Assembly: GCA_026003215.1 (NCBI GenBank)
Contig: BPGV01000001.1
Location: 1,951,729-2,015,728 of the forward strand
DNA length: 64,000 nucleotides
Reading direction: 5' to 3'
Source of the DNA: Bacteroidia bacterium
Lineage (GTDB): Bacteria > Bacteroidota > Bacteroidia > SpSt-205
Shown here: in pieces, positions 1 through 64,000 of the stretch
Layout: the number at the start of each line of letters is the position of its first letter
Position numbering within the stretch: the stretch's first letter is position 1
Position numbers and translations under genes: made by a program
The notes under the pieces: model-generated
The model's input: only the letters and a program-made list of their open reading frames with translations
Database searches by the model: none
What the model was told of the DNA's origin: nothing

Positions 1-260
1 GGGTGGGCATTGGCGTCGGTAGGGGCGCCGTGGGTAGCCCAGCGGGTGTGGGCAATGCCTGTGGTAGCGCTGGGGGAGCGGCCTTGGAGGGTTTGGGCCA
101 GAGCAGAGACCTTACCCGCCTGCTTGAAGATACGGAAGCCCTCCGCCGTCGGAATGGCTATGCCGGCCGAGTCGTAGCCGCGGTATTCGAGCCGTTTGAG
201 CCCTTCCATGAGGAGGGGGATAGCGGAGCGGTAGCCGGTGTAAGCTACAATGCCGCACAT
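1..260 (-). CDS. glmS: Glutamine-fructose-6-phosphate aminotransferase, N-terminal part (GlmS)
   Basis: Reverse-strand frame opening at ATG 258-260 and running off the left edge, so only the first 86 codons are present. The product begins MCGIV, giving the N-terminal catalytic cysteine of class II glutamine amidotransferases. It continues with RLEYRGYDSAG and then HTRWATHGAPTDANAH, the glutaminase signature of GlmS. GlmS makes glucosamine-6-phosphate from fructose-6-phosphate and glutamine for peptidoglycan and LPS synthesis. The sugar isomerase domains lie outside the window. A possible -7 element (TATGTTTG) lies 21 nt upstream. Identity is firm; the call cannot be PurF, because the RLEYRGYDSAG segment is GlmS-specific. 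Confidence 0.95.
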   Translation of the reverse strand, partial: MCGIVAYTGYRSAIPLLMEGLKRLEYRGYDSAGIAIPTAEGFRIFKQAGKVSALAQTLQGRSPSATTGIAHTRWATHGAPTDANAH

Positions 261-281
261 AAGTGCAATATTACGGTTTTT

Positions 282-289
282 CAAACATA
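282..289 (-). promoter_or_regulatory. Candidate -7 element (TATGTTTG) for glmS
   Basis: Matches TAnnTTTG on the reverse strand and ends 21 nt before the glmS ATG. A one-mismatch alternative (TAATATTG) sits 5 nt before the ATG. Confidence 0.4.
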
Positions 290-290
290 A

Positions 291-317
291 GGGGCGCCTG
301 CCGCAGGCAGGCGCCCC
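291..317 (-). terminator. Perfect 12-bp inverted repeat, possible terminator of the propeller gene
   Basis: GGGGCGCCTGCC (291-302) pairs perfectly with 306-317 around a 3-nt loop. It lies downstream of the reverse-strand gene at 441-2999 and just before glmS. There is no strong T-run on either side, so it may be a processing or pausing hairpin rather than a classical intrinsic terminator. Confidence 0.45.
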
Positions 318-440
318 CACACAATCAGCGAGCCGATATACCGCTTACGGCTGTATGAGGAGTTGGAGGTAGCGCCGCTGCGGGTCTCGTGGATGAGGGA
401 CGGCATAAGCGGTCTTCTGCCTCGCTGGCGGTAGGGCGGG

Positions 441-2230
441 CTATTTGCCAGGAGTGAGACAGAGCTTGGTGACAAAGACATCGTAGTTTCCATTATGCGA
501 TGTGTCGTAGGCGCCTGGGGTGGTGGGGAAGTCAGAGGAGCCTGTCCCGCCGGTGATGTAAGCGCAGCCGCTGCCATCTACAGCGATGGCGATGCCTTCA
601 TCTTTCTCCCTTCCCCCGAGGAAGGTAGAATAGAGGAGGGTGCTACCATCAGAGGAGAGCTTGGTGACAAAGGCGTTCCAGAATCCACCATTATGCGATG
701 AGTCGTAAGCGCCGGGGGTCGTGGGGAAATCGGTGGAGTCTGTGCTGCCGGTGATGTAAGCGCAGTCGCTCCCATCTATGGCGATGGCGGAGCCATGGTC
801 AAGCCTGCTTCCGCCGATGAGGGTGGAGTAGACGAGGTTATCGCCGTTGGGAGAGAGCTTGGTGACAAAGACATCGTCGCTTCCATTATGCGATGGGTCG
901 TAGGCGTTGGAGGTCGTGGGAAAGTCGGAGGATAATGTCGTGCCGGTGATATAAGCGCTACCGCTGGCATCTATGGCGATGGCGTAGCCCCCTTCAGCGC
1001 TACTACCGCCGAGGAAGGTGGAATAGAGGAGGGTGCTGCCATCGGGGGAGAGCTTGGTGACAAAGGCATCATGCGGGTAGGCCCCACCTCCATTATACGA
1101 TGTGTCGTAGGCGCCGGGGGTGGTGGGGAAGTCGGGGGAATATGTGGAGCCGGTGATGTAAGCGTAGCCGCTGGCATCTACGGCGATGGCGTAGCCCACA
1201 TCCGCCTGAATACCGCCGAGGAAGGTAGAATAGATGAGCGCATTGCCAGTGGGGGAGAGCTTGGTAACAAAGGCATCGTAGGGGCCATAGGAGGGGCCTC
1301 CACTGTGCGATAGGTCGTAGGCGCCGGGGGTGGTGGGGAAGTTGAGGGATTCTGTCCAGCCGGTGATGTAAGCGCAGCCGCTGGCATCTATGGCGATGGC
1401 TTGGGCCCCCTCCCCATTCCCACCGCCGAGGAAGGTGGAATAGATGAGCGCATTGCCAGTGGGGGAGAGCTTGGTAACAAAGGCATCAACTCCACTAAAT
1501 GATTGGTCGTAGGCGCTTGGGGTCGTGGGGAAATCGGTGGAGCCTGTCCCGCCGGTGATGTAAGCGTAGCCGCTGGCATCTACGGCGATGGCTTTGCCCA
1601 CATCCCCATGACTACCGCCGAGGAAGGTGGAATAGATGAGCGCATTGCCATCGGGGGAGAGCTTGGTGACAAAAACATCGGTGTGTCCGTTATGCGATGT
1701 GTCATAGGCGCCGGTGGTGGTGGGGAAGTCGGGGGATTTTGTCCAGCCTGTGATGTAAGCGCAGCCGCTGGCATCTACGGCGATGGCGGAGCCCCTATCG
1801 TCCCCACTTCCGCCAAGGAAGGTAGAATAGACGAGGGCATCGCCGCCAGGGGAGAGCTTGGTGACAAAGGCGTCTTCCCCTCCCCCATTATACGATGGGT
1901 CGTAGGCGCCGGGGGTGGTGGGGAAGTCGGGGGATTTTGTCACGCCTGTGATGTAAGCGCAGCCGCTGGCATCTACGACGATGGCGTGACCCTGATCCAG
2001 ATTACTACCGCCGAGGAAGGTGGAATAGACGAGGGTGCGCCCATCAGGGGAGAGCTTGATGACAAAGGCGTCCCAGGCTCCCCCATTATACGATGGGTCG
2101 TAGGCGCCGGGGGTGGTGGGGAAGTCGGGGGATTTTGTCCAGCCGGTGATGTAAGCGCAGCCGCTGGCATCTACGGCGATGTCGTAGACCTCATCCGTAT
2201 TCCTAACGCCGAGGAAAGTACTCCACACGA
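441..2230 (-). repeat. Nine tandem coding repeats of about 192-211 bp
   Basis: The motif GATGTAAGCG (+ strand) or a close variant recurs near 554, 753, 948, 1154, 1365, 1557, 1752, 1950 and 2148. Each unit encodes one SBBP repeat. The units are similar at DNA level, so recombination between them could change the copy number. Confidence 0.85.
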
Positions 2231-2999
2231 GCGGGTCTATGATGAGAGGCTGGGTGGGGTCATAGGCGCCTACGGCAATGCGGTAGGTGCTCCCCTCCGC
2301 TAAAAAACGGCTCTCCACGGGGTGCCCGCCCTGATAGGCATAGAGCTTGGTCAGCACCGCCTCGCCAAACCGCGTGCGGAAGGCCAAGGTCTGCCCTTCC
2401 TTTACATACACGGCCTCGGCGCCTTCCATGGAGAAACGGATCTGACTGGGGTCAGCCCCCGGCTGGACGATGAAGTCGAAGCGCGGCTGGCCGCCGTCAA
2501 AGTAGTACCGGAAGTCAATCCCGGGATAGACGTCCGAGAGGCGCACCTCAGCAAAGCGGGGCACATGGGCGGCATGACGGCTCGGGTCGTTGCCGATGAA
2601 ATAGTTGAAGAAGCCCGGCAGCTGGTGTAGGCCGGCAGGCTCAGCGTGGATGTTGGCGCCGAGGAGGCACAGGCGCACGACATGACCGTAGCGCACTTGG
2701 GGCTGGTGGTCTCGGCCGAGCTTGTCAGGCAGCGGTTCAGGGACTGGGAAGGCCTCAGGTACCTGGGGCTCCTGGTCTTTGAATTGAAAGAAATCCAGGA
2801 CGAGACCGTCTCTCGCGATCCAACAGTCGATGCCGCCGAGGCGAGCGAGGAAGAGGGCGTCCGGGTGCCACTGGCCTCGGTTTGGGATGAAGGCGAGGGC
2901 TTGGGATTTTTCTACCATTTTCTGCGTGGCGAGGCTTTGGGCCTCAAGCCAAAGACCTCCTACAAGGAAGGTTCCGATGAATAATTTTTGAAGCCTCAT
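441..2999 (-). CDS. Secreted SBBP-type beta-propeller repeat protein
   Basis: 852 residues from ATG 2999, chosen because TACCTTCG ends 8 nt upstream and a signal peptide follows directly (MRLQKLFIGTFLVGGLWLEAQ). Residues about 25-270 form a conserved N-terminal domain (FIPNRGQW, QVRYG, FNYFIGNDPS, VYPGIDF) typical of large Bacteroidota SBBP proteins. Residues about 270-850 are nine tandem repeats of about 66 residues with the signature AYITG..SPDFPTTPGAYD....G..DAFVTKLSPDG..LVYSTFLGG, a beta-propeller repeat (SBBP). No T9SS C-terminal domain is visible before the TAG stop, which is odd for such a protein. In frame after the TAG is a further 31-codon open stretch. Likely extracellular or outer-membrane-associated; substrate unknown. 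Confidence 0.85.
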   Translation of the reverse strand: MRLQKLFIGTFLVGGLWLEAQSLATQKMVEKSQALAFIPNRGQWHPDALFLARLGGIDCWIARDGLVLDFFQFKDQEPQVPEAFPVPEPLPDKLGRDHQPQVRYGHVVRLCLLGANIHAEPAGLHQLPGFFNYFIGNDPSRHAAHVPRFAEVRLSDVYPGIDFRYYFDGGQPRFDFIVQPGADPSQIRFSMEGAEAVYVKEGQTLAFRTRFGEAVLTKLYAYQGGHPVESRFLAEGSTYRIAVGAYDPTQPLIIDPLVWSTFLGVRNTDEVYDIAVDASGCAYITGWTKSPDFPTTPGAYDPSYNGGAWDAFVIKLSPDGRTLVYSTFLGGSNLDQGHAIVVDASGCAYITGVTKSPDFPTTPGAYDPSYNGGGEDAFVTKLSPGGDALVYSTFLGGSGDDRGSAIAVDASGCAYITGWTKSPDFPTTTGAYDTSHNGHTDVFVTKLSPDGNALIYSTFLGGSHGDVGKAIAVDASGYAYITGGTGSTDFPTTPSAYDQSFSGVDAFVTKLSPTGNALIYSTFLGGGNGEGAQAIAIDASGCAYITGWTESLNFPTTPGAYDLSHSGGPSYGPYDAFVTKLSPTGNALIYSTFLGGIQADVGYAIAVDASGYAYITGSTYSPDFPTTPGAYDTSYNGGGAYPHDAFVTKLSPDGSTLLYSTFLGGSSAEGGYAIAIDASGSAYITGTTLSSDFPTTSNAYDPSHNGSDDVFVTKLSPNGDNLVYSTLIGGSRLDHGSAIAIDGSDCAYITGSTDSTDFPTTPGAYDSSHNGGFWNAFVTKLSSDGSTLLYSTFLGGREKDEGIAIAVDGSGCAYITGGTGSSDFPTTPGAYDTSHNGNYDVFVTKLCLTPGK

Positions 3000-3007
3000 A
3001 GTGAGAA

Positions 3008-3015
3008 CGAAGGTA
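3008..3015 (-). promoter_or_regulatory. -7 element TACCTTCG for the propeller gene
   Basis: One mismatch from TAnnTTTG. It ends 8 nt before ATG 2999 and supports that start over upstream in-frame codons. Confidence 0.55.
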
Positions 3016-3047
3016 GGAGTTTTGCGCAAAAATCCAGCAAGAGAGGC

Positions 3048-3055
3048 TATCTTTG
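3048..3055 (+). promoter_or_regulatory. -7 element TATCTTTG for the lipoprotein gene
   Basis: Exact TAnnTTTG match ending 4 nt before ATG 3060, so the transcript should be leaderless or nearly so. Confidence 0.7.
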
Positions 3056-3059
3056 TGGC

Positions 3060-3629
3060 ATGTATAGGCTTTGGGTAGGGGTGAGTGTGCTTGTGTGGGC
3101 AGGGTGTCGGTCGGGGGGAGGGGTGGAGGCACTGCCGGCGGGCATAGCTGCACAAGCCAAAAGCAAAGACCCCTGTAAGGCGCTGCGGGAGGCGCTTCCC
3201 CCGCTAATGCCGCCTTTTCAGGTGCCCACAGGCCAATCTATTCCCGAGCCCTTCCCCATAGAAGCGCAAAACTGGCTCAAAAAGCGCTTCTCCGAGGTAG
3301 GGGTCTATACGCCAGTGGGCTGTTGGCGCGGGCCCGCCCCGCTGGAACTCTGGCTGATAGAAAGGCTTACCGCAGAAGGTACTTTTTACTATGCGGTACT
3401 GGTGGATTCCCTATGCGAGGTGCAGGATACGGCCCTCTGGGCCTATCAGTGGGTGCAGCCGGACCGGCTGGAGCAAGGGCGCGCCGAGGTAGATCGTTCG
3501 GGCACCTGCACTATCACCATAGAGAAGCATATTACCACCTTTGCGGGGGAGCAGCCGCAGACCACCACCACGACGGAACGGCGAGCCTATGCGGTGGATT
3601 GGACTGGTCGCAAGCTGCGCCCTTTATAG
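3060..3629 (+). CDS. Hypothetical lipoprotein
   Basis: 189 residues. The N-terminus MYRLWVGVSVLVWAGC is a lipoprotein signal with lipobox VWAGC, so the mature protein should be lipid-anchored from Cys16. The rest has no family I recognise: a Pro-rich stretch near 50-65, two further Cys (near 93 and 123), and a Thr-rich segment near 165 (QTTTTTERR). The start is set by TATCTTTG 4 nt upstream. The 3' end overlaps the next gene by 41 nt in another frame, suggesting translational coupling. Function unknown; envelope location is the only supported statement. Confidence 0.75.
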   Translation: MYRLWVGVSVLVWAGCRSGGGVEALPAGIAAQAKSKDPCKALREALPPLMPPFQVPTGQSIPEPFPIEAQNWLKKRFSEVGVYTPVGCWRGPAPLELWLIERLTAEGTFYYAVLVDSLCEVQDTALWAYQWVQPDRLEQGRAEVDRSGTCTITIEKHITTFAGEQPQTTTTTERRAYAVDWTGRKLRPL

Positions 3630-4101
3630 CCAGCCGCTGGACGCCCCGAAGCCCTTCTACTGGGGGGGAAGCCTCGGCATAGGCGGTAATCACTTGTGGT
3701 TTCGTCCCGCCCTCACCGTGCGGTATAACCATACTTTCTTTTACTGCTCCCCTTTCCCAGCGTATCTCTCGCTGGGTGTGGCGCATCCGGTGGCCTTTTT
3801 CATGCAGAAGGAGCGGTACGACCGGCCTATCTATGCGGCGCTGCATCTCCACCAGCGGTATTGGAGCGGGAAGGAGCTTCGGGGCGATACGCGGGTAGTC
3901 CTGCTTATGGGGGTGCGGGTGTGGTTAGAACCCTATCTCCAGCGGTTTTACCTGCAAGCGGGCATAGGCACGCAGGTGCATCGGGTGACGCCGGAGATTT
4001 GGCGGCTTTTGCCCAGTGGAGAGGTGGAGTTAGGGGGTTTTTATCGTCCGCACAAGTACGTGCCTAAGCGGCTTCGCCGAGAGGGGATTGAGCAGTGGTG
4101 A
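3589..4101 (+). CDS. Hypothetical secreted or envelope protein
   Basis: 170 residues starting MRWIGLVASCALYSQPLDA, a plausible signal peptide, followed by aromatic-rich, strand-like sequence (WGGSLGIGGNHLWFRPALTVRYN, split here as GGSLGIGG and LWFRPALTVRYN) with alternating hydrophobic residues, as in small outer-membrane barrels. No recognised family. ATG 3589 lies inside the preceding lipoprotein gene. The 3' end overlaps the convergent ccmC gene by 38 bp. The pair 3060/3589 is probably one envelope operon. Confidence 0.65.
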   Translation: MRWIGLVASCALYSQPLDAPKPFYWGGSLGIGGNHLWFRPALTVRYNHTFFYCSPFPAYLSLGVAHPVAFFMQKERYDRPIYAALHLHQRYWSGKELRGDTRVVLLMGVRVWLEPYLQRFYLQAGIGTQVHRVTPEIWRLLPSGEVELGGFYRPHKYVPKRLRREGIEQW

Positions 4102-4771
4102 GGGTGGCTTCTATGCGGGCGAGGCGTACCCGCAGTTGCCAAATCCACACGGCCAAGGCGATAAATCCCACCACCGCTAAGTAAAAGAGGCCCCGGTGCG
4201 CCGGGCTAATATCCTCGGTGCGGAAGGCTGGGGTGCCTTCGGCGCCGGGATGGAGCCCCCCCAGATACCGCGGGAGAAAGAAGGTCAAGGGTATCACCAA
4301 TATGGTGGCTATGATGTTATACACGGCGGCGAGGCGGGCGCGCAGGGCTTCTTCGCGTACGCTTCCCCGCAGGGCAAAGTATGCCCCGTACATGAGGAGG
4401 GCTATCAGCGCGAAGGTTTGCTTAGGGTCCCAGCCCCACCAGGCCTGCGGGTCGGTATCTGGGAGCGCTTCAGCCCAGGTGACCCGCGACCAGATAATCC
4501 CCGTAAGTAGTCCCAATCCCCCAAAGAACGTAGCCACGATAGCCGCTTCGCGGGCGCGACGGTCCCGGTCGGGGGCTTCTTTGAGGAGGTAGGCCCCGCT
4601 CCAAAAAAACGACACCCCCATAAGCGCATACATGGCAAACCACATCGGCACATGGAAAAAGAGGTTCCTATCTGTCCAGCCGAGGGCAGCAATGCGGGGA
4701 AGGTCTACGGTAAAAGCCAGCACCACGGTGGCTGTGAGGGAGAGGGTAGCCAGCAGCCCTGCGATTCGCAT
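4064..4771 (-). CDS. ccmC: Cytochrome c assembly protein CcmC/CcsA type
   Basis: 235 residues with six hydrophobic segments. The tryptophan-rich haem motif WWGWDPK is at 111-117, with flanking histidines at 40 (FFHVPMW) and 192 (SPAHRG), the layout of the CcmC/CcsA haem-handling family. It should bind haem at the outer face of the inner membrane and deliver it for c-type cytochrome maturation. ATG 4771 starts MRIAGLLATL directly at the first membrane segment; longer in-frame extension upstream runs into the moxR promoter and gene and is not credible. No other ccm genes are adjacent. Length fits CcmC (about 220-245). Confidence 0.88.
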   Translation of the reverse strand: MRIAGLLATLSLTATVVLAFTVDLPRIAALGWTDRNLFFHVPMWFAMYALMGVSFFWSGAYLLKEAPDRDRRAREAAIVATFFGGLGLLTGIIWSRVTWAEALPDTDPQAWWGWDPKQTFALIALLMYGAYFALRGSVREEALRARLAAVYNIIATILVIPLTFFLPRYLGGLHPGAEGTPAFRTEDISPAHRGLFYLAVVGFIALAVWIWQLRVRLARIEATLTTAQSPLGEAA

Positions 4772-4796
4772 GTAGCGAAGTAACAGTTTTTTAGGG

Positions 4797-4804
4797 CATC
4801 TTTG
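4797..4804 (+). promoter_or_regulatory. -7 element CATCTTTG for moxR
   Basis: One mismatch from TAnnTTTG. It ends 4 nt before ATG 4809, with the same TGGC spacer as at 3056-3059. Confidence 0.6.
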
Positions 4805-4808
4805 TGGC

Positions 4809-5804
4809 ATGGATAAGGAGACGCTTCGCCGGGAAGCGGAGGGGCTGCGGAACCTGTACCAGCAGCTACGGAGCCGGCTCGCTGAGGTTATTGTCGGCCA
4901 AGAAGAACCCTTGCATTTTTTAGCGCTTAGCCTTTTTGGGGGGGGGCATGCGCTCTTGATTGGCCCCCCGGGCGTAGCGAAGACGCTCATGGTCAGCAGC
5001 TTAGCGCAGGCACTGGGGCTTTCTTTCCACCGTATCCAATTCACGCCGGACCTGATGCCCGCCGACATCTTAGGCACCGAACTCCTCCAAATAGACCCAG
5101 AGACGGGCCAGCGGTACTTCCGCTTCACCCCGGGGCCGATTTTTGCGCATGTGGTTTTGGCCGATGAGATAAACCGCGCTTCGCCGAAAACGCAGTCGGC
5201 TCTCTTGGAGGCGATGCAAGAACGGTCCGTTTCTCTCTCGGGGCAAACCCATCCGTTGCCTGCGCCCTTTTTTGTCTTAGCCACCCAAAACCCGATTGAA
5301 CAGGAGGGTACTTATCCTTTGCCGGAGGCCCAGCTGGACCGATTTATGTTTGCGATTTTTGTGGGGTATCCTTCGCGGGAGGAGGAGATGGAGATTGTGC
5401 GGCGTACCACAGCGGTGTGGGAGCCGCAGGTAGAGGCGCTGCTTAGCGCGGAGCAAATCCTCCATTATCAGCGCCTCGTGCGGATGATGCCCGCGCCAGA
5501 CAATGTGATTCGGTATGCGGTGGAGCTGGTGCGCAGCACCCGGCCGCAGGAGAACCAAGACCCTTTCATTCGGGAGAATGTCACGTGGGGCGTAGGTCCC
5601 CGAGCGGCTCAGTTTCTCCTCTTAGCGGCAAAAACCCATGCCTTGCTTTCCGGCAAGTATGCCCCCGATGTAGAAGATATTCAGCGGGTAGCTATCCCCG
5701 TCTTGCGCCACCGTATGGTGCTTTCTTACCAAGCGGAAGCGGAGGGTATCTCGCCTGAGCGCCTCATCACCTATCTCATGGAGGAAAAAGTCCCCGTGGT
5801 GTAG
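4809..5804 (+). CDS. MoxR-family AAA+ ATPase
   Basis: 331 residues. Walker A GPPGVAKT at 52-59, Walker B VVLADEINRA near 115-124, and sensor segment ATQNPIEQEGTYPLPEAQLDRF are all standard for MoxR. MoxR proteins are chaperone-like ATPases that usually act with VWA-domain and DUF58 partners on envelope or metal-cofactor targets. Here no DUF58 or VWA gene is adjacent; the next gene, 2 nt downstream, is glycerol kinase. Residues 44-46 (Gly-Gly-Gly) are encoded by a run of nine G (4938-4946), a slippage-prone tract that is in frame here. Confidence 0.93.
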   Translation: MDKETLRREAEGLRNLYQQLRSRLAEVIVGQEEPLHFLALSLFGGGHALLIGPPGVAKTLMVSSLAQALGLSFHRIQFTPDLMPADILGTELLQIDPETGQRYFRFTPGPIFAHVVLADEINRASPKTQSALLEAMQERSVSLSGQTHPLPAPFFVLATQNPIEQEGTYPLPEAQLDRFMFAIFVGYPSREEEMEIVRRTTAVWEPQVEALLSAEQILHYQRLVRMMPAPDNVIRYAVELVRSTRPQENQDPFIRENVTWGVGPRAAQFLLLAAKTHALLSGKYAPDVEDIQRVAIPVLRHRMVLSYQAEAEGISPERLITYLMEEKVPVV

Positions 5805-5806
5805 GT

Positions 5807-7207
5807 ATGTCGTACCTCTTGGCAATAGACGAGGGCACCAGCTCGGCCAGGGCCATTGTATTTACGCCGCAGGGGGAGATAGTGGGGCTGGGCCGGCGAA
5901 GCTTTCCCTCGTACTATCCGCAGCCGGGCTGGGTAGAACAGGACCCCGACGAGATTTGGGAGGCCCAATACGAAGCCGTCTCAGAGGCCCTCCAAGTGGC
6001 TGGGGTGTCGCCTTCGGCGATTGTAGCGGTGAGCATTACCAACCAGCGGGAAACAACGATTGCGTGGGATAAAACCTCTGGACGGCCGTATGGGCGGGCC
6101 ATTGTGTGGCAGGACCGACGCACAGCCGATTATTGCGCAAGCTTAGCACCAAAAGCGGCCTTCCTCCGCGAAAAGACCGGCCTTGTGCCTGACCCCTACT
6201 TCTCCGCCTCTAAGATGCGCTGGATGCTCAAAGAAGGCGGCATACCCCCTACCGCAGCCTTCGGCACCGTAGATAGTTGGCTGCTCTATAAACTCACCGG
6301 CAAGCACCTTACCGATGTCTCTAATGCTTCCCGTACCTTGCTCTTTGGGCTGCGTTCCCTGGCTTGGGAAGAGAAGCTTCTCACGCTTTTTGGGGTCCCC
6401 CGCGAGAGCCTTCCTGAAGTGCGCCCCAGTGGTAGTTTCTTTGGAGAGACCACGCTATGGGGGGCTCGCTGGCCGATACTGGCGGTCTTAGGGGATCAAC
6501 AAGCAGCGCTGTATGGGCATGGAGCCTACGAGCCCGGCCAAGCTAAAAACACCTATGGAACCGGGTGCTTTATCTTGAAAAATGTGGGTTCGGAGCCGTT
6601 GCCTGCGCCGGCGGGGCTTTTGACCACAGTAGCTTGGCAAGTAGAGGGAGAGGCGGCCACCTATGCCTGGGAGGCGGCTATCTTCAATGCGGCGGCGGCC
6701 CTCCAGTGGCTGGAACAGATGGGCCTCTTGCGGGATTATGCCGAGCTGGATACTTTGCAGGGGTCGGCTGGGGAGGTCTTTTTTGTGCCGGCGTTTACGG
6801 GCTTAGGGGCGCCGTACTGGGACCCGTATGCGCGGGGCCTTATCATAGGGCTGACCCGGGAAACCTCAAGGGAGACGCTCCTCTTAGCTGCCTTGGAAGC
6901 TATTGCCTATCAAAGCGCCGAAGCGCTGGAACTTTTTGGGGAGTTTCAAGAGCTGTACGTAGATGGAGGCGTGAGCGTGAATGCTTACCTCATGCAGTTT
7001 CAAGCGGACCTGATGGGGCGGCCGGTGGTGCGTCCCATTCACGGCGAAGTGACGGCTTGGGGCGCAGCTGCGCTGGCCGGCCGGCAGGCCGGGCTTACCG
7101 TGGGACGCTTGCCAGTAGCGCAGCGATTCCTGCCCCAGCAGCAAGGCCGTTCCCTCGCCCGCTGGAAAGAAGCCGTAGCTCGCGCCCGCCAATGGGCCCG
7201 CCCTTGA
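5807..7207 (+). CDS. glpK: Glycerol kinase
   Basis: 466 residues, slightly short of the usual 495-500. FGGY-type sugar kinase starting LAIDEGTSSARAIVF (phosphate 1 loop). SITNQRETTIAWDK and the glycerol-binding segment GRAIVWQDRRTADYC mark glycerol kinase. Further on come GDQQAALYGHG, KNTYGTGCF and the C-terminal YVDGGVSVN...MQFQADLMGRPV. It phosphorylates glycerol to glycerol-3-phosphate with ATP. Two bases after moxR, so probably cotranscribed. No glpF or glpD is nearby. Confidence 0.95.
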   Translation: MSYLLAIDEGTSSARAIVFTPQGEIVGLGRRSFPSYYPQPGWVEQDPDEIWEAQYEAVSEALQVAGVSPSAIVAVSITNQRETTIAWDKTSGRPYGRAIVWQDRRTADYCASLAPKAAFLREKTGLVPDPYFSASKMRWMLKEGGIPPTAAFGTVDSWLLYKLTGKHLTDVSNASRTLLFGLRSLAWEEKLLTLFGVPRESLPEVRPSGSFFGETTLWGARWPILAVLGDQQAALYGHGAYEPGQAKNTYGTGCFILKNVGSEPLPAPAGLLTTVAWQVEGEAATYAWEAAIFNAAAALQWLEQMGLLRDYAELDTLQGSAGEVFFVPAFTGLGAPYWDPYARGLIIGLTRETSRETLLLAALEAIAYQSAEALELFGEFQELYVDGGVSVNAYLMQFQADLMGRPVVRPIHGEVTAWGAAALAGRQAGLTVGRLPVAQRFLPQQQGRSLARWKEAVARARQWARP

Positions 7208-7226
7208 CTTAGTGAGGCATACCTAA

Positions 7227-7234
7227 TACCTTCG
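7227..7234 (+). promoter_or_regulatory. -7 element TACCTTCG for the ATP-grasp gene
   Basis: One mismatch from TAnnTTTG, ending 5 nt before ATG 7240. It lies in the 32-nt gap after glpK and suggests an internal promoter. Confidence 0.5.
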
Positions 7235-7239
7235 CGGCG

Positions 7240-8403
7240 ATGGTATGGCTTTTTCTCTCCCCCGACTTTCCGCCTAACTATCATCTTTTTGCGTGGCATT
7301 TTCGGGAGCTGGGCGGCACCAGTGTGGGTATTGGGGGTCCCAGCTTTCAGGAGCTGTCCCTTCATGTGGCGCAGGCGCTTCACCGCTATGTGGGCGTGGA
7401 CGACCTTCATGCTACCGAGGCCGTGATAGCGGCGGCCCGTACCCTCGCCCATGAAGTCGGCCCCCTCGCAGGGGTGGATTCTTTCAACGAGTATTGGCTC
7501 CCCTTAGAAGCAGCTATACGGGAAGCCTTAGACATCCCGGGCCCGCGGCCCGCAGACCTGCCGGCCTTCCAGCAAAAAAGCCACATGAAGGCTTACTTCC
7601 AAAAAGCAGGCATTGACCCTATTCCCGGGCGAGTGGCCGAGAGCTTTGCAGATGTGGAGGCGTTTGTGCAGACGTATGGCTTCCCGGTGATTGCTAAGCC
7701 GGATAAAGGCGTCGGAGCCGCTTCCACCCAAAAAATCTCTACTGAAGAGGAGCTTCGGCGCTTCCAGACTACCTTTCGGCCCGGCTACCTCTTGGAAAAG
7801 TTTATCACCGGCACCATCCAAACCTACGATGGTTTAGTGGATAGGGAGGGGCGGATTGTCTTTGCGGCTTCGCTGGAGTATAGCCGAGGAGTAGCCGAGG
7901 TGGTGAGCCAAGAGACCGATATTTTTTACTTTGTGCAGCGCGAAATCCCTGCTGACCTGGCGGAAATAGGCCCTCGTATTGTACAAGCTTATGGGCTTAC
8001 CATGCGGTTTTTTCACTTTGAGTTTATTCGTAGTTCGGAGGGGCGGCTTTATCCCTTAGAGGTGAATATGCGTCCGCCGGGCTATCCGACGCTGGACCTT
8101 TTTAACTTTGCCCACGACATAGACTTGTACCGCATCTGGGCGCAAGCGGTGCATGGACAATCCGTGGGCCCCTTGCCTAAGGCTGCTTACTATGCCTGTT
8201 ATATCGCCCGGAAAAATACGATTGGCTACGAGCATACGCAGGAGATGGTTCTGCGCCGTCTGGGAGATAGGCTTTTGTACCACGGCCCTACCAATCCGCT
8301 CTTTCGGGCAGCGATGGGGGACTATCATTATGTGATTCGCACGCCGGACTTTACCGAGATGGTGGAGCTGGCGACCTATGTACAGAAGCGCCTTACTTTG
8401 TAA
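7240..8403 (+). CDS. ATP-grasp ligase of unknown substrate
   Basis: 387 residues. Residues about 115-310 form an ATP-grasp fold: FPVIAKPDKGVGAAST (ATP-binding lysine and loop), LLEKFITG, and the metal-binding segment FEFIRSSEGRLYPLEVNMRPPG. The N-terminal 100 residues resemble the pre-ATP-grasp domain of carbamoyl-phosphate synthase or D-Ala-D-Ala ligase-like enzymes. ATP-grasp enzymes join a carboxylate to an amine or thiol through an acyl phosphate; the substrate here cannot be told. A serine hydrolase gene follows after 2 nt, so the two probably act on the same compound. Confidence 0.85.
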   Translation: MVWLFLSPDFPPNYHLFAWHFRELGGTSVGIGGPSFQELSLHVAQALHRYVGVDDLHATEAVIAAARTLAHEVGPLAGVDSFNEYWLPLEAAIREALDIPGPRPADLPAFQQKSHMKAYFQKAGIDPIPGRVAESFADVEAFVQTYGFPVIAKPDKGVGAASTQKISTEEELRRFQTTFRPGYLLEKFITGTIQTYDGLVDREGRIVFAASLEYSRGVAEVVSQETDIFYFVQREIPADLAEIGPRIVQAYGLTMRFFHFEFIRSSEGRLYPLEVNMRPPGYPTLDLFNFAHDIDLYRIWAQAVHGQSVGPLPKAAYYACYIARKNTIGYEHTQEMVLRRLGDRLLYHGPTNPLFRAAMGDYHYVIRTPDFTEMVELATYVQKRLTL

Positions 8404-8405
8404 GG

Positions 8406-9131
8406 ATGGAGGTCACGCATAAGCGCTGGTTTGTTCCCGAACTGGGGCGAGAAATGGGGGTCAACCGCTACGGCCACGCAGGCCAGCCCTTTTTAGCGTT
8501 TCCTGCCCAAGAAGGAAACCACCGAAACTGGGAGGATTTTGGTCTCATAGCGGCCATTGCCCCCTTCATAGAAACAGGACGCATCCAGGTCTTTACGGTG
8601 GATAGTTACGACAGCGAAAGCTGGACAGGAAACTTACCCTTTCCCCAGCGGGGCCAGGCCCACGAACGGTACGTGCGCTTCATCGTAGACGAGGTTTTGC
8701 CTTTTATTCGTTCATTTTCGGATAAGCTGCCTTGGACTTCGGGCATAAGCATGGGCGCTTACCACGCAGCTAACTTCCTTTTTCGTTTTCCCCATCTTTT
8801 CGGTGGCACCATAGCCCTCAGCGGGGTATATGACCTCTCCGACTTTTTAGGCGAATATGCCGACGAAATAGTGTATTACAATAGTCCCTTGTGGTTTTTG
8901 CCCAATCTTACAGACCCGTACTATTTGGAGGAGCTGCGGAAAAAAACCATCGTATTGTGTGTAGGGCAGGGAGCTTGGGAGGAACCCATGCTTACCCATA
9001 CCCGCCGCATGCAAGAAGTTTTGGCCCAGAAGCAGATTCCCGCATGGGTGGATATTTGGGGCCCCGATGTACATCATGACTGGCCGTGGTGGCATAAACA
9101 ACTGCCCTATTTTCTGGAAAAGTTTTTTTGA
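8406..9131 (+). CDS. Esterase (alpha/beta hydrolase, esterase D-like)
   Basis: 241 residues. The nucleophile elbow GISMGAYHA puts the serine at 115. The candidate histidine is in DVHHDWPWW near the C-terminus, and SGVYDLSDF and WEEP supply nearby acidic residues. The fold matches the putative esterase family (PF00756 type) without a signal peptide, so it is cytoplasmic. It is coupled (2-nt gap) to the ATP-grasp gene, suggesting paired synthesis and hydrolysis or product release. The substrate is unknown. Confidence 0.85.
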   Translation: MEVTHKRWFVPELGREMGVNRYGHAGQPFLAFPAQEGNHRNWEDFGLIAAIAPFIETGRIQVFTVDSYDSESWTGNLPFPQRGQAHERYVRFIVDEVLPFIRSFSDKLPWTSGISMGAYHAANFLFRFPHLFGGTIALSGVYDLSDFLGEYADEIVYYNSPLWFLPNLTDPYYLEELRKKTIVLCVGQGAWEEPMLTHTRRMQEVLAQKQIPAWVDIWGPDVHHDWPWWHKQLPYFLEKFF

Positions 9132-9350
9132 GCTGTATCGTCCCTGTCTGGAAGTAGAACAACTAATCAGATAGTAAGCCCGTGAAAATCCAGCATTCCA
9201 CGAGAAGGGCAGTGTACCCCTTTCAAGAGCTGGCTGAGAAACCGGATAGGCCTCCTTCTGCCCTGGAAAGGCAGGGGGAGAGAGCAACGCTGGCGATAAA
9301 AAAAGGAGGGGAGATCCGATTCGCCCAAAAACCGTATCTTTGCCTTTGGT
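9132..9350. other. 219-bp intergenic region with an imperfect hairpin
   Basis: No credible open frame. The best structure is CTGCC 9258-9262 paired with GGCAG 9270-9274, extended by CCTCC/GGGGAG on either side of a TT bulge. It lies upstream of the 9335 promoter, so it belongs to the 3' end of the esterase transcript or to a separate RNA. No T-run follows. Confidence 0.4.
9335..9342 (+). promoter_or_regulatory. -7 element TATCTTTG for the DUF1573 gene
   Basis: Exact TAnnTTTG ending 8 nt before ATG 9351. Confidence 0.65.
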
Positions 9351-10514
9351 ATGCGTACGCTGTGGTTTGCCAGTGGCTTACTGGTGGCTTCGCTTCTGTG
9401 GGCACAAAAGAAGGCCGTAAAAGATGATAAAGCTCCTGCCGATAAGCCTGCTAAACTGGTAGAGTTTCCTAAGATAGAGCACGACTTCGGCAAAATCAAA
9501 GAAGAAGACCGCACAGCTGCTACGCGGTTTTCTTTCAAGAATGTAAGCAAAGAGCCTGTACGGGTGGTGGATGTGAAGGCTTCCTGTGGCTGTACTTCTC
9601 CGAGCTGGAGCAAGGAGCCCGTAGCCCCGGGCAAGGAGGGCTTTATAGAAGCGCAGTACAGCGCTTGGGGGCGTCCGGGGGCCTTCACCAAGACCCTTAC
9701 GGTGCGCATCCGCTCCGAAAAAGACACCACTAAGGAAGAAACCTATGTGCTCACTATCAAAGGGGAGGTGCTCCCCCGTCCTAAGGGCCCCGAAGATTGG
9801 TATCCTACGAAAGTAGGTAACCTGCGCTTCGGCCCCGCGAACCATGTTTCCTTCGGCACTATCAAAACCAACGAAAAGAAAACCCTCACCGCTACCGTCT
9901 ACAACGACTCCGACAAGCCGATTGAGCTCCGCCAGTTCTCGGATGTGCCTAAGCACATCAAGGTTTCCTTCAAAACCCCTAAGGGCCCAGTACCTAACTA
10001 TGTGCTCCCGCCGAAAGATACCGTCCAAATAGTGGTGGAGTATGATGCTGGTGCGGCCGGCGATTACGGTTTTGTGTATCACATGCTAAAACTCCGTACA
10101 AACGATGCCGTAGAAGCCGATAAGCCTTTCTATGTAACCGCCAATATTGAAGAGTACTTTGGTGAGCTTACGGAGGAAGCCTTAGCGCAGGCCCCTCGTG
10201 TGCAGTTTGAAAGTACAGAATATAACTATGGCAAAATCAAAGCGGGTGAGAAAGTCACGCATGAGTTTCGTCTCACAAATGCGGGTAAGAAGCCGCTCAT
10301 TATCCGCAAGGTGAAGGCCAGCTGTGGCTGTACGGCCGCCCTCCCCGATAAAACCGAACTCAAGCCGGGGGAGACGACCAGCATCAAGGTTACCTTTGAC
10401 TCCACGGGCCGCGCCGGAAAAGACTCTAAGAGCGTGACCGTCATCACCAACGACCCCCGCCAACCTACTACCAATCTGATTATCCAAGGCGAGATAGAGC
10501 CGGTAACGAAGTAA
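9351..10514 (+). CDS. Exported protein with two DUF1573 domains
   Basis: 387 residues. Signal peptide MRTLWFASGLLVASLLWAQ. Two DUF1573 (ASH/MSP-like immunoglobulin fold) modules lie near residues 38-140 and 280-385. Each has HDFGKIKE- or YNYGKIKAGE-type strands followed by VKASCGCT, a conserved Cys-Gly-Cys. The central segment 150-270 is a degenerate third module (KTNEKKTLT, FSDVPKHIKV). DUF1573 proteins are abundant Bacteroidota envelope proteins of unknown biochemical role. Transcribed alone: own promoter and a strong terminator at 10539. Confidence 0.9.
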   Translation: MRTLWFASGLLVASLLWAQKKAVKDDKAPADKPAKLVEFPKIEHDFGKIKEEDRTAATRFSFKNVSKEPVRVVDVKASCGCTSPSWSKEPVAPGKEGFIEAQYSAWGRPGAFTKTLTVRIRSEKDTTKEETYVLTIKGEVLPRPKGPEDWYPTKVGNLRFGPANHVSFGTIKTNEKKTLTATVYNDSDKPIELRQFSDVPKHIKVSFKTPKGPVPNYVLPPKDTVQIVVEYDAGAAGDYGFVYHMLKLRTNDAVEADKPFYVTANIEEYFGELTEEALAQAPRVQFESTEYNYGKIKAGEKVTHEFRLTNAGKKPLIIRKVKASCGCTAALPDKTELKPGETTSIKVTFDSTGRAGKDSKSVTVITNDPRQPTTNLIIQGEIEPVTK

Positions 10515-10538
10515 GGAGACGCGTTCCCGGCTTGCTTC

Positions 10539-10567
10539 GGCCCAGCCTCTGGCTGGGCCTTTTGTTT
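10539..10567 (+). terminator. Rho-independent terminator after the DUF1573 gene
   Basis: GGCCCAGCC (10539-10547), TCT loop, GGCTGGGCC (10551-10559), then TTTTG: a perfect 9-bp stem with a short T-run, 24 nt after the stop. Confidence 0.92.
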
Positions 10568-10724
10568 TGAGAAATACCCTGGTGCTTAGTGCTTCTACGG
10601 CTCAGGAGAAGCGGGCTACCTCCCAGACGGTATTTTGAACCTTTCAGGTGGAAAATGCGACGACTCGGGCGCAGTGTTCGTCTTTTTGCTTAAGAAGGGG
10701 CTTGGGAGATACAGGCTTGCCATA

Positions 10725-10732
10725 TACCTTTG
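10725..10732 (+). promoter_or_regulatory. -7 element TACCTTTG for the giant surface protein gene
   Basis: Exact TAnnTTTG ending 4 nt before ATG 10737. This decides the start over an in-frame upstream codon at 10635. Confidence 0.7.
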
Positions 10733-10736
10733 CTTC

Positions 10737-13700
10737 ATGCGAGGCTTAAAACTACTGGGCTTGCTGCTGGGGCTGGAGGTAGGCCTCTCATCGCTGTATG
10801 CTACGCACCTTATGGGGGGTGAGATTACCTACCAGTGCATCGGCCCTAATCAATATCGCATACGCGTAAAACTCTACCGCGACTGTGGAGGTATAGCATT
10901 GGAAAATCCTATTATTCTCTACTATTCTTCTGCGCAATGTAATGTAAATGCCTCTATTTCGTTGAACCGTCTCAGCGTTACAGACATTACCCCGGTGTGT
11001 CCGGGGGGGCAAAGTCGGTGTGGTGGTAGTGGCCCCTATGGCTGGGAAGAGCATGTCTATGAAGGTACGCTTACCCTGCCGCCCGGATGCTCGGACTGGA
11101 CTCTTTGGTATAGCAACTGTTGTAGAAATAGCGCTATCACCACCGGGCCGGCGGATGACTACTTTACCATTTATACCAACCTTAATAACACCGTAACCCC
11201 CTGCAATAACTCCCCCGTGTTCAATGTGCCGCCTACGGCTTTGGCGTGTGTGGGGCAGAGGACATGCCTCAATCCGGGGGTTACGGACCCCGATGGCGAC
11301 TCCTTGGCTTTTAGCTTGACCTATTGCCGGTCCTCTAATGCTTCCACCAGTGTAGGCTACTCGGGGGGATACAGCGGGACTAATCCGCTCCCTACCGGGG
11401 GAGGGACTACAGTGGACCCCCGAACAGGTACGGTATGCTTTACGCCCAGCGCGCAGGCGGTGGGTATTATTTGCATTCGGATAGAGGAGTTTCGGAATGG
11501 CGTAAAGATTGGCGAGTACCTGCGAGACATGCAGGTACGGGTCATTGCGTGCTCTAACCAGCTTCCGGTCGCTTCTGGGATAAATGGCGTGCCGTATAAT
11601 CCCAATGACCCTACTACCTATACCATAGAAGTCTGCGCCACCGGTACCAACTACTGTTTCAACTTGAACTTTTCCGACCCGGATGGTCAGCCGCTCACCG
11701 TCTCATGGAATAACGGTATCTCTGGGGCTTCCTTTGTGGTCAACAATAATGGGACCACTAATCCTACCGCTACTTTCTGCTGGACCCCTACCCCTGCGGA
11801 TATAGGTTCGCATACTTTTGTTGTCACGGTACAAGATAATGCTTGTCCTATCCGAGGGGTCAATAGCTATGGCTATGTGGTGAATGTAATCGGAGGGGTT
11901 TCGTATCCGGTGGATGCGGGTCCGGATGCGACTATTTGTCAGGGACAATCCGTTACTTTGAATGGTTCTGTGGCGGGGCCCCCAGGCGATATTGCCAGTA
12001 TCCAATGGTCTCCCGCGACAGGACTTAGTAATCCCAATATTTTGACGCCGGTGGCTTCGCCCACCTCTACGACGACCTATACGTTGGAAGTGACTTTTGT
12101 GGGGGGCTGCAAGCGCCGAGACCAAGTGACCGTGACGGTATTGCCGCCGCCGGCGCCGCCGACGGTTTCCCCGCCTTCGGCCCAAGTATGTACAGGTAGT
12201 AGCGTTTTACTTACAGCTTCCAGTCCAGGAGCCGTAGATTATGAGTGGCATGATGGCGCACCGAATGGGCCTATTGTGCAGAATGGGCCTACTTTTAATG
12301 CTTCGCCAGGAAGTAGTACGACCTATTATGTGGTAGCGGTGAGTGCGAATGGCTGCCGGTCGGCGCCGACGCCTGTGTCCGTAGCGGTCAATCCGCCGCC
12401 CCCGCCTGTTTCCTGTGTGGTCATCTATGTGACGCCGGGCGGCTGTGGCGGCGGTCCCGGCTGCGGTACCCGCGCAAACCCCGCCAATCTCCCCACCGCT
12501 ATCGCCATGGCCCAGTGTAATAACAGCTACCTCAAGCTGGCCTGCGGTACCTACAACATCGATAATTCAATCTCTTTTACCAGCAATACGACGGTGGAGG
12601 GCGGCTATGACCCCGCCACCTGGGATAAGACCAACGGCTGCCAGACCATCATCTACCGCACCCCAGCCAACGTCCAGCCCAACCCTAACCGACTCGTGGC
12701 TATAGAGCTAAACTCGGTGCGGTACTTCGCCATGTATGATGTGACGGTGCAGACCGCCGATGCGCCTAATCCCCCTATTGCCGGCGATTATCGGGGGGTC
12801 TCTACCTATGCCCTCTACATGGCGGGATGTCAAGATTATAAGTTTGTGCGGTGTGGGTTTATCTCAGGGAATGCTTCTAAGGGAGCCGACGGCCAACCAG
12901 GAAACCCCGGCCGAAATGCCGCCGCTTATCAGAATGGTCCTTTCTGCGGCCAATCAGGCGATCAAGATAACTGCGGCTGGGCAAATGGAAATGGCGGGGC
13001 GGGTGCTACTGTGCCTTGGGGAGCTAACGGCGGAAATGGCGGTAATGGCGGATATGACGGAGGATCAGGGAATAGTGGTCAACAAGCGCCCTGTGGCGGT
13101 AATGTCGTGTGTTCTGGAGGGGGAGGAGGGACTGGAGGAGGTGGCTGTGGTTCAGGCTTCGGTTGCGACTGTGATGGCGCTGGCAATCATGGTCAGCCGG
13201 GGCAAAATGGAGGAAATGGTAATCCTGGAGCGACTGGAACAGCCGGTTCGTCAGGAACAGCGGGAGTTTGGTGGCAGCCAGGTGGACAGGGGGGTACAGG
13301 CGGACAGGGACAGCATGGTAGAGGTGGTGGCGGGGGTGGTGGCGGCGGCGGACAATCAAATTTGATATGTGGTTGGCGTGGAACGGGAGCCGGAGGGGGT
13401 GGGGGGGGAGCTGGAGGAGAAGGCGGGTATGGTGGCACTGGTGGCTGGGGCGGTGGCAGCAGCTTCCCCATCTACCTCTACCAAAATGGTGGGGGCAGCC
13501 AGTTTATAGATTGTGGGTATAGTACGGGGGCGGCTGGGGCCGGAGGCATAGGCGGAGTGGGTGGGGCAGGAGGAGCAGGTAGCTTAGGAGCTGGACAAGG
13601 AGGCAGTCCCACAAGCTGCCCGCGGGACGGCTGTGATATAGGCTATGGGGGGCGAGGCGGCAATGGCGGCAATGGCGGCAGTGGCGGCAGTGGTGGCAAT

Positions 13701-16700
13701 GGCCAGTCCGGCATAGCTTATGCACTCTACGTGGTCAGCGGTACGCTGCCTTCAGTGGTCGTCGGAGGCACCCCCATCGCCATAGCGTTGGGCGGCAATA
13801 ACCCTACGCCCTACAACTTCGCGGCTGAGCCGATTATCCGCGTCTCTGGGTTTGCTTGCACCAATAAAGATTACACTCTCCAGGTCACCACTGGCGGCTT
13901 CAATCAGTGGACCTCGCTGGGGCCAGGCGCTACCGCCACCGTGCCGAATACGAATAACCCCATTACGTACCAATATACCACCGTTGGCCGCAAGACCATC
14001 GTCGTGCGGGTAGGGGGGGTGGATTATACCTTCACGGAGTTTATCGGGATACTACTGCCTGATAACCAGCGCCCGAACGTGACCGCTAATCCGGTCGGGC
14101 CTATCTGTCAGGGAGAAGTAGCTACTTTCACCGGGGACTTAGCGGGGGTTCAATACCAGTGGGAACAGTATCCTCCCGCTGGCCCGGTGGTAAATGGCCC
14201 TAATGCGCAAAGCTGGCAAATAGCCTTTACGCAGCCAGGCATCCATACCATTCGTCATCGGGTATATACCGACTGCTGTGGATGGACCCCGTGGGATTCT
14301 GTGACGATGGAGGTGTACCCGCAGGCGACAGTGAGTGTGGCCCCTGCTGCCCCGGCTATTTGCTATGGCGATCAGGTCACGCTCACCGCTACTTTTGCGC
14401 CGGCGGGTTCTACTATCTTATGGTCGCCAGCGAATGGCCTGAATACCACCACGGGCGCGACGGTGGTAGCTTCCCCGACCAGTACGACGACCTATACAGC
14501 GCTGGTGGTGCCTCCCGTGGGCTCGTGTGTGGCCACAGCGAATGTCACCGTCACGGTGAATCCGCTCCCAGACGCCACAGCAGCGGTGACTCCTGCGAGC
14601 TGCGGCAATAACGGGAGTGTTACCCTCACTATCACCGCCGGGGCCCCTCCAGTAAATGTAGTCTGGAATACCACTCCCCCTCAAACCGGCCTCACAGCCA
14701 CCAACCTTCAGCCGGGCATTTATCAGGCTACCCTCACGGATGCTAACGGCTGCGTAAATACCGTATCTGTATTTGTGCCTGCGCCGCCGGGAGCGCTTTT
14801 AGCCTGGCTGCAATCCTCCCAAGAGCCTTCCTGCTTTGGCCAAAGTAACGGTTCGGCGACCATAGGCGTGACAGGCGGAACGCCGCCATACACCTATACT
14901 TGGTCGCATAACCCCGCCCTCAACGCCCCCACAGCTACGGGGCTCAGTGCCGGTAGTTATACGGTGGTAGTCACGGATGGCGCGGGATGTACTTTTACGG
15001 TGCCCTTTGCCTTAGGGCAGCCTGCGCCGCTCACCATAGCGCTGGACTCGCTCCGCCAAAATGAACCCGTAAGCTGCTCCGGCGCGTGTAATGGCGTCAT
15101 TACCGTGGAGGCCGACGGAGGGACGCAGCCACGGACCTATACATGGAGTAGCTCTACCTATCCGGGTTTTTCCTTTTCGGGGGTAGATGCGGCAGGTACC
15201 CAGGTGACCGGCCTTTGCGAGGGCGAATACACTATCACTGTCACGGACGCAAATGGGTGTACAGCGTCTATTACGGTGCAGCTGGGGGTTACCCCACTCA
15301 ACTACACTTTGAGCAAAACCGATGCGCTCTGCTATGGAGCTCCGCAAGGGTCTGTATCCGTCACTATCATCACTGCGCATTCGGGCACGAGCTGGGTATG
15401 GACGGGGCCCCTTGGCTACACTTCTGCGCCTAATGAAACCAATCCCACAAACCTTGTGCCGGGATGGTATTATATTCACTTCACTATCCCTGGATGCCCG
15501 GGGACAGTCACGGACTCCATATATGTGGACTCTCCGCCTGATATAACACTCTCTGTCACCCATACGGAACCGCTCTGCAATGGTGACGCCAATGGTTCCA
15601 TCACCGTCGTAGCGAGTGGGGGGGTAGGCGGCTTCCAATACAATATCAACGGTGGGCCATGGGGCGCAGCTAATACCTTCACGGGCCTGACTGCGGGTAC
15701 CTATACCCTCGGCGTACAGGATGCTAACGGATGCCAGAAGTATGTAACTTATGTGCTCCCTGAACCGGCGGCTTTGGCCCTGGATCCACCTACAGTGACA
15801 AATGTGCGGTGTAATGGGGGTTCAGATGGGAGCATAACGGTGAATGTAGTGGCGGGTAGCGGTACAGCGCCATATGAGTATAGTTTGAACGGCGGGCCGT
15901 ATCAGTCTTCGGCCACCTTTACGGGGTTGAGTGCTGGGAGTTACACGGTGACGGTACGGGATGCGAATGGGTGTACGATAAGTCAGACTGTGACGGTGGG
16001 TCAGCCTACGGCGTTGGCGTTGAATGCGCCTACGGTGGTGGATGTTCGCTGCAATGGGGGGTCGGATGGGAGTATAACGGTGAATGTAGTGGCTGGTAGC
16101 GGTACGGCGCCGTACGAGTATAGTTTGAACGGCGGACCGTATCAAGCGTCGGCTACCTTTACAGGCCTGAGTGCGGGAAGTTATACGGTGACGGTACGGG
16201 ATGCGAATGGGTGTACGATAAGCCAGACAGTGACGGTGGGGCAGCCAGCGACGGCATTAGCGTTAGATCCGCCTACGGTGGTGGATGTTCGCTGCAATGG
16301 GGGCTCGGATGGGAGCATAACGGTGAATGTGGTGGCTGGTAGCGGCACGGCGCCGTACGAGTATAGTTTGAACGGCGGGCCGTATCAAGCATCGCCAACC
16401 TTTACGGGGTTGAGTGCGGGAAGTTATACGGTGACGGTACGGGATGCGAATGGTTGTACGATAAGTCAGGTAGTGACGGTGGGTCAGCCTACGGCGTTGG
16501 CGTTGAATGCGCCTACGGTGGTGGATGTTCGCTGCAATGGGGGCTCGGATGGGAGCATAACGGTGAATGTGGTGGCTGGTAGCGGCACGGCGCCGTATGA
16601 GTATAGTTTGAACGGGGGGCCGTACCAAGCATCGCCAACCTTTACGGGGTTGAGTGCGGGAAGTTATACGGTGACGGTACGGGATGCGAATGGTTGTACG

Positions 16701-18215
16701 ATAAGTCAGGTAGTGACGGTGGGTCAGCCTACGGCGTTGGCGTTGAATGCGCCTACGGTGGTGGATGTTCGCTGCAATGGGGGTTCGGATGGGAGCATAA
16801 CGGTGAATGTGGTAGCTGGTAGTGGTACGGCTCCGTATGAGTATAGTTTGAATGGCGGGCCGTATCAAGCGTCGGCTACCTTTACGGGGTTGAGTGCTGG
16901 GAGTTACACGGTGACGGTACGGGATGCGAATGGTTGTACGATAAGCCAGACTGTGACGGTTGGTCAGCCGGCGGCGCCGGTGAGTTTTACTTTCACGGTG
17001 ACGAATGCCCCGTGCTATGGAGGTCTTGGTACGATAGTGTTTTCTGCGAGTGGGGGGGTAGGTGGATATGAATATGGAGTGGATGGGGTGTATGGGTCTA
17101 ATGCGACGGTGTCTGTGCCGGCGGGTACTTATGTGCTAACGGTGCGAGATGCGAATGGATGTGTAGCGGGTGCGCAGACGGCGGTGGTAGGGCAACCGCA
17201 ACCTGTGGTAGGGAGTGTGGCGAGTTTGACGGTGGCGACGTGTCGGGAGTCGTCGGATGGGGGTGTGGTGCTTACGGCGCAGGGGGGTACGAGTGCGAGT
17301 GGGAGCTATACTTATGTGTGGGTGAGTCATCCGCAGTACAGTGGGGCGAATGTGAGTGGTTTAGCGCCGGGGTCGTATGAGGTGGTGGTGCGTGACGATA
17401 ATGGGTGTGAGGACACGATACGGTTTAGTGTGCCGTATCGGAGCTATGTGGATGCGGCGTTGCAGCCGGTGGATGTGAGTGGGTGTGTGCCGCTTGGGGG
17501 TAGTTGGGTAGCGCTACCGAGTGGGGTAGGCCCGTACAGCTATGAGTGGGATATGGGGGATGGGACGGTGGTAAGGGATTCGGTGGTGGAGCATGTGTAT
17601 GCGATGCAGGGGAGTTACAGCATTCGGTTGATAGTTCGGAATGGGGATGGGTGTGCGGATACGGCGTATGGGGTAGCGCAGGCGTACTTTACGCCGGTGG
17701 CGAGCTATACGATAGATCCGGATACGAGTGTGGATAGGGTAGTAGGGACGGTATTTACGCTGACGAGCACGACGCAGAATGCGCAGCGGGTATGGTGGGG
17801 TATAGAAGGGTATGGGGTGCATGAGGGGCCGGTATGGCAGGTGCGTTTTGATAGGCCTGGGCGGTATTGTTTCAAGGTGTGGGCGCAGAATGGGAGTTGT
17901 GTAGATTCGGCGAGTGGGTGTATAGAGGTGAAGGACCCGTATGTGTATTTACCGAATGCGTTTTCGCCGAATGGGGATGGGGTGAATGATGTATTTGAGA
18001 TAAAGGCGTTTGGGCTGAAGGAGCCGCGGGTGCGGATATATGATCGGTGGGGTGTGCTGGTGTTTGATAATGGGGGGGACATGAGTCGGCACTGGGATGG
18101 GACTTATCGGGGTTCTCCTGTGCCGGAGGATGCGTACACGGTGGTGATAGAAGGGAAGCTCCCGCCCTTTGATAAGCCTATAAAACGCAGTGGGACTGTC
18201 ACGGTCGTCCGATAA
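10737..18215 (+). CDS. Giant T9SS surface protein: beta-helix with Gly-rich inserts, SprB-type repeats, CHU_C tail
   Basis: 2492 residues from ATG 10737. Signal peptide about 1-22, then the ATHLMGGEITYQCIG opening common to Bacteroidota giant surface proteins. Order: N-terminal domain with cadherin-like DPDGDSLAF segment (to about 390); two Ig-like modules (about 390-555); a right-handed beta-helix-like region (about 560-1010) interrupted by two Gly-rich inserts; more Ig-like modules; SprB-type repeats (about 1280-2080) ending in five near-identical 80-residue units; a PKD-like module (YEWDMGDGTV); and the CHU_C C-terminal domain (NAFSPNGDGVND, VRIYDRWG, WDGTYRG). The C-terminal domain should direct secretion by the type IX system, with surface display like SprB adhesins. 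Base composition changes sharply near 15790. Confidence 0.92.
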   Translation: MRGLKLLGLLLGLEVGLSSLYATHLMGGEITYQCIGPNQYRIRVKLYRDCGGIALENPIILYYSSAQCNVNASISLNRLSVTDITPVCPGGQSRCGGSGPYGWEEHVYEGTLTLPPGCSDWTLWYSNCCRNSAITTGPADDYFTIYTNLNNTVTPCNNSPVFNVPPTALACVGQRTCLNPGVTDPDGDSLAFSLTYCRSSNASTSVGYSGGYSGTNPLPTGGGTTVDPRTGTVCFTPSAQAVGIICIRIEEFRNGVKIGEYLRDMQVRVIACSNQLPVASGINGVPYNPNDPTTYTIEVCATGTNYCFNLNFSDPDGQPLTVSWNNGISGASFVVNNNGTTNPTATFCWTPTPADIGSHTFVVTVQDNACPIRGVNSYGYVVNVIGGVSYPVDAGPDATICQGQSVTLNGSVAGPPGDIASIQWSPATGLSNPNILTPVASPTSTTTYTLEVTFVGGCKRRDQVTVTVLPPPAPPTVSPPSAQVCTGSSVLLTASSPGAVDYEWHDGAPNGPIVQNGPTFNASPGSSTTYYVVAVSANGCRSAPTPVSVAVNPPPPPVSCVVIYVTPGGCGGGPGCGTRANPANLPTAIAMAQCNNSYLKLACGTYNIDNSISFTSNTTVEGGYDPATWDKTNGCQTIIYRTPANVQPNPNRLVAIELNSVRYFAMYDVTVQTADAPNPPIAGDYRGVSTYALYMAGCQDYKFVRCGFISGNASKGADGQPGNPGRNAAAYQNGPFCGQSGDQDNCGWANGNGGAGATVPWGANGGNGGNGGYDGGSGNSGQQAPCGGNVVCSGGGGGTGGGGCGSGFGCDCDGAGNHGQPGQNGGNGNPGATGTAGSSGTAGVWWQPGGQGGTGGQGQHGRGGGGGGGGGGQSNLICGWRGTGAGGGGGGAGGEGGYGGTGGWGGGSSFPIYLYQNGGGSQFIDCGYSTGAAGAGGIGGVGGAGGAGSLGAGQGGSPTSCPRDGCDIGYGGRGGNGGNGGSGGSGGNGQSGIAYALYVVSGTLPSVVVGGTPIAIALGGNNPTPYNFAAEPIIRVSGFACTNKDYTLQVTTGGFNQWTSLGPGATATVPNTNNPITYQYTTVGRKTIVVRVGGVDYTFTEFIGILLPDNQRPNVTANPVGPICQGEVATFTGDLAGVQYQWEQYPPAGPVVNGPNAQSWQIAFTQPGIHTIRHRVYTDCCGWTPWDSVTMEVYPQATVSVAPAAPAICYGDQVTLTATFAPAGSTILWSPANGLNTTTGATVVASPTSTTTYTALVVPPVGSCVATANVTVTVNPLPDATAAVTPASCGNNGSVTLTITAGAPPVNVVWNTTPPQTGLTATNLQPGIYQATLTDANGCVNTVSVFVPAPPGALLAWLQSSQEPSCFGQSNGSATIGVTGGTPPYTYTWSHNPALNAPTATGLSAGSYTVVVTDGAGCTFTVPFALGQPAPLTIALDSLRQNEPVSCSGACNGVITVEADGGTQPRTYTWSSSTYPGFSFSGVDAAGTQVTGLCEGEYTITVTDANGCTASITVQLGVTPLNYTLSKTDALCYGAPQGSVSVTIITAHSGTSWVWTGPLGYTSAPNETNPTNLVPGWYYIHFTIPGCPGTVTDSIYVDSPPDITLSVTHTEPLCNGDANGSITVVASGGVGGFQYNINGGPWGAANTFTGLTAGTYTLGVQDANGCQKYVTYVLPEPAALALDPPTVTNVRCNGGSDGSITVNVVAGSGTAPYEYSLNGGPYQSSATFTGLSAGSYTVTVRDANGCTISQTVTVGQPTALALNAPTVVDVRCNGGSDGSITVNVVAGSGTAPYEYSLNGGPYQASATFTGLSAGSYTVTVRDANGCTISQTVTVGQPATALALDPPTVVDVRCNGGSDGSITVNVVAGSGTAPYEYSLNGGPYQASPTFTGLSAGSYTVTVRDANGCTISQVVTVGQPTALALNAPTVVDVRCNGGSDGSITVNVVAGSGTAPYEYSLNGGPYQASPTFTGLSAGSYTVTVRDANGCTISQVVTVGQPTALALNAPTVVDVRCNGGSDGSITVNVVAGSGTAPYEYSLNGGPYQASATFTGLSAGSYTVTVRDANGCTISQTVTVGQPAAPVSFTFTVTNAPCYGGLGTIVFSASGGVGGYEYGVDGVYGSNATVSVPAGTYVLTVRDANGCVAGAQTAVVGQPQPVVGSVASLTVATCRESSDGGVVLTAQGGTSASGSYTYVWVSHPQYSGANVSGLAPGSYEVVVRDDNGCEDTIRFSVPYRSYVDAALQPVDVSGCVPLGGSWVALPSGVGPYSYEWDMGDGTVVRDSVVEHVYAMQGSYSIRLIVRNGDGCADTAYGVAQAYFTPVASYTIDPDTSVDRVVGTVFTLTSTTQNAQRVWWGIEGYGVHEGPVWQVRFDRPGRYCFKVWAQNGSCVDSASGCIEVKDPYVYLPNAFSPNGDGVNDVFEIKAFGLKEPRVRIYDRWGVLVFDNGGDMSRHWDGTYRGSPVPEDAYTVVIEGKLPPFDKPIKRSGTVTVVR
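12880..13710 (+). repeat. Glycine-rich low-complexity coding region (GGN/GGS/GGA)
   Basis: About 275 codons in two blocks (roughly 12880-13460 and 13515-13700), separated by a beta-helix-like rung (FPIYLYQNGGG, FIDCGY). Glycine exceeds half of the residues, often in triplets GGN, GGS or GGA, as in polyglycine-II bundles or PE_PGRS proteins. The long G-runs make this region prone to slippage and assembly error. Confidence 0.85.
15780..16980 (+). repeat. Five tandem 240-bp SprB-type repeats
   Basis: The segment CCTACGGTGGTGGATG or its variant recurs near 15789, 16029, 16272, 16512 and 16752, giving spacings of 240, 243, 240 and 240. Each unit encodes 80 residues (RCNGGSDGSITVNVV, GPYQASATFTGLSAGSYT, VTVRDANGCTISQ). 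Units 3 and 4 are almost identical at DNA level, so recent duplication or conversion is likely. Confidence 0.92.
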
Positions 18216-18250
18216 TGTGTTATGGATAGGGACCGCCGGTCTGGCGGTTA

Positions 18251-18281
18251 GGGGCAGGTTTAAAACCTGCCCCGTTTTTTT
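18251..18281 (+). terminator. Rho-independent terminator after the giant gene
   Basis: GGGGCAGGTTT pairs with AACCTGCCCC (18251-18273), followed by G and seven T. A smaller inverted repeat (ACCGCC/GGCGGT, about 18232-18248) lies just upstream. Confidence 0.92.
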
Positions 18282-18287
18282 ATGTCA

Positions 18288-18947
18288 TCATAAATGGATT
18301 TCGTCAAAACGTCCTACGAAGTGTTTTTGGGTAACCAGCCATTCCAAGGCCCAGACTGCACCCTCGGCAAAAATGACTCGGCTGTGTGCGCGATGGCGTA
18401 GCTCTATCTCTTCGCTGGGACCGCTCAGTAGGAGTAGGTGTTCGCCGATAACCTCCCCTACTCGTAGGCTGTGGATAGCCTGAATGAAGGGGAAAAGCGA
18501 TTGCAGCTCGCGGGCTGTACCGCTTGGAGCATCTTTTTTATGGCGATGGTGGATATCCACGAGTATCGCCTCCCAATCCGAGAAGCTTGGCCACTGGGCA
18601 GCGATGGCTTTTAGGGCCATTTTTAGGAGGAGGATACCTCGGCTAAAGTTACTTCCCCATATCCACCGGGCCTGGGACTGACTTGTTGCCCAGGTGCGGA
18701 GGCTTTCTTCTTGGCTTTGCCAGCCGGTGGTGCCCGTAACCAAAGGAAGGCCCCGACTGATACAAGCTTTTACTACCGTTTCGGTTTGGCTGGCATGGGA
18801 AAAGTCTATCACGCCTTCTACGGAGGGGCTTTCCCAAAAGGAGGGCTCCGGCCGGCCTACTGCAGCCACCACCGAATGCCCTTTGGCCCTAAGTACTTCT
18901 TGTAGGGCTTTTCCCATGCGCCCCGTGCCTATTATCGCTACCCGCAT
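18288..18947 (-). CDS. dapB: 4-Hydroxy-tetrahydrodipicolinate reductase
   Basis: 219 residues. N-terminal Rossmann motif IIGTGRMGKAL, substrate-site segment VDIHHRHKKDAPSGTA (the DapB signature), and VTGTTGW. It reduces hydroxy-tetrahydrodipicolinate in lysine and diaminopimelate synthesis. Slightly short (typical 235-270). ATG 18947 is chosen because TACTTTTG ends 3 nt upstream; an upstream TTG in frame would overlap that element. Divergent from the DAHP synthase gene, with nearly touching promoters. Confidence 0.93.
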   Translation of the reverse strand: MRVAIIGTGRMGKALQEVLRAKGHSVVAAVGRPEPSFWESPSVEGVIDFSHASQTETVVKACISRGLPLVTGTTGWQSQEESLRTWATSQSQARWIWGSNFSRGILLLKMALKAIAAQWPSFSDWEAILVDIHHRHKKDAPSGTARELQSLFPFIQAIHSLRVGEVIGEHLLLLSGPSEEIELRHRAHSRVIFAEGAVWALEWLVTQKHFVGRFDEIHL

Positions 18948-18950
18948 AGG

Positions 18951-18958
18951 CAAAAGTA
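18951..18958 (-). promoter_or_regulatory. -7 element TACTTTTG for dapB
   Basis: Exact TAnnTTTG ending 3 nt before ATG 18947; only 9 bp from the oppositely directed -7 element at 18968. Confidence 0.65.
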
Positions 18959-18967
18959 TATTCCCTG

Positions 18968-18975
18968 TACCTTTG
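18968..18975 (+). promoter_or_regulatory. -7 element TACCTTTG for DAHP synthase
   Basis: Exact TAnnTTTG, but 24 nt before ATG 19000, so this transcript has a short leader. AGGGAG in that leader is a rare Shine-Dalgarno-like stretch. Confidence 0.6.
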
Positions 18976-18999
18976 TCGGGATTATGTTAAGGGAGAACT

Positions 19000-20007
19000 A
19001 TGTGGCTTCTTTTGCGGCGTGAGGCCTCGCCGGACGGGATAGTGGCTTTTCTCCAGCAGCGGGGGATAGCTGTACAGACCCAGCGTGTGGGGGAACGTTG
19101 GGCTATTTTCCTCCCTGCAAATGGGGCTGTAACTGAGGCTTGCTTGCGCTGGGAAGAAGTGGAGCGGGTGATTTCGGGGGAGGAGGCTTATCCTTTGGTG
19201 CGGGCCTGGACAGGGGAGGTGCAGATAGGGACATGGCGGCGCGGGGAAGCCTTGCTCTGGATAGCCGGGCCTTGTAGCGTAGAGGAAAGAAGAAGTCTCT
19301 TGGCTGTAGCCCAAGCGCTCAGAGATTTAGGCGTGCAGGTGTTACGCGGAGGGGCTTACAAAGCGCGCACTTCCCCCTATACCTTCCAGGGCTTAGGTGA
19401 GCAGGCCTTGGACTGGCTGGCCGAAGCCAAGGCCCTCACTGGCCTTCCAGTGTGCGTGGAGATACTCACTGAACAGCATGTCGCCCTCTATCTGGAGAGA
19501 GGCATAGATGTTTTCCAGATTGGGGCGCGTAACATGGATAACTATTGGCTTTTGCGGGAAGTGGGCCAGGCTAAGCGTCCCGTACTGCTTAAGCGCAATC
19601 CTCAAGCAACCATTCAAGAATGGCTTTTAGCGGCGGAATACCTTCTCCTCCATGGGGCGTCGGTGGTGTGGCTGTGCGAGCGCGGCATACGCACTTTTGA
19701 GCGTTCGCTGCGCTATACACTGGATGTGGGGGCCTTGCCTGTGGTGGCGCAAGAAACGGCTTTACCGCGGCTGGTAGATCCCTCTCATGCGGCGGGACGC
19801 TGGATGTATGTAGAACCCTTAGCGCTTGCGGGAGTAGCTGCCGGGGCGGAGGGCCTTCTCATAGAAGTCCATCCTAATCCTCCGGCCGCACGCTCGGATG
19901 CGGCCCAGCAGCTGACGGTGGAGCAGTTCGCTCGGCTTAAAGAACGGGCCGAAGGGCTTTTCGCCGGGCTAAGGGGCTTGCGCCAGCCACTCCAATCCCA
20001 ACCGTAA
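19000..20007 (+). CDS. aroF: 3-Deoxy-7-phosphoheptulonate synthase (type I-beta)
   Basis: 335 residues. About 75 N-terminal residues form a small ferredoxin-like regulatory domain. The barrel follows: IAGPCSVE, GGAYKARTSPYTFQG, QIGARNMDN, PVLLKRN, DPSHAAGR and EVHPNP, the KDO8P-synthase-like beta subfamily (Thermotoga type). It condenses PEP and erythrose-4-phosphate, the first shikimate step. The N-terminal domain suggests feedback control by an aromatic amino acid, as known for this subfamily. The 3' end overlaps the convergent nucleoside phosphorylase gene by 39 bp. Confidence 0.92.
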   Translation: MWLLLRREASPDGIVAFLQQRGIAVQTQRVGERWAIFLPANGAVTEACLRWEEVERVISGEEAYPLVRAWTGEVQIGTWRRGEALLWIAGPCSVEERRSLLAVAQALRDLGVQVLRGGAYKARTSPYTFQGLGEQALDWLAEAKALTGLPVCVEILTEQHVALYLERGIDVFQIGARNMDNYWLLREVGQAKRPVLLKRNPQATIQEWLLAAEYLLLHGASVVWLCERGIRTFERSLRYTLDVGALPVVAQETALPRLVDPSHAAGRWMYVEPLALAGVAAGAEGLLIEVHPNPPAARSDAAQQLTVEQFARLKERAEGLFAGLRGLRQPLQSQP

Positions 20008-20865
20008 TACCTCTCGCATGCGCTCCTCCACGGAGGTGCCGCCATTTTGATACAAAAGGGCGCCTTTTTTTCGGTGAGCTACGCCTAAGCAGATCGCCCC
20101 TGCCTCATGTCCCAACGCCTGCGCTAAAAAATACAAGGGGGCTACCTCCATTTCTATGTTTTGGATGAATACCCCTTCGTACTGAAATTGGGCCAGCCAG
20201 TCAGGCAGGTGGGGATAGCGTATAGGGACGCGTACCGCCCGGCCCTGGGGGCCATAAAAGCCTGCGGCACTGTACGTGATCCCCTGTACCCAAGGTAGCC
20301 CCACAGCAGCATTTTGCGCCGCTTGCTCCTTGAAGAATGACGAGGTGGAGACGCCGTACCACGGGAGCTTTTGCTGAGCAAGCCTATACCAGTGTTCTTG
20401 GAGTGCCTGGCTTAGGGGGGCAATCGTAGGCGCCTGGTAAAAGAAAGGCAGCGGATCTACCCCTACCCCGTACGTGCTGAAAACCACCGCCCCAATAGGA
20501 ACGTCGGCTTGCAAGAGGCCACAGGTACCTACGCGTAGAAAGTACAGTTTCTGTTGGGTAGGGAAAGGTACGCCTCGGCTTAGGTCTATGTTGTGCAAGG
20601 CGTCCAGTTCTACTACGGCAATCTCGGTGTTGTCGCCGCCAATCCCTGTGCCCAAGATAGTTAGGGATACCCCCTTATAAAGCCCTGTTACCCAGACAAA
20701 CTCTCGGTGGTGGCCGCGGTGCTGTACGCTATCTAACAGAGGTTCGGCGAGGGCGACCCGGCCAGGGTCTCCCACCAAGAGGCATCGGTGAGAAGCCTGG
20801 CCGGGCTGCATGCCGAGGTGATAGATGCTGCCATCTGGTTGGCGTGGTAGCTCACTGGGGCGCAT
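19969..20865 (-). CDS. Nucleoside phosphorylase, uridine phosphorylase-like
   Basis: 298 residues. Phosphate-binding segment CLLVGDPGRV, then GTGIGGDNTEIAVVEL, LRVGTCGLLQ, and FIQNIEMEVAPLYFLAQALGHEAGAICLG, where the nucleoside-site Glu-Met-Glu is visible. This is the PNP/UDP family 1; uridine phosphorylase is the closest by motif, though the exact base is not certain. ATG 20865 is used; it follows the protease stop by 16 nt, so the two form an operon. An upstream TTG would overlap the protease gene. Confidence 0.87.
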   Translation of the reverse strand: MRPSELPRQPDGSIYHLGMQPGQASHRCLLVGDPGRVALAEPLLDSVQHRGHHREFVWVTGLYKGVSLTILGTGIGGDNTEIAVVELDALHNIDLSRGVPFPTQQKLYFLRVGTCGLLQADVPIGAVVFSTYGVGVDPLPFFYQAPTIAPLSQALQEHWYRLAQQKLPWYGVSTSSFFKEQAAQNAAVGLPWVQGITYSAAGFYGPQGRAVRVPIRYPHLPDWLAQFQYEGVFIQNIEMEVAPLYFLAQALGHEAGAICLGVAHRKKGALLYQNGGTSVEERMREVLRLGLEWLAQAP

Positions 20866-20881
20866 GTGGGGATGATAACCC

Positions 20882-23110
20882 TCACTCTTTGACAAGGCGG
20901 AGAAGCTGTCTATGCGTACCTACCTGTACCTCTACCATATATACCCCCGCCGGTAGGTTCCCTATAGGCAAGGCGTGCCGAAGCTCCGGTCCTTCCACTT
21001 CCAAGCGGTTTTCTTGGAGGACTTGTCCTGTCATGGAAAGGATCCGATAGGTAGTTTTTTCTCCTGCGGCTCCCTTTATAAGTAGGTAAGTCTCTTGAGC
21101 GGTGGGGTTAGGCGCTAAGGTGAGCACCGGCATGGCTGGCGAAAGAATAGAAGTGGTAAGGTTTTCTCTCACCTGTATGCTGTCCAAGAAGAGATTATTC
21201 CCCATCTCGGTGATGTTTTCAAAACGGATAAGAACTGTCTGGCCAATGTAGCTGGAGGGGATAGAGACAACCTCATGGCGCCATGCATTATTAGGACCTG
21301 TAGGGGGAACCGCCTGGTCTGTACTTTGAAACCCTCTATTGACTACCTGTATAGCTTGTCCTGTCACATCTAAATCTTCTCCGCCTTTGTAGTAGAGGGG
21401 GGTCCAGGTAGTACCACAGTCGCTGGATATAGATACCCGTAAGGTATCTCCATACAGGTATCCATAAATGGAGGGTGAAAGGGTAGTATTTTCCCAATAC
21501 AAGGCTCGATAATACACATCAAACTCTATGGCTGGATTTTGTGCGGAAGAAGGGATAGCGATAGGCGGCGTGATGAGGTAATCTCGTTGGGTGCGATTAG
21601 GATAAGTGTAGTTGCGGAGGCGGGCCATGCCGTTACTGGCACCGAAGCTGCCTCGGCTGGTGGAGCTGTATCTATCCCAGGTGATAGGACTATTTCCCAC
21701 GGCAAAGTCAGGATTGATGCGCACCCACCCGGCAGGGGGAAAAGTCGTGCCCTCAAATCCCTCCGAAAAAGGATACGAAGCCGTTTGCGCCGGGTCTCGC
21801 ACAATCAAGAACCCTGTATATACCGTATCATCGCTGCCCGCTTGGTTGGTGACGGAGAGATACACATCATAAGCGCCGGGGGTATTTGGCGCGGTAAGGG
21901 TAGCACAAGGGCCTTGGGTAGAGGAGGCTACGACCGTAGCGCCTTGGCGAATCTCCCACTGAAACTGGTTGGGCTGGCCCCAGCTGTAGCTTTGCAAGGT
22001 GATACTTTGCCCTGGGCACACGTAGCACGGCGGCTGCTCGCAGCCTTGCAAAGCGAGATTGGCTTTGATGCGGCCCCAAGGACCGGTCCCAGTGGCTTGG
22101 AGGTTGGTGCTCTGCCACTGCTGGCGGTCGGCGGCATTTTGCAAAGCAGTGGTCATGCGTACTCGCTGCCCCTCGGTGAAAATATCTAAAGAAGCATCAT
22201 CCAGATAATCCATGTAGTTACGCACTTGGTCCGGACGATCTCCGCCCGTCGCAGAGGTGTTCTCTTGGCAAGTATTTTGGCGACGAGCTCCGCCGAAGTT
22301 ATTCTGGTAGGTAGGGGGGGTATCGCATACGCGGTCTCCGCCGGAGCTGCAATTGCTATTGGTGGTACCGCCACAGCTTCCCTGAAAGGTATGGTATAGA
22401 TTGAGGTAGTGCCCAATCTCGTGGGTGGTGGTTTGTCCGCCCCCCGTATTGCCGAAGTAACTGGATATTACTACTACCCCCTCGTCTGTATCTGAACTTC
22501 CATCTGGGAAGAGCGCAAATCCTAATATAGTGCAGTTGGCTCCACCTGACATACAGATTTGGTTTACGACCCAGATATTGAGATATTTATTGCGCGGCCA
22601 GCCTACATTGGTTTTCATCGTGGTGGCGTTGTTGCTGCTTCCACTCATATTTACCAAGGCGTCGGTAAGTCCTGCAGCGGAATAGTGTGTATAAGTGACG
22701 CCGGGGTGAGGATTTCCTGACGGATCTTTGGTAGCCAGCGAAAACTCAATCCGCGTATCTACGCCAGAGCTATAGCCTTTGGTGTAAGGGCGTTTGCGGT
22801 AATCGTTGAAGAGCTGCTCCATCTGCTGGAGTACCCGGCTGAGGGGCAGACTGTCGGGCTGCCCTGCCCCCGAGTGGATAATATGCACCACCACCGGAAT
22901 GACATAATCTGAGGCAGGGCAACCACTCTGGGTGCGGAGCACAGGTGCATGGCGTTCTATCCAGGCTTGGGCTGCGTTTTCCAGCGCTTCGCGGAGTTGG
23001 GCTACTTCTGGGTGAGTAGCTTCATACTCGGCTTGGTGCAGATCTGTGCCGCAGATAAGCGGAGCTTGTGCCCACAGGACTGCCCCGCAGAGGAGGATAA
23101 GGTATCGCAT
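20882..23110 (-). CDS. M43-type metalloprotease with T9SS sorting domain
   Basis: 742 residues. Signal peptide MRYLILLCGAVLWAQA. Zinc motif HEIGHYLNLYH at 230-240 (HExxHxxGxxH-type with Asn in place of the usual Gly), preceded by LNIWVVNQI, the cytophagalysin/pappalysin (M43B) pattern. After the catalytic domain come a PKD-like module (about 340-435), a jelly-roll-like module (about 440-655) and a T9SS type A tail (LTLAPNPTAQET, GNLPAGVYMVEV). Expected to be exported by T9SS and act outside the cell. First gene of an operon with the nucleoside phosphorylase. Confidence 0.92.
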   Translation of the reverse strand: MRYLILLCGAVLWAQAPLICGTDLHQAEYEATHPEVAQLREALENAAQAWIERHAPVLRTQSGCPASDYVIPVVVHIIHSGAGQPDSLPLSRVLQQMEQLFNDYRKRPYTKGYSSGVDTRIEFSLATKDPSGNPHPGVTYTHYSAAGLTDALVNMSGSSNNATTMKTNVGWPRNKYLNIWVVNQICMSGGANCTILGFALFPDGSSDTDEGVVVISSYFGNTGGGQTTTHEIGHYLNLYHTFQGSCGGTTNSNCSSGGDRVCDTPPTYQNNFGGARRQNTCQENTSATGGDRPDQVRNYMDYLDDASLDIFTEGQRVRMTTALQNAADRQQWQSTNLQATGTGPWGRIKANLALQGCEQPPCYVCPGQSITLQSYSWGQPNQFQWEIRQGATVVASSTQGPCATLTAPNTPGAYDVYLSVTNQAGSDDTVYTGFLIVRDPAQTASYPFSEGFEGTTFPPAGWVRINPDFAVGNSPITWDRYSSTSRGSFGASNGMARLRNYTYPNRTQRDYLITPPIAIPSSAQNPAIEFDVYYRALYWENTTLSPSIYGYLYGDTLRVSISSDCGTTWTPLYYKGGEDLDVTGQAIQVVNRGFQSTDQAVPPTGPNNAWRHEVVSIPSSYIGQTVLIRFENITEMGNNLFLDSIQVRENLTTSILSPAMPVLTLAPNPTAQETYLLIKGAAGEKTTYRILSMTGQVLQENRLEVEGPELRHALPIGNLPAGVYMVEVQVGTHRQLLRLVKE

Positions 23111-23114
23111 AAGG

Positions 23115-23122
23115 CAAATATA
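23115..23122 (-). promoter_or_regulatory. -7 element TATATTTG for the M43 protease gene
   Basis: Exact TAnnTTTG ending 4 nt before ATG 23110. Confidence 0.7.
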
Positions 23123-23162
23123 GGACCTTTCCCCGTGTGCAAAATGAATCCTTGCTGAGAGT

Positions 23163-23170
23163 TACTTTTG
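23163..23170 (+). promoter_or_regulatory. -7 element TACTTTTG for the sensor kinase
   Basis: Exact TAnnTTTG ending 4 nt before GTG 23175. Confidence 0.6.
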
Positions 23171-23174
23171 GGTG

Positions 23175-25103
23175 GTGCGTCTGCAAGTAGTCTGTGTGGG
23201 CGAGGCGCCAGCCCCCTGGCCTGGCCTTTTGCGAATAGAAAAGCTACCCAAGCGGCCTTCCCCTCGTACCGTGTATCTTGTAGCCCCGAGCACGGCTATC
23301 CCGCAGAGACCTTTTTCTTTCCTATGCTTTGACCCCCAAAAGGCAGCGCAACAGCCCGACCGATTTTATGATATCCACAGTTTTTCTTGGGCTCAGGTGC
23401 TTTTAGCCTGGCGAACCTACCTCTTACGCAAATACTGTCGTAAAAAGTGGCGTATAACTCTATTACAAAAAGCGCCTTCTATTTACTATTTCGCTTTTGA
23501 TGAGCAGCTGCGGGTAGTGGATTATAACCCTTCTCTACGGGCTGTGGTGTATGCCCTCACGGGGAAGCGTCCCAAACGAGGCCTTCCTGTCTTGGAAATG
23601 GTTTTGCCCCAAAATCGGGTTGCCTTTCAAGAAGAGCTGCGCTTGGTCCAGGAAGGGCACGCGCTGCAGGTGCAACGCCCTATCGGTTCTCGGTACGCTG
23701 AGCTATGTATTCTGCCCTTAAGACTGGGTAAATCCCCCGTATATGGGTATTATGCCTTAGATACGACGCTATATCAGCGGCTCATAGAGACCGCTTTGGC
23801 CCAGCAGCGGCTCCAAGAGACTCTCTTGGCTCATCTGCGAGAGGGTATAGTGGTATTAGATATAGACGGGCATATACGATATCTAAACTTGGCTGCTGAA
23901 CGCATCCTGGGGGGGAATGCTGTAGAGTGGTTAGGAAAACCCTTGCCTTTTCCCGTAGAAGAGCGTCCTTTTTTATACAAAGAACGAATACTATGGCTTG
24001 GCACAGTAGCACTTGACCCTGAAGGCGTTTTGGTTATATTGCGAGATATTACAGAGATGTGGCATTCTGAGAAGCTGAGTCGCCTTTTCCGTACAGCTAT
24101 TCAGGCTGGACCTTTTGGGGTGTTCTTTCTTGAGGAAAATAACGGGCATTTGAAAAGCTTCTATGCCAATGAGTATGTAAAGGTCTGGTTGGGCGCAGGA
24201 GTAGAAAACTACTACGAAGCGCTTATGCGCAAACTCCCCCAGAAAGAGCGTAAAAGAGTGGAACAAGCCATAGCCCGGCGAGACCCTATTCATTTTTTGC
24301 TCCGGGAGGCGTATCGTAAGCAAGGCTGGAGCCATCTGGAAGGGTTTCTTTTTCCTGTGCATATGGAAGAACCTGCCGGGGAAAAGGTTTATTGGTTGGG
24401 TATCTTGCAAAATCAGACAGAGATGTACAGGGCGTTTCGGCGGCAAGCTCAGTTAGAAGCTCGGCAACATCAGCTTGTATTGGAAGCCCAGGAAAAAGAA
24501 AGGCAGGCCTTAGCCGAGGAGCTGCACGATAATGTGGGTATGCTCCTGAGTGTGCTCAAAATGGAGCTTTCTGTCCTATTGGAAGAAGCCTCTGGCGAAG
24601 CGGCTTTACGAGAAAAGCTTATGGGGCTCTCGCGACGCTTGGATGAGGTGATACAAGTAGTGCGGCTCACCAGTCACCGCTTGATGCCACCATTAGTAGA
24701 ACACTTCGGACTGGTGGCCTCCTTAGAAGGGCTTATTCGGCGGGTCTCTTTAACCTCCCCGCTCCAGATAAGCTTGGAAGTAGAAGGAGAGCCGGTAGAG
24801 CTTCCCCTCATGAAAGTCATCCAGATTTACCGCATTCTGCAAGAGCTTATCACCAACACCCTACGGCATGCACAAGCTACCACGATGCGGATTCGAATGC
24901 AATACCAGAAGCGTTCTTTGGTGATTCACGTAGAGGATGATGGCAAGGGCTACGACCCCCGAGAGCTAAGTAATGCAGGTATAGGGCTGCGCAATATCCA
25001 GGGGCGCCTACAAACCCTAAATGCCCGTTGGGAGAATCTCTCAGCACCCGACCAAGGGGCCGCTTATCGGATAGAGATACCCCTACCGCGTAAAAAAGCT
25101 TAA
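23175..25103 (+). CDS. Soluble PAS-domain sensor histidine kinase (NarL/DesK partner type)
   Basis: 642 residues from GTG 23175; the adjacent GTG 23172 is an alternative only 1 nt from the -7 element. No signal peptide or membrane segment, so cytoplasmic. PAS-like regions near 115-210, 215-295 (VVLDIDGHIRYLN) and 310-410. HisKA_3 box ERQALAEELHDNVGMLLS with the phospho-acceptor His near 450. HATPase_c from about 525 (LQELITNTLRHAQAT, VEDDGKGYD, GIGLRNIQGR). It pairs with the LuxR-type regulator starting 10 nt after its stop. The signal is unknown; a redox or ligand signal through PAS is inference. Confidence 0.88.
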   Translation: MRLQVVCVGEAPAPWPGLLRIEKLPKRPSPRTVYLVAPSTAIPQRPFSFLCFDPQKAAQQPDRFYDIHSFSWAQVLLAWRTYLLRKYCRKKWRITLLQKAPSIYYFAFDEQLRVVDYNPSLRAVVYALTGKRPKRGLPVLEMVLPQNRVAFQEELRLVQEGHALQVQRPIGSRYAELCILPLRLGKSPVYGYYALDTTLYQRLIETALAQQRLQETLLAHLREGIVVLDIDGHIRYLNLAAERILGGNAVEWLGKPLPFPVEERPFLYKERILWLGTVALDPEGVLVILRDITEMWHSEKLSRLFRTAIQAGPFGVFFLEENNGHLKSFYANEYVKVWLGAGVENYYEALMRKLPQKERKRVEQAIARRDPIHFLLREAYRKQGWSHLEGFLFPVHMEEPAGEKVYWLGILQNQTEMYRAFRRQAQLEARQHQLVLEAQEKERQALAEELHDNVGMLLSVLKMELSVLLEEASGEAALREKLMGLSRRLDEVIQVVRLTSHRLMPPLVEHFGLVASLEGLIRRVSLTSPLQISLEVEGEPVELPLMKVIQIYRILQELITNTLRHAQATTMRIRMQYQKRSLVIHVEDDGKGYDPRELSNAGIGLRNIQGRLQTLNARWENLSAPDQGAAYRIEIPLPRKKA

Positions 25104-25108
25104 GTTTG
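25101..25108 (+). promoter_or_regulatory. -7-like element TAAGTTTG overlapping the kinase stop codon
   Basis: Exact TAnnTTTG whose TAA is the stop codon of the kinase gene; it ends 5 nt before the regulator ATG 25114. Confidence 0.45.
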
Positions 25109-25113
25109 TGCCG

Positions 25114-25803
25114 ATGTCCAACCAACCCACACAGCTATTTGTAGTAGATGACCATCCCTTGATTACCCAGGGGATAGTGAGCCTCCTCAAAGGCACCTCG
25201 GAAGTAACTGTGGCTGCGGTAGCCCATAGCCTCGCCGAAGCCAAGGAAGTCCTCAAAGATAAAGGGTCCATCCTCCATGTAGCCCTGATAGATATTCGGT
25301 TGCAAGATGGTTTAGGGGTGGATCTGGTTCGGCATATAGCGAAGCAGTTTCCGCATATCAAGGTGATAGCGCTCACGATGTATGACACGGAGGAGTACCT
25401 CAAAATCATGGTACAAGCGGGAGCGAAGGGCTACCTACTCAAAAACACCAGTAAGGAGGAGCTTTTGCAAGCGATTCGTACGGTGATGGAGGGACATTAT
25501 TATTTTGCGCAGGGGATACAGGATGTGATTGGGCAATATCTTTTGCGGCAGGAGAAGCCTGCTTCTCGGCGAGGGGGGAGCTCGGCAGGAGAGGGGGTTC
25601 ATCTTACTCGGCGCGAAAAGCAAATCCTGGAGCTGATAGCGCAGGAGCTTACTAATGCGCAGATAGCCGAGAAGTTAGGGCTTTCGCCGCGCACAGTACA
25701 CACGCATCGACGCAGCCTCATGCAAAAGCTGGGCGTAAAAAACTCGGCAGGGCTGGTGCGTTACGCCATAGAGATGGGTTTGGCTTCTCCTTCTCGGAGC
25801 TGA
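25114..25803 (+). CDS. LuxR/NarL-family response regulator
   Basis: 229 residues. REC domain 1-125 with acidic pair DD at 12-13, phospho-acceptor D60 (ALIDIRL) and K near 110 (GYLLKN). LuxR-type helix-turn-helix near 165-225 (LTRREKQILELIA, NAQIAEKLGLSPRTVHTHR). ATG 25114 is preferred over GTG 25108 because of the -7-like element. Cognate partner of the PAS kinase by adjacency. Targets unknown. Confidence 0.93.
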   Translation: MSNQPTQLFVVDDHPLITQGIVSLLKGTSEVTVAAVAHSLAEAKEVLKDKGSILHVALIDIRLQDGLGVDLVRHIAKQFPHIKVIALTMYDTEEYLKIMVQAGAKGYLLKNTSKEELLQAIRTVMEGHYYFAQGIQDVIGQYLLRQEKPASRRGGSSAGEGVHLTRREKQILELIAQELTNAQIAEKLGLSPRTVHTHRRSLMQKLGVKNSAGLVRYAIEMGLASPSRS

Positions 25804-25807
25804 GGCG

Positions 25808-26260
25808 ATGCAAAAACGGCACATAGAGGTACAAGGGGCTTCCTTACCCAGTGAGGTTATATGGCTAAGTCCGTGGGAGGCCGTGTATAAGGGGGTACGG
25901 TTGTTTCTTGTGCGGGAGGAGGGACATAAAGTAGGGCTGCGAGTAAATAGCCGCTTGGTAGAAGTGAGTTGGACCCTTCCTGTGCATCGGTACCAGGAGC
26001 GGGTTACGCCGCCTGTGCGTACATCGGTGGCTGCCCAAGAGCTGCGAGCGCCTATGCCGGGCCTCATCCGCGAAGTGCGTGTTGCCGTAGGCACAGCGGT
26101 GACCCCCCATACCCCTGCCCTCGTGCTGGAAGCTATGAAAATGGAAAACCTACTTTTCCCGCCAGCTGCCGGCGTAGTAGCGGAAATATGCGTTACGTCC
26201 GGCCAAGCTGTCGAAAAAGGCGCATTGCTTCTGCGTCTCCGCCCTGCGGATGCGGATTGA
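25808..26260 (+). CDS. Biotin/lipoyl-domain carrier protein (BCCP-like)
   Basis: 150 residues. The C-terminal 75 residues are a biotinyl domain with the biotinylation motif EAMKMEN, preceded by [12 protein letters not shown]. The N-terminal half resembles the linker found in acyl-CoA carboxylase carrier subunits. It should carry biotin for a carboxyltransferase (propionyl- or acetyl-CoA type) encoded elsewhere, since no carboxylase is next to it. It is 4 nt after the response regulator and overlaps trmD by 11 nt. Confidence 0.85.
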
Positions 26261-27011
26261 CATTCTAACTGCGGTTCCAGAGATTTTCACTTCTCCACTG
26301 CAGGCGTCTATCCTCGGCCGAGCCCAGAAAAAAGGCCTCGTCACCATTCAGGTGCATAATCTACACGACTATGGCCCGGACGGACGCATAGATGATTATC
26401 CCTACGGGGGCGGAGCGGGCATGGTGATACGGGTAGATGTGGTAGTAAAGGCTCTGCGCGCCCTCCAAGCGGAGCGCTCTTATGATGAGGTTATTTATCT
26501 TACCCCGGACGGTGAGCTTTTGACGCAACCCTTGCTCAATCGGCTTTCTTTGGCCAAAGCCCTTCTTTTGATTGCAGGCCATTATAAAGGGATTGATGAC
26601 CGCATTCGTCACTATGTCACGCGTGAGCTCTCTATTGGGGACTACGTCCTTACGGGCGGGGAGTTGCCGGCGCTGGTGGTGGTAGATGGGGTTGTGCGTC
26701 TGCTGCCGGGGGTTTTGTCGGATGAGAGTTCTGCGCTGGAAGATTCCTTTCAAGATGGGCTCTTAGGGCCACCCGTGTATACCCGGCCGCGGGTGTTTGA
26801 GGGGCTACCGGTGCCGGCGGTGCTTTTGTCAGGGGACCATAAGGCGATTGCGGCATGGCGGGAAGCAGAGCGACTTCGGCGCACGCAAGAGCGACGACCT
26901 GGCCTCCTTAATCTCGTTCGTGAAGCTCCCCTTCGCCCAGCGCCCGACGCAAAAGCCGCATCTCCGCCAAGTAAAAGCGAGCCAGCTTCTCCGGCGGAAG
27001 GACCTTCTTGA
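26250..27011 (+). CDS. trmD: tRNA (guanine-N1)-methyltransferase
   Basis: 253 residues. Starts [13 protein letters not shown]. The SAM-binding trefoil-knot motifs are present: [31 protein letters not shown] and LPGVL. It methylates G37 of tRNA to prevent frameshifting. The last 35 residues are a Pro/Ala/Ser-rich tail that lies entirely inside the 104-bp overlap with the convergent gene at 26908-27342, so the tail may be a by-product of that overlap. It overlaps the biotinyl gene start-to-stop by 11 nt, so it is co-translated. Confidence 0.95.
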
Positions 27012-27342
27012 ACTGCTCGTGGTAAGCTTTTCGTATCTCAGCTTCTCTTTGCCAGAGAGTCAGGTAGATAGCACTTATGCTGTCGCGGTAGGCTTCTGGG
27101 GGGAGCTGGGGGCGCTGCTCTCGGATGCGGTGCAGCTGGGCCCGCAAGGTGCTCCGGTTTTTTTGCAGCTCCGCATCCCGCGCATTATACACCGGCCAGA
27201 AGTGTTGGGCTTCCTCGGGGAGAAGCTCCATCTCCTGGGCTAAGTAGGCAATATGTAGGCTGCGTATGCGTTCCCGAGGTCGCGGGGGTTGGGCCCATGC
27301 TATCACACACAGCAGTATCCAGCCCAATCGGTACCAGTTCAT
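26908..27342 (-). CDS. Spy/CpxP-like periplasmic protein
   Basis: 144 residues from ATG 27342. Signal peptide [18 protein letters not shown], then a long helical, charged region ([31 protein letters not shown], given here as [14 protein letters not shown]) typical of Bacteroidota Spy/CpxP-like or heavy-metal-sensor proteins that fold as helical hooks. ATG overlaps the stop of the upstream small membrane gene in ATGA, so translation is coupled. The 3' end overlaps trmD by 104 bp. Confidence 0.78.
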
Positions 27343-27539
27343 AGGTCTATAGGGTAGAAGTAGGCTATCTCTGTCCATATTTCCTCTTCGGGGGGCGGTT
27401 CTGGCGAGGAAGGCAGGCTATACCCCAGACCCAGTAGCACCCAGAGCAAAGTCCAGAGTCCTATGGTGAAGGCGGCTACGCGGCGTACCCGCTGCCCTTC
27501 ATAACGTTGGATGTGGAGATATACTTTTTCCCAGCTCAC
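27339..27539 (-). CDS. Small single-pass membrane protein
   Basis: 66 residues from GTG 27539. Basic N-terminus (HIQRYEGQRVRR), one membrane segment (about 22-42: FTIGLWTLLWVLLGLGY), then a Pro/Glu-rich outer tail (SSPEPPPEEE). The Bacteroidota arrangement ECF sigma, small membrane protein, Spy-like protein is common, and this looks like its last two genes without the sigma gene. Possible anti-sigma or stress-sensing partner (inference). Confidence 0.6.
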   Translation of the reverse strand: MSWEKVYLHIQRYEGQRVRRVAAFTIGLWTLLWVLLGLGYSLPSSPEPPPEEEIWTEIAYFYPIDL

Positions 27540-27597
27540 ATGAGATTAGATAGCGCTTACAGGTGAAGCGTTTAAGGAGCCACGGGCTGAAGCTGCG

Positions 27598-27605
27598 TAT
27601 CTTTG
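27598..27605 (+). promoter_or_regulatory. -7 element TATCTTTG for mtaB
   Basis: Exact TAnnTTTG ending 6 nt before ATG 27612. An in-frame TTG start would overlap the element itself. Confidence 0.65.
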
Positions 27606-27611
27606 AAGGGG

Positions 27612-28898
27612 ATGGCCCGGGTGGCGTTACATACCTTAGGGTGCAAGCTTAACTTTACGGAGACGGCGACCTTAGCTCGGCAGTTGGTGGAGGCAGGTCA
27701 TACCGTGACCGACTGGGAAGCGCCTGCCGAGGTGTATGTGCTCAATACCTGTACAGTCACGCATCAGGCAGAACGCAAGGCCCATAAACTCTTGCGACAG
27801 GTGCGGCGTCGGGCGCCGGAGGCCCTCATCGTGGTGACGGGCTGCTATGCGCAGTTGCGGCCGGAACGCCTCTCCGAGGAAGAAGGCGTGGCGCTGGTGG
27901 CTACCAATGCCCAGAAGCCGTTCTTGGCCCAAGCGATTGGTACGCTTTTAGCTGGGCATGTGCCTGAGGTTCCTAAGGCGACAGATGGATGGCGTTTTTG
28001 GCCCAGTGCTTCCAGCGAAGGACGTACCCGCGCCTTCCTAAAGGTCCAAGATGGCTGTGACTATAAGTGTAGCTTCTGCACTGTTCCCCAAGCGCGTGGT
28101 CCCAGTAGAAGCGCTCCCCCAGAAATCATCCGCCAAGAAGCCCAACGCCTCGCAGAGGCCGGCTTCAAGGAAATCGTCCTCACTGGCATAAACTTAGGCG
28201 ACTATGGCAAACCCCATGGTATCCCTTTCTTGACCCTTTTGCAAAGATTAGAAGCGGAGGTGCCTCGTTCCGTAGTACGCTTCCGCCTCTCGTCCATAGA
28301 ACCTAACCTGCTTTCCGACGCGATTTTAGATTTTATAGCCGAGCATCCCCGCTGGGCGCCGCATTTTCATTTGCCTCTGCAAAGTGGAAGCGATAAGATT
28401 TTAGGGCGCATGCGTCGGCGCTACCGCCGTAAGCTGTATGAAGAGCGTATCTCGGCTATACGCAAGCGCTTTCCTTTGGCGGGCATAGGGGTGGATGTAA
28501 TTGTAGGTTTTCCCGGCGAGACGCCCGCGGATTTTGAAGAAACACGCCGGTTTATAGCGGATCTGCCCGTAAGTTATCTGCATGTTTTCCCGTACAGTGA
28601 ACGGCCGGGTACTTTAGCGACCACTTTTTCGGAGAGTGTGCCTTGGCCGGAGCGGCTTCTGCGCAGTGAAGCCCTGCGCGAACTCTCCCAGCGTAAGCGC
28701 TGGGCTTTTGCGCAGGCTTGCTATGGGCATACTTTCTCGGTGCTGGTGGAGCAAGACCAAGAGGGTCTTTTAGAGAACTACCTGCGGGTACGAGTCAAAA
28801 AACCTTGTTCCCCTGGCGAGGTCTTTTCTATTTGCTTAGGGGAGGAGGCTGAACCCACAGCGGAGTGGGCACCGCTCCCAGAGCCAGAGGGGGTATAG
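27612..28898 (+). CDS. mtaB: tRNA t6A37 methylthiotransferase
   Basis: 428 residues. N-terminal UPF0004 domain with Cys-containing HTLGCKLNFTET and VLNTCTVTHQAERK. Radical SAM cluster motif CDYKCSFCTVPQARG near 147. LSSIEPN, LPLQSGSD and VIVGFPGET follow, then a C-terminal TRAM-like region. It converts t6A37 to ms2t6A37 in tRNA. Matches MtaB rather than MiaB or RimO by its TLGCKLN start. Ends 1 nt from the convergent gene at 28900. Confidence 0.93.
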   Translation: MARVALHTLGCKLNFTETATLARQLVEAGHTVTDWEAPAEVYVLNTCTVTHQAERKAHKLLRQVRRRAPEALIVVTGCYAQLRPERLSEEEGVALVATNAQKPFLAQAIGTLLAGHVPEVPKATDGWRFWPSASSEGRTRAFLKVQDGCDYKCSFCTVPQARGPSRSAPPEIIRQEAQRLAEAGFKEIVLTGINLGDYGKPHGIPFLTLLQRLEAEVPRSVVRFRLSSIEPNLLSDAILDFIAEHPRWAPHFHLPLQSGSDKILGRMRRRYRRKLYEERISAIRKRFPLAGIGVDVIVGFPGETPADFEETRRFIADLPVSYLHVFPYSERPGTLATTFSESVPWPERLLRSEALRELSQRKRWAFAQACYGHTFSVLVEQDQEGLLENYLRVRVKKPCSPGEVFSICLGEEAEPTAEWAPLPEPEGV

Positions 28899-28899
28899 G

Positions 28900-29235
28900 T
28901 TAACCTTCTTGTTCGCGCCTTCTTTCGCGACGCTCCTCTTCGGCAGAGAGGTTTTGTCCCCTTGGGGCTTCATTACTGCTCGAAAGCAAGAGCCCCTGTT
29001 CTATCAGCTTTTCCCATTCTACGCTGGCTACGATAGTTTCCAAGTTTTCTACTCTATTCCGCAGCTTTTGATTTTCTTTTTTTAGGTTTTCTATTTCTAT
29101 GTATAGTTCCTTAAGATTCTCTTTGTTGGCAGCTTGTCCCTTTTTATACTTAAGCCATTCTTTATAACCAGCAAGCCCTATGCCTGCGAGAATGGGCAAA
29201 CCTATGACTATAAATACGACTAAAACCTCCGTCAT
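28900..29235 (-). CDS. Membrane-anchored coiled-coil protein, weakly PspB-like
   Basis: 111 residues. One N-terminal membrane segment (VLVVFIVIGLPILAGIGLAG) followed by a coiled coil (ELYIEIENLKKENQKLRNRVENLETIV) and a charged tail rich in Glu/Arg. The RVENLETIV segment recalls the coiled coil of PspB, but similarity is weak. ATG 29235 overlaps the stop of the upstream gene (ATGA). The DNA is AT-richer than its neighbours. Function unknown; possibly a partner of the upstream coiled-coil protein. Confidence 0.68.
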   Translation of the reverse strand: MTEVLVVFIVIGLPILAGIGLAGYKEWLKYKKGQAANKENLKELYIEIENLKKENQKLRNRVENLETIVASVEWEKLIEQGLLLSSSNEAPRGQNLSAEEERRERRREQEG

Positions 29236-29480
29236 AGCAAAGAGGATTTCCGGTTTTCTAACTGCTCCGCTATACGGTGTACTCGGCTCTCCGGAGCATC
29301 CTCTATATCGGACGTAGGTCTATGAAGTAAGGACTCATATTTTGCTTGCCAGTAAGCGACTTCCTTTTGTAGGCGTTCATTTTTCTCTTCTAACTCCTTG
29401 ATTTTTTGATTGTTTTTTAGATGTAGTTTATAGGCTTTGTAGAAAAATACTGCTGCCACTATTATGGCCAGCCCGAGCAT
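29232..29480 (-). CDS. Small membrane-anchored coiled-coil protein
   Basis: 82 residues from ATG 29480, set by TACCTTTG 3 nt upstream. Membrane segment at 2-18 (LGLAIIVAAVFFYKAYK), then a coiled coil (NNQKIKELEEKNERLQKEV) with an aromatic end (YWQAKYE). Same layout as the next gene, so the two may form a hetero-oligomer. AT-rich compared with the surroundings. No family recognised. Confidence 0.68.
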   Translation of the reverse strand: MLGLAIIVAAVFFYKAYKLHLKNNQKIKELEEKNERLQKEVAYWQAKYESLLHRPTSDIEDAPESRVHRIAEQLENRKSSLL

Positions 29481-29483
29481 AAG

Positions 29484-29491
29484 CAAAGGTA
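29484..29491 (-). promoter_or_regulatory. -7 element TACCTTTG for the coiled-coil pair
   Basis: Exact TAnnTTTG ending 3 nt before ATG 29480. It directly abuts the T-run of the upstream gene's terminator. Confidence 0.65.
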
Positions 29492-29525
29492 AAAAAAATA
29501 CCGAGCAAGGGGTTCCTTGCTCGGT
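29491..29525 (-). terminator. Rho-independent terminator of the S15-type hydrolase gene
   Basis: On the reverse strand, ACCGAGCAAGG pairs with CCTTGCTCGGT around AACC, followed by A and eight T. It lies 24 nt after the hydrolase stop. Confidence 0.9.
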
Positions 29526-29548
29526 GAAAGGGAAAGAGAGATGGGCTA

Positions 29549-32443
29549 TTAGTGGGGCGTGATGATGAGCTTGTGGGTGGAGGTGAGCTGGGTACGGGCA
29601 TCACGTACTTGTACCAGGTACAAACCGGGGGCCCACTGGCTCACTGGCAAAGCTAAGGTCTGGGTGAAGTAGGCCCGGAAAAGCGATTGGCCTGCGGGCG
29701 TATAGACCTCAGCCCAATACGTGCCGGGGGCCTGCGTTTCTACGTAAGCTATTTCTTGGGCGGGATTGGGGTAGAGTTGGACAGCGAGGGTAGGACGAGT
29801 AGAAGCCTCAGCTAAGCTGGATACAAAGCGTCCCCCCAGCACGGGTAGCTCAATATACGAGAGCTTGTCTGGGGCGGAGTAGAGCGTCTGAAGATTTTGA
29901 CGGGGGTACATGGTCACGCCGTGGAAGACATAAGGCGTATTGTCTAAGGGCCGCCGGCGATAGAACTCCCCAGGCATGAGAGGGACATTGGGGCAGGCTT
30001 GGTAGCGCGGGTAGTTGGTCGCGCTAATAAGGACTTTGATACGGTGGCCTTTACCCCAGCAGTAAGCGATGGGGAGCGTTTGAAAACGCCACTTATAGAT
30101 GCTGTCGGCGACCAGGTTGTACCAGGGTTTAGAGGTGTCTTCTTGGCCGTCAGCCCAGCTTTCGGCGTATTCTCGGGCGCGGGCGTTGCAGGCCCCCTCA
30201 AAGACGTAGTATTCACGTCCATCGGGATACACATCCAGCACGCGCACGACGACATCGCCATTAGCGGAGTCCTGGAAGGCCCCCCAGAGCGGTTTCAGGG
30301 CCAGATAGAGCTGCGCCGTAGAAAAGCCCGCAATGCAGAGCGACTCAGGGATAAAGTCTGAGGTGTAGCTGATGAGGTCGGAATAGTTTTGGCCATTTAC
30401 GGTATAGCGGGCAGGGCGATCCAACACGAGGTTCCGATAGGCTGGGTCGGTGAAGTCCATCTGGCCTTGGCTTAGGCGGGCTCTATCGGGGGTGTATACA
30501 ATCATGTTCGGGCCGCCATGGGTAGGTACGGGGTCATCCGGGTCTGCAATAAAGCTACGCGGCGGCTCAGCTTGGGTAGGCGGCATTTCGGAGAGACGGC
30601 CATCGCCATGGAGGTATAAGCGCAACCGCGTAAGGGTAGGCAGGGGGAAGGTGTCGGCGCTTATCCAGTAGTTGCCGACGGGGGGATTATTGAGGCTATC
30701 GGCTATGGGTCCTGCTACATAGAAACGCACATTGGCTCGCCCATTAGGCTTTGTAGCGTCAAACTCATAAGAAGGCGCAGTGATCGGTGTGCGGGTAGTG
30801 TCTCCAAAAAGGGATTGCCCCGTGGCAGGGATTGTAATATTTTGTTGCGTAGGAGTGCCATTCTGCCCTACCTTTACTGCAATCGGGAAGTTTGATAGGG
30901 GACCTGTTCCATTCAGAAAGTTAAAGAAGTCATAGAACCCTGTACGGAAAGTATCCGCCGGCACCCGTACATAAATATCTCCAAATGCAGAAGCCCCCAA
31001 GTATTGCCAGGCGGTGTCCGGCGGCAGCTGGAAGGTGGGGGTACCTAAGAAATAGCGAAACCAGCCAATCACTTCCGAAGTAACCAGACGAGTAGCGGTT
31101 TGCACATTCAGGGTAGAAACATCCGGCACATTAAACTGTTCGGTGACGTTGGGCGGGTAGCGGTGATCTCGGCCATCGGGCAGCACCCGCATATCGCCTG
31201 TGGAACGCGTACCAATCGTTTGATGAGCCCAAGGTCCAATCACAAGCTTTTGGTATTTTTTAAGCGAAGGGGGGAGGTGTTTCATGAGATATTGCCAGGT
31301 TTGGATTTGGCCATCTATGAAGATGTCCCACCAGCCGGTGAGATTATATACGGGTACCTGGATATTTTCGTAGCGGCTTTTGGGTCCGCGCCACTGGGGA
31401 TTGCCGTTTGCGTCTAAGGTGGCGTGGCTGATGTCCATTATTGCTCGGGCAGGAGAGTTCGGGTAGTGGGCGCTCCCCATGGTAGTCCAGAAGTCTATGC
31501 AGGCTTCAGCGGCTTGTTGCGGGTTTTGGATATTCGGACCATAGTCGGCTATGGTATGCAGGTTATCATAGGGGTTAGCTGGGCCATTGACCCAGTTTCC
31601 GTAAAACTCCACTTGGCCGCGTAGCCAGCCGTCAATGATACGTTCTCGGAAGACTCCATTATGGTGGCCTGTGCTGTGGTAAAACTCTCCGGAACCTACG
31701 ACGGGCATGAGACACTTAAGACCTCGCCCGTTAGGGTCTATGGGATGCGCTGCAGCGAGCTGATACTGGGAGTTAGCCAAGGCAGAGCCGCCAAACATGC
31801 CCATTCGGCCGTTGCAGCGGAGGGAATCCGATGAGGTTATCTGGCCATCGCCATCGCTGTCGTAGCGCAGGCTATCTATAATCCATCGGTACGTATCCCA
31901 CCCATCTTCGTGGGTGTTGGCTTCTTTGGTGGGAGTGATATCTAAGGGATGGCCAGAGCCGGGACCTAAGTGCTGGACGTAAGCGTTTTTATCCCAGCTA
32001 TCGCTATACATGGGTAGGTACACGCCCCAGGACCGATAGCGCCCCCGCATATCCTGTTCAATCCCGGCGTAGCCTAAGAGGGCATACCCTTTACTTAGTT
32101 CGGTGCCCCCTTTGTTATAAGGGGTGCGGGTAAAGAGGACGGGCATGGCGTAGGGGTCAGGCTGGTCTGGATAGACAAAGTATTGGATGCCCGGATAGGC
32201 AAAGCGAATGCGCCGCTGCCCGCTCAGGCCAGGTATCCCGAAGCTACCTAAGTCTATGTCTATCGCAGCCGTATCGGAAAAAATTGGCAGATTGACACTG
32301 GTGGCTAAGGGTACGCCATCCCGCATGGGTACCAAATACTCGGTGTGTTGCACGAGGTCTGTAAGCGTGTCTAATACGCCGTTGGGTTGCTGGGCCCATA
32401 GGAGGGGCCACAGCCCAAGCGCTACGTAGGTAAGGTTTCGCAT
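29549..32443 (-). CDS. CocE/NonD-type S15 family hydrolase with T9SS tail
   Basis: 964 residues from ATG 32443. Signal peptide MRNLTYVALGLWPLLWAQ. N-terminal hydrolase segment VPMRDGVPLATSVNLP, then TRTPYNKGG and YAGIEQDMRGRYRS, typical of the X-Pro dipeptidyl-peptidase S15/CocE family. The nucleophile loop is MFGGSALANSQYQ. WWDIFIDGQ and GPWAH follow (catalytic His). The C-terminal jelly-roll domain (about 620-860) is followed by a T9SS type A tail (LYPNPAQEIAY, WAPGLYLVQV). Expected extracellular or cell-surface peptidase or ester hydrolase. Terminated at 29491-29525. Confidence 0.9.
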   Translation of the reverse strand: MRNLTYVALGLWPLLWAQQPNGVLDTLTDLVQHTEYLVPMRDGVPLATSVNLPIFSDTAAIDIDLGSFGIPGLSGQRRIRFAYPGIQYFVYPDQPDPYAMPVLFTRTPYNKGGTELSKGYALLGYAGIEQDMRGRYRSWGVYLPMYSDSWDKNAYVQHLGPGSGHPLDITPTKEANTHEDGWDTYRWIIDSLRYDSDGDGQITSSDSLRCNGRMGMFGGSALANSQYQLAAAHPIDPNGRGLKCLMPVVGSGEFYHSTGHHNGVFRERIIDGWLRGQVEFYGNWVNGPANPYDNLHTIADYGPNIQNPQQAAEACIDFWTTMGSAHYPNSPARAIMDISHATLDANGNPQWRGPKSRYENIQVPVYNLTGWWDIFIDGQIQTWQYLMKHLPPSLKKYQKLVIGPWAHQTIGTRSTGDMRVLPDGRDHRYPPNVTEQFNVPDVSTLNVQTATRLVTSEVIGWFRYFLGTPTFQLPPDTAWQYLGASAFGDIYVRVPADTFRTGFYDFFNFLNGTGPLSNFPIAVKVGQNGTPTQQNITIPATGQSLFGDTTRTPITAPSYEFDATKPNGRANVRFYVAGPIADSLNNPPVGNYWISADTFPLPTLTRLRLYLHGDGRLSEMPPTQAEPPRSFIADPDDPVPTHGGPNMIVYTPDRARLSQGQMDFTDPAYRNLVLDRPARYTVNGQNYSDLISYTSDFIPESLCIAGFSTAQLYLALKPLWGAFQDSANGDVVVRVLDVYPDGREYYVFEGACNARAREYAESWADGQEDTSKPWYNLVADSIYKWRFQTLPIAYCWGKGHRIKVLISATNYPRYQACPNVPLMPGEFYRRRPLDNTPYVFHGVTMYPRQNLQTLYSAPDKLSYIELPVLGGRFVSSLAEASTRPTLAVQLYPNPAQEIAYVETQAPGTYWAEVYTPAGQSLFRAYFTQTLALPVSQWAPGLYLVQVRDARTQLTSTHKLIITPH

Positions 32444-32447
32444 GCGG

Positions 32448-32455
32448 GAAAGGTA
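32448..32455 (-). promoter_or_regulatory. -7 element TACCTTTC for the S15-type hydrolase
   Basis: One mismatch from TAnnTTTG, ending 4 nt before ATG 32443. Supports this start over the in-frame codon 36 nt upstream. Confidence 0.55.
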
Positions 32456-32492
32456 GCGAAAAAAGCAGCACATTTCCAACCCCCTTCTTAGG

Positions 32493-32936
32493 TCAAAACT
32501 CCAAGAGCAGGGTCACCGGGCCATAGTTGAGGAGGCTCACTTCCATGAAGGCGCCAAAGCGCCCCGTAGCGATAGGCACAGAGGGGGCTTGGCTGCGCAG
32601 CTCCGCTAAAAAAGCTTCATACAGCTGGAGGGCTTGCTCAGCTGAAGCGGCCTCCGTGAAAGAAGGCCTAAACCCCTTCTCTAACCGCCCATACAGGGTA
32701 AACTGCGAAACCACCAACAGAGCGCCCCCCACTTCTATAAGGGAGCGGTTCATTCGGCCCTGGTCATCTTCAAAAATGCGCAGGTGGAGGAGCTTATGGA
32801 CGGCTTTGGGTAAAAGAGCCGGTGTGTCGGCTTGATGAAACCCCACCAAGGCCAAAAGCCCTTTTGGGATTTCGCCTACGATCTGGCCTTCTACTTTTAC
32901 CGCGGCATGCAGGACGCGCTGGACGAGTAGGCGCAT
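32493..32936 (-). CDS. dtd: D-aminoacyl-tRNA deacylase
   Basis: 147 residues, full length. MRLLVQRV start, catalytic SQFTLYG motif and NYGPVTL near the C-terminus (family NxGPVT). It removes D-amino acids and mischarged Gly from tRNA. ATG overlaps the rsgA stop by one base (TGATG), so the two are translationally coupled. Confidence 0.95.
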   Translation of the reverse strand: MRLLVQRVLHAAVKVEGQIVGEIPKGLLALVGFHQADTPALLPKAVHKLLHLRIFEDDQGRMNRSLIEVGGALLVVSQFTLYGRLEKGFRPSFTEAASAEQALQLYEAFLAELRSQAPSVPIATGRFGAFMEVSLLNYGPVTLLLEF

Positions 32937-33856
32937 CAGCGGGGTAAGAGTTTAAGTCCTTGCAGGAGCGCCAAATAGGTGTGGTACCGGGAGGCGGCTA
33001 TTGTGCCTTGGGTGACGGCGGCGCGTACCGCACAGTCCGGCTCATCGGCGTGGAGACAGTTGTTGAAGCGGCATTCGGTGAGGCACGCCCGCATCTCCGG
33101 GAAGTAATGCGACAGCTCTTGGGGTTCTACCTCTGGCGGTCGAAACTCCCCAAACCCCGGCGAATCAATCACTTCCCCCCCCTCTGGCAAGGAATACAAA
33201 GCCGAAAAAGTGGTAGTGTGCCGTCCCCGCTGGGTAAGGCGTACCAGCGGCTGCGTGGCTAAGTTTAGCCCAGGAATAAAAGCATTTATAAGCGAGCTTT
33301 TGCCTACGCCACTCAGGCCTGTTAGGAAGGTGCGCTTGCCTTGCAGGGCCTCCTTGAGGGAAGGTAGGCCTTCTCCGCTCAAAGTAGAGACGGAAAACAC
33401 CGGATAACCGATGGCCTGATAGAGATGGATTAGGTATTCGCGCTTTTGGTGGGCACGGGGCTTGAGCGCCAGGTCCGCTTTGGTAAATACCAGTCCGGCT
33501 TCTACGCCGTAAGCTTCGCACATGACTAAAAAACCATCCACGTATCTCAGGGGGGTGAAAGGCATTTCTACTGTTACAAGCAGGAATGCTTGGTCTATAT
33601 TGCAAGCCAAGATTTGCTTTTTGTAGGGCAGGGTGGGGTCTACCCGCACCAGCCAGTTTTTGCGGGGCAGGATTTCTTGGATGACGGCCAGGTCATTTTC
33701 TACTTCTACTTGTACATGATCTCCCACAGCTATGGGGGACGTGAAAGGACTTTCTTCCAGGCGGAAACGCCCCCGCAACGTTGCGGGTAGCGTCTCCCCC
33801 GTGGAAAGCCGCACATGCACATGATCCCCTGCGGTACGTACGACTAAGGCTTCCAT
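32936..33856 (-). CDS. rsgA: Ribosome small-subunit GTPase
   Basis: 306 residues. N-terminal OB fold, then a circularly permuted GTPase: TKADL (G4) comes before GLSGVGKSSLIN (G1) and DSPGFGEF (G3). C-terminal zinc-binding segment ECRFNNCLHADEPDC. RsgA acts in late 30S maturation. ATG 33856 is chosen because upstream in-frame sequence lies inside the divergent epimerase gene. The candidate -7 element overlaps the epimerase start codon. Confidence 0.94.
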   Translation of the reverse strand: MEALVVRTAGDHVHVRLSTGETLPATLRGRFRLEESPFTSPIAVGDHVQVEVENDLAVIQEILPRKNWLVRVDPTLPYKKQILACNIDQAFLLVTVEMPFTPLRYVDGFLVMCEAYGVEAGLVFTKADLALKPRAHQKREYLIHLYQAIGYPVFSVSTLSGEGLPSLKEALQGKRTFLTGLSGVGKSSLINAFIPGLNLATQPLVRLTQRGRHTTTFSALYSLPEGGEVIDSPGFGEFRPPEVEPQELSHYFPEMRACLTECRFNNCLHADEPDCAVRAAVTQGTIAASRYHTYLALLQGLKLLPR

Positions 33857-33861
33857 TCGCT

Positions 33862-33869
33862 TACCTTTG
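33862..33869 (+). promoter_or_regulatory. -7 element TACCTTTG for the epimerase gene
   Basis: Exact TAnnTTTG ending 8 nt before ATG 33878, inside the 21-bp gap between two divergent starts. Confidence 0.65.
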
Positions 33870-33872
33870 GTG

Positions 33873-33880
33873 CAAATATG
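33873..33880 (-). promoter_or_regulatory. Candidate -7 element CATATTTG for rsgA
   Basis: One mismatch from TAnnTTTG, ending 16 nt before ATG 33856; it overlaps the epimerase start codon on the other strand. Confidence 0.4.
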
Positions 33881-34852
33881 CGTATTCTCCTCACAGGGGC
33901 CGCGGGATTTATTGGTAGTCATGTAGCGCACAAGCTCTTAGCTCAAGGACATGAGGTGATTGGGCTGGATAACCTTAACGATTACTACGCCCCTGCATTA
34001 AAACTTTATCGACTTAGTAAGTTAGAAAAACATCCAGTATTTCGTTTTTACCCGGTGGATATATCGGATTGGGAAAGCTTAAGTTCGGTGTTTGTTCGAA
34101 TAGGACGCGTAGATGCGGTCATGAACTTAGCGGCGCGGGCCGGAGTACGAGCCAGCTTAGCGGATCCGCTGGTCTATCACCACACCAACGCCACGGGCAG
34201 TTTGCACCTCTTGGAGCTTATGCGGCGGCATGAGGTGCCGGTATATGTATTGGCTTCTACGTCCTCGCTGTATGCGGGCACGCCGCTACCTTTTACGGAG
34301 GAGCGGCCGGTGAATACCCCTATCTCCCCGTATGCCGCCTCTAAAAAAGCCGCCGAAATGCTCGCTTATACCTACCACTACCATTATGGGATTCAAGTGG
34401 CGGTTCTCCGGTATTTTACCGTTTATGGGCCGGCGGGGCGGCCCGATATGAGTATTTTTCGGTTTATTGAATGGGTCTATCGCGGCCAGCCGGTGGAACT
34501 TTTCGGGGATGGCACCCAATCGCGCGACTTTACTTTCGTAGAGGATGTAGCTGAAGCCACAGTAGCTGCCTTGGGTATCCAAGGCTATGAGATTATTAAC
34601 GTAGGCGGGGGGCAAGCCCCTACTTCCTTACGGGAGGTTATTGCCTTCATAGAAAAAAAGCTGGGTAAAACCGCGCATATCATCCAAAAGCCTATGCCTA
34701 AGGCAGACCTTCTCCACACCCAAGCAAGTATTGAAAAAGCCCAACGCCTTCTCGGCTGGCAGCCTCAGGTACCCTTCTGGGAGGGATTGGAAAAAACCCT
34801 TGCCTGGCATCTGAGCCATCGGGCCCTGTTAGATACCCTTCCCCTCCCGTGA
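33878..34852 (+). CDS. NAD-dependent sugar epimerase (UDP-glucuronate 4-epimerase-like)
   Basis: 324 residues. Extended SDR: TGAAGFIG near 6, GLDNLNDYYAPALK (the UDP-glucuronate epimerase-type segment), catalytic YAASK with preceding Ser/Thr, RYFTVYGPAGRPDM and GDGTQSRDFTFVEDV. It probably interconverts UDP-glucuronate and UDP-galacturonate for surface polysaccharide; another UDP-sugar is possible. One-base overlap with the next gene. Confidence 0.88.
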   Translation: MRILLTGAAGFIGSHVAHKLLAQGHEVIGLDNLNDYYAPALKLYRLSKLEKHPVFRFYPVDISDWESLSSVFVRIGRVDAVMNLAARAGVRASLADPLVYHHTNATGSLHLLELMRRHEVPVYVLASTSSLYAGTPLPFTEERPVNTPISPYAASKKAAEMLAYTYHYHYGIQVAVLRYFTVYGPAGRPDMSIFRFIEWVYRGQPVELFGDGTQSRDFTFVEDVAEATVAALGIQGYEIINVGGGQAPTSLREVIAFIEKKLGKTAHIIQKPMPKADLLHTQASIEKAQRLLGWQPQVPFWEGLEKTLAWHLSHRALLDTLPLP

Positions 34853-35403
34853 TGAGATTTGTTGTAGTAGGTGTGGGCTTGGCCTTTGCTCCCCTCGACG
34901 CACAGGATTTTTATAGCGACTCCCTCTATGTACGGGGGCAGCGGCTGTATTTTTTGGCGGTTCAGTCTGAGCGCTATCTTTCGCTTGCTGAAGCCACTTT
35001 TACGCAGCTCGTGCGCAAGTATGGGCCGGAAGACCCTTTGATGATGTACTTGTATGGCCTTACCGCCCTAAAGGCCCGCTATGCTCTCAATCCCCTGAAA
35101 AAGCGCGACTACCTGTATGAAGCTATAGCTAAAATGGATGCAACCGTAGCGCGGGCGCCTAACGATGTGGAAGTGCGCTTTTTGCGAGGGTCTTTTTACT
35201 ATTATCTCCCTTTCTTTTTGGGCAAAAAAGCGGAAGCTCAGGCAGATATACAGGCTCTGGTGCGCCTCCTCCTGGCAGCGCCGTCGGTGTATCGGGAACG
35301 CTATCAGCCGGAGGTTCTGCGCGCTATTGTAGGCTTTTTACAAGAGACCGGCTGGGTCAGTGCCGAAGAGCTACGGCAGCTGCGTGCTGCATATTCGGTA
35401 TAA
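34852..35403 (+). CDS. Exported helical-repeat protein
   Basis: 183 residues. ATG 34852 overlaps the epimerase stop (TGATG). Signal peptide MRFVVVGVGLAFAPLDAQ. The rest is helical with TPR-like pairs (SLAEATFTQLVRKYGPEDPL, given as EATFTQLVRKYG; DVEVRFLRGSFYYYLP). No named family. Likely a periplasmic scaffold or chaperone-like protein (inference). Confidence 0.72.
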   Translation: MRFVVVGVGLAFAPLDAQDFYSDSLYVRGQRLYFLAVQSERYLSLAEATFTQLVRKYGPEDPLMMYLYGLTALKARYALNPLKKRDYLYEAIAKMDATVARAPNDVEVRFLRGSFYYYLPFFLGKKAEAQADIQALVRLLLAAPSVYRERYQPEVLRAIVGFLQETGWVSAEELRQLRAAYSV

Positions 35404-35419
35404 GCTGTACTTTGCACCG

Positions 35420-36793
35420 ATGAGTCCTCGGGCCTGGATACAAGCCCATAAGGAGGCACTTTTAGCCCAGCTGGTTACATTTCTCCGTTTCCCGAGCGTG
35501 AGTGCGCAGCCCACCCATCGGAGCGACCTGCACGCTACCGCTACTTGGCTCAAAGAAACCCTCCAAGGCTTGGGCTTTGCTGTAGAACTTTTGGGGGATC
35601 CACCGGTGGTGCATGCCTTTCAAGCTGGGCCCCCCGAAGCTCCTACGGTGCTCTTTTATGGGCATTATGATGTGCAGCCGCCTGACCCCTTAGCGCTGTG
35701 GGAAAGTCCGCCCTTTGAGCCACGAATTACCGCCGAAGCGATTTACGCTCGGGGGGCTTGTGACGATAAAGGGCAAGTGTTTGCGCACCTGGCGGCATGG
35801 CAGTACTTTAAGGAAACTTTGGGACGGCTGCCGGTGTCCCTGCATGTGGTCATAGAAGGAGAGGAGGAGACTGGTAGTGATACGCTCTACGAGGTACTGG
35901 CGGGGAAAGGCACCGCTTGGCGAAGTGATGCGGTGATAGTGTCGGATACGGCGTTTTTTTCGGAGGCGTTTCCGACGCTGACGGTGGGCCTTCGGGGGCT
36001 GTTATACACCGAGATACGGGTAAAGGGGCCAGCCCGGGATCTGCATTCAGGTACTCTGGGTGGGGTGGTGGCGAACCCCGCGCTTGCCCTCGCGGCTATT
36101 TTGACGGCGCTCAAAGGACCGGATGGCCGCGTGCGGATTCCGGGTTTTTATGAGGGGATAAGACCACCTTTGCCGGCGGAGCGGGCAGCTTGGCGCGAGC
36201 TCCCTGCCGATGAGGCGTACTACCTTTCCCTCACTGGAGCTCCAGCCTTAGCCGGCGAAGTAGGCTTCTCTCCGTTGGAGCGGGTAAGTGTGCGGCCTAC
36301 CTTGGACGTGAATGGCCTCTGGAGCGGCTATACGGGTCCCGGCGCTAAGACGATTATACCGGCTGAGGCCGGGGCGAAGGTTTCTATGCGGCTTGTGCCC
36401 GGCCAAGACCCCGAACGCATTTGGGAAGCTTACAAGCGCTTCGTAATGGAGGTAGCTCCGCCTGGGGTGACCCTCACCGTAGACAAACTCCACGAACCGG
36501 CACCAGCGTTTGAGACCCCTACAGACTCGCCTTTCTACCGAGCGGCTGAGGAGGCTATTGCCCGAGCATTTGGCCGCAAACCTATTCCGCTGCGGGAGGG
36601 CGGTTCTATACCTGTTTTGCCGGCGCTACAACAAGCGGCTGAGGGCGCGCCCGTAATCCTTATGGGGTTTGGTTTGCCCTCGGATGCTATCCATAGCCCC
36701 AATGAGCACTTCCGCTTGCGCCAGCTCTGGGGCGGGATAGAAGCTGCTGTGTATTGGTATGCTCGGGTAGGGGGGCTTTCGGTTAGCGGATAA
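35420..36793 (+). CDS. M20-family dipeptidase
   Basis: 457 residues. Metal-site motifs are present: [28 protein letters not shown] and a C-terminal [10 protein letters not shown]...HSPNEHFRL. The arrangement fits the CNDP-like cytosolic dipeptidase branch of M20, with the dimerisation insert in the middle (about 175-375). It hydrolyses dipeptides with a two-zinc site. No signal peptide. ATG 35420 starts [15 protein letters not shown]. The 3' end overlaps lptB by 11 bp. Confidence 0.93.
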
Positions 36794-37511
36794 GCTGGAA
36801 GCGCTCGCCCAGATAGACTTTGCGCACTTGGGGGTCAGCCGCGAGCTCCTCTGCGGTCCCTTCCTTGAGAATGCGCCCCTCGTACAAAAGATAAGCTCGC
36901 TGGGTAATCCCTAAGGTTTCATGCACATTATGGTCGGTGATCAGGATGCCTATACCACGTGCAGCCAGCTTCAGGACGATCTGTTGGATTTCTTCCACGG
37001 CGATGGGGTCTACCCCAGCGAAGGGTTCGTCTAAGAGAAGGTAGTGGGGTTCGGTAGCTAAAGCCCGGGCAATCTCGGTACGGCGCCGTTCCCCGCCCGA
37101 GAGCTGCTGACCTAAGGACTTGCGCACATGGGTAAGGCCAAACTCCTCCAATAGAGCCTCTATGCGTTCTCGGATTTGCTTAGAAGATAACTCTCTCCGC
37201 AGTTCAAGTACCGTGCGGATATTGTCTTCCACGCTCATGCGGCGGAAGACGGAGGCTTCTTGGGGGAGGTAGCCAATCCCCCGTTGGGCTCGGCGGTACA
37301 TAGGCAGGGCTGTGAGGCGTTCCTCGCCGAGATAAATGTCTCCTGCATCAGGCCGGATAAACCCGACAATCATGTAAAAAGTCGTGGTTTTCCCTGCGCC
37401 ATTAGGGCCTAAAAGGCCGACAATCTCTCCCGGCTCTAAGTACAGGGAGACTCCTTCTACTACTCGGCGTTTGCCGTATGTTTTTTGGAGGCCTTCGGCG
37501 CGCAGGCGCAC
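36783..37511 (-). CDS. lptB: LPS-export ABC transporter ATPase
   Basis: 242 residues from GTG 37511. Walker [19 protein letters not shown], signature [15 protein letters not shown], Walker [15 protein letters not shown] and H-loop ITDHNV. The GERRR signature and the [16 protein letters not shown] segment are LptB-like. It powers transport of LPS from the inner membrane with LptF/G, which are not in the window. GTG is set by TACCTTTG 3 nt upstream. Confidence 0.94.
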
Positions 37512-37514
37512 CCC

Positions 37515-37522
37515 CAAAGGTA
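37515..37522 (-). promoter_or_regulatory. -7 element TACCTTTG for lptB
   Basis: Exact TAnnTTTG ending 3 nt before GTG 37511, back to back with the element at 37544. Confidence 0.65.
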
Positions 37523-37543
37523 CAGTAAGTGCAGATTAAAGCT

Positions 37544-37551
37544 TACTTTTG
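37544..37551 (+). promoter_or_regulatory. -7 element TACTTTTG for the gene at 37559
   Basis: Exact TAnnTTTG ending 7 nt before GTG 37559, or 1 nt before TTG 37553. Confidence 0.55.
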
Positions 37552-37558
37552 CTTGAAG

Positions 37559-38173
37559 GTGCGGCAGGGGCTGTTATTGCTTGGCGTGCTATGGGGGCAA
37601 GTGCTGGGGATAGGACGTAGTCTGGGCCCGGGCGGGCAAGTTATAGGAGGGGATACGGTTTTTCCTGCGGGGGAGTTGGTCTTGCGGTATAGGTTACCTG
37701 GGCAGTGGCAGCGAGACACATTTCTTTTTGTGGTGCGGAATGCCTTAGGCATAGTAGCTCGGGGGCGACTCTTTCCCAGTAAGGCTTTTGCTGGGTGGGC
37801 TTATGGCCGTTTTTCCCTTAGGAAGGCGGGCTTTTATGTAGTTACGGTGCATCATGCGCGTACGGGTGGGCGCGTATGGGCGGCCCGACGCTTCTATGTA
37901 CTATCGCCCCCTTATCACACCGTAGGCCAAGTGCGCGCTTACCATAATGCGCTTATAGCCAAGGCCTCGCCTCCCCAACAGCTTGCCTCACCCAATGCCG
38001 CTGAGGTGGAACGGGCATTAGAAGAAGTCCGAAGACCTCTACCCACAGAAGAGGCCCTCCCTGTGGAGCTTACGCAGGAGGATTGGGCGTTACCTGAGGT
38101 GGAAGAAAGCCTTTCGCCTTCGTCAGAAGCTGACGACTTCCTCAATGACGATGAGCTAAACTTAGACGATTAA
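37559..38173 (+). CDS. Exported protein with acidic C-terminus, unknown function
   Basis: 204 residues from GTG 37559; TTG 37553 is an alternative start. Short signal peptide (RQGLLLLGVLWGQVLG), then a strand-rich domain to about residue 125 (FPAGELVLRYRLPG, GRFSLRKAGFYVVTV) resembling an Ig-like fold. The tail (about 140-204) is acidic and Pro/Glu-rich, ending DDFLNDDELNLDD. No family recognised. The 3' end overlaps the fadJ-like gene by 12 bp. Confidence 0.65.
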   Translation: MRQGLLLLGVLWGQVLGIGRSLGPGGQVIGGDTVFPAGELVLRYRLPGQWQRDTFLFVVRNALGIVARGRLFPSKAFAGWAYGRFSLRKAGFYVVTVHHARTGGRVWAARRFYVLSPPYHTVGQVRAYHNALIAKASPPQQLASPNAAEVERALEEVRRPLPTEEALPVELTQEDWALPEVEESLSPSSEADDFLNDDELNLDD

Positions 38174-40246
38174 GAAACGCGGCCCATACCTATCTGCAAG
38201 CGCTTGGGCCCGTGTCTGGAAGGTTTTTTCTCCCACCCACTCCACAAAATGAAACACCCCTCCCGTAAAGGGCGCAAAGCCCCAGCCCAAGATAGACCCC
38301 ACATCGCCGTCGGCTTTGTGTAGTACGACTCCTTCTTGGTAAGTGCGGAAAGCTTCCGCTACTTGCACATAGAGGAAGCGGTCCTTGAGCTGTGTATGCA
38401 GCTCAGCTGGGATAGGTTTGGGCGGGAAAAGCTCTCGGAGGCGTGGCCAGAGGTATTTCGGGCGGCCATCGGTAGGGTATTCATAAAAGCCGCCTCCGCC
38501 TTTCCGACCGGGGCGTCCAAGCTGTTCTACGAAAAGCTGCCCTATCGCTTTTACGGGGTCATCGTCCAGAGGGCGCCCTAAGTCTTTTTCGGTCTGGCGC
38601 AGAATGCTATACATGAGGGAGATACTTACTTCGTCGGCCAGGGCTAAGGGGCCTACCGGCATGCCGGCCTGCCGGCCTAAGTTTTCAATCAGGGCCGGGG
38701 GAATCCCCTCTATGAGCATCCGTAGCCCTTCCCGCACGTAGGTGCCAAACACGCGAGAGGTGAAAAAGCCCCGACTATCTCGTACCACTATGGGTACTTT
38801 ACCTATTTGCCGCACGAAGTCCAATGCCCAAGCCAGCGTCTGCGGGCTCGTCCCTTGCCCTAAAATAACCTCTACGAGCGGCATGCGTTCCGCCGGCGAA
38901 AAAAAGTGTAAGCCAATAAAGCGTTCGGGCAAGCCGGCCGCTTCTGCTAAACTGGTAATAGGCAGGGTAGAAGTGTTGGAGGCTACAATCCCTTGGGGTG
39001 AGAGGTAAGGGGCCACTTCGGCATACACTTGGGCTTTGACCGAGCGGTCTTCCCACACCGCTTCAATCACCAAATCACTGTCAGCGAGGTCGCTATACGC
39101 ATAGGTGAAGTGGAGGCGTGTCCGGAGGGCTTGAGCATCAGCGGGGCTGAGGCGACCTTGGCGGACGGCTTTTTCGGTAAGGTTTTGGGCAAACTTTTGA
39201 GCTTCGGCCAGGGCGTTTTCGCTGGTATCCTTGACCCAGGTGGGGAAGCCGGCCGCTGCGCACACATACCCAATCGCTCGGCCCATCATCCCTGCCCCTA
39301 AAACGGCGACCTTTTGGATGGAGGCAGGTGGTACCTCCTTAGGCCGATGGGGCAAGTGGAGGAGGCGCTGCCTTTCTATGAAAAGGGTTTTTACCATCGC
39401 CCGGGCCGTACGGGTGGTCAGGGTCTTGGCAAAATATTGGCTTTCTATGCGCAGGCCAGTGACAAAGGGAACTTGCAAGCCTTCATACACGGCCCGCAGG
39501 CAGTATTCTAAGCCGGGATAGTGACCGTAGGTTTTTTCTCGGAGCTTGGCGATAGCTACAGAAAAGGTTTGTGCTCCGGTAGGAGTTTGCACGCCTCCGC
39601 CGGGGATTTTGTACTCGGGGTCGGTCCAGGGATTGGTAGCCGTGGGGTGGGTTTTGAGCCAGCTCAGGGCGGACTCTATGAGGGCTTCGGGGGTGTCTAC
39701 GGTGGCCTCAATAAGGCCGGCTTGTAAGGCTTGTGCAGGACGTAGACGCCGTCCTTCCAGCAGAATCTCTAAGGCGGGGGCTATCCCAATCTTCCGAGGA
39801 AGCCGCTGGGTTCCGCCGCCGCCCGGCATAAGTCCTAAGCTCGTCTCCGGCAGCCCTATTTCTATGGAAGGGTCCGCTATTGCTATCCGATGGTGGCAGG
39901 CCAGCGCTACTTCATATCCTCCGCCCAGCGCTGACCCATTAATCGCTGCTACCACAGGTTTGCCTCCCGTTTCTACCCGCAAAAGGACCTCTTGCACCGC
40001 CCAACTGGCCGCAAAGATGGCTTGGGCGTCCTCCGCTGCCATGAGTGCTTGCAGCGTCTCTATGTCCGCCCCGGCGATAAACTCTTTGTTCCGAGAGGAA
40101 AGCACTATCCCTTGTACCGAGGAGTCTGTCAGAACGCTTTCCAGAGCTTCCCGAAAGGCTTCTATACTCGCGGCATTCAGCGTATTGACTTTGGGCATTT
40201 TCCAGAAAAGGAGCGCAAAAGGCCCCTCTCGGAGGATTTCTATCAT
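38162..40246 (-). CDS. fadJ: Bifunctional enoyl-CoA hydratase / 3-hydroxyacyl-CoA dehydrogenase (FadJ/FadB-like)
   Basis: 694 residues from ATG 40246. Crotonase half (1-190) with NGSALGGGYEVALACHHR and PETSLGLMPGGGGTQRLPR, including the two catalytic Glu regions. The NAD-binding half starts near 315 (VAVLGAGMMGRAIGYVCA) with VIEAVWED, IGLHFFSPAERMPLVE and DSRGFFTSRVF. The two central beta-oxidation steps sit on one chain. No thiolase partner is adjacent, so FadJ versus FadB cannot be decided. Start confirmed by TACCTTTG 5 nt upstream. Confidence 0.92.
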   Translation of the reverse strand: MIEILREGPFALLFWKMPKVNTLNAASIEAFREALESVLTDSSVQGIVLSSRNKEFIAGADIETLQALMAAEDAQAIFAASWAVQEVLLRVETGGKPVVAAINGSALGGGYEVALACHHRIAIADPSIEIGLPETSLGLMPGGGGTQRLPRKIGIAPALEILLEGRRLRPAQALQAGLIEATVDTPEALIESALSWLKTHPTATNPWTDPEYKIPGGGVQTPTGAQTFSVAIAKLREKTYGHYPGLEYCLRAVYEGLQVPFVTGLRIESQYFAKTLTTRTARAMVKTLFIERQRLLHLPHRPKEVPPASIQKVAVLGAGMMGRAIGYVCAAAGFPTWVKDTSENALAEAQKFAQNLTEKAVRQGRLSPADAQALRTRLHFTYAYSDLADSDLVIEAVWEDRSVKAQVYAEVAPYLSPQGIVASNTSTLPITSLAEAAGLPERFIGLHFFSPAERMPLVEVILGQGTSPQTLAWALDFVRQIGKVPIVVRDSRGFFTSRVFGTYVREGLRMLIEGIPPALIENLGRQAGMPVGPLALADEVSISLMYSILRQTEKDLGRPLDDDPVKAIGQLFVEQLGRPGRKGGGGFYEYPTDGRPKYLWPRLRELFPPKPIPAELHTQLKDRFLYVQVAEAFRTYQEGVVLHKADGDVGSILGWGFAPFTGGVFHFVEWVGEKTFQTRAQALADRYGPRFLIV

Positions 40247-40251
40247 AACCT

Positions 40252-40259
40252 CAAAGGTA
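40252..40259 (-). promoter_or_regulatory. -7 element TACCTTTG for the fadJ-like gene
   Basis: Exact TAnnTTTG ending 5 nt before ATG 40246, 13 bp from the divergent element at 40273. Confidence 0.65.
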
Positions 40260-40272
40260 GGGAAGGGCATTG

Positions 40273-40280
40273 TACATTTG
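40273..40280 (+). promoter_or_regulatory. -7 element TACATTTG for the DUF1599 gene
   Basis: Exact TAnnTTTG ending 4 nt before GTG 40285. Confidence 0.65.
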
Positions 40281-40284
40281 CGCG

Positions 40285-40803
40285 GTGCCTTTCTCTGCTT
40301 ACGCGCACTGGCAAGCGCAAGCGCTTAAGGTTTTCCGCCAAAAGCATACCCAATACGGCGAAAGCTGGGCGGTACTGTCTCTTCCCTCGCTTATTGACCT
40401 TATGCTGATTAAGGCCCGACGTATTCAAACGCTTATGCAGCAAGAGGGACACCCAGCGACAGGAGAGCCGCCGGTATATGACTGGCTGGCTTTGGCAAAC
40501 TACGCTGGCCTCGCTCTTTTGCGCCTCCGTCAGGTAGATAAGCCCATAGAAGAAGTTATACCAGAAGTTTTCCAAGAAGCTGCTTCCCTCCTTGAAAAAA
40601 AGAACGCCGATTATGGGGAAGCTTGGCGAGAAATGCGGCCTCTGGCCTTTATAGAGTTTATTCTCATGAAGCTTGCTCGGCTTCGTTCCTTGGATAGCGA
40701 TCCTGAACGCAATCGCCAAGCTATGGCGGACAACTTTTTAGACATCATGAACTACGCATTTTTGTATTTGTCGTTGTATGGCGATGCGGCTTTTACCGCT
40801 TAG
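40285..40803 (+). CDS. DUF1599 protein (nucleotide-modification-associated domain type)
   Basis: 172 residues from GTG 40285. Two related halves: VFRQKHTQYGESWAVL with LIDLMLIKARRI, and LLEKKNADYGEAWREM with FIEFILMKLARL, the repeated DUF1599 pattern. The family is conserved in Bacteroidota. A link to nucleotide modification or salvage is proposed for the family, but its chemistry is not established. The spacing of TACATTTG decides the GTG start. It overlaps the next gene by 26 nt. Confidence 0.82.
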   Translation: MPFSAYAHWQAQALKVFRQKHTQYGESWAVLSLPSLIDLMLIKARRIQTLMQQEGHPATGEPPVYDWLALANYAGLALLRLRQVDKPIEEVIPEVFQEAASLLEKKNADYGEAWREMRPLAFIEFILMKLARLRSLDSDPERNRQAMADNFLDIMNYAFLYLSLYGDAAFTA

Positions 40804-41341
40804 GCGTTGGCTGTGGGCAGGCGCGTGGGCGGTGCTTTTGCATGCGGGAGGGGCGTGGCTGATAGACTTTCTGGCCTGGAAGTGGGGGCTGGTGTATGAA
40901 GTGATGGCGGGCCAGTTTCTTTTACTGGCTGGGGGGGCGTGGCTTTTGATTGTGCTGGTCGTGGTGCTGGCCAAGCTGCGCCGAGAGGGCTACGTAGACC
41001 CTGTGCGCGTGATAGTGTGGGTTTTTGGGGTCTCTCTTGTGAGCGCCCCTATCAAAGCCGCGACCGAAATGACCTTAGATAAGCTTCTCCCCGAAGCCTT
41101 CGCTCAGTATTCTGAAAAGCGCGCCGTAAAACTGCGTACTTACCTCAAAAGCCAACAAATAGAGCCTAAGCGTATTGAAGAGATAGTGCAGTTTCAAATG
41201 AAATTATATCAAGAATATCGAACAAAGTCTAAGGATTTTCTTTGGCTATTGGGACAAAAGCTGAAAGTGCTGGGAATTTTAGGGGCGCTATATGGGCTTA
41301 TTCTGGGGCTTCTTTTGCGCGGGGGTGGCAGCGCAGGATAA
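40778..41341 (+). CDS. Integral membrane protein, unknown function
   Basis: 187 residues from ATG 40778; ATG 40784 is also possible. Membrane segments near 13-32, 45-65, 77-92 and 165-183, with a basic, helical loop in between (LRTYLKSQQIEPKRIEEIV). Layout recalls DUF4199-type Bacteroidota membrane proteins, though no diagnostic motif is seen. Coupled to DUF1599 by a 26-nt overlap; the 3' end overlaps xerC by 44 bp. Confidence 0.7.
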   Translation: MAMRLLPLRRWLWAGAWAVLLHAGGAWLIDFLAWKWGLVYEVMAGQFLLLAGGAWLLIVLVVVLAKLRREGYVDPVRVIVWVFGVSLVSAPIKAATEMTLDKLLPEAFAQYSEKRAVKLRTYLKSQQIEPKRIEEIVQFQMKLYQEYRTKSKDFLWLLGQKLKVLGILGALYGLILGLLLRGGGSAG

Positions 41342-42203
41342 CCTCGCGCAGCTCGGCAGGCATAAAGTGGAGATAATGTTGCGTGGTGGTCAGGGCAGCA
41401 TGGCCTAAGAGCTGCTGTAGGTAGGCTAAATCCATTCCCGCTAAGAGTAGGTGAGTGGCGTAGCTGTGCCGTAGGGCGTGGGGGCTAATGGGCCGTTCTA
41501 TCCCGGCGTAGCGGGCAGCCTCCCGTACAATAGTGAAGGCCTGTACCCGGGTGAGAGGACCTCCTTTCTGGCTGAGGAGGAGATAGCCGGCAGCGGCAGA
41601 CCGAGGCCGGTATCGTTCTTGACGTAAGGGGAGGTAGGCTGTCAGAGCGGCTTCTATGCTGCGGCCATACGGTACCCATCGCAGTTTCTGGCCTTTGCCC
41701 CAGATGCGGAGCATTTTTTCCTCAGGAACGATGTCTTCTACTTTAAGGGCACAGGCCTCGCTTACTCGTAGGCCTGCACTATACAGAAGCTCTAAAAGTA
41801 GGCGGTTGCGGGGGCCGTGGCGTGTGTGTAAGGGGTACTTATCTATGAGGGCATTCGCTTCTTCTGCGGTAAGGTAGGTGGGCACTTTTCGCCAGAAGTG
41901 CGGGGTCTCCCACACTTCGGCCCAGTCTTCGTTCAAAAGCCCGTTTTGGTACAAAAAGTGGAGGAAGCTACGCAAAGCTGAGAGCTTGCGGGCTACGGTG
42001 ATGGCTTGCCATTCGTGGGCTTGGCTGAGGGTAGAGAGACGTTCTTGCAGGGTGGATAAGGTAAAGGGGTCTTGGAGAAAGGGCATTAGGTCCCGTTTGT
42101 AGGCTTGGAGGGTGGCGAGGCTGAGGCCTTTTTCAATAGAGAGGTGGTGGAGCCACTGGTCTAAGATACCTTTGGGGAGATGAAGCGGGTACGCATCCTG
42201 CAT
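41298..42203 (-). CDS. xerC: Tyrosine recombinase XerC/XerD
   Basis: 301 residues. N-terminal SAM-like core-binding domain, then catalytic residues: Arg in SAGLRVSEACAL, His-x-x-Arg in HALRHSYATHLL, His in LLGHAALTTTQHY with the Tyr nucleophile in that segment. Length and motifs are those of chromosomal XerC/D (dimer resolution), not a phage integrase; XerC versus XerD is undecided. Its start lies 24 bp inside the divergent aroQ gene, with TACATTCG 4 nt upstream of ATG. Confidence 0.9.
   Translation of the reverse strand: MQDAYPLHLPKGILDQWLHHLSIEKGLSLATLQAYKRDLMPFLQDPFTLSTLQERLSTLSQAHEWQAITVARKLSALRSFLHFLYQNGLLNEDWAEVWETPHFWRKVPTYLTAEEANALIDKYPLHTRHGPRNRLLLELLYSAGLRVSEACALKVEDIVPEEKMLRIWGKGQKLRWVPYGRSIEAALTAYLPLRQERYRPRSAAAGYLLLSQKGGPLTRVQAFTIVREAARYAGIERPISPHALRHSYATHLLLAGMDLAYLQQLLGHAALTTTQHYLHFMPAELREVILRCHPRAKEAPE
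42167..42174 (+). promoter_or_regulatory. -7 element TACCTTTG for aroQ, inside xerC
   Basis: Exact TAnnTTTG ending 5 nt before ATG 42180; it lies within the first codons of xerC. Confidence 0.6.
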
Positions 42204-42641
42204 GGCCCGAATGTACCATATATCGGCAAGGGCAGGGAGCCTTACTGGTATGGACGCATGCCTTGGGAAGTTTTTTGGGCCGACCTGCGAGCCCGGTATG
42301 CGGATACAGCCGAGCTGACGTACTTAGAGAGTCCCTACGAAGGGCAGCTCATAACTTGGATTTGGGAAGTAGAAGCGTATGACGCGCTCATTCTGAATCC
42401 GGGGGCGCTGGCGCATACCAGTTATGCATTGCATGATGCGTTGCGGGGGTGTGGGAAGCCCTGCATAGAGGTGCATGTGAGTCAGATTTATAGGCGTGAA
42501 CGGTTCCGGCAGCGGCTTGTTACCGCAGCTGCGTGTACCGGTGTGATTATTGGCTTGGGGTGGTATGGCTACGAACTGGCGCTACAGGTACTGCTGACTC
42601 AGGGAAAAGAAGAAATAGGCGATTCTTCTGAAGGGGTATAA
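42180..42641 (+). CDS. aroQ: Type II 3-dehydroquinate dehydratase
   Basis: 153 residues, normal length. LHGPN, REPYWYGRM (Arg and catalytic Tyr), LNPGALAHTSYALHDAL (Asn and His) and IEVHVSQIYRRERFR (Glu-x-His and Arg) are the type II active-site motifs. It dehydrates 3-dehydroquinate in the shikimate pathway. Divergences: HGPN instead of NGPN, and LESPYEGQ where most have QSNxEG. The 5' end overlaps xerC head to head by 24 bp; the 3' end overlaps the Wzz-like gene by 43 bp. Confidence 0.9.
   Translation: MKRVRILHGPNVPYIGKGREPYWYGRMPWEVFWADLRARYADTAELTYLESPYEGQLITWIWEVEAYDALILNPGALAHTSYALHDALRGCGKPCIEVHVSQIYRRERFRQRLVTAAACTGVIIGLGWYGYELALQVLLTQGKEEIGDSSEGV
42208..42215 (-). promoter_or_regulatory. 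-7 element TACATTCG for xerC, inside aroQ
   Basis: One mismatch from TAnnTTTG, ending 4 nt before ATG 42203; it lies in aroQ codons 10-12. Confidence 0.5.
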
Positions 42642-43585
42642 GTGGCTTCTGGGGGAGGGAGGAGGCCGATGTGATAGGCATACAAGATAAGTATAGAAGA
42701 AAGAAGAAAACTTCCTAATGCGGTTAATCCTATCACGAGACCGATAGAAATTTCCTCGGGAAATGTAGGAAGATACGGAGCTTGAATAACAAACAGAGCC
42801 CGTGGATATACGCGGAGGAAGTTTTCTCGCCGGTATTTTTCCTCAAGGAGATGGGCGTATGTTTCTTGGAGACGGATGAGCCGATTTTCTTGGCTGATTA
42901 TCTGGTCGTAATGGGCTAAGGCTTCAGGAGTTCCTATACTGAGGAGTATAGTCTTATTTTCGCTTGGGGCTGTGAGAATACGATACTTTACTCGTAGCTC
43001 AGAAAGGTTATTTTCTATTTGGTGTATTTCTTGGAGGAGGCTCTTGAGTTGGCGATTTGTTTCTTCAAGGGCCTCTTCCATGTGAATAACATCCTTGCAG
43101 AATCCCTCAGCTTTTCTTAAGAGGAAGTCTGCCATTGCATAGGCGTAGTGGGCTGAAGTATCGGTTACACGAAGCAGGATAGTGGAGTTTCTGGTTATCC
43201 GTATTTTTACATTTTTTTCTATTATTTTGCTTATTTCATAGAATCTTTTGCGAGCATTTTTGAGAGCTGGAATGTGGTAATGGTCATATAGCTGGAAGCT
43301 ATCTATGAGTGCTTGACGTACAGAATAGGAGTTGAGGTAGCTGTAAAGTCGCTCCAGGTCGCTGGCTTGTCCCGGCGTAAGGGCCGCTTGCTTCAGCAAA
43401 GGAGAGGCTATGCTAAGGTCAGGCGGAACAAACTCGGTTTCTACCACATACATAGGCTGCTGCAGAATAGCCCATGCTCCTGCTATAAGAGGAAGCGTTA
43501 CGGTAAATACTGCCCACAGAAACCTATATTTATACCATACTTTGATGTATTTGTCTATATTTGATATTGACAAAAAGGTATTCAT
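42599..43585 (-). CDS. Wzz-like chain-length/export protein 1
   Basis: 328 residues. Two membrane segments (about 22-42 and 278-302) bracket a helical periplasmic domain, the Wzz/polysaccharide co-polymerase topology. Motifs shared with the next gene: TEFVPPDL, LTPGQASDLERLYSYL and IRITRNSTI. No cytoplasmic kinase domain. Probably controls length or export of a surface polysaccharide. AT-rich. Starts 7 nt after its paralogue ends; the 3' end overlaps aroQ. Confidence 0.8.
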   Translation of the reverse strand: MNTFLSISNIDKYIKVWYKYRFLWAVFTVTLPLIAGAWAILQQPMYVVETEFVPPDLSIASPLLKQAALTPGQASDLERLYSYLNSYSVRQALIDSFQLYDHYHIPALKNARKRFYEISKIIEKNVKIRITRNSTILLRVTDTSAHYAYAMADFLLRKAEGFCKDVIHMEEALEETNRQLKSLLQEIHQIENNLSELRVKYRILTAPSENKTILLSIGTPEALAHYDQIISQENRLIRLQETYAHLLEEKYRRENFLRVYPRALFVIQAPYLPTFPEEISIGLVIGLTALGSFLLSSILILYAYHIGLLPPPEATYTPSEESPISSFP

Positions 43586-43592
43586 AAAGTAT

Positions 43593-44591
43593 TTATGGAT
43601 TTGCCGGGTGGAACTCTGCGGATATTTTTTCCTCTTCCGTGGAAAAAAGCCCTAAATAATGTGCATAAAGTACTATGACGGAACCTATACTAAAGCTTGA
43701 CAGTAAAGTAAGTATTATTATCAAAAAGCGTTTAGGCCTTGCAGGGGTAGTGGGTAGCCCCGGCTTATCTATTATCCATAATGGGTCTAAGCCAGATTTA
43801 TAAAATAATTCTCTGTCCATTCTTCTTCTTCTCAACTCGCTGACTTGGCCTATAAGGTTTCGTATGGTACTTTCTAAGTAGATTACTTCATCGTAATAGG
43901 CCAGGGCTTCGGGATTCTTAAAAAGGGACTCGTATACCACTCGGATACTACCTGTGGCTACATCCACATTAGTCACAATACCATATTTTGTTCTCAGATA
44001 TTTTAGCCTCTTTTGGAGAGAGTCAATCATGATTTCTATTTCTTTTTCTTGTTTATACGATTCTTCATAAGCTATAGGATTTCTGTTGTAAACTGATATC
44101 TCATTTTTCACCTTTTCGAGCGCAAAAACCACCATGTCATGGGCATATTGCGGGTCTTCATCGTATACTTCAAAAATTATGGTAGAGTTTCTTGTTATCC
44201 TTGAGCTTACTTTTCGTTTGAGAATGGAGGTTATTTTTCTTTCTATTTCCTTTGGATCCTGGGTGTTTTGTAAGCCATAGTGCTTGATGAGATCAAACTT
44301 AGCTACTAACTCTCCCATAAAGGTTCCGGATTGGAGGTAGCTCAGGGTGCGTTCTAAGTCGGCTGCTTCGCCGGGGGTTATGCGAGGATAAGGAAAGGCG
44401 TTGAGATCCTCCAGTAGCGGTGGGACAAACTCAGCTCGGCAGAGGTATTCGTCCGGCAAAAGAAATTGCCATAGCGCCATGAGCCCCCCAATCAAAATGC
44501 TTCCTCCTACAAGAAAAGGTAAGGAGCGGAGCCACGCTCGTATGTAGGAGAAGTAAGGCCACTGCTTGAGGCGAACCATCGCTGAATGCAC
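43593..44591 (-). CDS. Wzz-like chain-length/export protein 2
   Basis: 332 residues from GTG 44591; ATG 44579 is an alternative. Same topology as the neighbour, with membrane segments near 27-47 and 285-310 and a long coiled-coil stretch between (YKQEKEIEIMIDSLQKRLKYL, given as EIEIMIDSLQKRLKYL). Shared motifs AEFVPPLL, ITPGEAADLERTLSYL and SRITRNSTI show tandem duplication. TACCTTTG ends 4 nt before the GTG. AT-rich. Confidence 0.8.
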   Translation of the reverse strand: MHSAMVRLKQWPYFSYIRAWLRSLPFLVGGSILIGGLMALWQFLLPDEYLCRAEFVPPLLEDLNAFPYPRITPGEAADLERTLSYLQSGTFMGELVAKFDLIKHYGLQNTQDPKEIERKITSILKRKVSSRITRNSTIIFEVYDEDPQYAHDMVVFALEKVKNEISVYNRNPIAYEESYKQEKEIEIMIDSLQKRLKYLRTKYGIVTNVDVATGSIRVVYESLFKNPEALAYYDEVIYLESTIRNLIGQVSELRRRRMDRELFYKSGLDPLWIIDKPGLPTTPARPKRFLIIILTLLSSFSIGSVIVLYAHYLGLFSTEEEKISAEFHPANP

Positions 44592-44595
44592 TAAG

Positions 44596-44603
44596 CAAAG
44601 GTA
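44596..44603 (-). promoter_or_regulatory. -7 element TACCTTTG for the Wzz-like pair
   Basis: Exact TAnnTTTG ending 4 nt before GTG 44591. Confidence 0.65.
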
Positions 44604-44622
44604 AAGAAAAAGAAAGAGGCCT

Positions 44623-45648
44623 TTAGGGTTTGTAACCGGATTTCACAAATAGGTCCCCATAGCGGTCAGGGGGCAGAGCGAAGAGGGTTTGCAGGGGAAC
44701 TTTTTCTTTTTCTGCGTAGCGTCGCACTGCTTGCCATCCGAAGTACCACCCCAGCCGGGGCGGCGAGTCTTGCCCAAAAGGCTTGGTAAAAGGTTCCTCG
44801 CCTATGAAGGGTTGGTATTTAGAATATTGCGTCTCTTGGAAGTAAGGGAGCATCTCCTTATATGCGTAGCGGGCGTTTTCTTTGAGCCATTCCAGATGGG
44901 CTTGGGTATAAAATAGCCGCAAGGTATCGGGTAGTTCTGGTAGGAGTTTTTCTAAGGCATAGAGCTGGATGCCGTGCCATACCATGTAGTCTATCATCTT
45001 GGGGAGCAGCCGAGGCGAAAGCTTGGGCATCTTACTCCGAATAAGCCGAAGGGCTACAAACACCGGAATATGCGGCTCGGTCAATCGCCGCCGAATAAAA
45101 TACGGTAGGTCAGGCGGATAAAATCCAAAACTATCTGAAATAAAATAATGAAGGCCCAGCATAAGATGCTTTTCGCACAGCTGGCACATGTCACTTTCCA
45201 TGGTAAGCGCCCCTATGGGGCCATAGCCCGTGACAAAAGTCACCAGCCTGGGCAAAGAGTCCTGCGGGTATAGGGCTTTCCACCGCTGAAAAAGCTTTTG
45301 CAGCTTACCTACGAAGTCATAGGTAGGAGGATACCGCCGTACTACGGTATCTATAAGCCAGCGAAAGAGACTATCTTGGATAAGCGTACGCAGGTCTTCT
45401 ACATAAATACTGTCGGGTACAGAAGTATCTCCTTCATACACACAGTCGTAAAAAAAAGCCCGCATGCGTAGGGAGTCTTCTTGGGTGGGGAGACCTTTCC
45501 GCAAGGCTATCTCTGCTCGCCATACCGAGAGGGAAATAGGGGGTAGTTTTTCCTCGGCCTGGCAAGCTGTCAGTACAACCCCACATACCGCCGTAAGAGC
45601 CACTCTACGGAAAAGAGGGCCAATACCACCATTAACCATACGCTCCAT
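44623..45648 (-). CDS. gldB: GldB-like gliding motility lipoprotein
   Basis: 341 residues. Lipoprotein signal RRVALTAVCGVVLTAC with Cys near 29. GldB-like features: LMLGLHYFISDSFGFYP, the MVWHGIQLYALEKLLPELPD helix, and GWYFGWQAVRRYAEK near the C-terminus. GldB is required for gliding and T9SS function in Flavobacterium. ATG 45648 lies 79 bp inside the VWA gene, in another frame; ATG 45639 is also possible. Translationally coupled to the upstream gene. Confidence 0.8.
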   Translation of the reverse strand: MERMVNGGIGPLFRRVALTAVCGVVLTACQAEEKLPPISLSVWRAEIALRKGLPTQEDSLRMRAFFYDCVYEGDTSVPDSIYVEDLRTLIQDSLFRWLIDTVVRRYPPTYDFVGKLQKLFQRWKALYPQDSLPRLVTFVTGYGPIGALTMESDMCQLCEKHLMLGLHYFISDSFGFYPPDLPYFIRRRLTEPHIPVFVALRLIRSKMPKLSPRLLPKMIDYMVWHGIQLYALEKLLPELPDTLRLFYTQAHLEWLKENARYAYKEMLPYFQETQYSKYQPFIGEEPFTKPFGQDSPPRLGWYFGWQAVRRYAEKEKVPLQTLFALPPDRYGDLFVKSGYKP

Positions 45649-47462
45649 TCGTGGAAAGGAATAACTATGCGCTGCGAAGATACGAGGGTGTGCGGAGGTA
45701 CTGCGGCTTGGAGAGCGGCTACAAGCTGCTTACGCTTTTCCCAGGAGAAGTACTGACCACCTGTATGTTGAGCAATATAGTGGAGGGTTAGCGTATCAAG
45801 TCCAAGGGTAAAAAGTTCTTGGGGGACATCCTCCACCCAAACACTTCCTTGCAGGAGAACTTTATCGCCACTGCGTACCCCATATGGGTATATACCTACG
45901 GAGTCAGGAGTCCAGACCGCTTCGTAGAGGCCCTCTCCTACGGGAAGCAGGGATATTTGCCGCTCGGCTATATAGAAAGCGCTGTTGGGTGGGAGCCAGC
46001 CACGCCAGTGAAGCGCCTCACCCGGACGAACTTGAAGCCGTTCGGGGGCAAAGACAAACCGATTTTGCTGGAAAAATAGGGCTTCTTGCAGGAGCCGCGT
46101 CAGCGCCGAATCCCAGGTCGTTAGCGCAGTAGGACTTTCCCGGATATGCCACCACCCTTCTCCTAAGAGGAAAGTCCGAAGGCGATTTCCTTGGAAGCGG
46201 CGGTAGCCTATGGGACGTCCCCAGCCTACATCTATAGGATAAGCGTTAGAGGCTGAAGGGGAAGTATGGAGATATACTACCCCTCCCCCAGACAAAGTAT
46301 AAGGCGTGAGGGGGCCGAGAGCGGCTATCCCCATTTCTTGAAGGAGGGCAGGAGGCGGTGTGGTGCTGCCCCATATTACCACGAGGGCGGGGGACTCCCG
46401 CAGGAGCTTTTGCGCCAAAGGTAAGTCCTCAGGTCGTGCAGGAAAGTTATACCATACGGACAGCGCAGTGGGTTCTGTTAGGGCCGAGTCCGGAGGATAG
46501 GTAAACCCACTGGGCTTGCGGGGGAGTACGAGGGTGACCTTGCCTATTTTTTCTAAGGTGCGGCGGAAAAAAGCAATATCTGGCGTAATCTCGCCCGCCC
46601 ACAGGATGAAAGTCGGCTGAGCGGGTTGGACCATTAAGATGCGCTGCTGGTAGTTGTTTGCGGGGTTAGGATCCTGCGGTATCTCTAAGGTGAAGCGGAG
46701 TTTATGTGTGCCTTTCGGAAGGGCGGGCAGGCTAACCTGCAGGGTGGCCTGCCCGGGATTTACAGGGAAAGTATGGATACCCGTAGGGGCCTCTATGGGG
46801 AGGGTGCCTGCGGTCTTTGGTGCACGCAAGTGGAGAGAGAGTTCTATTTTTTGCCCTTCGGTGACCCAGGGGGGGAGGGCGACGGCCTCAATAGCAGCAT
46901 CGGCGACCGATTGAGAGGGCCCCACTCCTATCGTCCATACTGGGACCTGGGCGGGAAGCGGAACTATATGCTCGCCGCTTTCTTGGCCGTCGGAGAGGAG
47001 GATCAGGGCCGATGCTTGCGGCACCGTTTGCAAGGCTTCTTCTATGCTGGCAGAAAGCCAACTATAAGTACCCTGTCCATCAAGCTGGGAAAAGGGCTTG
47101 AGGCCTTTATCCACGGCGTAAGTCTGTACAGTAAAGCCGGCTTTTTCCAACGCACTGGTCAGCTCCTGGATACCCTGCGTGTAGGCTTCTACGGAAATAG
47201 CCTTTCCCCAAAATACACTCTGGCTATTGTCGGCGAGAATGGCGATGAGTGGGGGCTTTTCTTCTTCCCGAATATGCGTATATAGCGGTTCGGCTAAAAG
47301 GAAGAGTAAGGCTGCCACTGCCAGGGCCCGTAAGGTGCCCAAAACATACCGCCATGCGGTGGGTAAGCGCACTGGCAAACGGCCATAACTCCATAAGGCT
47401 ATGCCGATACCTACCAGTAAGGAGATACCTCCCCATAGCCACAAGGTCCACGGGCTACTCAT
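45570..47462 (-). CDS. Membrane protein with VWA-like domain
   Basis: 630 residues. Membrane segments near 8-28, 40-60 and at the C-terminus (WLMVVLALFSVEWLL). A VWA-like region begins near 72 (LIAILADNSQSVFW) and contains ALILLSDGQESGEH. Ig-like modules fill the middle. This is the Bacteroidota family of large VWA membrane proteins of unknown role, resembling BatA/B only in the VWA part. The stop of the GT2 gene overlaps its start codon by 4 nt. Confidence 0.82.
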   Translation of the reverse strand: MSSPWTLWLWGGISLLVGIGIALWSYGRLPVRLPTAWRYVLGTLRALAVAALLFLLAEPLYTHIREEEKPPLIAILADNSQSVFWGKAISVEAYTQGIQELTSALEKAGFTVQTYAVDKGLKPFSQLDGQGTYSWLSASIEEALQTVPQASALILLSDGQESGEHIVPLPAQVPVWTIGVGPSQSVADAAIEAVALPPWVTEGQKIELSLHLRAPKTAGTLPIEAPTGIHTFPVNPGQATLQVSLPALPKGTHKLRFTLEIPQDPNPANNYQQRILMVQPAQPTFILWAGEITPDIAFFRRTLEKIGKVTLVLPRKPSGFTYPPDSALTEPTALSVWYNFPARPEDLPLAQKLLRESPALVVIWGSTTPPPALLQEMGIAALGPLTPYTLSGGGVVYLHTSPSASNAYPIDVGWGRPIGYRRFQGNRLRTFLLGEGWWHIRESPTALTTWDSALTRLLQEALFFQQNRFVFAPERLQVRPGEALHWRGWLPPNSAFYIAERQISLLPVGEGLYEAVWTPDSVGIYPYGVRSGDKVLLQGSVWVEDVPQELFTLGLDTLTLHYIAQHTGGQYFSWEKRKQLVAALQAAVPPHTLVSSQRIVIPFHEWSVWLMVVLALFSVEWLLRRYVGLY

Positions 47463-48415
47463 GAGAGTTCTGTACGAAGGATATAGTGGTGTTTTTGGGG
47501 CGATTGCCGCAGGAGCAGTTCGCCTAAGAAGCCGGCCAAAAAGAGCTGTACGCCTATTATGGCTACCATGAGGCCTATGTAAAAGAGGGGCTGCTCCACC
47601 ACCTCGCGGCGTACCTGCCCATAGTGGTGTAGCTGGTATAACTTATCGCTGATAAGCCACGTGACGATAAGGATGCCCACCAGAATGGCAAGGACGCCCA
47701 ACCCACCAAAAAAATGCATGGGCCTTCGGCCAAACCGCACCAAGAAACTTACGGTAACGAGGTCTAAAAACCCGTACAGGAACCTTTCCCAGCCAAACTT
47801 AGTGTGGCCGTACTTGCGGGGGTAATGGGTGACCACTTTTTCGGTGATGCGGCGGAAACCTGCAGCTTGGACGAGGTAGGGAATATACCGGTGCATTTCG
47901 CCATAAAGGTCTATGGCTTTGGCGACTTCGGCGCGATAGGCTTTGATACCGCTATTGAAATCGTGTAGCGGTATGCCCGTGAAGAGCCGTACGACCGTAT
48001 TGAAAATGCGGCTGGGCAAGGTCTTGGAGAGCGGGTCTTTGCGGTGTTTTTTCCAGCCGCTGACTAAGTCGTAGCCTTTCTCGGCGATGAGGGCATAAAG
48101 CGCAGGGATTTCATCGGGGGAATCTTGCAGGTCTGCATCCAAGGTGATGATGACTTCGCCTTGGGCTTTTTGGAAGCCTACATGGAGGGCGGCAGACTTG
48201 CCGTAGTTTCGGGCAAAGCGAATAGCTTTAAGGTAAGGGGCATGTTGGGCATGGAGAGCCTCTAAGGTAGCCCAAGTGGAATCGGTACTGCCGTCATCTA
48301 TCACGATGATTTCATAGGACGGGAAGCGCGGATCACATACCCGACGAATCCACGCGAGGAGTTCTGGCAGGGATTCGGCTTCGTTGTAGGCGGGGATGAC
48401 GAGGGAAAGCTGCAC
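47459..48415 (-). CDS. Family 2 glycosyltransferase with two C-terminal membrane helices
   Basis: 318 residues from GTG 48415, overlapping the stop of the previous gene (TAGTG). GT-A motifs LVIPAYNEAESLPELL, VIDDGSTDST and DADLQDSPDEI. Two membrane helices near 232-255 and 268-292. Resembles undecaprenyl- or dolichyl-phosphate sugar transferases of the DPM1/ArnC/GtrB type. Likely makes a lipid-linked sugar for surface glycans. Part of the run FG-GAP protein, GT2, VWA, GldB. Confidence 0.9.
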   Translation of the reverse strand: MQLSLVIPAYNEAESLPELLAWIRRVCDPRFPSYEIIVIDDGSTDSTWATLEALHAQHAPYLKAIRFARNYGKSAALHVGFQKAQGEVIITLDADLQDSPDEIPALYALIAEKGYDLVSGWKKHRKDPLSKTLPSRIFNTVVRLFTGIPLHDFNSGIKAYRAEVAKAIDLYGEMHRYIPYLVQAAGFRRITEKVVTHYPRKYGHTKFGWERFLYGFLDLVTVSFLVRFGRRPMHFFGGLGVLAILVGILIVTWLISDKLYQLHHYGQVRREVVEQPLFYIGLMVAIIGVQLFLAGFLGELLLRQSPQKHHYILRTELS

Positions 48416-50739
48416 TATATGCCGAGGATTTTGAGTTCGGTGCGGCGATTTTTTTGCTTATTTTCGGGGGTGTCGTTCGGGGCGACGGGGCGGCTTTCGC
48501 CGTACCCGCGAGCTGTGAGGCGGCTGGCGTCTATCCCGCGAGAGATAAGATAATCCACCACCGACTGTGCTCGCGCTTGCGAAAGACGCAGGTTATACGC
48601 GTCCGAACCGTCACTGTCGGTATGTCCAGAGATTTCCACGCGTAAAGTGGGATTTTCTTGCAGAAACTTGACCACGCGCTCCAGTTCTTCTATGGATTCG
48701 GGGCGGAGGGTAGCTTTGTCATAGTCAAAGTAGATATTGCGGAGGACGATAGCTTTTTCGGTTTCCACGGGGCTCAGGAGGAAGTTTCGTTTGAGGCCGC
48801 CTTCGGGGATGTCTACGGAGTCGCGGTAGGGGAAAAACCCTTTGTGGATGATTTCTACTTGGTAGAAGCCTGCGGGGAGACAGCCCTTGAAGGCACCGTT
48901 ATTTTGGCTGGTGACTCGTCGGCGCACTCCCTGGCGGTCAATCAGATAAATAGTTACCTCTCGTATGGGCGCTTGGGTATTTTGGTTGAGTACCAAGCCT
49001 TCTATGCAGGTGCGGGAGGGGGCTGCGGCGGATAGCGCCAGGTCTATGCGCTGGCCCTGGGGATAGTGCTCACGCCCTAAGGAGAAGACTTGCCATGAAG
49101 GGTCATACCCTGAGGCTTCGGCTTGGATGCGGTGATTTAGGCCTAAGGGGATTTGGGCTTCATAATACCCTCGGGCATCGGTATAAACCTCGCCGAGATT
49201 TTCTCCGGCTTGGGAGGAGAGGCGTACCAGGGCGCGGGAAATGGGCGTCTTTTTAGCGGCATCCGTGACATAACCCCATACTTTGAGCCGTTGGATACGC
49301 CGTAGCACGATATCCCGATGAATACCTTCTTTCAAAATGGAGTCGGGGATTTGTTTGAGGGGCGGAATGACGATGCGTATTTCTTCGGAGGGGTAGTCGG
49401 GGGCGGTGCCCTTGAGGAGGAGGATGTGGCGGCCACCGGTGACTTCAAAGCGAAAAGGCTTACCCGGCGTGTAACGCTGTACTTGAAAAGCTTCTTCTCG
49501 GCCGCCTACACGTTCCAGGGCCGTGGTGTCTATAAGCGAGACATTGCCGGGGATCTCTTGGCTTGTCTCTCCATCTATGAGTCGCCCTTGGATAGCTATT
49601 AGTATGGGCTTAGGCGGGGTGACGGGGACATTCCGATGGACATTGATAGCGTGGTCATGCACTGAGGTGGTAATAAAATCCACGTTATCGTCGCCATTTA
49701 CATCGGCTAGGGTGAGCGAAATAGGCCATTGGCCGGTGCCGATGCGGTGGCGGTCAGACAGGTGACCTTTGCCGTCATTCAGATGCACATTGATTACATG
49801 GTCTCGGGCTGAGACGGTAACCACATCTAAGTCGCCATCTTTATCAAAGTCCCCTAAGTAGAGTGCGAAGTTGTAGTTGCCGGAGGGTTGGACGCGGGCT
49901 TCTTCCCACCGCCCGAACCCCGCATTCAGGAAAGTAGCGATGGAGCTACCCGTGTAAGTACCGATGACAATATCAGGGCGCTTGTCTCCGTTGAGGTCGC
50001 CCACGTCTAAGCCCCAGATGGAGGGCGGAGCGCTCAGTCGTTGTCCTTCGCCGGTGTAGCCGTTTTTGCCATAGAAAATTAGCAAGAAGGGCTCTTCTCC
50101 CCCTACGATGATATCGGCTTTACCGTCTCTATCTACATCAGTGGCGGTGGCGGTGCGGGGACGATTAGGGGCTTTCAGGATTTTATAGGGTTGGAGGGTG
50201 CCTCCGGCGGTAGTACGCAGGAGGTGCACGGTTTGGTCATCGTAACACACCACGCCTACATCTGGGCGGCTGTCCCCATCCCAGTCCGCCGTACATAAGT
50301 GGTGAGGCCCTTTCCCTACGGGCAAGGTGCCGGTGAGGTCCAGTTGGCCTCGGCCTTTATTCAGATGCCAAGCGACTTTGCCTTCAGCGTAGGAAGTGAC
50401 CACGATGTCCATTTGCTGGTCGCCATTTAGGTCTATGGCGAGGGGTTTCCAGGTTTCTTTGAGGCTGGAGAAAGCCCAGTTTCGGGGAAACTCCGCATTC
50501 CGGTTATTGAGATAAAGGGCAATCTTTCCTTCGGAGCGGCAGGCTACTACGATATCCTCCCACTGGTCGCCGTTGAAATCCGCTACCGCCGTACCCCACG
50601 GATTTGTACAAGTCGCTATGGGGTAGTTGGGTAAAAACACTTGTCCAGAGATGAAAATGGTACTATCCTTACCCGAACGATTGAGAAGCTGTGCTTGCAG
50701 GAGCCCCCACACCCCCATCCCCAGGAGAATCCGAAACAT
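48415..50739 (-). CDS. FG-GAP propeller, regulatory-like and OmpA-domain protein
   Basis: 774 residues from ATG 50739. Signal peptide MFRILLGMGVWGLLQAQ. FG-GAP/VCBS propeller to about 365 (repeats like ADFNGDQWEDIVVACRSEG and GDFDKDGDLDVV). Two or three CarboxypepD_reg-like modules (about 380-655). C-terminal OmpA domain (NIYFDYDKATLRPESIEEL, ISGHTDSDGSDAYNLRLSQ) binds peptidoglycan. Layout resembles PorE of the type IX system but without its TPR part and with a different propeller. First gene of a four-gene run ending with gldB. Confidence 0.9.
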   Translation of the reverse strand: MFRILLGMGVWGLLQAQLLNRSGKDSTIFISGQVFLPNYPIATCTNPWGTAVADFNGDQWEDIVVACRSEGKIALYLNNRNAEFPRNWAFSSLKETWKPLAIDLNGDQQMDIVVTSYAEGKVAWHLNKGRGQLDLTGTLPVGKGPHHLCTADWDGDSRPDVGVVCYDDQTVHLLRTTAGGTLQPYKILKAPNRPRTATATDVDRDGKADIIVGGEEPFLLIFYGKNGYTGEGQRLSAPPSIWGLDVGDLNGDKRPDIVIGTYTGSSIATFLNAGFGRWEEARVQPSGNYNFALYLGDFDKDGDLDVVTVSARDHVINVHLNDGKGHLSDRHRIGTGQWPISLTLADVNGDDNVDFITTSVHDHAINVHRNVPVTPPKPILIAIQGRLIDGETSQEIPGNVSLIDTTALERVGGREEAFQVQRYTPGKPFRFEVTGGRHILLLKGTAPDYPSEEIRIVIPPLKQIPDSILKEGIHRDIVLRRIQRLKVWGYVTDAAKKTPISRALVRLSSQAGENLGEVYTDARGYYEAQIPLGLNHRIQAEASGYDPSWQVFSLGREHYPQGQRIDLALSAAAPSRTCIEGLVLNQNTQAPIREVTIYLIDRQGVRRRVTSQNNGAFKGCLPAGFYQVEIIHKGFFPYRDSVDIPEGGLKRNFLLSPVETEKAIVLRNIYFDYDKATLRPESIEELERVVKFLQENPTLRVEISGHTDSDGSDAYNLRLSQARAQSVVDYLISRGIDASRLTARGYGESRPVAPNDTPENKQKNRRTELKILGI

Positions 50740-50743
50740 GGCC

Positions 50744-50751
50744 CAAAAATA
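50744..50751 (-). promoter_or_regulatory. -7 element TATTTTTG for the FG-GAP-OmpA operon
   Basis: Exact TAnnTTTG ending 4 nt before ATG 50739. Confidence 0.65.
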
Positions 50752-50789
50752 CAGCATTAGGGGCTTGTATCATTCCCAAAAAACTTTTG

Positions 50790-50797
50790 TACCTTTG
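50790..50797 (+). promoter_or_regulatory. -7 element TACCTTTG for the DUF3276 gene
   Basis: Exact TAnnTTTG, 25 nt before ATG 50823; a short leader is expected. Confidence 0.6.
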
Positions 50798-50822
50798 CAG
50801 GGGTAACATACGGGTGGGTTTT

Positions 50823-51110
50823 ATGGAAGCGAGAGAAGTGTATTCAGTCAAAGTTCGCGCGGGGAAGAGAACGTACATCTTTGATGTGCGGTCCACGCGA
50901 AATCGGGATTATTACATCACTATCACGGAGACCAAGCGGGATTTTACGGGAGAGGTAAGCCAGAAGCAGAAGATTTTCCTGTACAAGGAAGACTTTGTGA
51001 AGTTCCAGCGGGCGCTGGATCAGGTAATCTCCCATGTCAGGAAAGATCTCTTGCCTGAGTATGATTATGAGCGGCCGGTGAAGGAGGCCGACGAGGGAAG
51101 CGAAGAGTGA
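50823..51110 (+). CDS. DUF3276 (PUR-alpha-like) nucleic-acid-binding protein
   Basis: 95 residues. VYSVKVRAGKRTYIFDVR, YYITITETKR, and KIFLYKEDFVKFQRALDQV form the strand-and-helix PUR repeat, with an acidic tail. The family is nearly universal in Bacteroidota and resembles eukaryotic Pur-alpha; single-stranded DNA or RNA binding is expected. Has a 25-nt leader, unlike most genes here. The 3' end overlaps the LytS kinase by 74 bp. Confidence 0.9.
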   Translation: MEAREVYSVKVRAGKRTYIFDVRSTRNRDYYITITETKRDFTGEVSQKQKIFLYKEDFVKFQRALDQVISHVRKDLLPEYDYERPVKEADEGSEE

Positions 51111-53046
51111 CCCGGGTGCCGGGGGTCAAACGCTCGGCTACCAAGGTGGCTTCTCCGCCAAAGAGTTGCTCTAACCGAAAAATAAGGTTAGAGAGTCCGA
51201 CACTGGAATGGAGTCGGCTAAGCTCTATGCCGGGGCCGTTGTCTTCTACTCGGATGTAAAGGGCCTCGGGGGTTTCTTCCACCGCTATCTGGAGGGTTAC
51301 GGGCCGATTTAGTCGGCTGACGGCGTGCTTTATGGCATTCTCCACCAGGAGTTGTACCGAAAAGGGCGGCACTTCTACGGAAGGAAGCGGGTCAGGCAGT
51401 TTCCAGTGAAGGTGGAGCCGAGCCCCAAAGCGTTCTTGTTCAATGCGTAGGTAATCTTGGGCCAAGGCGATTTCTTCTTCGAGGGGGACAGTCATGCGGC
51501 GGGCATGTTCTAAGCTTCGGCGCAACAGGGCAGAGAGCCGGGCCATAAGCGACTCGGCCAGGGTGGGGTCCTCTGGGATGAGGGCCTGGAGCGTATTCAA
51601 GGCGTTGAAGAGGAAGTGCGGACTTAGCTGACCGCGTAAGGCCGCTAAGCGGGCTTCATGAGCGGCTTCAAAGAGCTTGAGGTGTCGAAGCGCGATGCTG
51701 ACCCCAGCCGCAAAAGGAAAAAGCCTACGCAAATCCTCGGGCGTGAGCCGCTTAGCGCCCTCTTTGAGGAGGAGCCAGCCGTAGGCCGGTAGCGGTAAAG
51801 CGGCATCCGGCCTCCACGGTAAATCCGCCAAACGGTGGGAGAGCGGGAAGGGTTCGCCGCTCCGCCGTAACCATGGCAAAGCTTCCTTAGGCGTATCTTC
51901 GGCTTCTACGAGGGCTACTTCCGTTACTTGGGCGTATCCCCGTAGGGTATGCTGTATAAATGCCATGAGCTGGTCTCTATCTACAATTTCCCATAGCTGA
52001 GGTAGGCTTTCTTGTAAGAGACGAAAGCGCTTTTGCCTCTTTTGGAAAAACTGGATGACTTGGGATAGCCCTCCTCTTAAGAGGACTAAGCTACCTAAGC
52101 TTCCCCCTACGGCATAGACAGGGCTCAGGGGGGCAAGTTCCATGCCCACCAGGAGCGCAGCTGTTACCGCCAAGGTGGCCACCAGGAGGTTCCAGCGAGG
52201 GAGCAGGCGGAGGCTTCGGTATAGGGTAGGGGCTTGCCGGGCTATCCAAAATGCCCCTAAGAGCGGCAGGAATAGGGGATGGGGTTTGAGCCAGAAAGCC
52301 CCCCATGCCAGTAAATACCCTACGGCTGCGTAACGGGATAGCCCCCATAGGGGTAGCGCTAAGGCCAAGTTACCTATGACAGAAGGAGGGAATAAGAGGG
52401 GCGAGAGCGCCGCCGCCCCAGCGAGGGGAAGGAGGACTAAGCTGCGCTTCAGGCCGACCACCCAGCAGGTCCATAAGGCACTCAGGCTATACACACCGAC
52501 TAAGTACCATGGGCGCCAAGCCAAGCTGGGATTTTCCCAAAAAAGCCAGCTGCTTATAAAAAGTACAAGTACCAGAAAAAGCGGCATACTTTCCCGCCAG
52601 AAGGTAGGCCTACTCCCCTGCCATCCCTCCCCCAGAAGCAAAATCCCCCAGCCTATCAGCGCTGCCAGTAGGATATGAAGGGCTTGTAGCAGGTTTTTTT
52701 GCAGGAGAGAGGTAGGCCACCCCACAGCTAAGGGCGGAAAACTCTCTACAAAAAGCAGGTGTTTTTCCCCATTTCGTTCTATCTCGTACAGGTAGAGGCG
52801 ATGCAGGTCTCTGTCGGGGGGAATGTGAGCTGCACCGCACACCGGCTTATAATCTATACGTAAGAGGCGATCGCCTATTTGGAGGGGATTAGGTGCAAAG
52901 TCAGGGCGGATAGCGGAGACCTCCCAGCTGCAGGTGTCTGAGCGAATCCATATAGCCCCATCCCAGGGGGGCAACTGCCCCTGGTGAAAGGCTCGCACAG
53001 CGATGAGGAGGCCTATAAGTCCGACTATTCCCCAACGGGCCTTCAC
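51037..53046 (-). CDS. LytS/YehU-type membrane histidine kinase with PDZ-like sensor
   Basis: 669 residues from GTG 53046. After an N-terminal membrane segment comes a PDZ-like loop region (about 50-110: LQIGDRLLRIDYKPV). Seven to eight membrane segments follow (about 115-340), then a GAF-like region. The His_kinase box LRGQLSPHFLFNALNTLQAL and HATPase_c (LLVENAIKHAV, VEDNGPGI) end the protein. Such kinases usually pair with a LytTR regulator, not present nearby. GTGA overlap with pyk. Confidence 0.87.
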   Translation of the reverse strand: MKARWGIVGLIGLLIAVRAFHQGQLPPWDGAIWIRSDTCSWEVSAIRPDFAPNPLQIGDRLLRIDYKPVCGAAHIPPDRDLHRLYLYEIERNGEKHLLFVESFPPLAVGWPTSLLQKNLLQALHILLAALIGWGILLLGEGWQGSRPTFWRESMPLFLVLVLFISSWLFWENPSLAWRPWYLVGVYSLSALWTCWVVGLKRSLVLLPLAGAAALSPLLFPPSVIGNLALALPLWGLSRYAAVGYLLAWGAFWLKPHPLFLPLLGAFWIARQAPTLYRSLRLLPRWNLLVATLAVTAALLVGMELAPLSPVYAVGGSLGSLVLLRGGLSQVIQFFQKRQKRFRLLQESLPQLWEIVDRDQLMAFIQHTLRGYAQVTEVALVEAEDTPKEALPWLRRSGEPFPLSHRLADLPWRPDAALPLPAYGWLLLKEGAKRLTPEDLRRLFPFAAGVSIALRHLKLFEAAHEARLAALRGQLSPHFLFNALNTLQALIPEDPTLAESLMARLSALLRRSLEHARRMTVPLEEEIALAQDYLRIEQERFGARLHLHWKLPDPLPSVEVPPFSVQLLVENAIKHAVSRLNRPVTLQIAVEETPEALYIRVEDNGPGIELSRLHSSVGLSNLIFRLEQLFGGEATLVAERLTPGTRVTLRFPRRPPSPAAHNHTQARDLS

Positions 53047-54473
53047 GGGACTTGAGTAATATACAACGTGTTGGTGCGCAGCCGAGCTCGTAAAGGCATA
53101 GACACGGTGAAAATCAAGGTCTCTCCGGAGACAACATGCTCCATATCGCGCAGGATATGGGTGACATCGGTTATAGTGTCATAGGTGCCTTCGTAATGAC
53201 GATAGTAGTAGGCGCGCACCCCCCACAGAAGGTTAAGAGCGGCTAAAATGCGGGGATTGGGGGTAAAGATGAAAATATCGGTTTTAGGGCGCCAGCGGGC
53301 CAGTTGGAAGGCGGTGTAGCCGGAGTAGGTAAGGCCTACCAGGGCTCTGGCCTTTACTTCTGAAGCTAAGGTGCAAGCGGTCCAGCATACCGCATCCGAA
53401 TAGTAAGTAGGGGAAGTGGGGGTAGGCTCGCCCGCCAGCTGATAAATCTCGGGTTGTTTTTCCGCTTGTCGTAGGATAGCCTGCATCTGGCGCACAGCCT
53501 CCACCGGAAAGGCCCCTACTGAAGTTTCCCCACTGAGCATTACGGCATCGGCTCCGTCCAATACCGCATTTGCTACATCGGTCACCTCAGCCCGCGTGGG
53601 CGTGGGGTTTTGAATCATACTTTCCAGCATTTGGGTGGCCACCACTACTGGCTTACCGAGGCGATTGCAAGTGCGAATAATCTTCTTTTGCCAAAAAGGC
53701 ACTTCTTCTACGGGTATCTCTACGCCTAAATCGCCTCGGGCTACCATGACCGCATCGCTGAGTTCTACGATAGCTTCCAGGTTTTCTAAGGCTTCGGGAC
53801 GCTCTATCTTGGCCATCACTCGGATAGGACTGCCCATCCGCCGGAGGAAGCTCTTTACCTCCGCAATATCTGAGGGATACCGCACAAAGGAGATAGCTAC
53901 CCAGTCCACTTGCTCGTGTGTGGCTTCTAACAAGTCTTGCCAATCTTTATCGGAGAGGGTAGGTAGGGAGATGGGCCGTCCGGGCAGGTTTATCCCCTTA
54001 CGACTCCCAATCCGGTCTCCGGCCAAAACCCGCAGGGTGACCTTGTGCTTTTTATCTGTGGAAAGTACTTCCAACTGGACTCGGCCGTCTTCTATGAGGA
54101 CAATGTCGCCGGGGCTTACATCTTGGGGGAAGGTTTCGTATTCCACGGGTATAGCGTGGGGTTCGTCGGGGGTAGGCAAGGTAGTGAGGGTGACCTCGTC
54201 GCCAGGGCGGATGGGCACGGCTTCCGGCAAGCGCCCTACTCGCATCTTAGGGCCTTGTAGGTCAGCTAAAAGCGCTACCCGCGTACCTAAGGCCAGATTT
54301 ATCCGTCGCACTTCTTTAATAAAATGTTTGTGCTGCTCCCACGTGCCATGGCTGAGGTTGAGCCGGATCACATCTACACCCGCTAAAATGAGCCTTTGGA
54401 GGACGATAGGATCTTGGCAAGCAGGGCCGGCCGTGGCGATAATCTTGACCCGATTATAAGTAGGCTCTTGCAC
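53043..54473 (-). CDS. pyk: Pyruvate kinase
   Basis: 476 residues, full length, from GTG 54473. IATAGPACQDP (TKIIATLGP-like), VIRLNLSHG, LLADLQGPKMRVG, VMAKIERPEALENLE, VARGDLGVEIP and NAVLDGADAVMLSGETSVGAFP are the diagnostic motifs. Catalyses the last glycolytic step, PEP plus ADP to pyruvate plus ATP. TACCTTCG in the 19-bp gap after engB suggests its own promoter. Confidence 0.96.
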   Translation of the reverse strand: MQEPTYNRVKIIATAGPACQDPIVLQRLILAGVDVIRLNLSHGTWEQHKHFIKEVRRINLALGTRVALLADLQGPKMRVGRLPEAVPIRPGDEVTLTTLPTPDEPHAIPVEYETFPQDVSPGDIVLIEDGRVQLEVLSTDKKHKVTLRVLAGDRIGSRKGINLPGRPISLPTLSDKDWQDLLEATHEQVDWVAISFVRYPSDIAEVKSFLRRMGSPIRVMAKIERPEALENLEAIVELSDAVMVARGDLGVEIPVEEVPFWQKKIIRTCNRLGKPVVVATQMLESMIQNPTPTRAEVTDVANAVLDGADAVMLSGETSVGAFPVEAVRQMQAILRQAEKQPEIYQLAGEPTPTSPTYYSDAVCWTACTLASEVKARALVGLTYSGYTAFQLARWRPKTDIFIFTPNPRILAALNLLWGVRAYYYRHYEGTYDTITDVTHILRDMEHVVSGETLIFTVSMPLRARLRTNTLYITQVP

Positions 54474-54477
54474 CAGA

Positions 54478-54485
54478 CGAAGGTA
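54478..54485 (-). promoter_or_regulatory. -7 element TACCTTCG for pyk
   Basis: One mismatch from TAnnTTTG, ending 4 nt before GTG 54473. Confidence 0.5.
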
Positions 54486-54492
54486 AGAGTAT

Positions 54493-55053
54493 TCAAAGGG
54501 AGGAATAGTCCCGTAACCAGTTCGTTATCCATGCTTTCAGGAGGGGTATCCCCTCGCCTGTGCGTGCGGAAAGAAAAGTAAAAAACTGCGCCTTAGGATA
54601 AGCCTCTGAGAGGATTTTTTGCTGATGGTAACGCATTTTTTGGGTGAGGGTGTCGGCTTTGGTGGCAAGGATGCCGTAAGAAAGGCCTTCTTTGGTGAGC
54701 ACTTCTATCCAAGTCTTATCTATGGGCTGAGGCGGTAAGCGGCTATCTATGAGCACCCATACAAAAGGCTGTACCTTCCGCAAAAAGTGTTGGGTAGTTT
54801 TTGCCCAGGCTTGTCGCTGCGTGCGTCCTACCGCAGCGTACCCATACCCTGGCAGGTCAGCCCATAAGTAGAAGGGTTCCTTGTCAGAAAGGTATAAGCG
54901 GATGGTGCGCGTATGCCCCGGCTGACGACTGACGCCGGCGACCTTTTTTCCCAGGAGAGCATTCAGCAAAGAAGACTTCCCCACGTTGGAACGGCCCGAA
55001 AGGGCAAATACAGGTAGGGGGGGAAACGACTCGGCCTCAAATACCCGTACCAT
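54493..55053 (-). CDS. engB: Ribosome-biogenesis GTPase EngB (YsxC)
   Basis: 186 residues. GTPase motifs ALSGRSNVGKSSLLNALLG (G1), TRTIRL (G2), DLPGYGYA (G3) and ATKAD (G4), family EngB by length and the NVGKSS/PGYGYA forms. Acts in 50S assembly. Lies 3 nt after the DUF1684 gene, so cotranscribed. Confidence 0.94.
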   Translation of the reverse strand: MVRVFEAESFPPLPVFALSGRSNVGKSSLLNALLGKKVAGVSRQPGHTRTIRLYLSDKEPFYLWADLPGYGYAAVGRTQRQAWAKTTQHFLRKVQPFVWVLIDSRLPPQPIDKTWIEVLTKEGLSYGILATKADTLTQKMRYHQQKILSEAYPKAQFFTFLSARTGEGIPLLKAWITNWLRDYSSL

Positions 55054-55056
55054 AGC

Positions 55057-55668
55057 TTACCACCGTTCACCCGCAGGAATAGAAAGACAGAAGCGATTTT
55101 CTGGGGGATACGGTAAGCAAATATACGCCGGATTATAGGCACAATACGGAAAATACGCTCGGTTGAAGTCTATACAAGCGCTATCGCTGCGCAGTTCTAT
55201 GGGTACGTAGCGGCCGCCTTCGTAGGTAAGGCCTTGGACCGCTGTGGAGTCCCAAAAAGCTATGTAAAGCTGGCCGTTTTTTTCTCCATATACCAGCAAG
55301 CGAGCGGGGCTTTGGCAGGTGGGGAGGGTAGGTAGGTTTAGCCATAAGGCGCCTACTACGGGGGCTAATGCATTGGGGAGGGGTTCGTAGCGACCACGCA
55401 AGCGCCATTGGCTATCAGGCGGGAAGTACCGCAGGCCGGCAAAGCTTCCCCGTGCTTCTGCCGGTATCGGTGAGCGGGCATCTGCGCGAAACACACTGTC
55501 TTTTTGCCGGCGGGCTTCTTGCAAGAGCTGCTGGTAGGTACCCCACGGCTTTTCACAGAGCGGCAAGGGCGCGCTTCCTGCTGGGGTTTTTCGGGGCCAC
55601 AGGAGTAGGCCCCCTATGATAAGGGCCAGCACTACCGCTAATGCTCGCCACGAGAGCAGAGGACGCAT
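55057..55668 (-). CDS. DUF1684 protein, membrane-anchored
   Basis: 203 residues. N-terminal anchor (WRALAVVLALIIGGLLLW). The DUF1684 core is clear: RRQKDSVF, GLRYFPPDSQWRL, YEGGRYVPIEL, and the conserved C-terminal DFNRAYFPYCAYNPAYICLP with PPENRFCLSIPAGE. Function of the family is unknown. TAGCTTTG 5 nt upstream supports ATG 55668. First gene of an operon with engB. Confidence 0.88.
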   Translation of the reverse strand: MRPLLSWRALAVVLALIIGGLLLWPRKTPAGSAPLPLCEKPWGTYQQLLQEARRQKDSVFRADARSPIPAEARGSFAGLRYFPPDSQWRLRGRYEPLPNALAPVVGALWLNLPTLPTCQSPARLLVYGEKNGQLYIAFWDSTAVQGLTYEGGRYVPIELRSDSACIDFNRAYFPYCAYNPAYICLPYPPENRFCLSIPAGERW

Positions 55669-55673
55669 CTCGC

Positions 55674-55681
55674 CAAAGCTA
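55674..55681 (-). promoter_or_regulatory. -7 element TAGCTTTG for DUF1684-engB
   Basis: Exact TAnnTTTG ending 5 nt before ATG 55668. Confidence 0.65.
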
Positions 55682-55702
55682 CGACCCCCCGGTAAAATGC
55701 GC

Positions 55703-55710
55703 TACCTTTA
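55703..55710 (+). promoter_or_regulatory. -7 element TACCTTTA for the ATPase-DUF4276 pair
   Basis: One mismatch from TAnnTTTG, ending 9 nt before ATG 55720. Confidence 0.5.
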
Positions 55711-55719
55711 CCTAAGGGT

Positions 55720-56850
55720 ATGGTAGATAGATTGGAGCGGATTTCCATTCGGGGATATAAGAGCTTCGAAGCGCTGGATATAGAGCTACGCCCTATTAAT
55801 GTCCTGATTGGCGCAAATGGCGCAGGAAAGAGCAATCTACTCAGCCTTTTTCGGATGCTAAAAAGCTTAGCCGATGAGTCTCTTCAACTCTTCGTAGCTC
55901 GTGCGGGAGGAGCCGATATGATACTCCACTACGGCCGCAAAAAAACCCCAGAGCTTAGGATAAGCTTGTGGTTTCGCATGACCCGACCCAATCTCTACAA
56001 CGGCTATGAATGCAGCCTGGTACCCGTAGGCGACACCCTGTATATCAGCTATGAGAAAGCCCTTATTCACAGTAAGGACGAATATCCCCAACCTGCAGTG
56101 CGGTTTCATAAAGGGCCTTATAAGGAAAGTGCTTTGGCAAGGGCGCGAGCTAAAGCAGAAGGCGCTAAAAAGCAAGTCGTGGATTATGTATGGTCAGCCC
56201 TGCAATCTTACCGGCTCTATCATTTCCACGATACCAGTGAAGGCGCCCGAATCAAGCAGCCCGTAGATATAAATCAACGCTACTTTTTGTGGGAGGATGC
56301 GGGAAACTTAGCTGCATATCTATTTTTTTTGCGGGAGGCTTATCCTGCTGAGTATAGAAGTATTATAGAGGCTATACGATTAGCAGCGCCTTATTTTGGA
56401 GAATTTGTCTTGGAACCGCACCCTCTGCAAAAGAGGAGCATTCATTTAGCTTGGCAGGAGCGCGGCTCTGAGGTAGTCTTTGGGCCTAATGCCCTCTCCG
56501 ATGGTACGCTACGCTTTATCGCTCTCACGGTGCTTTTCTTGCAGCCTTCTAAGTTTCTCCCCAAAATAATCCTCATGGACGAGCCCGAGTTAGGCCTACA
56601 TCCGTATGCCATCGCGCTATTAGCAGAAATGATTCATAGTGTCAGCCGCCATACCCAACTCATCATAGCTACCCAGTCCCCGACCTTGCTCAATCATTTT
56701 GAGCCTGCAGACATTTTGGTAGTGGATAGAGAAAAAGCCGTCTCCACTGTTAGAAGATTGAATGAAAAAGATTTAGTCCACTGGCTTGAGGACTACAGCA
56801 TAGGACAGCTCTGGGAGAAAAATATCTTGAAGGGCGGGCCATCCCTATGA
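55720..56850 (+). CDS. AAA (ABC/RecF-like) ATPase, probable defence component
   Basis: 376 residues. Starts RISIRGYKSFEALDIEL, typical of the RecF/OLD/AAA_21 class. Walker A GANGAGKS at 31-38, ABC-like signature LSDGTLRFIAL near 265, Walker B IILMDEPELGLHP near 287 and H-region IIATQSPTLLNHF. No nuclease domain on this chain. The next gene (DUF4276) overlaps by 4 nt. Pairs of this ATPase type with a Toprim-like partner are known from AbiL and PARIS defence systems; this pair has the same plan but a DUF4276 partner. Confidence 0.88.
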   Translation: MVDRLERISIRGYKSFEALDIELRPINVLIGANGAGKSNLLSLFRMLKSLADESLQLFVARAGGADMILHYGRKKTPELRISLWFRMTRPNLYNGYECSLVPVGDTLYISYEKALIHSKDEYPQPAVRFHKGPYKESALARARAKAEGAKKQVVDYVWSALQSYRLYHFHDTSEGARIKQPVDINQRYFLWEDAGNLAAYLFFLREAYPAEYRSIIEAIRLAAPYFGEFVLEPHPLQKRSIHLAWQERGSEVVFGPNALSDGTLRFIALTVLFLQPSKFLPKIILMDEPELGLHPYAIALLAEMIHSVSRHTQLIIATQSPTLLNHFEPADILVVDREKAVSTVRRLNEKDLVHWLEDYSIGQLWEKNILKGGPSL

Positions 56851-57524
56851 AGCGTATCTTGATATTATGTGAGGGGCAAACGGAGAGTACCTTCGTACGG
56901 CAAATAGTGGCCCCCTGTTTTGAGGAAAAACTTTTTCTTCAGCCGGTAGTCCTTACCACAAAACGCGAAGGAAGTATGTCTAAAAAAGCAGGTGGCGTAG
57001 GTACTTATGTAAAGATTCGTGCAGATATATGTAAGCTCTTGCGTGACTCAAGCGCCAGAGCCGTTACTACATTTTTGGATTATTATGGATTGCCTAAGGA
57101 CTTTCCAGGAAAAGCTACCTTGCCTAAAAGTGGAGATATTTATACAAAAGTAGCTCATTTAGAAAAAGAGTTTGAGGAGGACATACAAAGCCATTGTGGA
57201 GGTAGTTCTCATACAGGGCGCTTTATTCCTTTCATTATGGTGCATGAGTTTGAAGCGCTTTTGTTTGCTGAGCCTACAAGCATAGGTAGCCATTTTGGGA
57301 GAGAGAGCAGCAAGCATCTTCTCCGTTTGCCTCAGCCGGAGTACATAAATGATACCCAAGAGAGACATCCAAAAGCGCGAATAATCCAGATTGCCCATGA
57401 GGCTGGTAGAGGATATAAACCCACCATAGATGGCATGAGCATTGCCCAAGCGATAGGGCTTGCTCGTATGCGGGATGCCTGTCCGCACTTTAATGCGTGG
57501 CTCCAGCGCTTGGAGCAGCTCTAA
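56847..57524 (+). CDS. DUF4276 protein, Toprim-like partner of the ATPase
   Basis: 225 residues. LILCEGQTES at 6-15 has the conserved acidic residue of Toprim/RloB-like folds. VTTFLDYYGLPKDFPG and IMVHEFEALLFAEP are the other DUF4276 blocks and supply further acidic residues. Probably a nuclease or effector controlled by the ATPase (inference). ATGA overlap with the ATPase. AT-richer than surrounding genes, consistent with recent gain. Ends 4 bp inside metF. Confidence 0.85.
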   Translation: MKRILILCEGQTESTFVRQIVAPCFEEKLFLQPVVLTTKREGSMSKKAGGVGTYVKIRADICKLLRDSSARAVTTFLDYYGLPKDFPGKATLPKSGDIYTKVAHLEKEFEEDIQSHCGGSSHTGRFIPFIMVHEFEALLFAEPTSIGSHFGRESSKHLLRLPQPEYINDTQERHPKARIIQIAHEAGRGYKPTIDGMSIAQAIGLARMRDACPHFNAWLQRLEQL

Positions 57525-58474
57525 TCCAGTTTGAGTCGCTGCATCAGCCGCAAAAGCGGTTTCGTGTAAAGCATTGTGTAAAAATGCAGGTTTTTTACCC
57601 CATGAGCCAAAAGGTCCATCGCTTGATGATAGGCCCATTCTAACCCTATCTCTAATACTTCTGCATCGTTTTGGGCGTTTGTGATAGCGTGGGCCAGCGG
57701 TTCTGGGATGGAAATATGAAAGCTACGCGGTAGGGAGTATAGGTGTTCTTTTTTGGTGAGGATTTTTAGGCCGGGAATGATAGGGATATGAATGCCGGCG
57801 GCCCGAGCTCTTTCCAGGAAGTCGTAGTAAAGTCGGTTATCCAAGAACATTTGGGTGATGGCATAGCTGGCGCCTGCATCTTGTTTGCGTTTGAGGTTAG
57901 CGATGTCAAAGGCGAGGTTGGGGGCTTGGTAGTGCTTCTCTGGGTAGGCAGCTACCCCTACACAAAAGTTCGTGGGCTGGGCATCGGTTAGCTCATCTAA
58001 GTAGCGTCCATGATTCATATTTATGATTTGCTCTACAAGCTCTACGGCGTAATGATTGACGGTGCGGTCGGTGCGGGGCGGGCGTGCGTATTTTTCTTCG
58101 CCTTGCAAGGCCATGACATTTTCTACGCCGAGGTAGTGGAGTTCTATCAGGGCGTCTTCGGTCTCCTCTCGGGTGAAGCCGTGACAGAGGAGGTGGGGGA
58201 CGGGTTCTATGCCGTATTTATATTTAATGACGGCGCAGAGGCCGAAGGTGCCGGGGCTTCTGCGTTTGACTCGGCGGCGAAAGGTGCCGTCCGGTTGCTC
58301 TTGCCACACGACTTCGGCGGCATGGCTGGTGATGTTGATATACCGCGGGCGATGGGGAAGTAGACTTTCTACGGCAGCGTGCACCTGCTGGACGCTTCCC
58401 CCCCGACGAGGGGGGATGATTTCCACGCTAATGAAAGGCCCGCTTTCGTAGGCTAAGATTTCAGCGATATGCAT
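57521..58474 (-). CDS. metF: Methylenetetrahydrofolate reductase
   Basis: 317 residues, full length. SVEIIPPRRGG, ITSHAAEV, HLLCHGFTREETEDALIEL, NVMALQGE and ITQMFLDNRLYYDFLERARAAG (given as ITQMFLDNRLYYDFL) are MetF motifs. FAD-dependent reduction of methylene-THF to methyl-THF for methionine synthesis. Third gene of the run algH, 58479, metF (4-nt gap). Confidence 0.95.
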   Translation of the reverse strand: MHIAEILAYESGPFISVEIIPPRRGGSVQQVHAAVESLLPHRPRYINITSHAAEVVWQEQPDGTFRRRVKRRSPGTFGLCAVIKYKYGIEPVPHLLCHGFTREETEDALIELHYLGVENVMALQGEEKYARPPRTDRTVNHYAVELVEQIINMNHGRYLDELTDAQPTNFCVGVAAYPEKHYQAPNLAFDIANLKRKQDAGASYAITQMFLDNRLYYDFLERARAAGIHIPIIPGLKILTKKEHLYSLPRSFHISIPEPLAHAITNAQNDAEVLEIGLEWAYHQAMDLLAHGVKNLHFYTMLYTKPLLRLMQRLKLD

Positions 58475-58478
58475 GGGG

Positions 58479-58802
58479 TCAAAGTTCCCAAATTTCGGAG
58501 AAGTATTGGAGGAGGGCTTCTCGGAGGAAGCGGCGCTGTTCTCCGGGCGTCCAGGGGGGCAGCTCTTGGGTGCGTTCCCAGGTAGGCCAGCCTTCGCTAT
58601 CGGTGCCTGTGCGGCGCATATAGCCGGCTCTTTCCAGCAAAACCAGAGTGCCGAGTTGGATGAGTTCAGTTTTGACTTTTTTTTCCTCGCCTTCGGGATA
58701 AAAGCCTAAGGTATTCAGTCCAATAAGGAAGAGTAGGGCTTCTTCGGAAGGGTTGGTGCCGTATTTTTGGGTAACTTTCTCTAAGAGGGCGTCCCAAGTC
58801 AT
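58479..58802 (-). CDS. Small conserved hypothetical protein
   Basis: 107 residues, soluble and mostly helical, Trp/Glu-rich (WDALLEKVTQKYG, ALLFLIGLNTLGFYPEG, AGYMRRTGTD). Begins 1 nt after algH and ends 4 nt before metF, so it is clearly cotranscribed. No named family that I recognise. Confidence 0.72.
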   Translation of the reverse strand: MTWDALLEKVTQKYGTNPSEEALLFLIGLNTLGFYPEGEEKKVKTELIQLGTLVLLERAGYMRRTGTDSEGWPTWERTQELPPWTPGEQRRFLREALLQYFSEIWEL

Positions 58803-58803
58803 C

Positions 58804-59349
58804 TTAATTTACGGTAGGGTCTTCGGGCAGGGTGGCCAGGAAAGCGTATTTACCGCCCAAGTCGGAGAGGACTTGTTGCCAGAGCTTTTGCGGTTCAGGG
58901 AAAAACACGTACTCTGCGCGGGCGGGCGCTACTATCCAAGCTTTTCGGGCCAGCTCATAGTCTAACTGGCCGGGGGCCCAGCCCGCATAGCCGGCCAAAA
59001 AACGAATCACCGTATCCGGCAAATCGCGGGTTGCCAGCACAGCTCGTAAGGCCCGGGGGTCTGCCGACCAGTATACCCCCTCTATAATCTTTTGGCTGTC
59101 TGGCAGCTGGGGGATGGCATGGAGGACAAAAAGCTTATTTTTTTCCACGGGGCCGCCTCGGTATAGGGTATTGGGGATTTCCCCGAAATAGTCGGTGACT
59201 TCTTTGACCTGTACGGGCATGGGATGATTGAGGACAAACCCCAAGCTCCCGCCGGCGTTATGCTCTACTAAGAGGATGACGGCGCGGAAAAAGTTCGCAT
59301 CTGGCAGGTAGGGTTCCGCTATCAGGAGGGTGCCTGGTGCGGGTGCCAT
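58804..59349 (-). CDS. algH: YqgE/AlgH family protein
   Basis: 181 residues. PGTLLIAEPYLPDANFFRAVILLVEHNAGGSLGFVLN (seen as LIAEPYLPDANFFRAV and GSLGFVLNHP), YRGGPV and FLAGYAGWAPGQLDYEL are family hallmarks. Role unknown; fold known as AlgH/YqgE (DUF179). TATCTTTG ends 4 nt before ATG 59349. Confidence 0.93.
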   Translation of the reverse strand: MAPAPGTLLIAEPYLPDANFFRAVILLVEHNAGGSLGFVLNHPMPVQVKEVTDYFGEIPNTLYRGGPVEKNKLFVLHAIPQLPDSQKIIEGVYWSADPRALRAVLATRDLPDTVIRFLAGYAGWAPGQLDYELARKAWIVAPARAEYVFFPEPQKLWQQVLSDLGGKYAFLATLPEDPTVN

Positions 59350-59353
59350 ACGC

Positions 59354-59361
59354 CAAAGATA
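59354..59361 (-). promoter_or_regulatory. -7 element TATCTTTG for the algH operon
   Basis: Exact TAnnTTTG ending 4 nt before ATG 59349. Confidence 0.7.
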
Positions 59362-59398
59362 AACAAAGCCCAGGGGTTATGGATTTGGGGAAAAGTCG

Positions 59399-59406
59399 TA
59401 CCTTTG
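59399..59406 (+). promoter_or_regulatory. -7 element TACCTTTG for tRNA-Gly
   Basis: Exact TAnnTTTG ending 6 nt before the mature tRNA 5' end; a useful calibrator of the initiation distance. Confidence 0.7.
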
Positions 59407-59412
59407 TGAGGC

Positions 59413-59485
59413 GCGGGAGTAGCTCAGCTGGTAGAGCGTCAGCTTCCCAAGCTGAAGGTCGCGGGTTCGAAACCCGTCTCCCGCT
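59413..59485 (+). tRNA. tRNA-Gly (anticodon CCC)
   Basis: 73 nt with a full cloverleaf: acceptor GCGGGAG/CTCCCGC, D arm GCTC/GAGC, anticodon stem TCAGC/GCTGA with loop TTCCCAA (anticodon CCC at 59446-59448), T arm GCGGG/CCCGT with TTCGAAA loop, discriminator T, as usual for tRNA-Gly. CCA is not encoded. It reads GGG codons. The next gene starts 19 nt downstream. Confidence 0.97.
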
Positions 59486-59504
59486 CAACGGCGCTATTTG
59501 TACG

Positions 59505-61496
59505 ATGTATCGAGTGTTTGGGTGTGCGGCCTTCGGGATGGCCTTTCTGTGGGGGCAAGCCTTAGAGGTTACCTACAAAGTAGAGGTTACGACTGTCGCC
59601 GGGAGTGGCCGGGTAGGGTATAAAAGCGGCCCAGCCTTAGAAGCGTCCCTCAACCGGCCCAATGGGATTGTCGTGGATAGGGCAGGGAATGTGTATTTCT
59701 CCGATGACAACAACCACTGCGTGCGCAAGGTTACGACGGATGGGCGCGTCGTGCTGGTAGCCGGGCAGCCCCGTGTGGCAGGCTTCGAAGATGGCGACCG
59801 TGAAGAAGCGACCTTCAACAGCCCCCATGGCCTCACCCTGGACCCTCAAGGCAACCTCTATGTGTGCGATTACTTCAACCACGCTATCCGTAAAATCTCG
59901 CCCAGTGGTACGATCTCTACGCTGGCAGGAGGGGGGGGGCGGGGGCTTCCAAGATGGAAATGGAGAAGAAGCGCGTTTTCTTTTTCCCATAGCCATCGTA
60001 CGCGATAGCCGAGGGAACCTCTGGGTCTTAGATGGGGGCAATAATGCCCTCCGAAAAATAACCCCACAGGGCCGCGTCCTCACGGTGGCCGGCAATGGTT
60101 CCCCGGGCTACAAAAATGGTTCTGGTCGCACCGCCCAGTTCAACTCGCCCGTCGGCTTAGCCATAGACCGAAACGATAACCTCTATGTGGTAGATGCCGG
60201 CAATCGCTGTATCCGAAAGGTTACCCCGCAAGGTGAGGTCTCTACCTTCGTAGAGCTGAACTTTCGGGGCTGGACCATCCGCGGTGAGCTGAGCGGGGGG
60301 CTGAGCTTCGCTACCAGCGGGGGAGGCCATGGCGGCGGGGTGGCGGTAGACCCTGACGGCAACTTGTATATTGCCGATGGCGGCCGACATATTGTGTATC
60401 AAATCAACGCCGCCGAACGCACGGTAGAAATCCTCGCCGGCACCGGCCGTCCGGGTTGGATAGATGGCAACGGTAAATACGCCCGCTTCTACGAGCCCGT
60501 GGAAATATGCCTCGGCGAAAAACCCAACGTCTTTTATGTCTGTGACTACCGAAACGCAGCCATACGCCGCATTACCATAGAAAAGTTAGAAAAATACAAA
60601 AAGCCTCAGCCCGTAGATACTCCCAAGGTAGAAGCGCCTAAAACGATTGCTCTCAATGTGCGCGTAGTATCCGAAGAAACCGGTCAACCCCTTTCCGGTG
60701 TCGTCATAAAAGCGTCTCCCGCTCAGGCTCCTTTTCCGCTGACTACGAATGCGCGGGGAGAGGCCCGAGCTGAGCTGCCCATAGGCCCTTATACCCTTAC
60801 CTTGTCTGTTGAAAAAGAGGGCTTTTCTCCCACACAGCGGGTTATCTCTGTCAAAGAGGCTCCGCAGGAAGTAGAGATCCGCTTGAAGCCTATCAAGCCT
60901 GCGCCCAAGCCCTTTTATGTGCGGGTAATAGATGAAAATACTAAGGCGCCTATTGCCCAGGCACAAGTGCGCTTGCTGAATGGTACGACGCTCCACCAGG
61001 CGGGTACTACCTCAGCAGCGGGTGAATATACCCCTACCCTCGTCGGTACCTATGAGGTAGAGGTGACTAAGGAAGGCTACTTTCCCTTTGCCGAGCGCGT
61101 GAATGTACGACCCGGAGACTCGCTGGTGGCTTTACTAAAGCCGGCAGTGATGGGGGCGCTCTTGCGGGAGACGCGGATTTACTTCAAGCCTACCAGTCCA
61201 GAGTTAGACCCTTCTTCGTATCCGGCGCTGGACCGTATAGCCGAGTTTCTCAAAAAGAATCCCAAGGTGCGTTTGCGCATACATGGCCATACCGATATTG
61301 GCGACCCCGACCCGCGTCATAACCAACGCCTCTCCGAGGAGAGAGCTATCAATGTACGGGCTTATCTTATTCGCAAGGGCATATCGCCGGATCGGCTGCA
61401 AGCTGTGGGCCACGGCAATACCCAGCCTATCGCCGACAATAGTACCCCTGAAGGCCGAGCTCTCAATCGGCGCGTAGAGTTTGAAGTTATCCCCTG

Positions 61497-61497
<1 letters not shown>
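59505..61497 (+). pseudogene. NHL-propeller, regulatory-like and OmpA protein, frameshifted at a G9 tract
   Basis: Signal peptide MYRVFGCAAFGMAFLWGQ. NHL repeats (NRPNGIVVDRAGNVYFSDD, TLDPQGNLYVCDYFNHAIRK) run to about residue 350, then CarboxypepD_reg-like modules, then a C-terminal OmpA domain (IYFKPTSPELDPSS, IHGHTDIGDPDPRHNQRLSE). Frame 1 reads to ISTLAGG; the matching NHL continuation GFQDGNGEEARFLFP is in the next frame. The break is at nine G, 59931-59939; eight G would give one 664-residue frame. As written it encodes only a short secreted fragment ending near 60008, without the OmpA part. Sequencing error or phase variation are both possible. Confidence 0.85.

Positions 61498-64000
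<2,503 letters not shown>

Follow-up and report, generated by a model that had tools for sequence, protein, structure and literature searches.

The window analysed here, a 64,000-nucleotide stretch of Bacteroidia DNA, encodes a large surface protein of the type IX secretion system (T9SS) containing a conserved domain of 457 residues (12414-13784, + strand), organised as a core, insert 1, rung 2, insert 2 and rung 3. Based on sequence patterns and on analogy with a phage fibre tip, we assign a probability of roughly 0.6 to the reading that this ~460-residue domain combines a beta-helix with a polyglycine-II (PGII) sandwich and acts as an exchangeable recognition or adhesion head displayed by the T9SS. 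Under this reading, two consecutive coils of a right-handed beta-helix would each send out a long Gly-rich insert, and both inserts would lie next to each other and together form a single bundle of PGII helices in several layers. Poly-G ladders would be buried in the centre of the slab, with GGX ladders on its faces and GXX ladders at its edges, and variable, often Cys-containing loops would join the helices at the slab ends. The T9SS would bring the protein to the cell surface, where its C-terminus would hold it, and the rigid head would lie at its free N-terminal end or close to it. Binding may then occur through the loops, the partner being a glycan, a protein or another cell. Finally, the module can be swapped by recombination between paralogs, which would change the specificity while the stalk and anchor are kept.

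Host gene and domain layout

The host ORF spans 10635-18215 on the + strand. Its likely start is the ATG at 10737, followed by a signal-peptide-like N-terminus, MRGLKLLGLLLGLEVGLSSLYA, yielding a gene (10737-18215) for a protein of approximately 2492 residues. Residue numbers given below were counted from the ORF start at 10635; subtracting 34 provides the numbering from the ATG at 10737. The protein contains PKD/Ig_7 domains, SprB repeats and a type B C-terminal sorting domain (17949-18152, + strand; CHU_C PF13585, TIGR04131). The genome encodes SprA, part of the T9SS core (2231 bits), and holds 17 type B sorting domains. Based on its sorting domain and the presence of SprA, the window protein is T9SS cargo. 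Type B sorting domains were also found in the paralogs at 568771 and 1888527 and just downstream of that at 2255779, while L048 has a type A sorting domain and L047 a borderline one (22.7 versus a cut-off of 23). The SprB repeats and type B sorting domain are common to the SprB-type T9SS surface proteins of Bacteroidota; compared with these, the beta-helix/Gly domain is an extra, unnamed module. Four relatives scanned along their entire length had no SprB match and contained PKD or Ig repeats instead. At the DNA level, the SprB-type repeat of the window gene is a 240-bp unit present in 4.9 copies that are 91% alike (15802-16976). The window also encodes a second large repeat protein on the − strand (441-3152), with DUF7948 and SBBP beta-propeller repeats coded by 198-bp tandem repeats.

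The beta-helix-like core (12414-12869, + strand), IYVTP...EGGYDPATW...RLV...STYALYMAGCQDYKFVRC, ends in rung 1, STYALYMAGCQDYKFVRCGFISG, a 23-residue segment (12801-12869, + strand) directly 5' of insert 1. Insert 1 (12870-13460, + strand) comprises 197 residues in which Gly ladders are separated by variable loops containing Cys and aromatic residues. It is followed by rung 2, SFPIYLYQNGGGSQFIDCGYSTG, also of 23 residues (13461-13529, + strand), and by insert 2 (13530-13715, + strand; 62 residues, 48% Gly, 2 Cys), whose two ladders are separated by a Cys-containing loop. At rung 3 (13716-13784, + strand), the helix resumes with AYALYVV at 13716, AYALYVVSGTLPSVV... By the boundaries of a sequence-only reading of the same DNA, insert 1 lies at 12870-13463 (198 residues, 44% Gly, 8 Cys) and rung 2, FPIYLYQNGGGSQFIDCGYSTG, at 13464-13529; the insert has 197 residues when the S preceding FPIYLY is assigned to rung 2. 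That reading had described two Gly-rich inserts that follow similar rungs, after which the helix resumes, and this was confirmed, with inserts of ~197 and 62 residues and equivalent 23-residue rungs. It had also described the inserts as GGN/GGS/GGA triplets with a few Cys. These triplets, however, are not the sole types: conserved GXX ladders and poly-G runs are equally prominent.

The same reading had named a lack of homologous rungs around the inserts as grounds for doubt. This was not borne out, as the 23-residue rungs flanking inserts 1 and 2 aligned best in register among 17 offsets. Only 4 of 2000 column permutations yielded an alignment as good, or 67 of 2000 when the last five columns were left out. 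From this rung pattern, and from weak matches of the core to generic beta-helix-like proteins, we infer a right-handed beta-helix core; the domain had no Pfam beta-helix match.

Glycine periodicity and ladders of the inserts

A polyglycine-II helix has three residues per turn, and Gly at every third position lets such helices pack. In the window domain, Gly-Gly pairs were enriched at lag 3 relative to composition shuffles, with z-scores of 5.97 for insert 1 and 4.75 for insert 2 and no excess at lags 1, 2, 4 or 5. Similarly, the mean Gly-Gly z-score over 74 inserts was 5.7 at lag 3, 3.8 at lag 6 and 2.2 at lag 9, and all other lags up to 9 were at or below chance.

Alignment of 68 domains revealed conserved Gly ladders of GGX, GXX and poly-G type, up to 8 triplets long, alternating with loops that hold the large indels. 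The ladders span residues 750-765, 799-805, 809-818, 829-835, 853-871, 886-905 and 918-940 in insert 1 and residues 970-985 and 1003-1026 in insert 2. Ladder 853-871 (13191-13247, + strand) is a GXX ladder with seven conserved Gly at every third position. Ladder 886-905 (13290-13349, + strand) runs from GXX into conserved poly-G and is proposed to be a buried helix, and ladder 918-940 (13386-13454, + strand), poly-G followed by GGX, adjoins rung 2. Across the 68 domains, poly-G is kept at about residues 897-905 and just past 918, and GGX is kept in the ladder preceding rung 2 and where insert 2 ends. Large, widely shared insertions occur at residues 777, 795, 809, 819, 842, 847, 912 and 991, that is, between ladders or at their edges; the few small insertions inside ladders are each limited to one to five sequences. 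In PGII motifs, one side stays exposed with GGX and no side with GGG (motif table, PMC13243192). The types of ladder present therefore suggest that the slab is layered and that its poly-G helices are buried.

Period-3 Gly and GXX ladders would also suit a collagen-like triple helix formed between chains. Nevertheless, many of the ladders are GGX or poly-G, they are short, interrupted and out of phase, and both ends of each insert are tied to rungs of a single chain. Moreover, there was neither a Pfam collagen match nor a long uninterrupted GXY stretch, and we consider a collagen-like arrangement very improbable. Taken together, the period-3 Gly, conserved ladders and loop-borne indels are the sequence signature of a putative PGII sandwich. 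The earlier proposal of PGII packing beside the helix is accordingly well supported as far as sequence goes, whereas the fold itself is what we infer from these features.

A recent origin of the inserts by DNA repeat slippage was considered and rejected. All four Gly codons are used in the inserts, in mixed order, and synonymous change is close to saturation whereas the encoded insert sequence is preserved, which makes such slippage unlikely.

Distribution, conservation and module exchange

With the core as query, seven copies of the domain were found in the window's genome (2.27 Mb, one contig), and every paralog readable through both inserts had the layout of the window domain. All 12 genomes sampled from the host's taxonomic family also contain the core, the match in genome G297 being partial only. 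Close relatives of the host are the MAGs SKYB116 and KatS3mg026, both named 'Bacteroidia bacterium'. A full-length domain profile, based on 37 sequences and 462 positions covering the core and both inserts, had matches in 78 of the 395 class genomes sampled; these 78 belong to 37 of 197 genera. The search for the rung-plus-insert pattern in other Bacteroidota proteins, which the sequence-only reading had proposed, was thus successful both among the seven paralogs of the genome itself and class-wide. E-values were below 1e-28 in 72 class genomes, 61 of them outside the host's family, a count that leaves out five weak matches and the partial match in G297. Outside the host's family, E-values reached about 1e-135, and most of the matches listed were full length. 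A search with the N-terminal core had indicated that the domain family was confined to the host's taxonomic family; the class-wide matches of the full-length profile overturned this. A phylum-wide sample of 395 genomes yielded only the host and one distant relative. The class-wide sample holds many more families than the phylum-wide samples, and the difference between the counts indicates that prevalence depends on sampling.

Both inserts, rung 2 and the motifs of the core recur in the class-wide relatives that we read, which shows that the family match does not reflect composition alone. Every complete relative examined has both inserts. These proteins usually open with a signal-peptide-like stretch, with the domain starting within ~25-70 residues of the ORF start and PKD/Ig repeats and then a sorting domain lying further 3'. 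No Pfam family covered the domain in any of the 37 members, PHROGs contained no match, a PDB sequence search using the family profile returned no meaningful match, and no relatives were found in phage records or viral contigs. Two or three domain paralogs often lie in tandem or close together (L122, L123, L124, L127 and L128), and no recurring non-paralogous neighbour gene was seen by eye in five gene arrays. L130 (G190:C35), a distant relative from another family of the class, has pentapeptide-like repeats followed by a GGY-containing core and the same poly-G/GGX pattern, which suggests a wider superfamily.

Among orthologs, the inserts are stable. In ortholog pairs with at least 75% core identity, the gap fraction of the aligned inserts was 0.01. 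The length of insert 1 was 231 residues in most of one group and 212 and 206 residues in most of two others. The comparison of synonymous and nonsynonymous change covered the three pairs that passed its filter, namely one paralog pair and two close ortholog pairs. For the inserts of the ortholog pairs, pS was 0.58-0.73 versus a pN of 0.10-0.15, and nonsynonymous change in insert 1 was close to that of the core. Based on their fixed lengths in orthologs and on Gly at every third residue, the inserts are not drifting low-complexity sequence.

These data also bear on the possibility that the inserts are disordered, Gly-rich low-complexity linkers within the beta-helix, with a flexible or adhesive-glue behaviour. 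A Gly content of 44-48% and AlphaFold2 pLDDT values below 50 fit such linkers. Yet the mean pLDDT, 28 and 30 for alignments of 4 and 3 rows, was equally low on every part of the segment, including outside the inserts, and so neither supports nor refutes ordered inserts. The indel-free orthologs, the class-wide period-3 ladders and the core-like nonsynonymous change in insert 1 argue against disorder, which we regard as improbable.

Two reciprocal exchanges of the module were observed, the only such events seen. In the KatS3mg026 ortholog of the window gene, the flanks are of the window type (about 80-90% identity on both sides) and the module is of the L047 type: across inserts 1 and 2, identity is mostly 67-97% to the L047 type versus about 38-62% to the window type. 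Conversely, in L056 a window-type module sits between flanks of the L047 type; L056 is a mosaic because its C-terminus is also of the window type. The breakpoints lie near rungs 1 and 3. Since any contiguous recombination is expected to transfer both inserts jointly, the informative part is that the boundaries match the domain. As read from the sequences, the reciprocal swaps between two paralogs support a single exchangeable unit.

Some copies contain frame changes. The paralog near 2255779 (L007/L051) is frameshifted within insert 1, at a stretch of 13 consecutive G. A change of frame within insert 1 also occurs in L046/L069, the KatS3mg026 ortholog of the window gene, and the neighbouring paralog L005 changes frame downstream of the domain. 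These could reflect phase variation, decay or sequencing error.

The conservation pattern is relevant to function as well. A PGII sandwich might have a mechanical or protective role, serving as a rigid cap or spacer that resists proteases and heat, rather than binding a ligand. The ladders are indeed better conserved than the loops, insert lengths are fixed within orthologs, and the host lineage, as we assume from its MAG series, is probably thermal. Against this, the loops differ strongly among paralogs and the module is swapped, both of which suit a changing specificity, and equivalent loops bind the receptor in phage gp38. We therefore consider a purely mechanical role rather unlikely and favour a recognition or adhesion head.

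Comparison with known polyglycine systems

Polyglycine-II lattices are rare among solved structures. The present domain, which lacks a Pfam entry, occurs in some 30 or more of the genera sampled and is multi-copy within genomes; if our reading is true, PGII would be a common bacterial surface architecture. The family would also offer a deep natural alignment from which to derive how sequence governs PGII packing, together with a testable model in which T9SS proteins change specificity by exchanging the module.

The solved Gly-rich PPII/PGII bundles cited in PMC13243192 include the Gly-rich domain of ALK/LTK and the snow-flea antifreeze protein. Both are animal proteins, and the domain profile did not match them in the PDB search; indeed, neither this search nor profile comparison found sequence homology to any solved PGII protein. 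In mycobacterial PE_PGRS proteins, the PGRS domains are predicted to form surface PGII sandwiches (PMC9436101). They resemble the window domain in their Gly-rich triplets, bacterial surface location and predicted fold. As compared by description, PGRS domains are reported to tolerate large indels (PMC9436101), whereas the orthologs studied here are indel-free. Likewise, an insertion of PGRS domains in a beta-helix is not described in PMC9436101, while the window inserts lie in a beta-helix-like domain. The window protein had no Pfam match to the PE domain.

To our knowledge, the plan of gp38, a beta-helix bearing a PGII sandwich, is known from phages only. In gp38 of phage S16 (PDB 6F45), two beta-helix turns form a PGII sandwich with receptor-binding loops (PMC6851490), and in PP01 gp38, cross-links formed between such loops and the receptor OmpC (PMC12892980). 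The window domain appears to share this plan, at the level of sequence: two Gly-rich excursions from beta-helix turns, with Gly-rich motifs that include poly-G and variable segments between them. The excursions differ in size: in gp38 they are 18 and 77 residues long and have short motifs, whereas those of the window domain are about 197 and 62 residues long and their ladders reach 8 triplets. These ladders are much longer than the gp38 helices and may include turns not visible in sequence. Lag-3 periodicity of Gly is weak in gp38 (z 1.1), which makes gp38 an analogue in plan but not in sequence. Neither profile comparison (hhalign probability of 0.1%) nor the PDB search found homology of the domain family to gp38, and we accordingly describe the domain as probably working like gp38 rather than classing it as a member.

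Putative ligand binding by the loops, and with it a role as an adhesin, is suggested by the analogy with gp38 in combination with the signals for T9SS export and the swapped modules. The two systems differ in setting, gp38 being a phage fibre tip and the window protein a bacterial T9SS protein. We tentatively extend the comparison, with less confidence than the reading of the domain itself: many Bacteroidia may carry an unnamed PGII-sandwich head, a bacterial counterpart of the gp38 tip, in T9SS multi-gene families whose specificity is switched by module recombination.

Follow-up and report, generated by a model that had tools for sequence, protein, structure and literature searches.

In Lyme disease Borrelia, vls cassettes are copied between surface-protein genes and have an average GC skew of 0.52, according to PMC11499132. 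As a rule, leading strands are enriched in G and T (PMC10030826). Strand bias is usually seen as a slow genome-wide background. Here, we describe strand bias that is extreme within parts of genes and whose edges, in two bacterial families, coincide with those of DNA shared between genes. The literature searched, at the level of listed records, yielded no account of hyper-skew within genes or of 3'-module copying for type IX cargo genes or SprB-like adhesins, and there is a real chance that the process behind the hyper-skewed shared blocks is undescribed.

Composition of the 3' third of gene W

The window is a stretch of 64,000 nucleotides (positions 1951729 to 2015728) of the genome of a Bacteroidia bacterium, designated G000, which consists of a single contig of 2.27 Mb. 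From its predicted domains, gene W of the window is a gene for a large cell-surface protein of the type IX secretion kind. The features of W, in window coordinates, are the following.

10635 to 18215, plus strand: gene W, 2526 codons, with Ig-like, PKD and SprB domains and a C-terminal CHU_C type IX secretion signal (Pfam matches of the translation)
10635 to 15781, plus strand: unskewed 5' two thirds of W, with C at 346 of 1061 four-fold sites
15769 to 18178, plus strand: stretch common to W and gene D (see below), 95.3% DNA identity over 2410 aligned bases, ending about 11 codons before the W stop
15782 to 18155, plus strand: hyper-skewed block of W, with C at 21 of 469 four-fold sites
15783 to 16973, plus strand: tandem SprB repeats, five near-identical units of about 240 bp each, four-fold C of 0.06 to 0.10
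16974 to 18155, plus strand: unique part of the block, comprising SprB-like modules, the PKD domain and most of CHU_C, four-fold C of 0.00 to 0.02
17526 to 17660, plus strand: PKD domain (residues 2298 to 2342; Pfam)
17949 to 18152, plus strand: CHU_C type IX secretion signal domain (residues 2439 to 2506; Pfam)
18179 to 18215, plus strand: tail of W, neither shared nor skewed

A likelier start of translation than position 10635 is the methionine codon at 10737, which is followed by a hydrophobic stretch. The CHU_C domain scored 55.4 bits against a curated Pfam cut-off of 27, and the SprB repeats (PF13573) were matched in 8 stretches with 289 bits, making W an SprB-like adhesin by sequence.

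The GC skew of W, in windows of 300 bases, ranged from -0.2 to +0.15 until about position 15700, except at 12850 to 13749, then from +0.24 to +0.58 in the windows covering 15700 to 18249, and was +0.11 and lower in the windows that follow. In the exceptional region at 12850 to 13749, a Gly-rich part of W, the skew of up to +0.5 stems from positions 1 and 2 of glycine codons and not from third positions. The best two-step fit to the 1542 four-fold sites of the gene placed the borders of the block at 15782 and 18155, with C regained at 6 of the 12 sites thereafter. The gain in log-likelihood was 89; shuffling the sites within codon boxes, repeated 100 times, never gave more than 12.7. Inside the block, codons ending in a pyrimidine shifted to T, codons ending in a purine shifted to G, Ile codons shifted to ATA and four-fold sites mostly ended at G. 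The original prediction, namely a sharp change of composition inside one gene with a return to normal at its end, is thus confirmed, although its estimate of G as near half of the bases was slightly high: in most windows G amounts to about 38 to 44% and C to 13 to 20%, as calculated from skew and GC content. The change was also expected to be stepwise rather than gradual. The step is sharp, but the block has two internal levels of C, lower in the unique part than in the repeats (windows of 100 codons), and because of these two levels a cubic logistic trend fitted slightly better than a single flat step (-751.6 versus -755.6).

Copying of the block between genes

A search of the rest of the genome for a paralogue of the 3' third, as the original prediction proposed, revealed gene D, located on the minus strand of G000 at 593.6 to 603.7 kb, about 1.37 Mb from W on the contig. 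The N-terminal part of D contains a DUF11 domain, and BLASTP detected no match in D for the first ~1260 residues of W. Since a block shared at 95% identity is combined with dissimilar N-terminal halves, copying between genes is real. The downstream border of the shared stretch is sharp, with 19 differences between W and D in positions 16974 to 18176 followed by 16 differences in 18179 to 18214. The two skew borders are located 13 and 23 bp, respectively, inside the shared stretch. In D, the skew begins only where its own repeats start, at about 598.5 kb, so that this gene has the same internal step as W. The repeat array of D (locus L045) contains two frame changes at 596.5 to 597.2 kb, leaving open frames of 2205, 195 and 969 codons, which may reflect an assembly error or decay.

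The 3' third of W is homologous in sister species, with 61 to 73% amino acid identity among five species and 49 to 53% for a further one (G004). Since the orthologues have it, the 3' third belongs to W. One of these species, G009, also contains a counterpart of D, identified by downstream synteny; its two copies are only 65% identical in amino acid sequence, have not been homogenized and have unskewed unique 3' parts. A tree grouping D of G000 with its G009 counterpart alone was rejected (p = 2e-6), indicating that the homogenization of W and D in G000 postdates their separation into distinct genes. The tree that unites W, D and the G009 counterpart of D in one clade fell 6.7 log units below the free tree (p = 0.078), and the fork of W and D was the only one with good support in the tree of the 3' parts. 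This comparison favors W as the donor to D but does not prove it; D as the donor was disfavored by the same test.

These results bear on the origin of the 3' third, which had been proposed to be acquired or converted from another gene. Conversion is borne out by the near-identical block of D. The notion of an outside source fared less well: D has the same step, the orthologues carry a homologous 3' third and the tree appears to favor W as the donor, so that, as judged from these sequences, a foreign donor is not what the skew marks. Import of the 3' third from an organism of different codon usage, whether by gene conversion or by transfer, would explain the sharp borders at both ends and the shared copy elsewhere in the genome. 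We nevertheless regard it as quite improbable, since the orthologues of W in G005, G007, G009 and G010 have a 3' third with 66 to 72% amino acid identity to that of W, skewed in some of these species and unskewed in others, and since another hyper-skewed gene, P3, has an orthologue of opposite bias in G007 (see below).

A second case was found in a genome of another family of the class (G047), in which a CHU_C gene has a skew profile like that of W and a second copy is carried by a contig of 4 kb. In their N-terminal parts, the two paralogues agree at 441 of 808 residues (55%); the proteins are then identical over 371 of 371 residues and the DNA over 1115 bp. One copy becomes poor in C after position 2918, and its identity to the other begins at 2922. 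In the second copy, the corresponding positions are 8266 and 8281, with C at 141 of 413 sites, then at 10 of 200 (to 9511) and finally at 9 of 19. Thus, identity begins within 16 bp of the start of the skew. Among the 7 CHU_C loci of this genome, the two with the shared block are G-skewed and the other five are not (overall -0.47 to +0.01).

Generality was examined in a sample of 28 CHU_C-type loci, drawn from a larger number of hits, 18 from the genus and 10 from other families. Windows beyond +/-0.85 occurred in five of them, namely, the W orthologues of G005, G007, G009 and G010 (4 of the 18 loci of the genus) and the G047 gene (1 of the 10 from other families). A second strong match to the skewed W of G007 was not found in the genome of that species, which is 81% complete. 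Elsewhere in G007 (contig C6, 134223 to 136541), the counterpart of the window gene at 48415 to 50757 is in pieces, one of which contains three in-frame stops.

Hyper-skewed segments and the replication strand

The frequency of hyper-skew in G000 was determined with windows of 100 codons in 20 evenly spaced stretches totaling 398 kb, the leading and lagging strands being assigned from the skew of the stretches themselves rather than from a mapped origin. Values above +0.6 were obtained for 7 of 555 leading-strand windows and for 0 of 521 lagging-strand windows, and values below -0.6 for 3 and 67 windows, respectively. We also surveyed 47 type IX cargo loci, 18 with CHU_C and 29 with Por_Secre_tail, 9 of the latter being under the curated cut-off. 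Four of the 47 (P2, W, D and P3) constitute an extreme cluster of their own at +0.77 to +0.94, the next value being +0.27, whereas lagging-side loci form a continuum down to -0.69 with no separate group. P3 (1770153 to 1774308) carries CHU_C. P2 (603879 to 607011) adjoins D; its product is a beta-helix protein whose match to a secretion tail does not reach the cut-off. Hyper-skew is thus present in 3 of the 18 CHU_C genes of G000, W included, and is not a general property of genes of this type. A lagging-strand gene of the window with repeated STFLGG modules (441 to 3155, minus strand) has strongly C-rich third positions (four-fold C of 0.61 and G of 0.14).

The four hyper-skewed segments are all coded by the leading strand, although only three are independent, since W and D share theirs. 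Their codon shifts follow the axis separating leading- from lagging-strand genes of G000, with correlation coefficients of 0.67 for the W repeats, 0.77 for the unique part of W, 0.86 for P3 and 0.87 for P2, and slopes of 2.45 to 3.4. For comparison, ordinary leading-strand genes average 0.44 (77 genes; standard deviation, 0.36; maximum, 1.46) and lagging-strand genes -0.44 (76 genes), so that the hyper-skewed segments lie 5.6 to 7.7 times as far along the axis as the average leading gene. The leading-strand skew of intergenic DNA in G000 is just 0.063, and ordinary replication mutation is therefore too weak. Strand-specific mutation, the second explanation offered by the original prediction, is supported as to the direction of the change. 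The change is nevertheless local and greatly exceeds the genome-wide bias, no asymmetry of similar magnitude being found genome-wide, intergenic DNA included.

Orthologues coded by the other strand provided one clear and one weaker flip of the bias. In G007, the 3' third of W, coded by the leading strand, is rich in G, with a slope of +2.15 (average of 0.55 and maximum of 1.42 for 16 leading genes). By contrast, the P3 orthologue of this species is coded by the lagging strand and rich in C, with a slope of -1.19 (-1.52 for its 3' half) compared to an average of -0.37 (standard deviation, 0.27) for 13 lagging genes; the strand call was based on 4 of 7 sampled stretches of one contig, including that of P3, two flat stretches and one of opposite sign being dropped. 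In G010, the W repeats have four-fold C of 0.43 to 0.65 and G of 0.00, and the weaker evidence of this contig suggests that W is probably on the lagging strand. The W repeats of G009 are G-rich, and the six sampled genes of the contig all run the same way as W. W of G005 is also G-rich, on a contig that gives no clear leading or lagging call. Thus, the sign of the skew seems to follow the replication strand and not the coding strand.

In P3, the bias extends to the amino acid sequence. The orthologues of G000 and G007 are 50% identical over 1293 aligned residues, and the differing positions show an excess of V (+94), G (+62), R (+31) and E (+26) and a deficit of T (-56), P (-52) and L (-50) in G000. 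At the differing codons, G occupies position 1 in 304 versus 149 cases and C occupies position 2 in 84 versus 238 cases. A bias was likewise observed at the 14 sites of the unique part of W that are derived in G000, with 14 gains and 3 losses of residues of the GVREWMDK group and 0 gains and 8 losses of the PTLHQAS group. In P2, the corresponding figures were 42 gains and 23 losses for GVREWMDK and 28 gains and 38 losses for PTLHQAS. The W proteins of G007 and G005, though encoded by skewed genes, displayed no such shift (GVREWMDK gains and losses of 16 and 13 and of 6 and 5, respectively).

The apparent dependence on the replication strand makes it highly improbable that the skew results from codon choice for translation or mRNA structure, such as slow or unstructured coding of secreted repeats. 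Under that explanation, the change would be expected mostly at third positions, as is the case, but the sign goes with the replication strand rather than with the mRNA, as revealed by the C-rich lagging-strand orthologue of P3 in G007, and the first and second codon positions of P3 are shifted too. Transcription as the cause is likewise difficult to reconcile with this orthologue.

Alternatively, weakly constrained, fast-evolving surface genes could lie nearer to the equilibrium of the ordinary leading-strand bias than genes under codon selection. The direction of the skew along the leading/lagging axis of the genome agrees with this explanation, as does the divergence of P2 of G000, which is 0.56 to 0.59 identical to its relatives in three species that are themselves 0.68 to 0.71 alike. 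This gap, absent from two control genes, may be read as a rough doubling of the rate. We consider a neutral equilibrium unlikely, however, in view of the low intergenic skew, the split of leading cargo genes into two groups and the finding that, in two families, the intragenic step coincides with the boundary of shared DNA. Unlike in G000, relatives of P2 are present as several copies or pieces in the sister species G002 (contig C6) and G008 (contigs C18 and C60).

Recombination, replication and comparison with known systems

Extreme skew is found in copied DNA for W and D and for the G047 genes, but also in P2 and P3, which are hyper-skewed across their entire length and have no close copy in G000. 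A present copy is therefore not required, which weakens the link to recombination. In 634,586 sampled bases of G000, which include some overlap and some loci picked as cargo genes, repeats with a length of 300 bp or more and an identity of 85% or higher were limited to those of W and D and one within another type IX cargo gene, L076 (326137 to 328795, minus strand), which contains a duplicated 172-codon unit with 95% DNA identity. Skewed and normal segments alternate in L076; its C-terminal tag is skewed and its repeated part is partly skewed. With windows of 60 codons in a subset of the sampled stretches, hyper-skew was detected in 38 of 42 windows inside repeats and, outside them, in 40 of 1205 leading-strand windows, with P2 and P3 accounting for 28 of the 40; this comparison comprises two repeat families, and D, P2 and P3 had been included because of what they are. 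A search for a DNA motif common to the unique part of W, P3 and P2 returned weak best 6- to 8-mers with no common theme.

The main rival explanation is that the skew is the cause rather than the consequence of copying, a G-rich, C-poor strand being kept because it promotes recombination between copies through R-loops or G-quadruplexes or by facilitating strand invasion, the model put forward for Borrelia vls. The strength of the skew is comparable (windows of the W block against the vls average from PMC11499132), and it coincides with copying between genes for W and D and in G047. Selection of G-quadruplexes or G runs was nevertheless rejected: the raw G content is high, but the counts of GGG, G runs and G-quadruplex motifs did not exceed those of synonymous shuffles in the W repeats, the unique part of W, P3 or P2. 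In addition, the favored letter goes with the replication strand in the G007 orthologue of P3 and in the W repeats of G010, and P2 and P3 lack a partner. Selection for skew is therefore doubtful in our opinion.

The explanation that we favor, with somewhat less than an even chance of being correct, is that the skew was made by mutation or repair that is linked to recombination and polarized by replication, the 3' module of W acting as a recombining cassette. This module, composed of the SprB repeat array, PKD and CHU_C, would pass by copying from one gene to another whose N-terminal part is unrelated. At the replication fork, rounds of repeat expansion or copying would be accompanied by extra single-strand exposure and repair synthesis. 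After many such rounds, the leading-strand sequence would have lost C and A and gained G and T, with four-fold sites mostly ending at G. We infer both that the skew results from recombination, and not recombination from the skew, and that the chemistry is linked to the fork. Several observations run counter to this mechanism, among them P2 and P3, the skewed W of G007 with no second strong match found, the lack of an amino acid shift in W of G007 and G005, and the change of four-fold sites to G, where simple deamination of C would predict T. A broader version is more tentative and, as we see it, possible without being probable: in Bacteroidia, rewriting of this type would strip the leading-strand sequence of C (and A) in the repeat and secretion-tag modules of large type IX cargo genes. 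Codons and, for some genes, the encoded residues would thereby be altered as the modules move between genes that differ in their N-terminal parts.

If the recombination-linked explanation is correct, composition alone would flag recombining surface-gene cassettes, and the alternative between skew driving conversion, as proposed for vls, and conversion driving skew becomes testable in Bacteroidota. The rewriting process, if real, would be a route of bacterial diversification that takes its direction from the replication fork.

Similar to type IX cargo proteins and SprB-like adhesins, W combines SprB repeats, a PKD domain and CHU_C. The direction of its codon changes is that of replication-strand asymmetry, but the skew of the W type is local, exceeds the average of leading genes several-fold (the 5.6- to 7.7-fold range given above) and has sharp borders inside genes. 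As in the vls system (PMC11499132), the W block displays a local and extreme GC skew in DNA copied between surface-protein genes. Unlike vls, it does not belong to an array of silent cassettes next to one expression site, the copies in W and D being the 3' portions of two long genes that differ in their N-terminal parts. The W block also differs from vls in having no excess of G runs over that expected from codon usage and in having a skew whose sign goes with replication.
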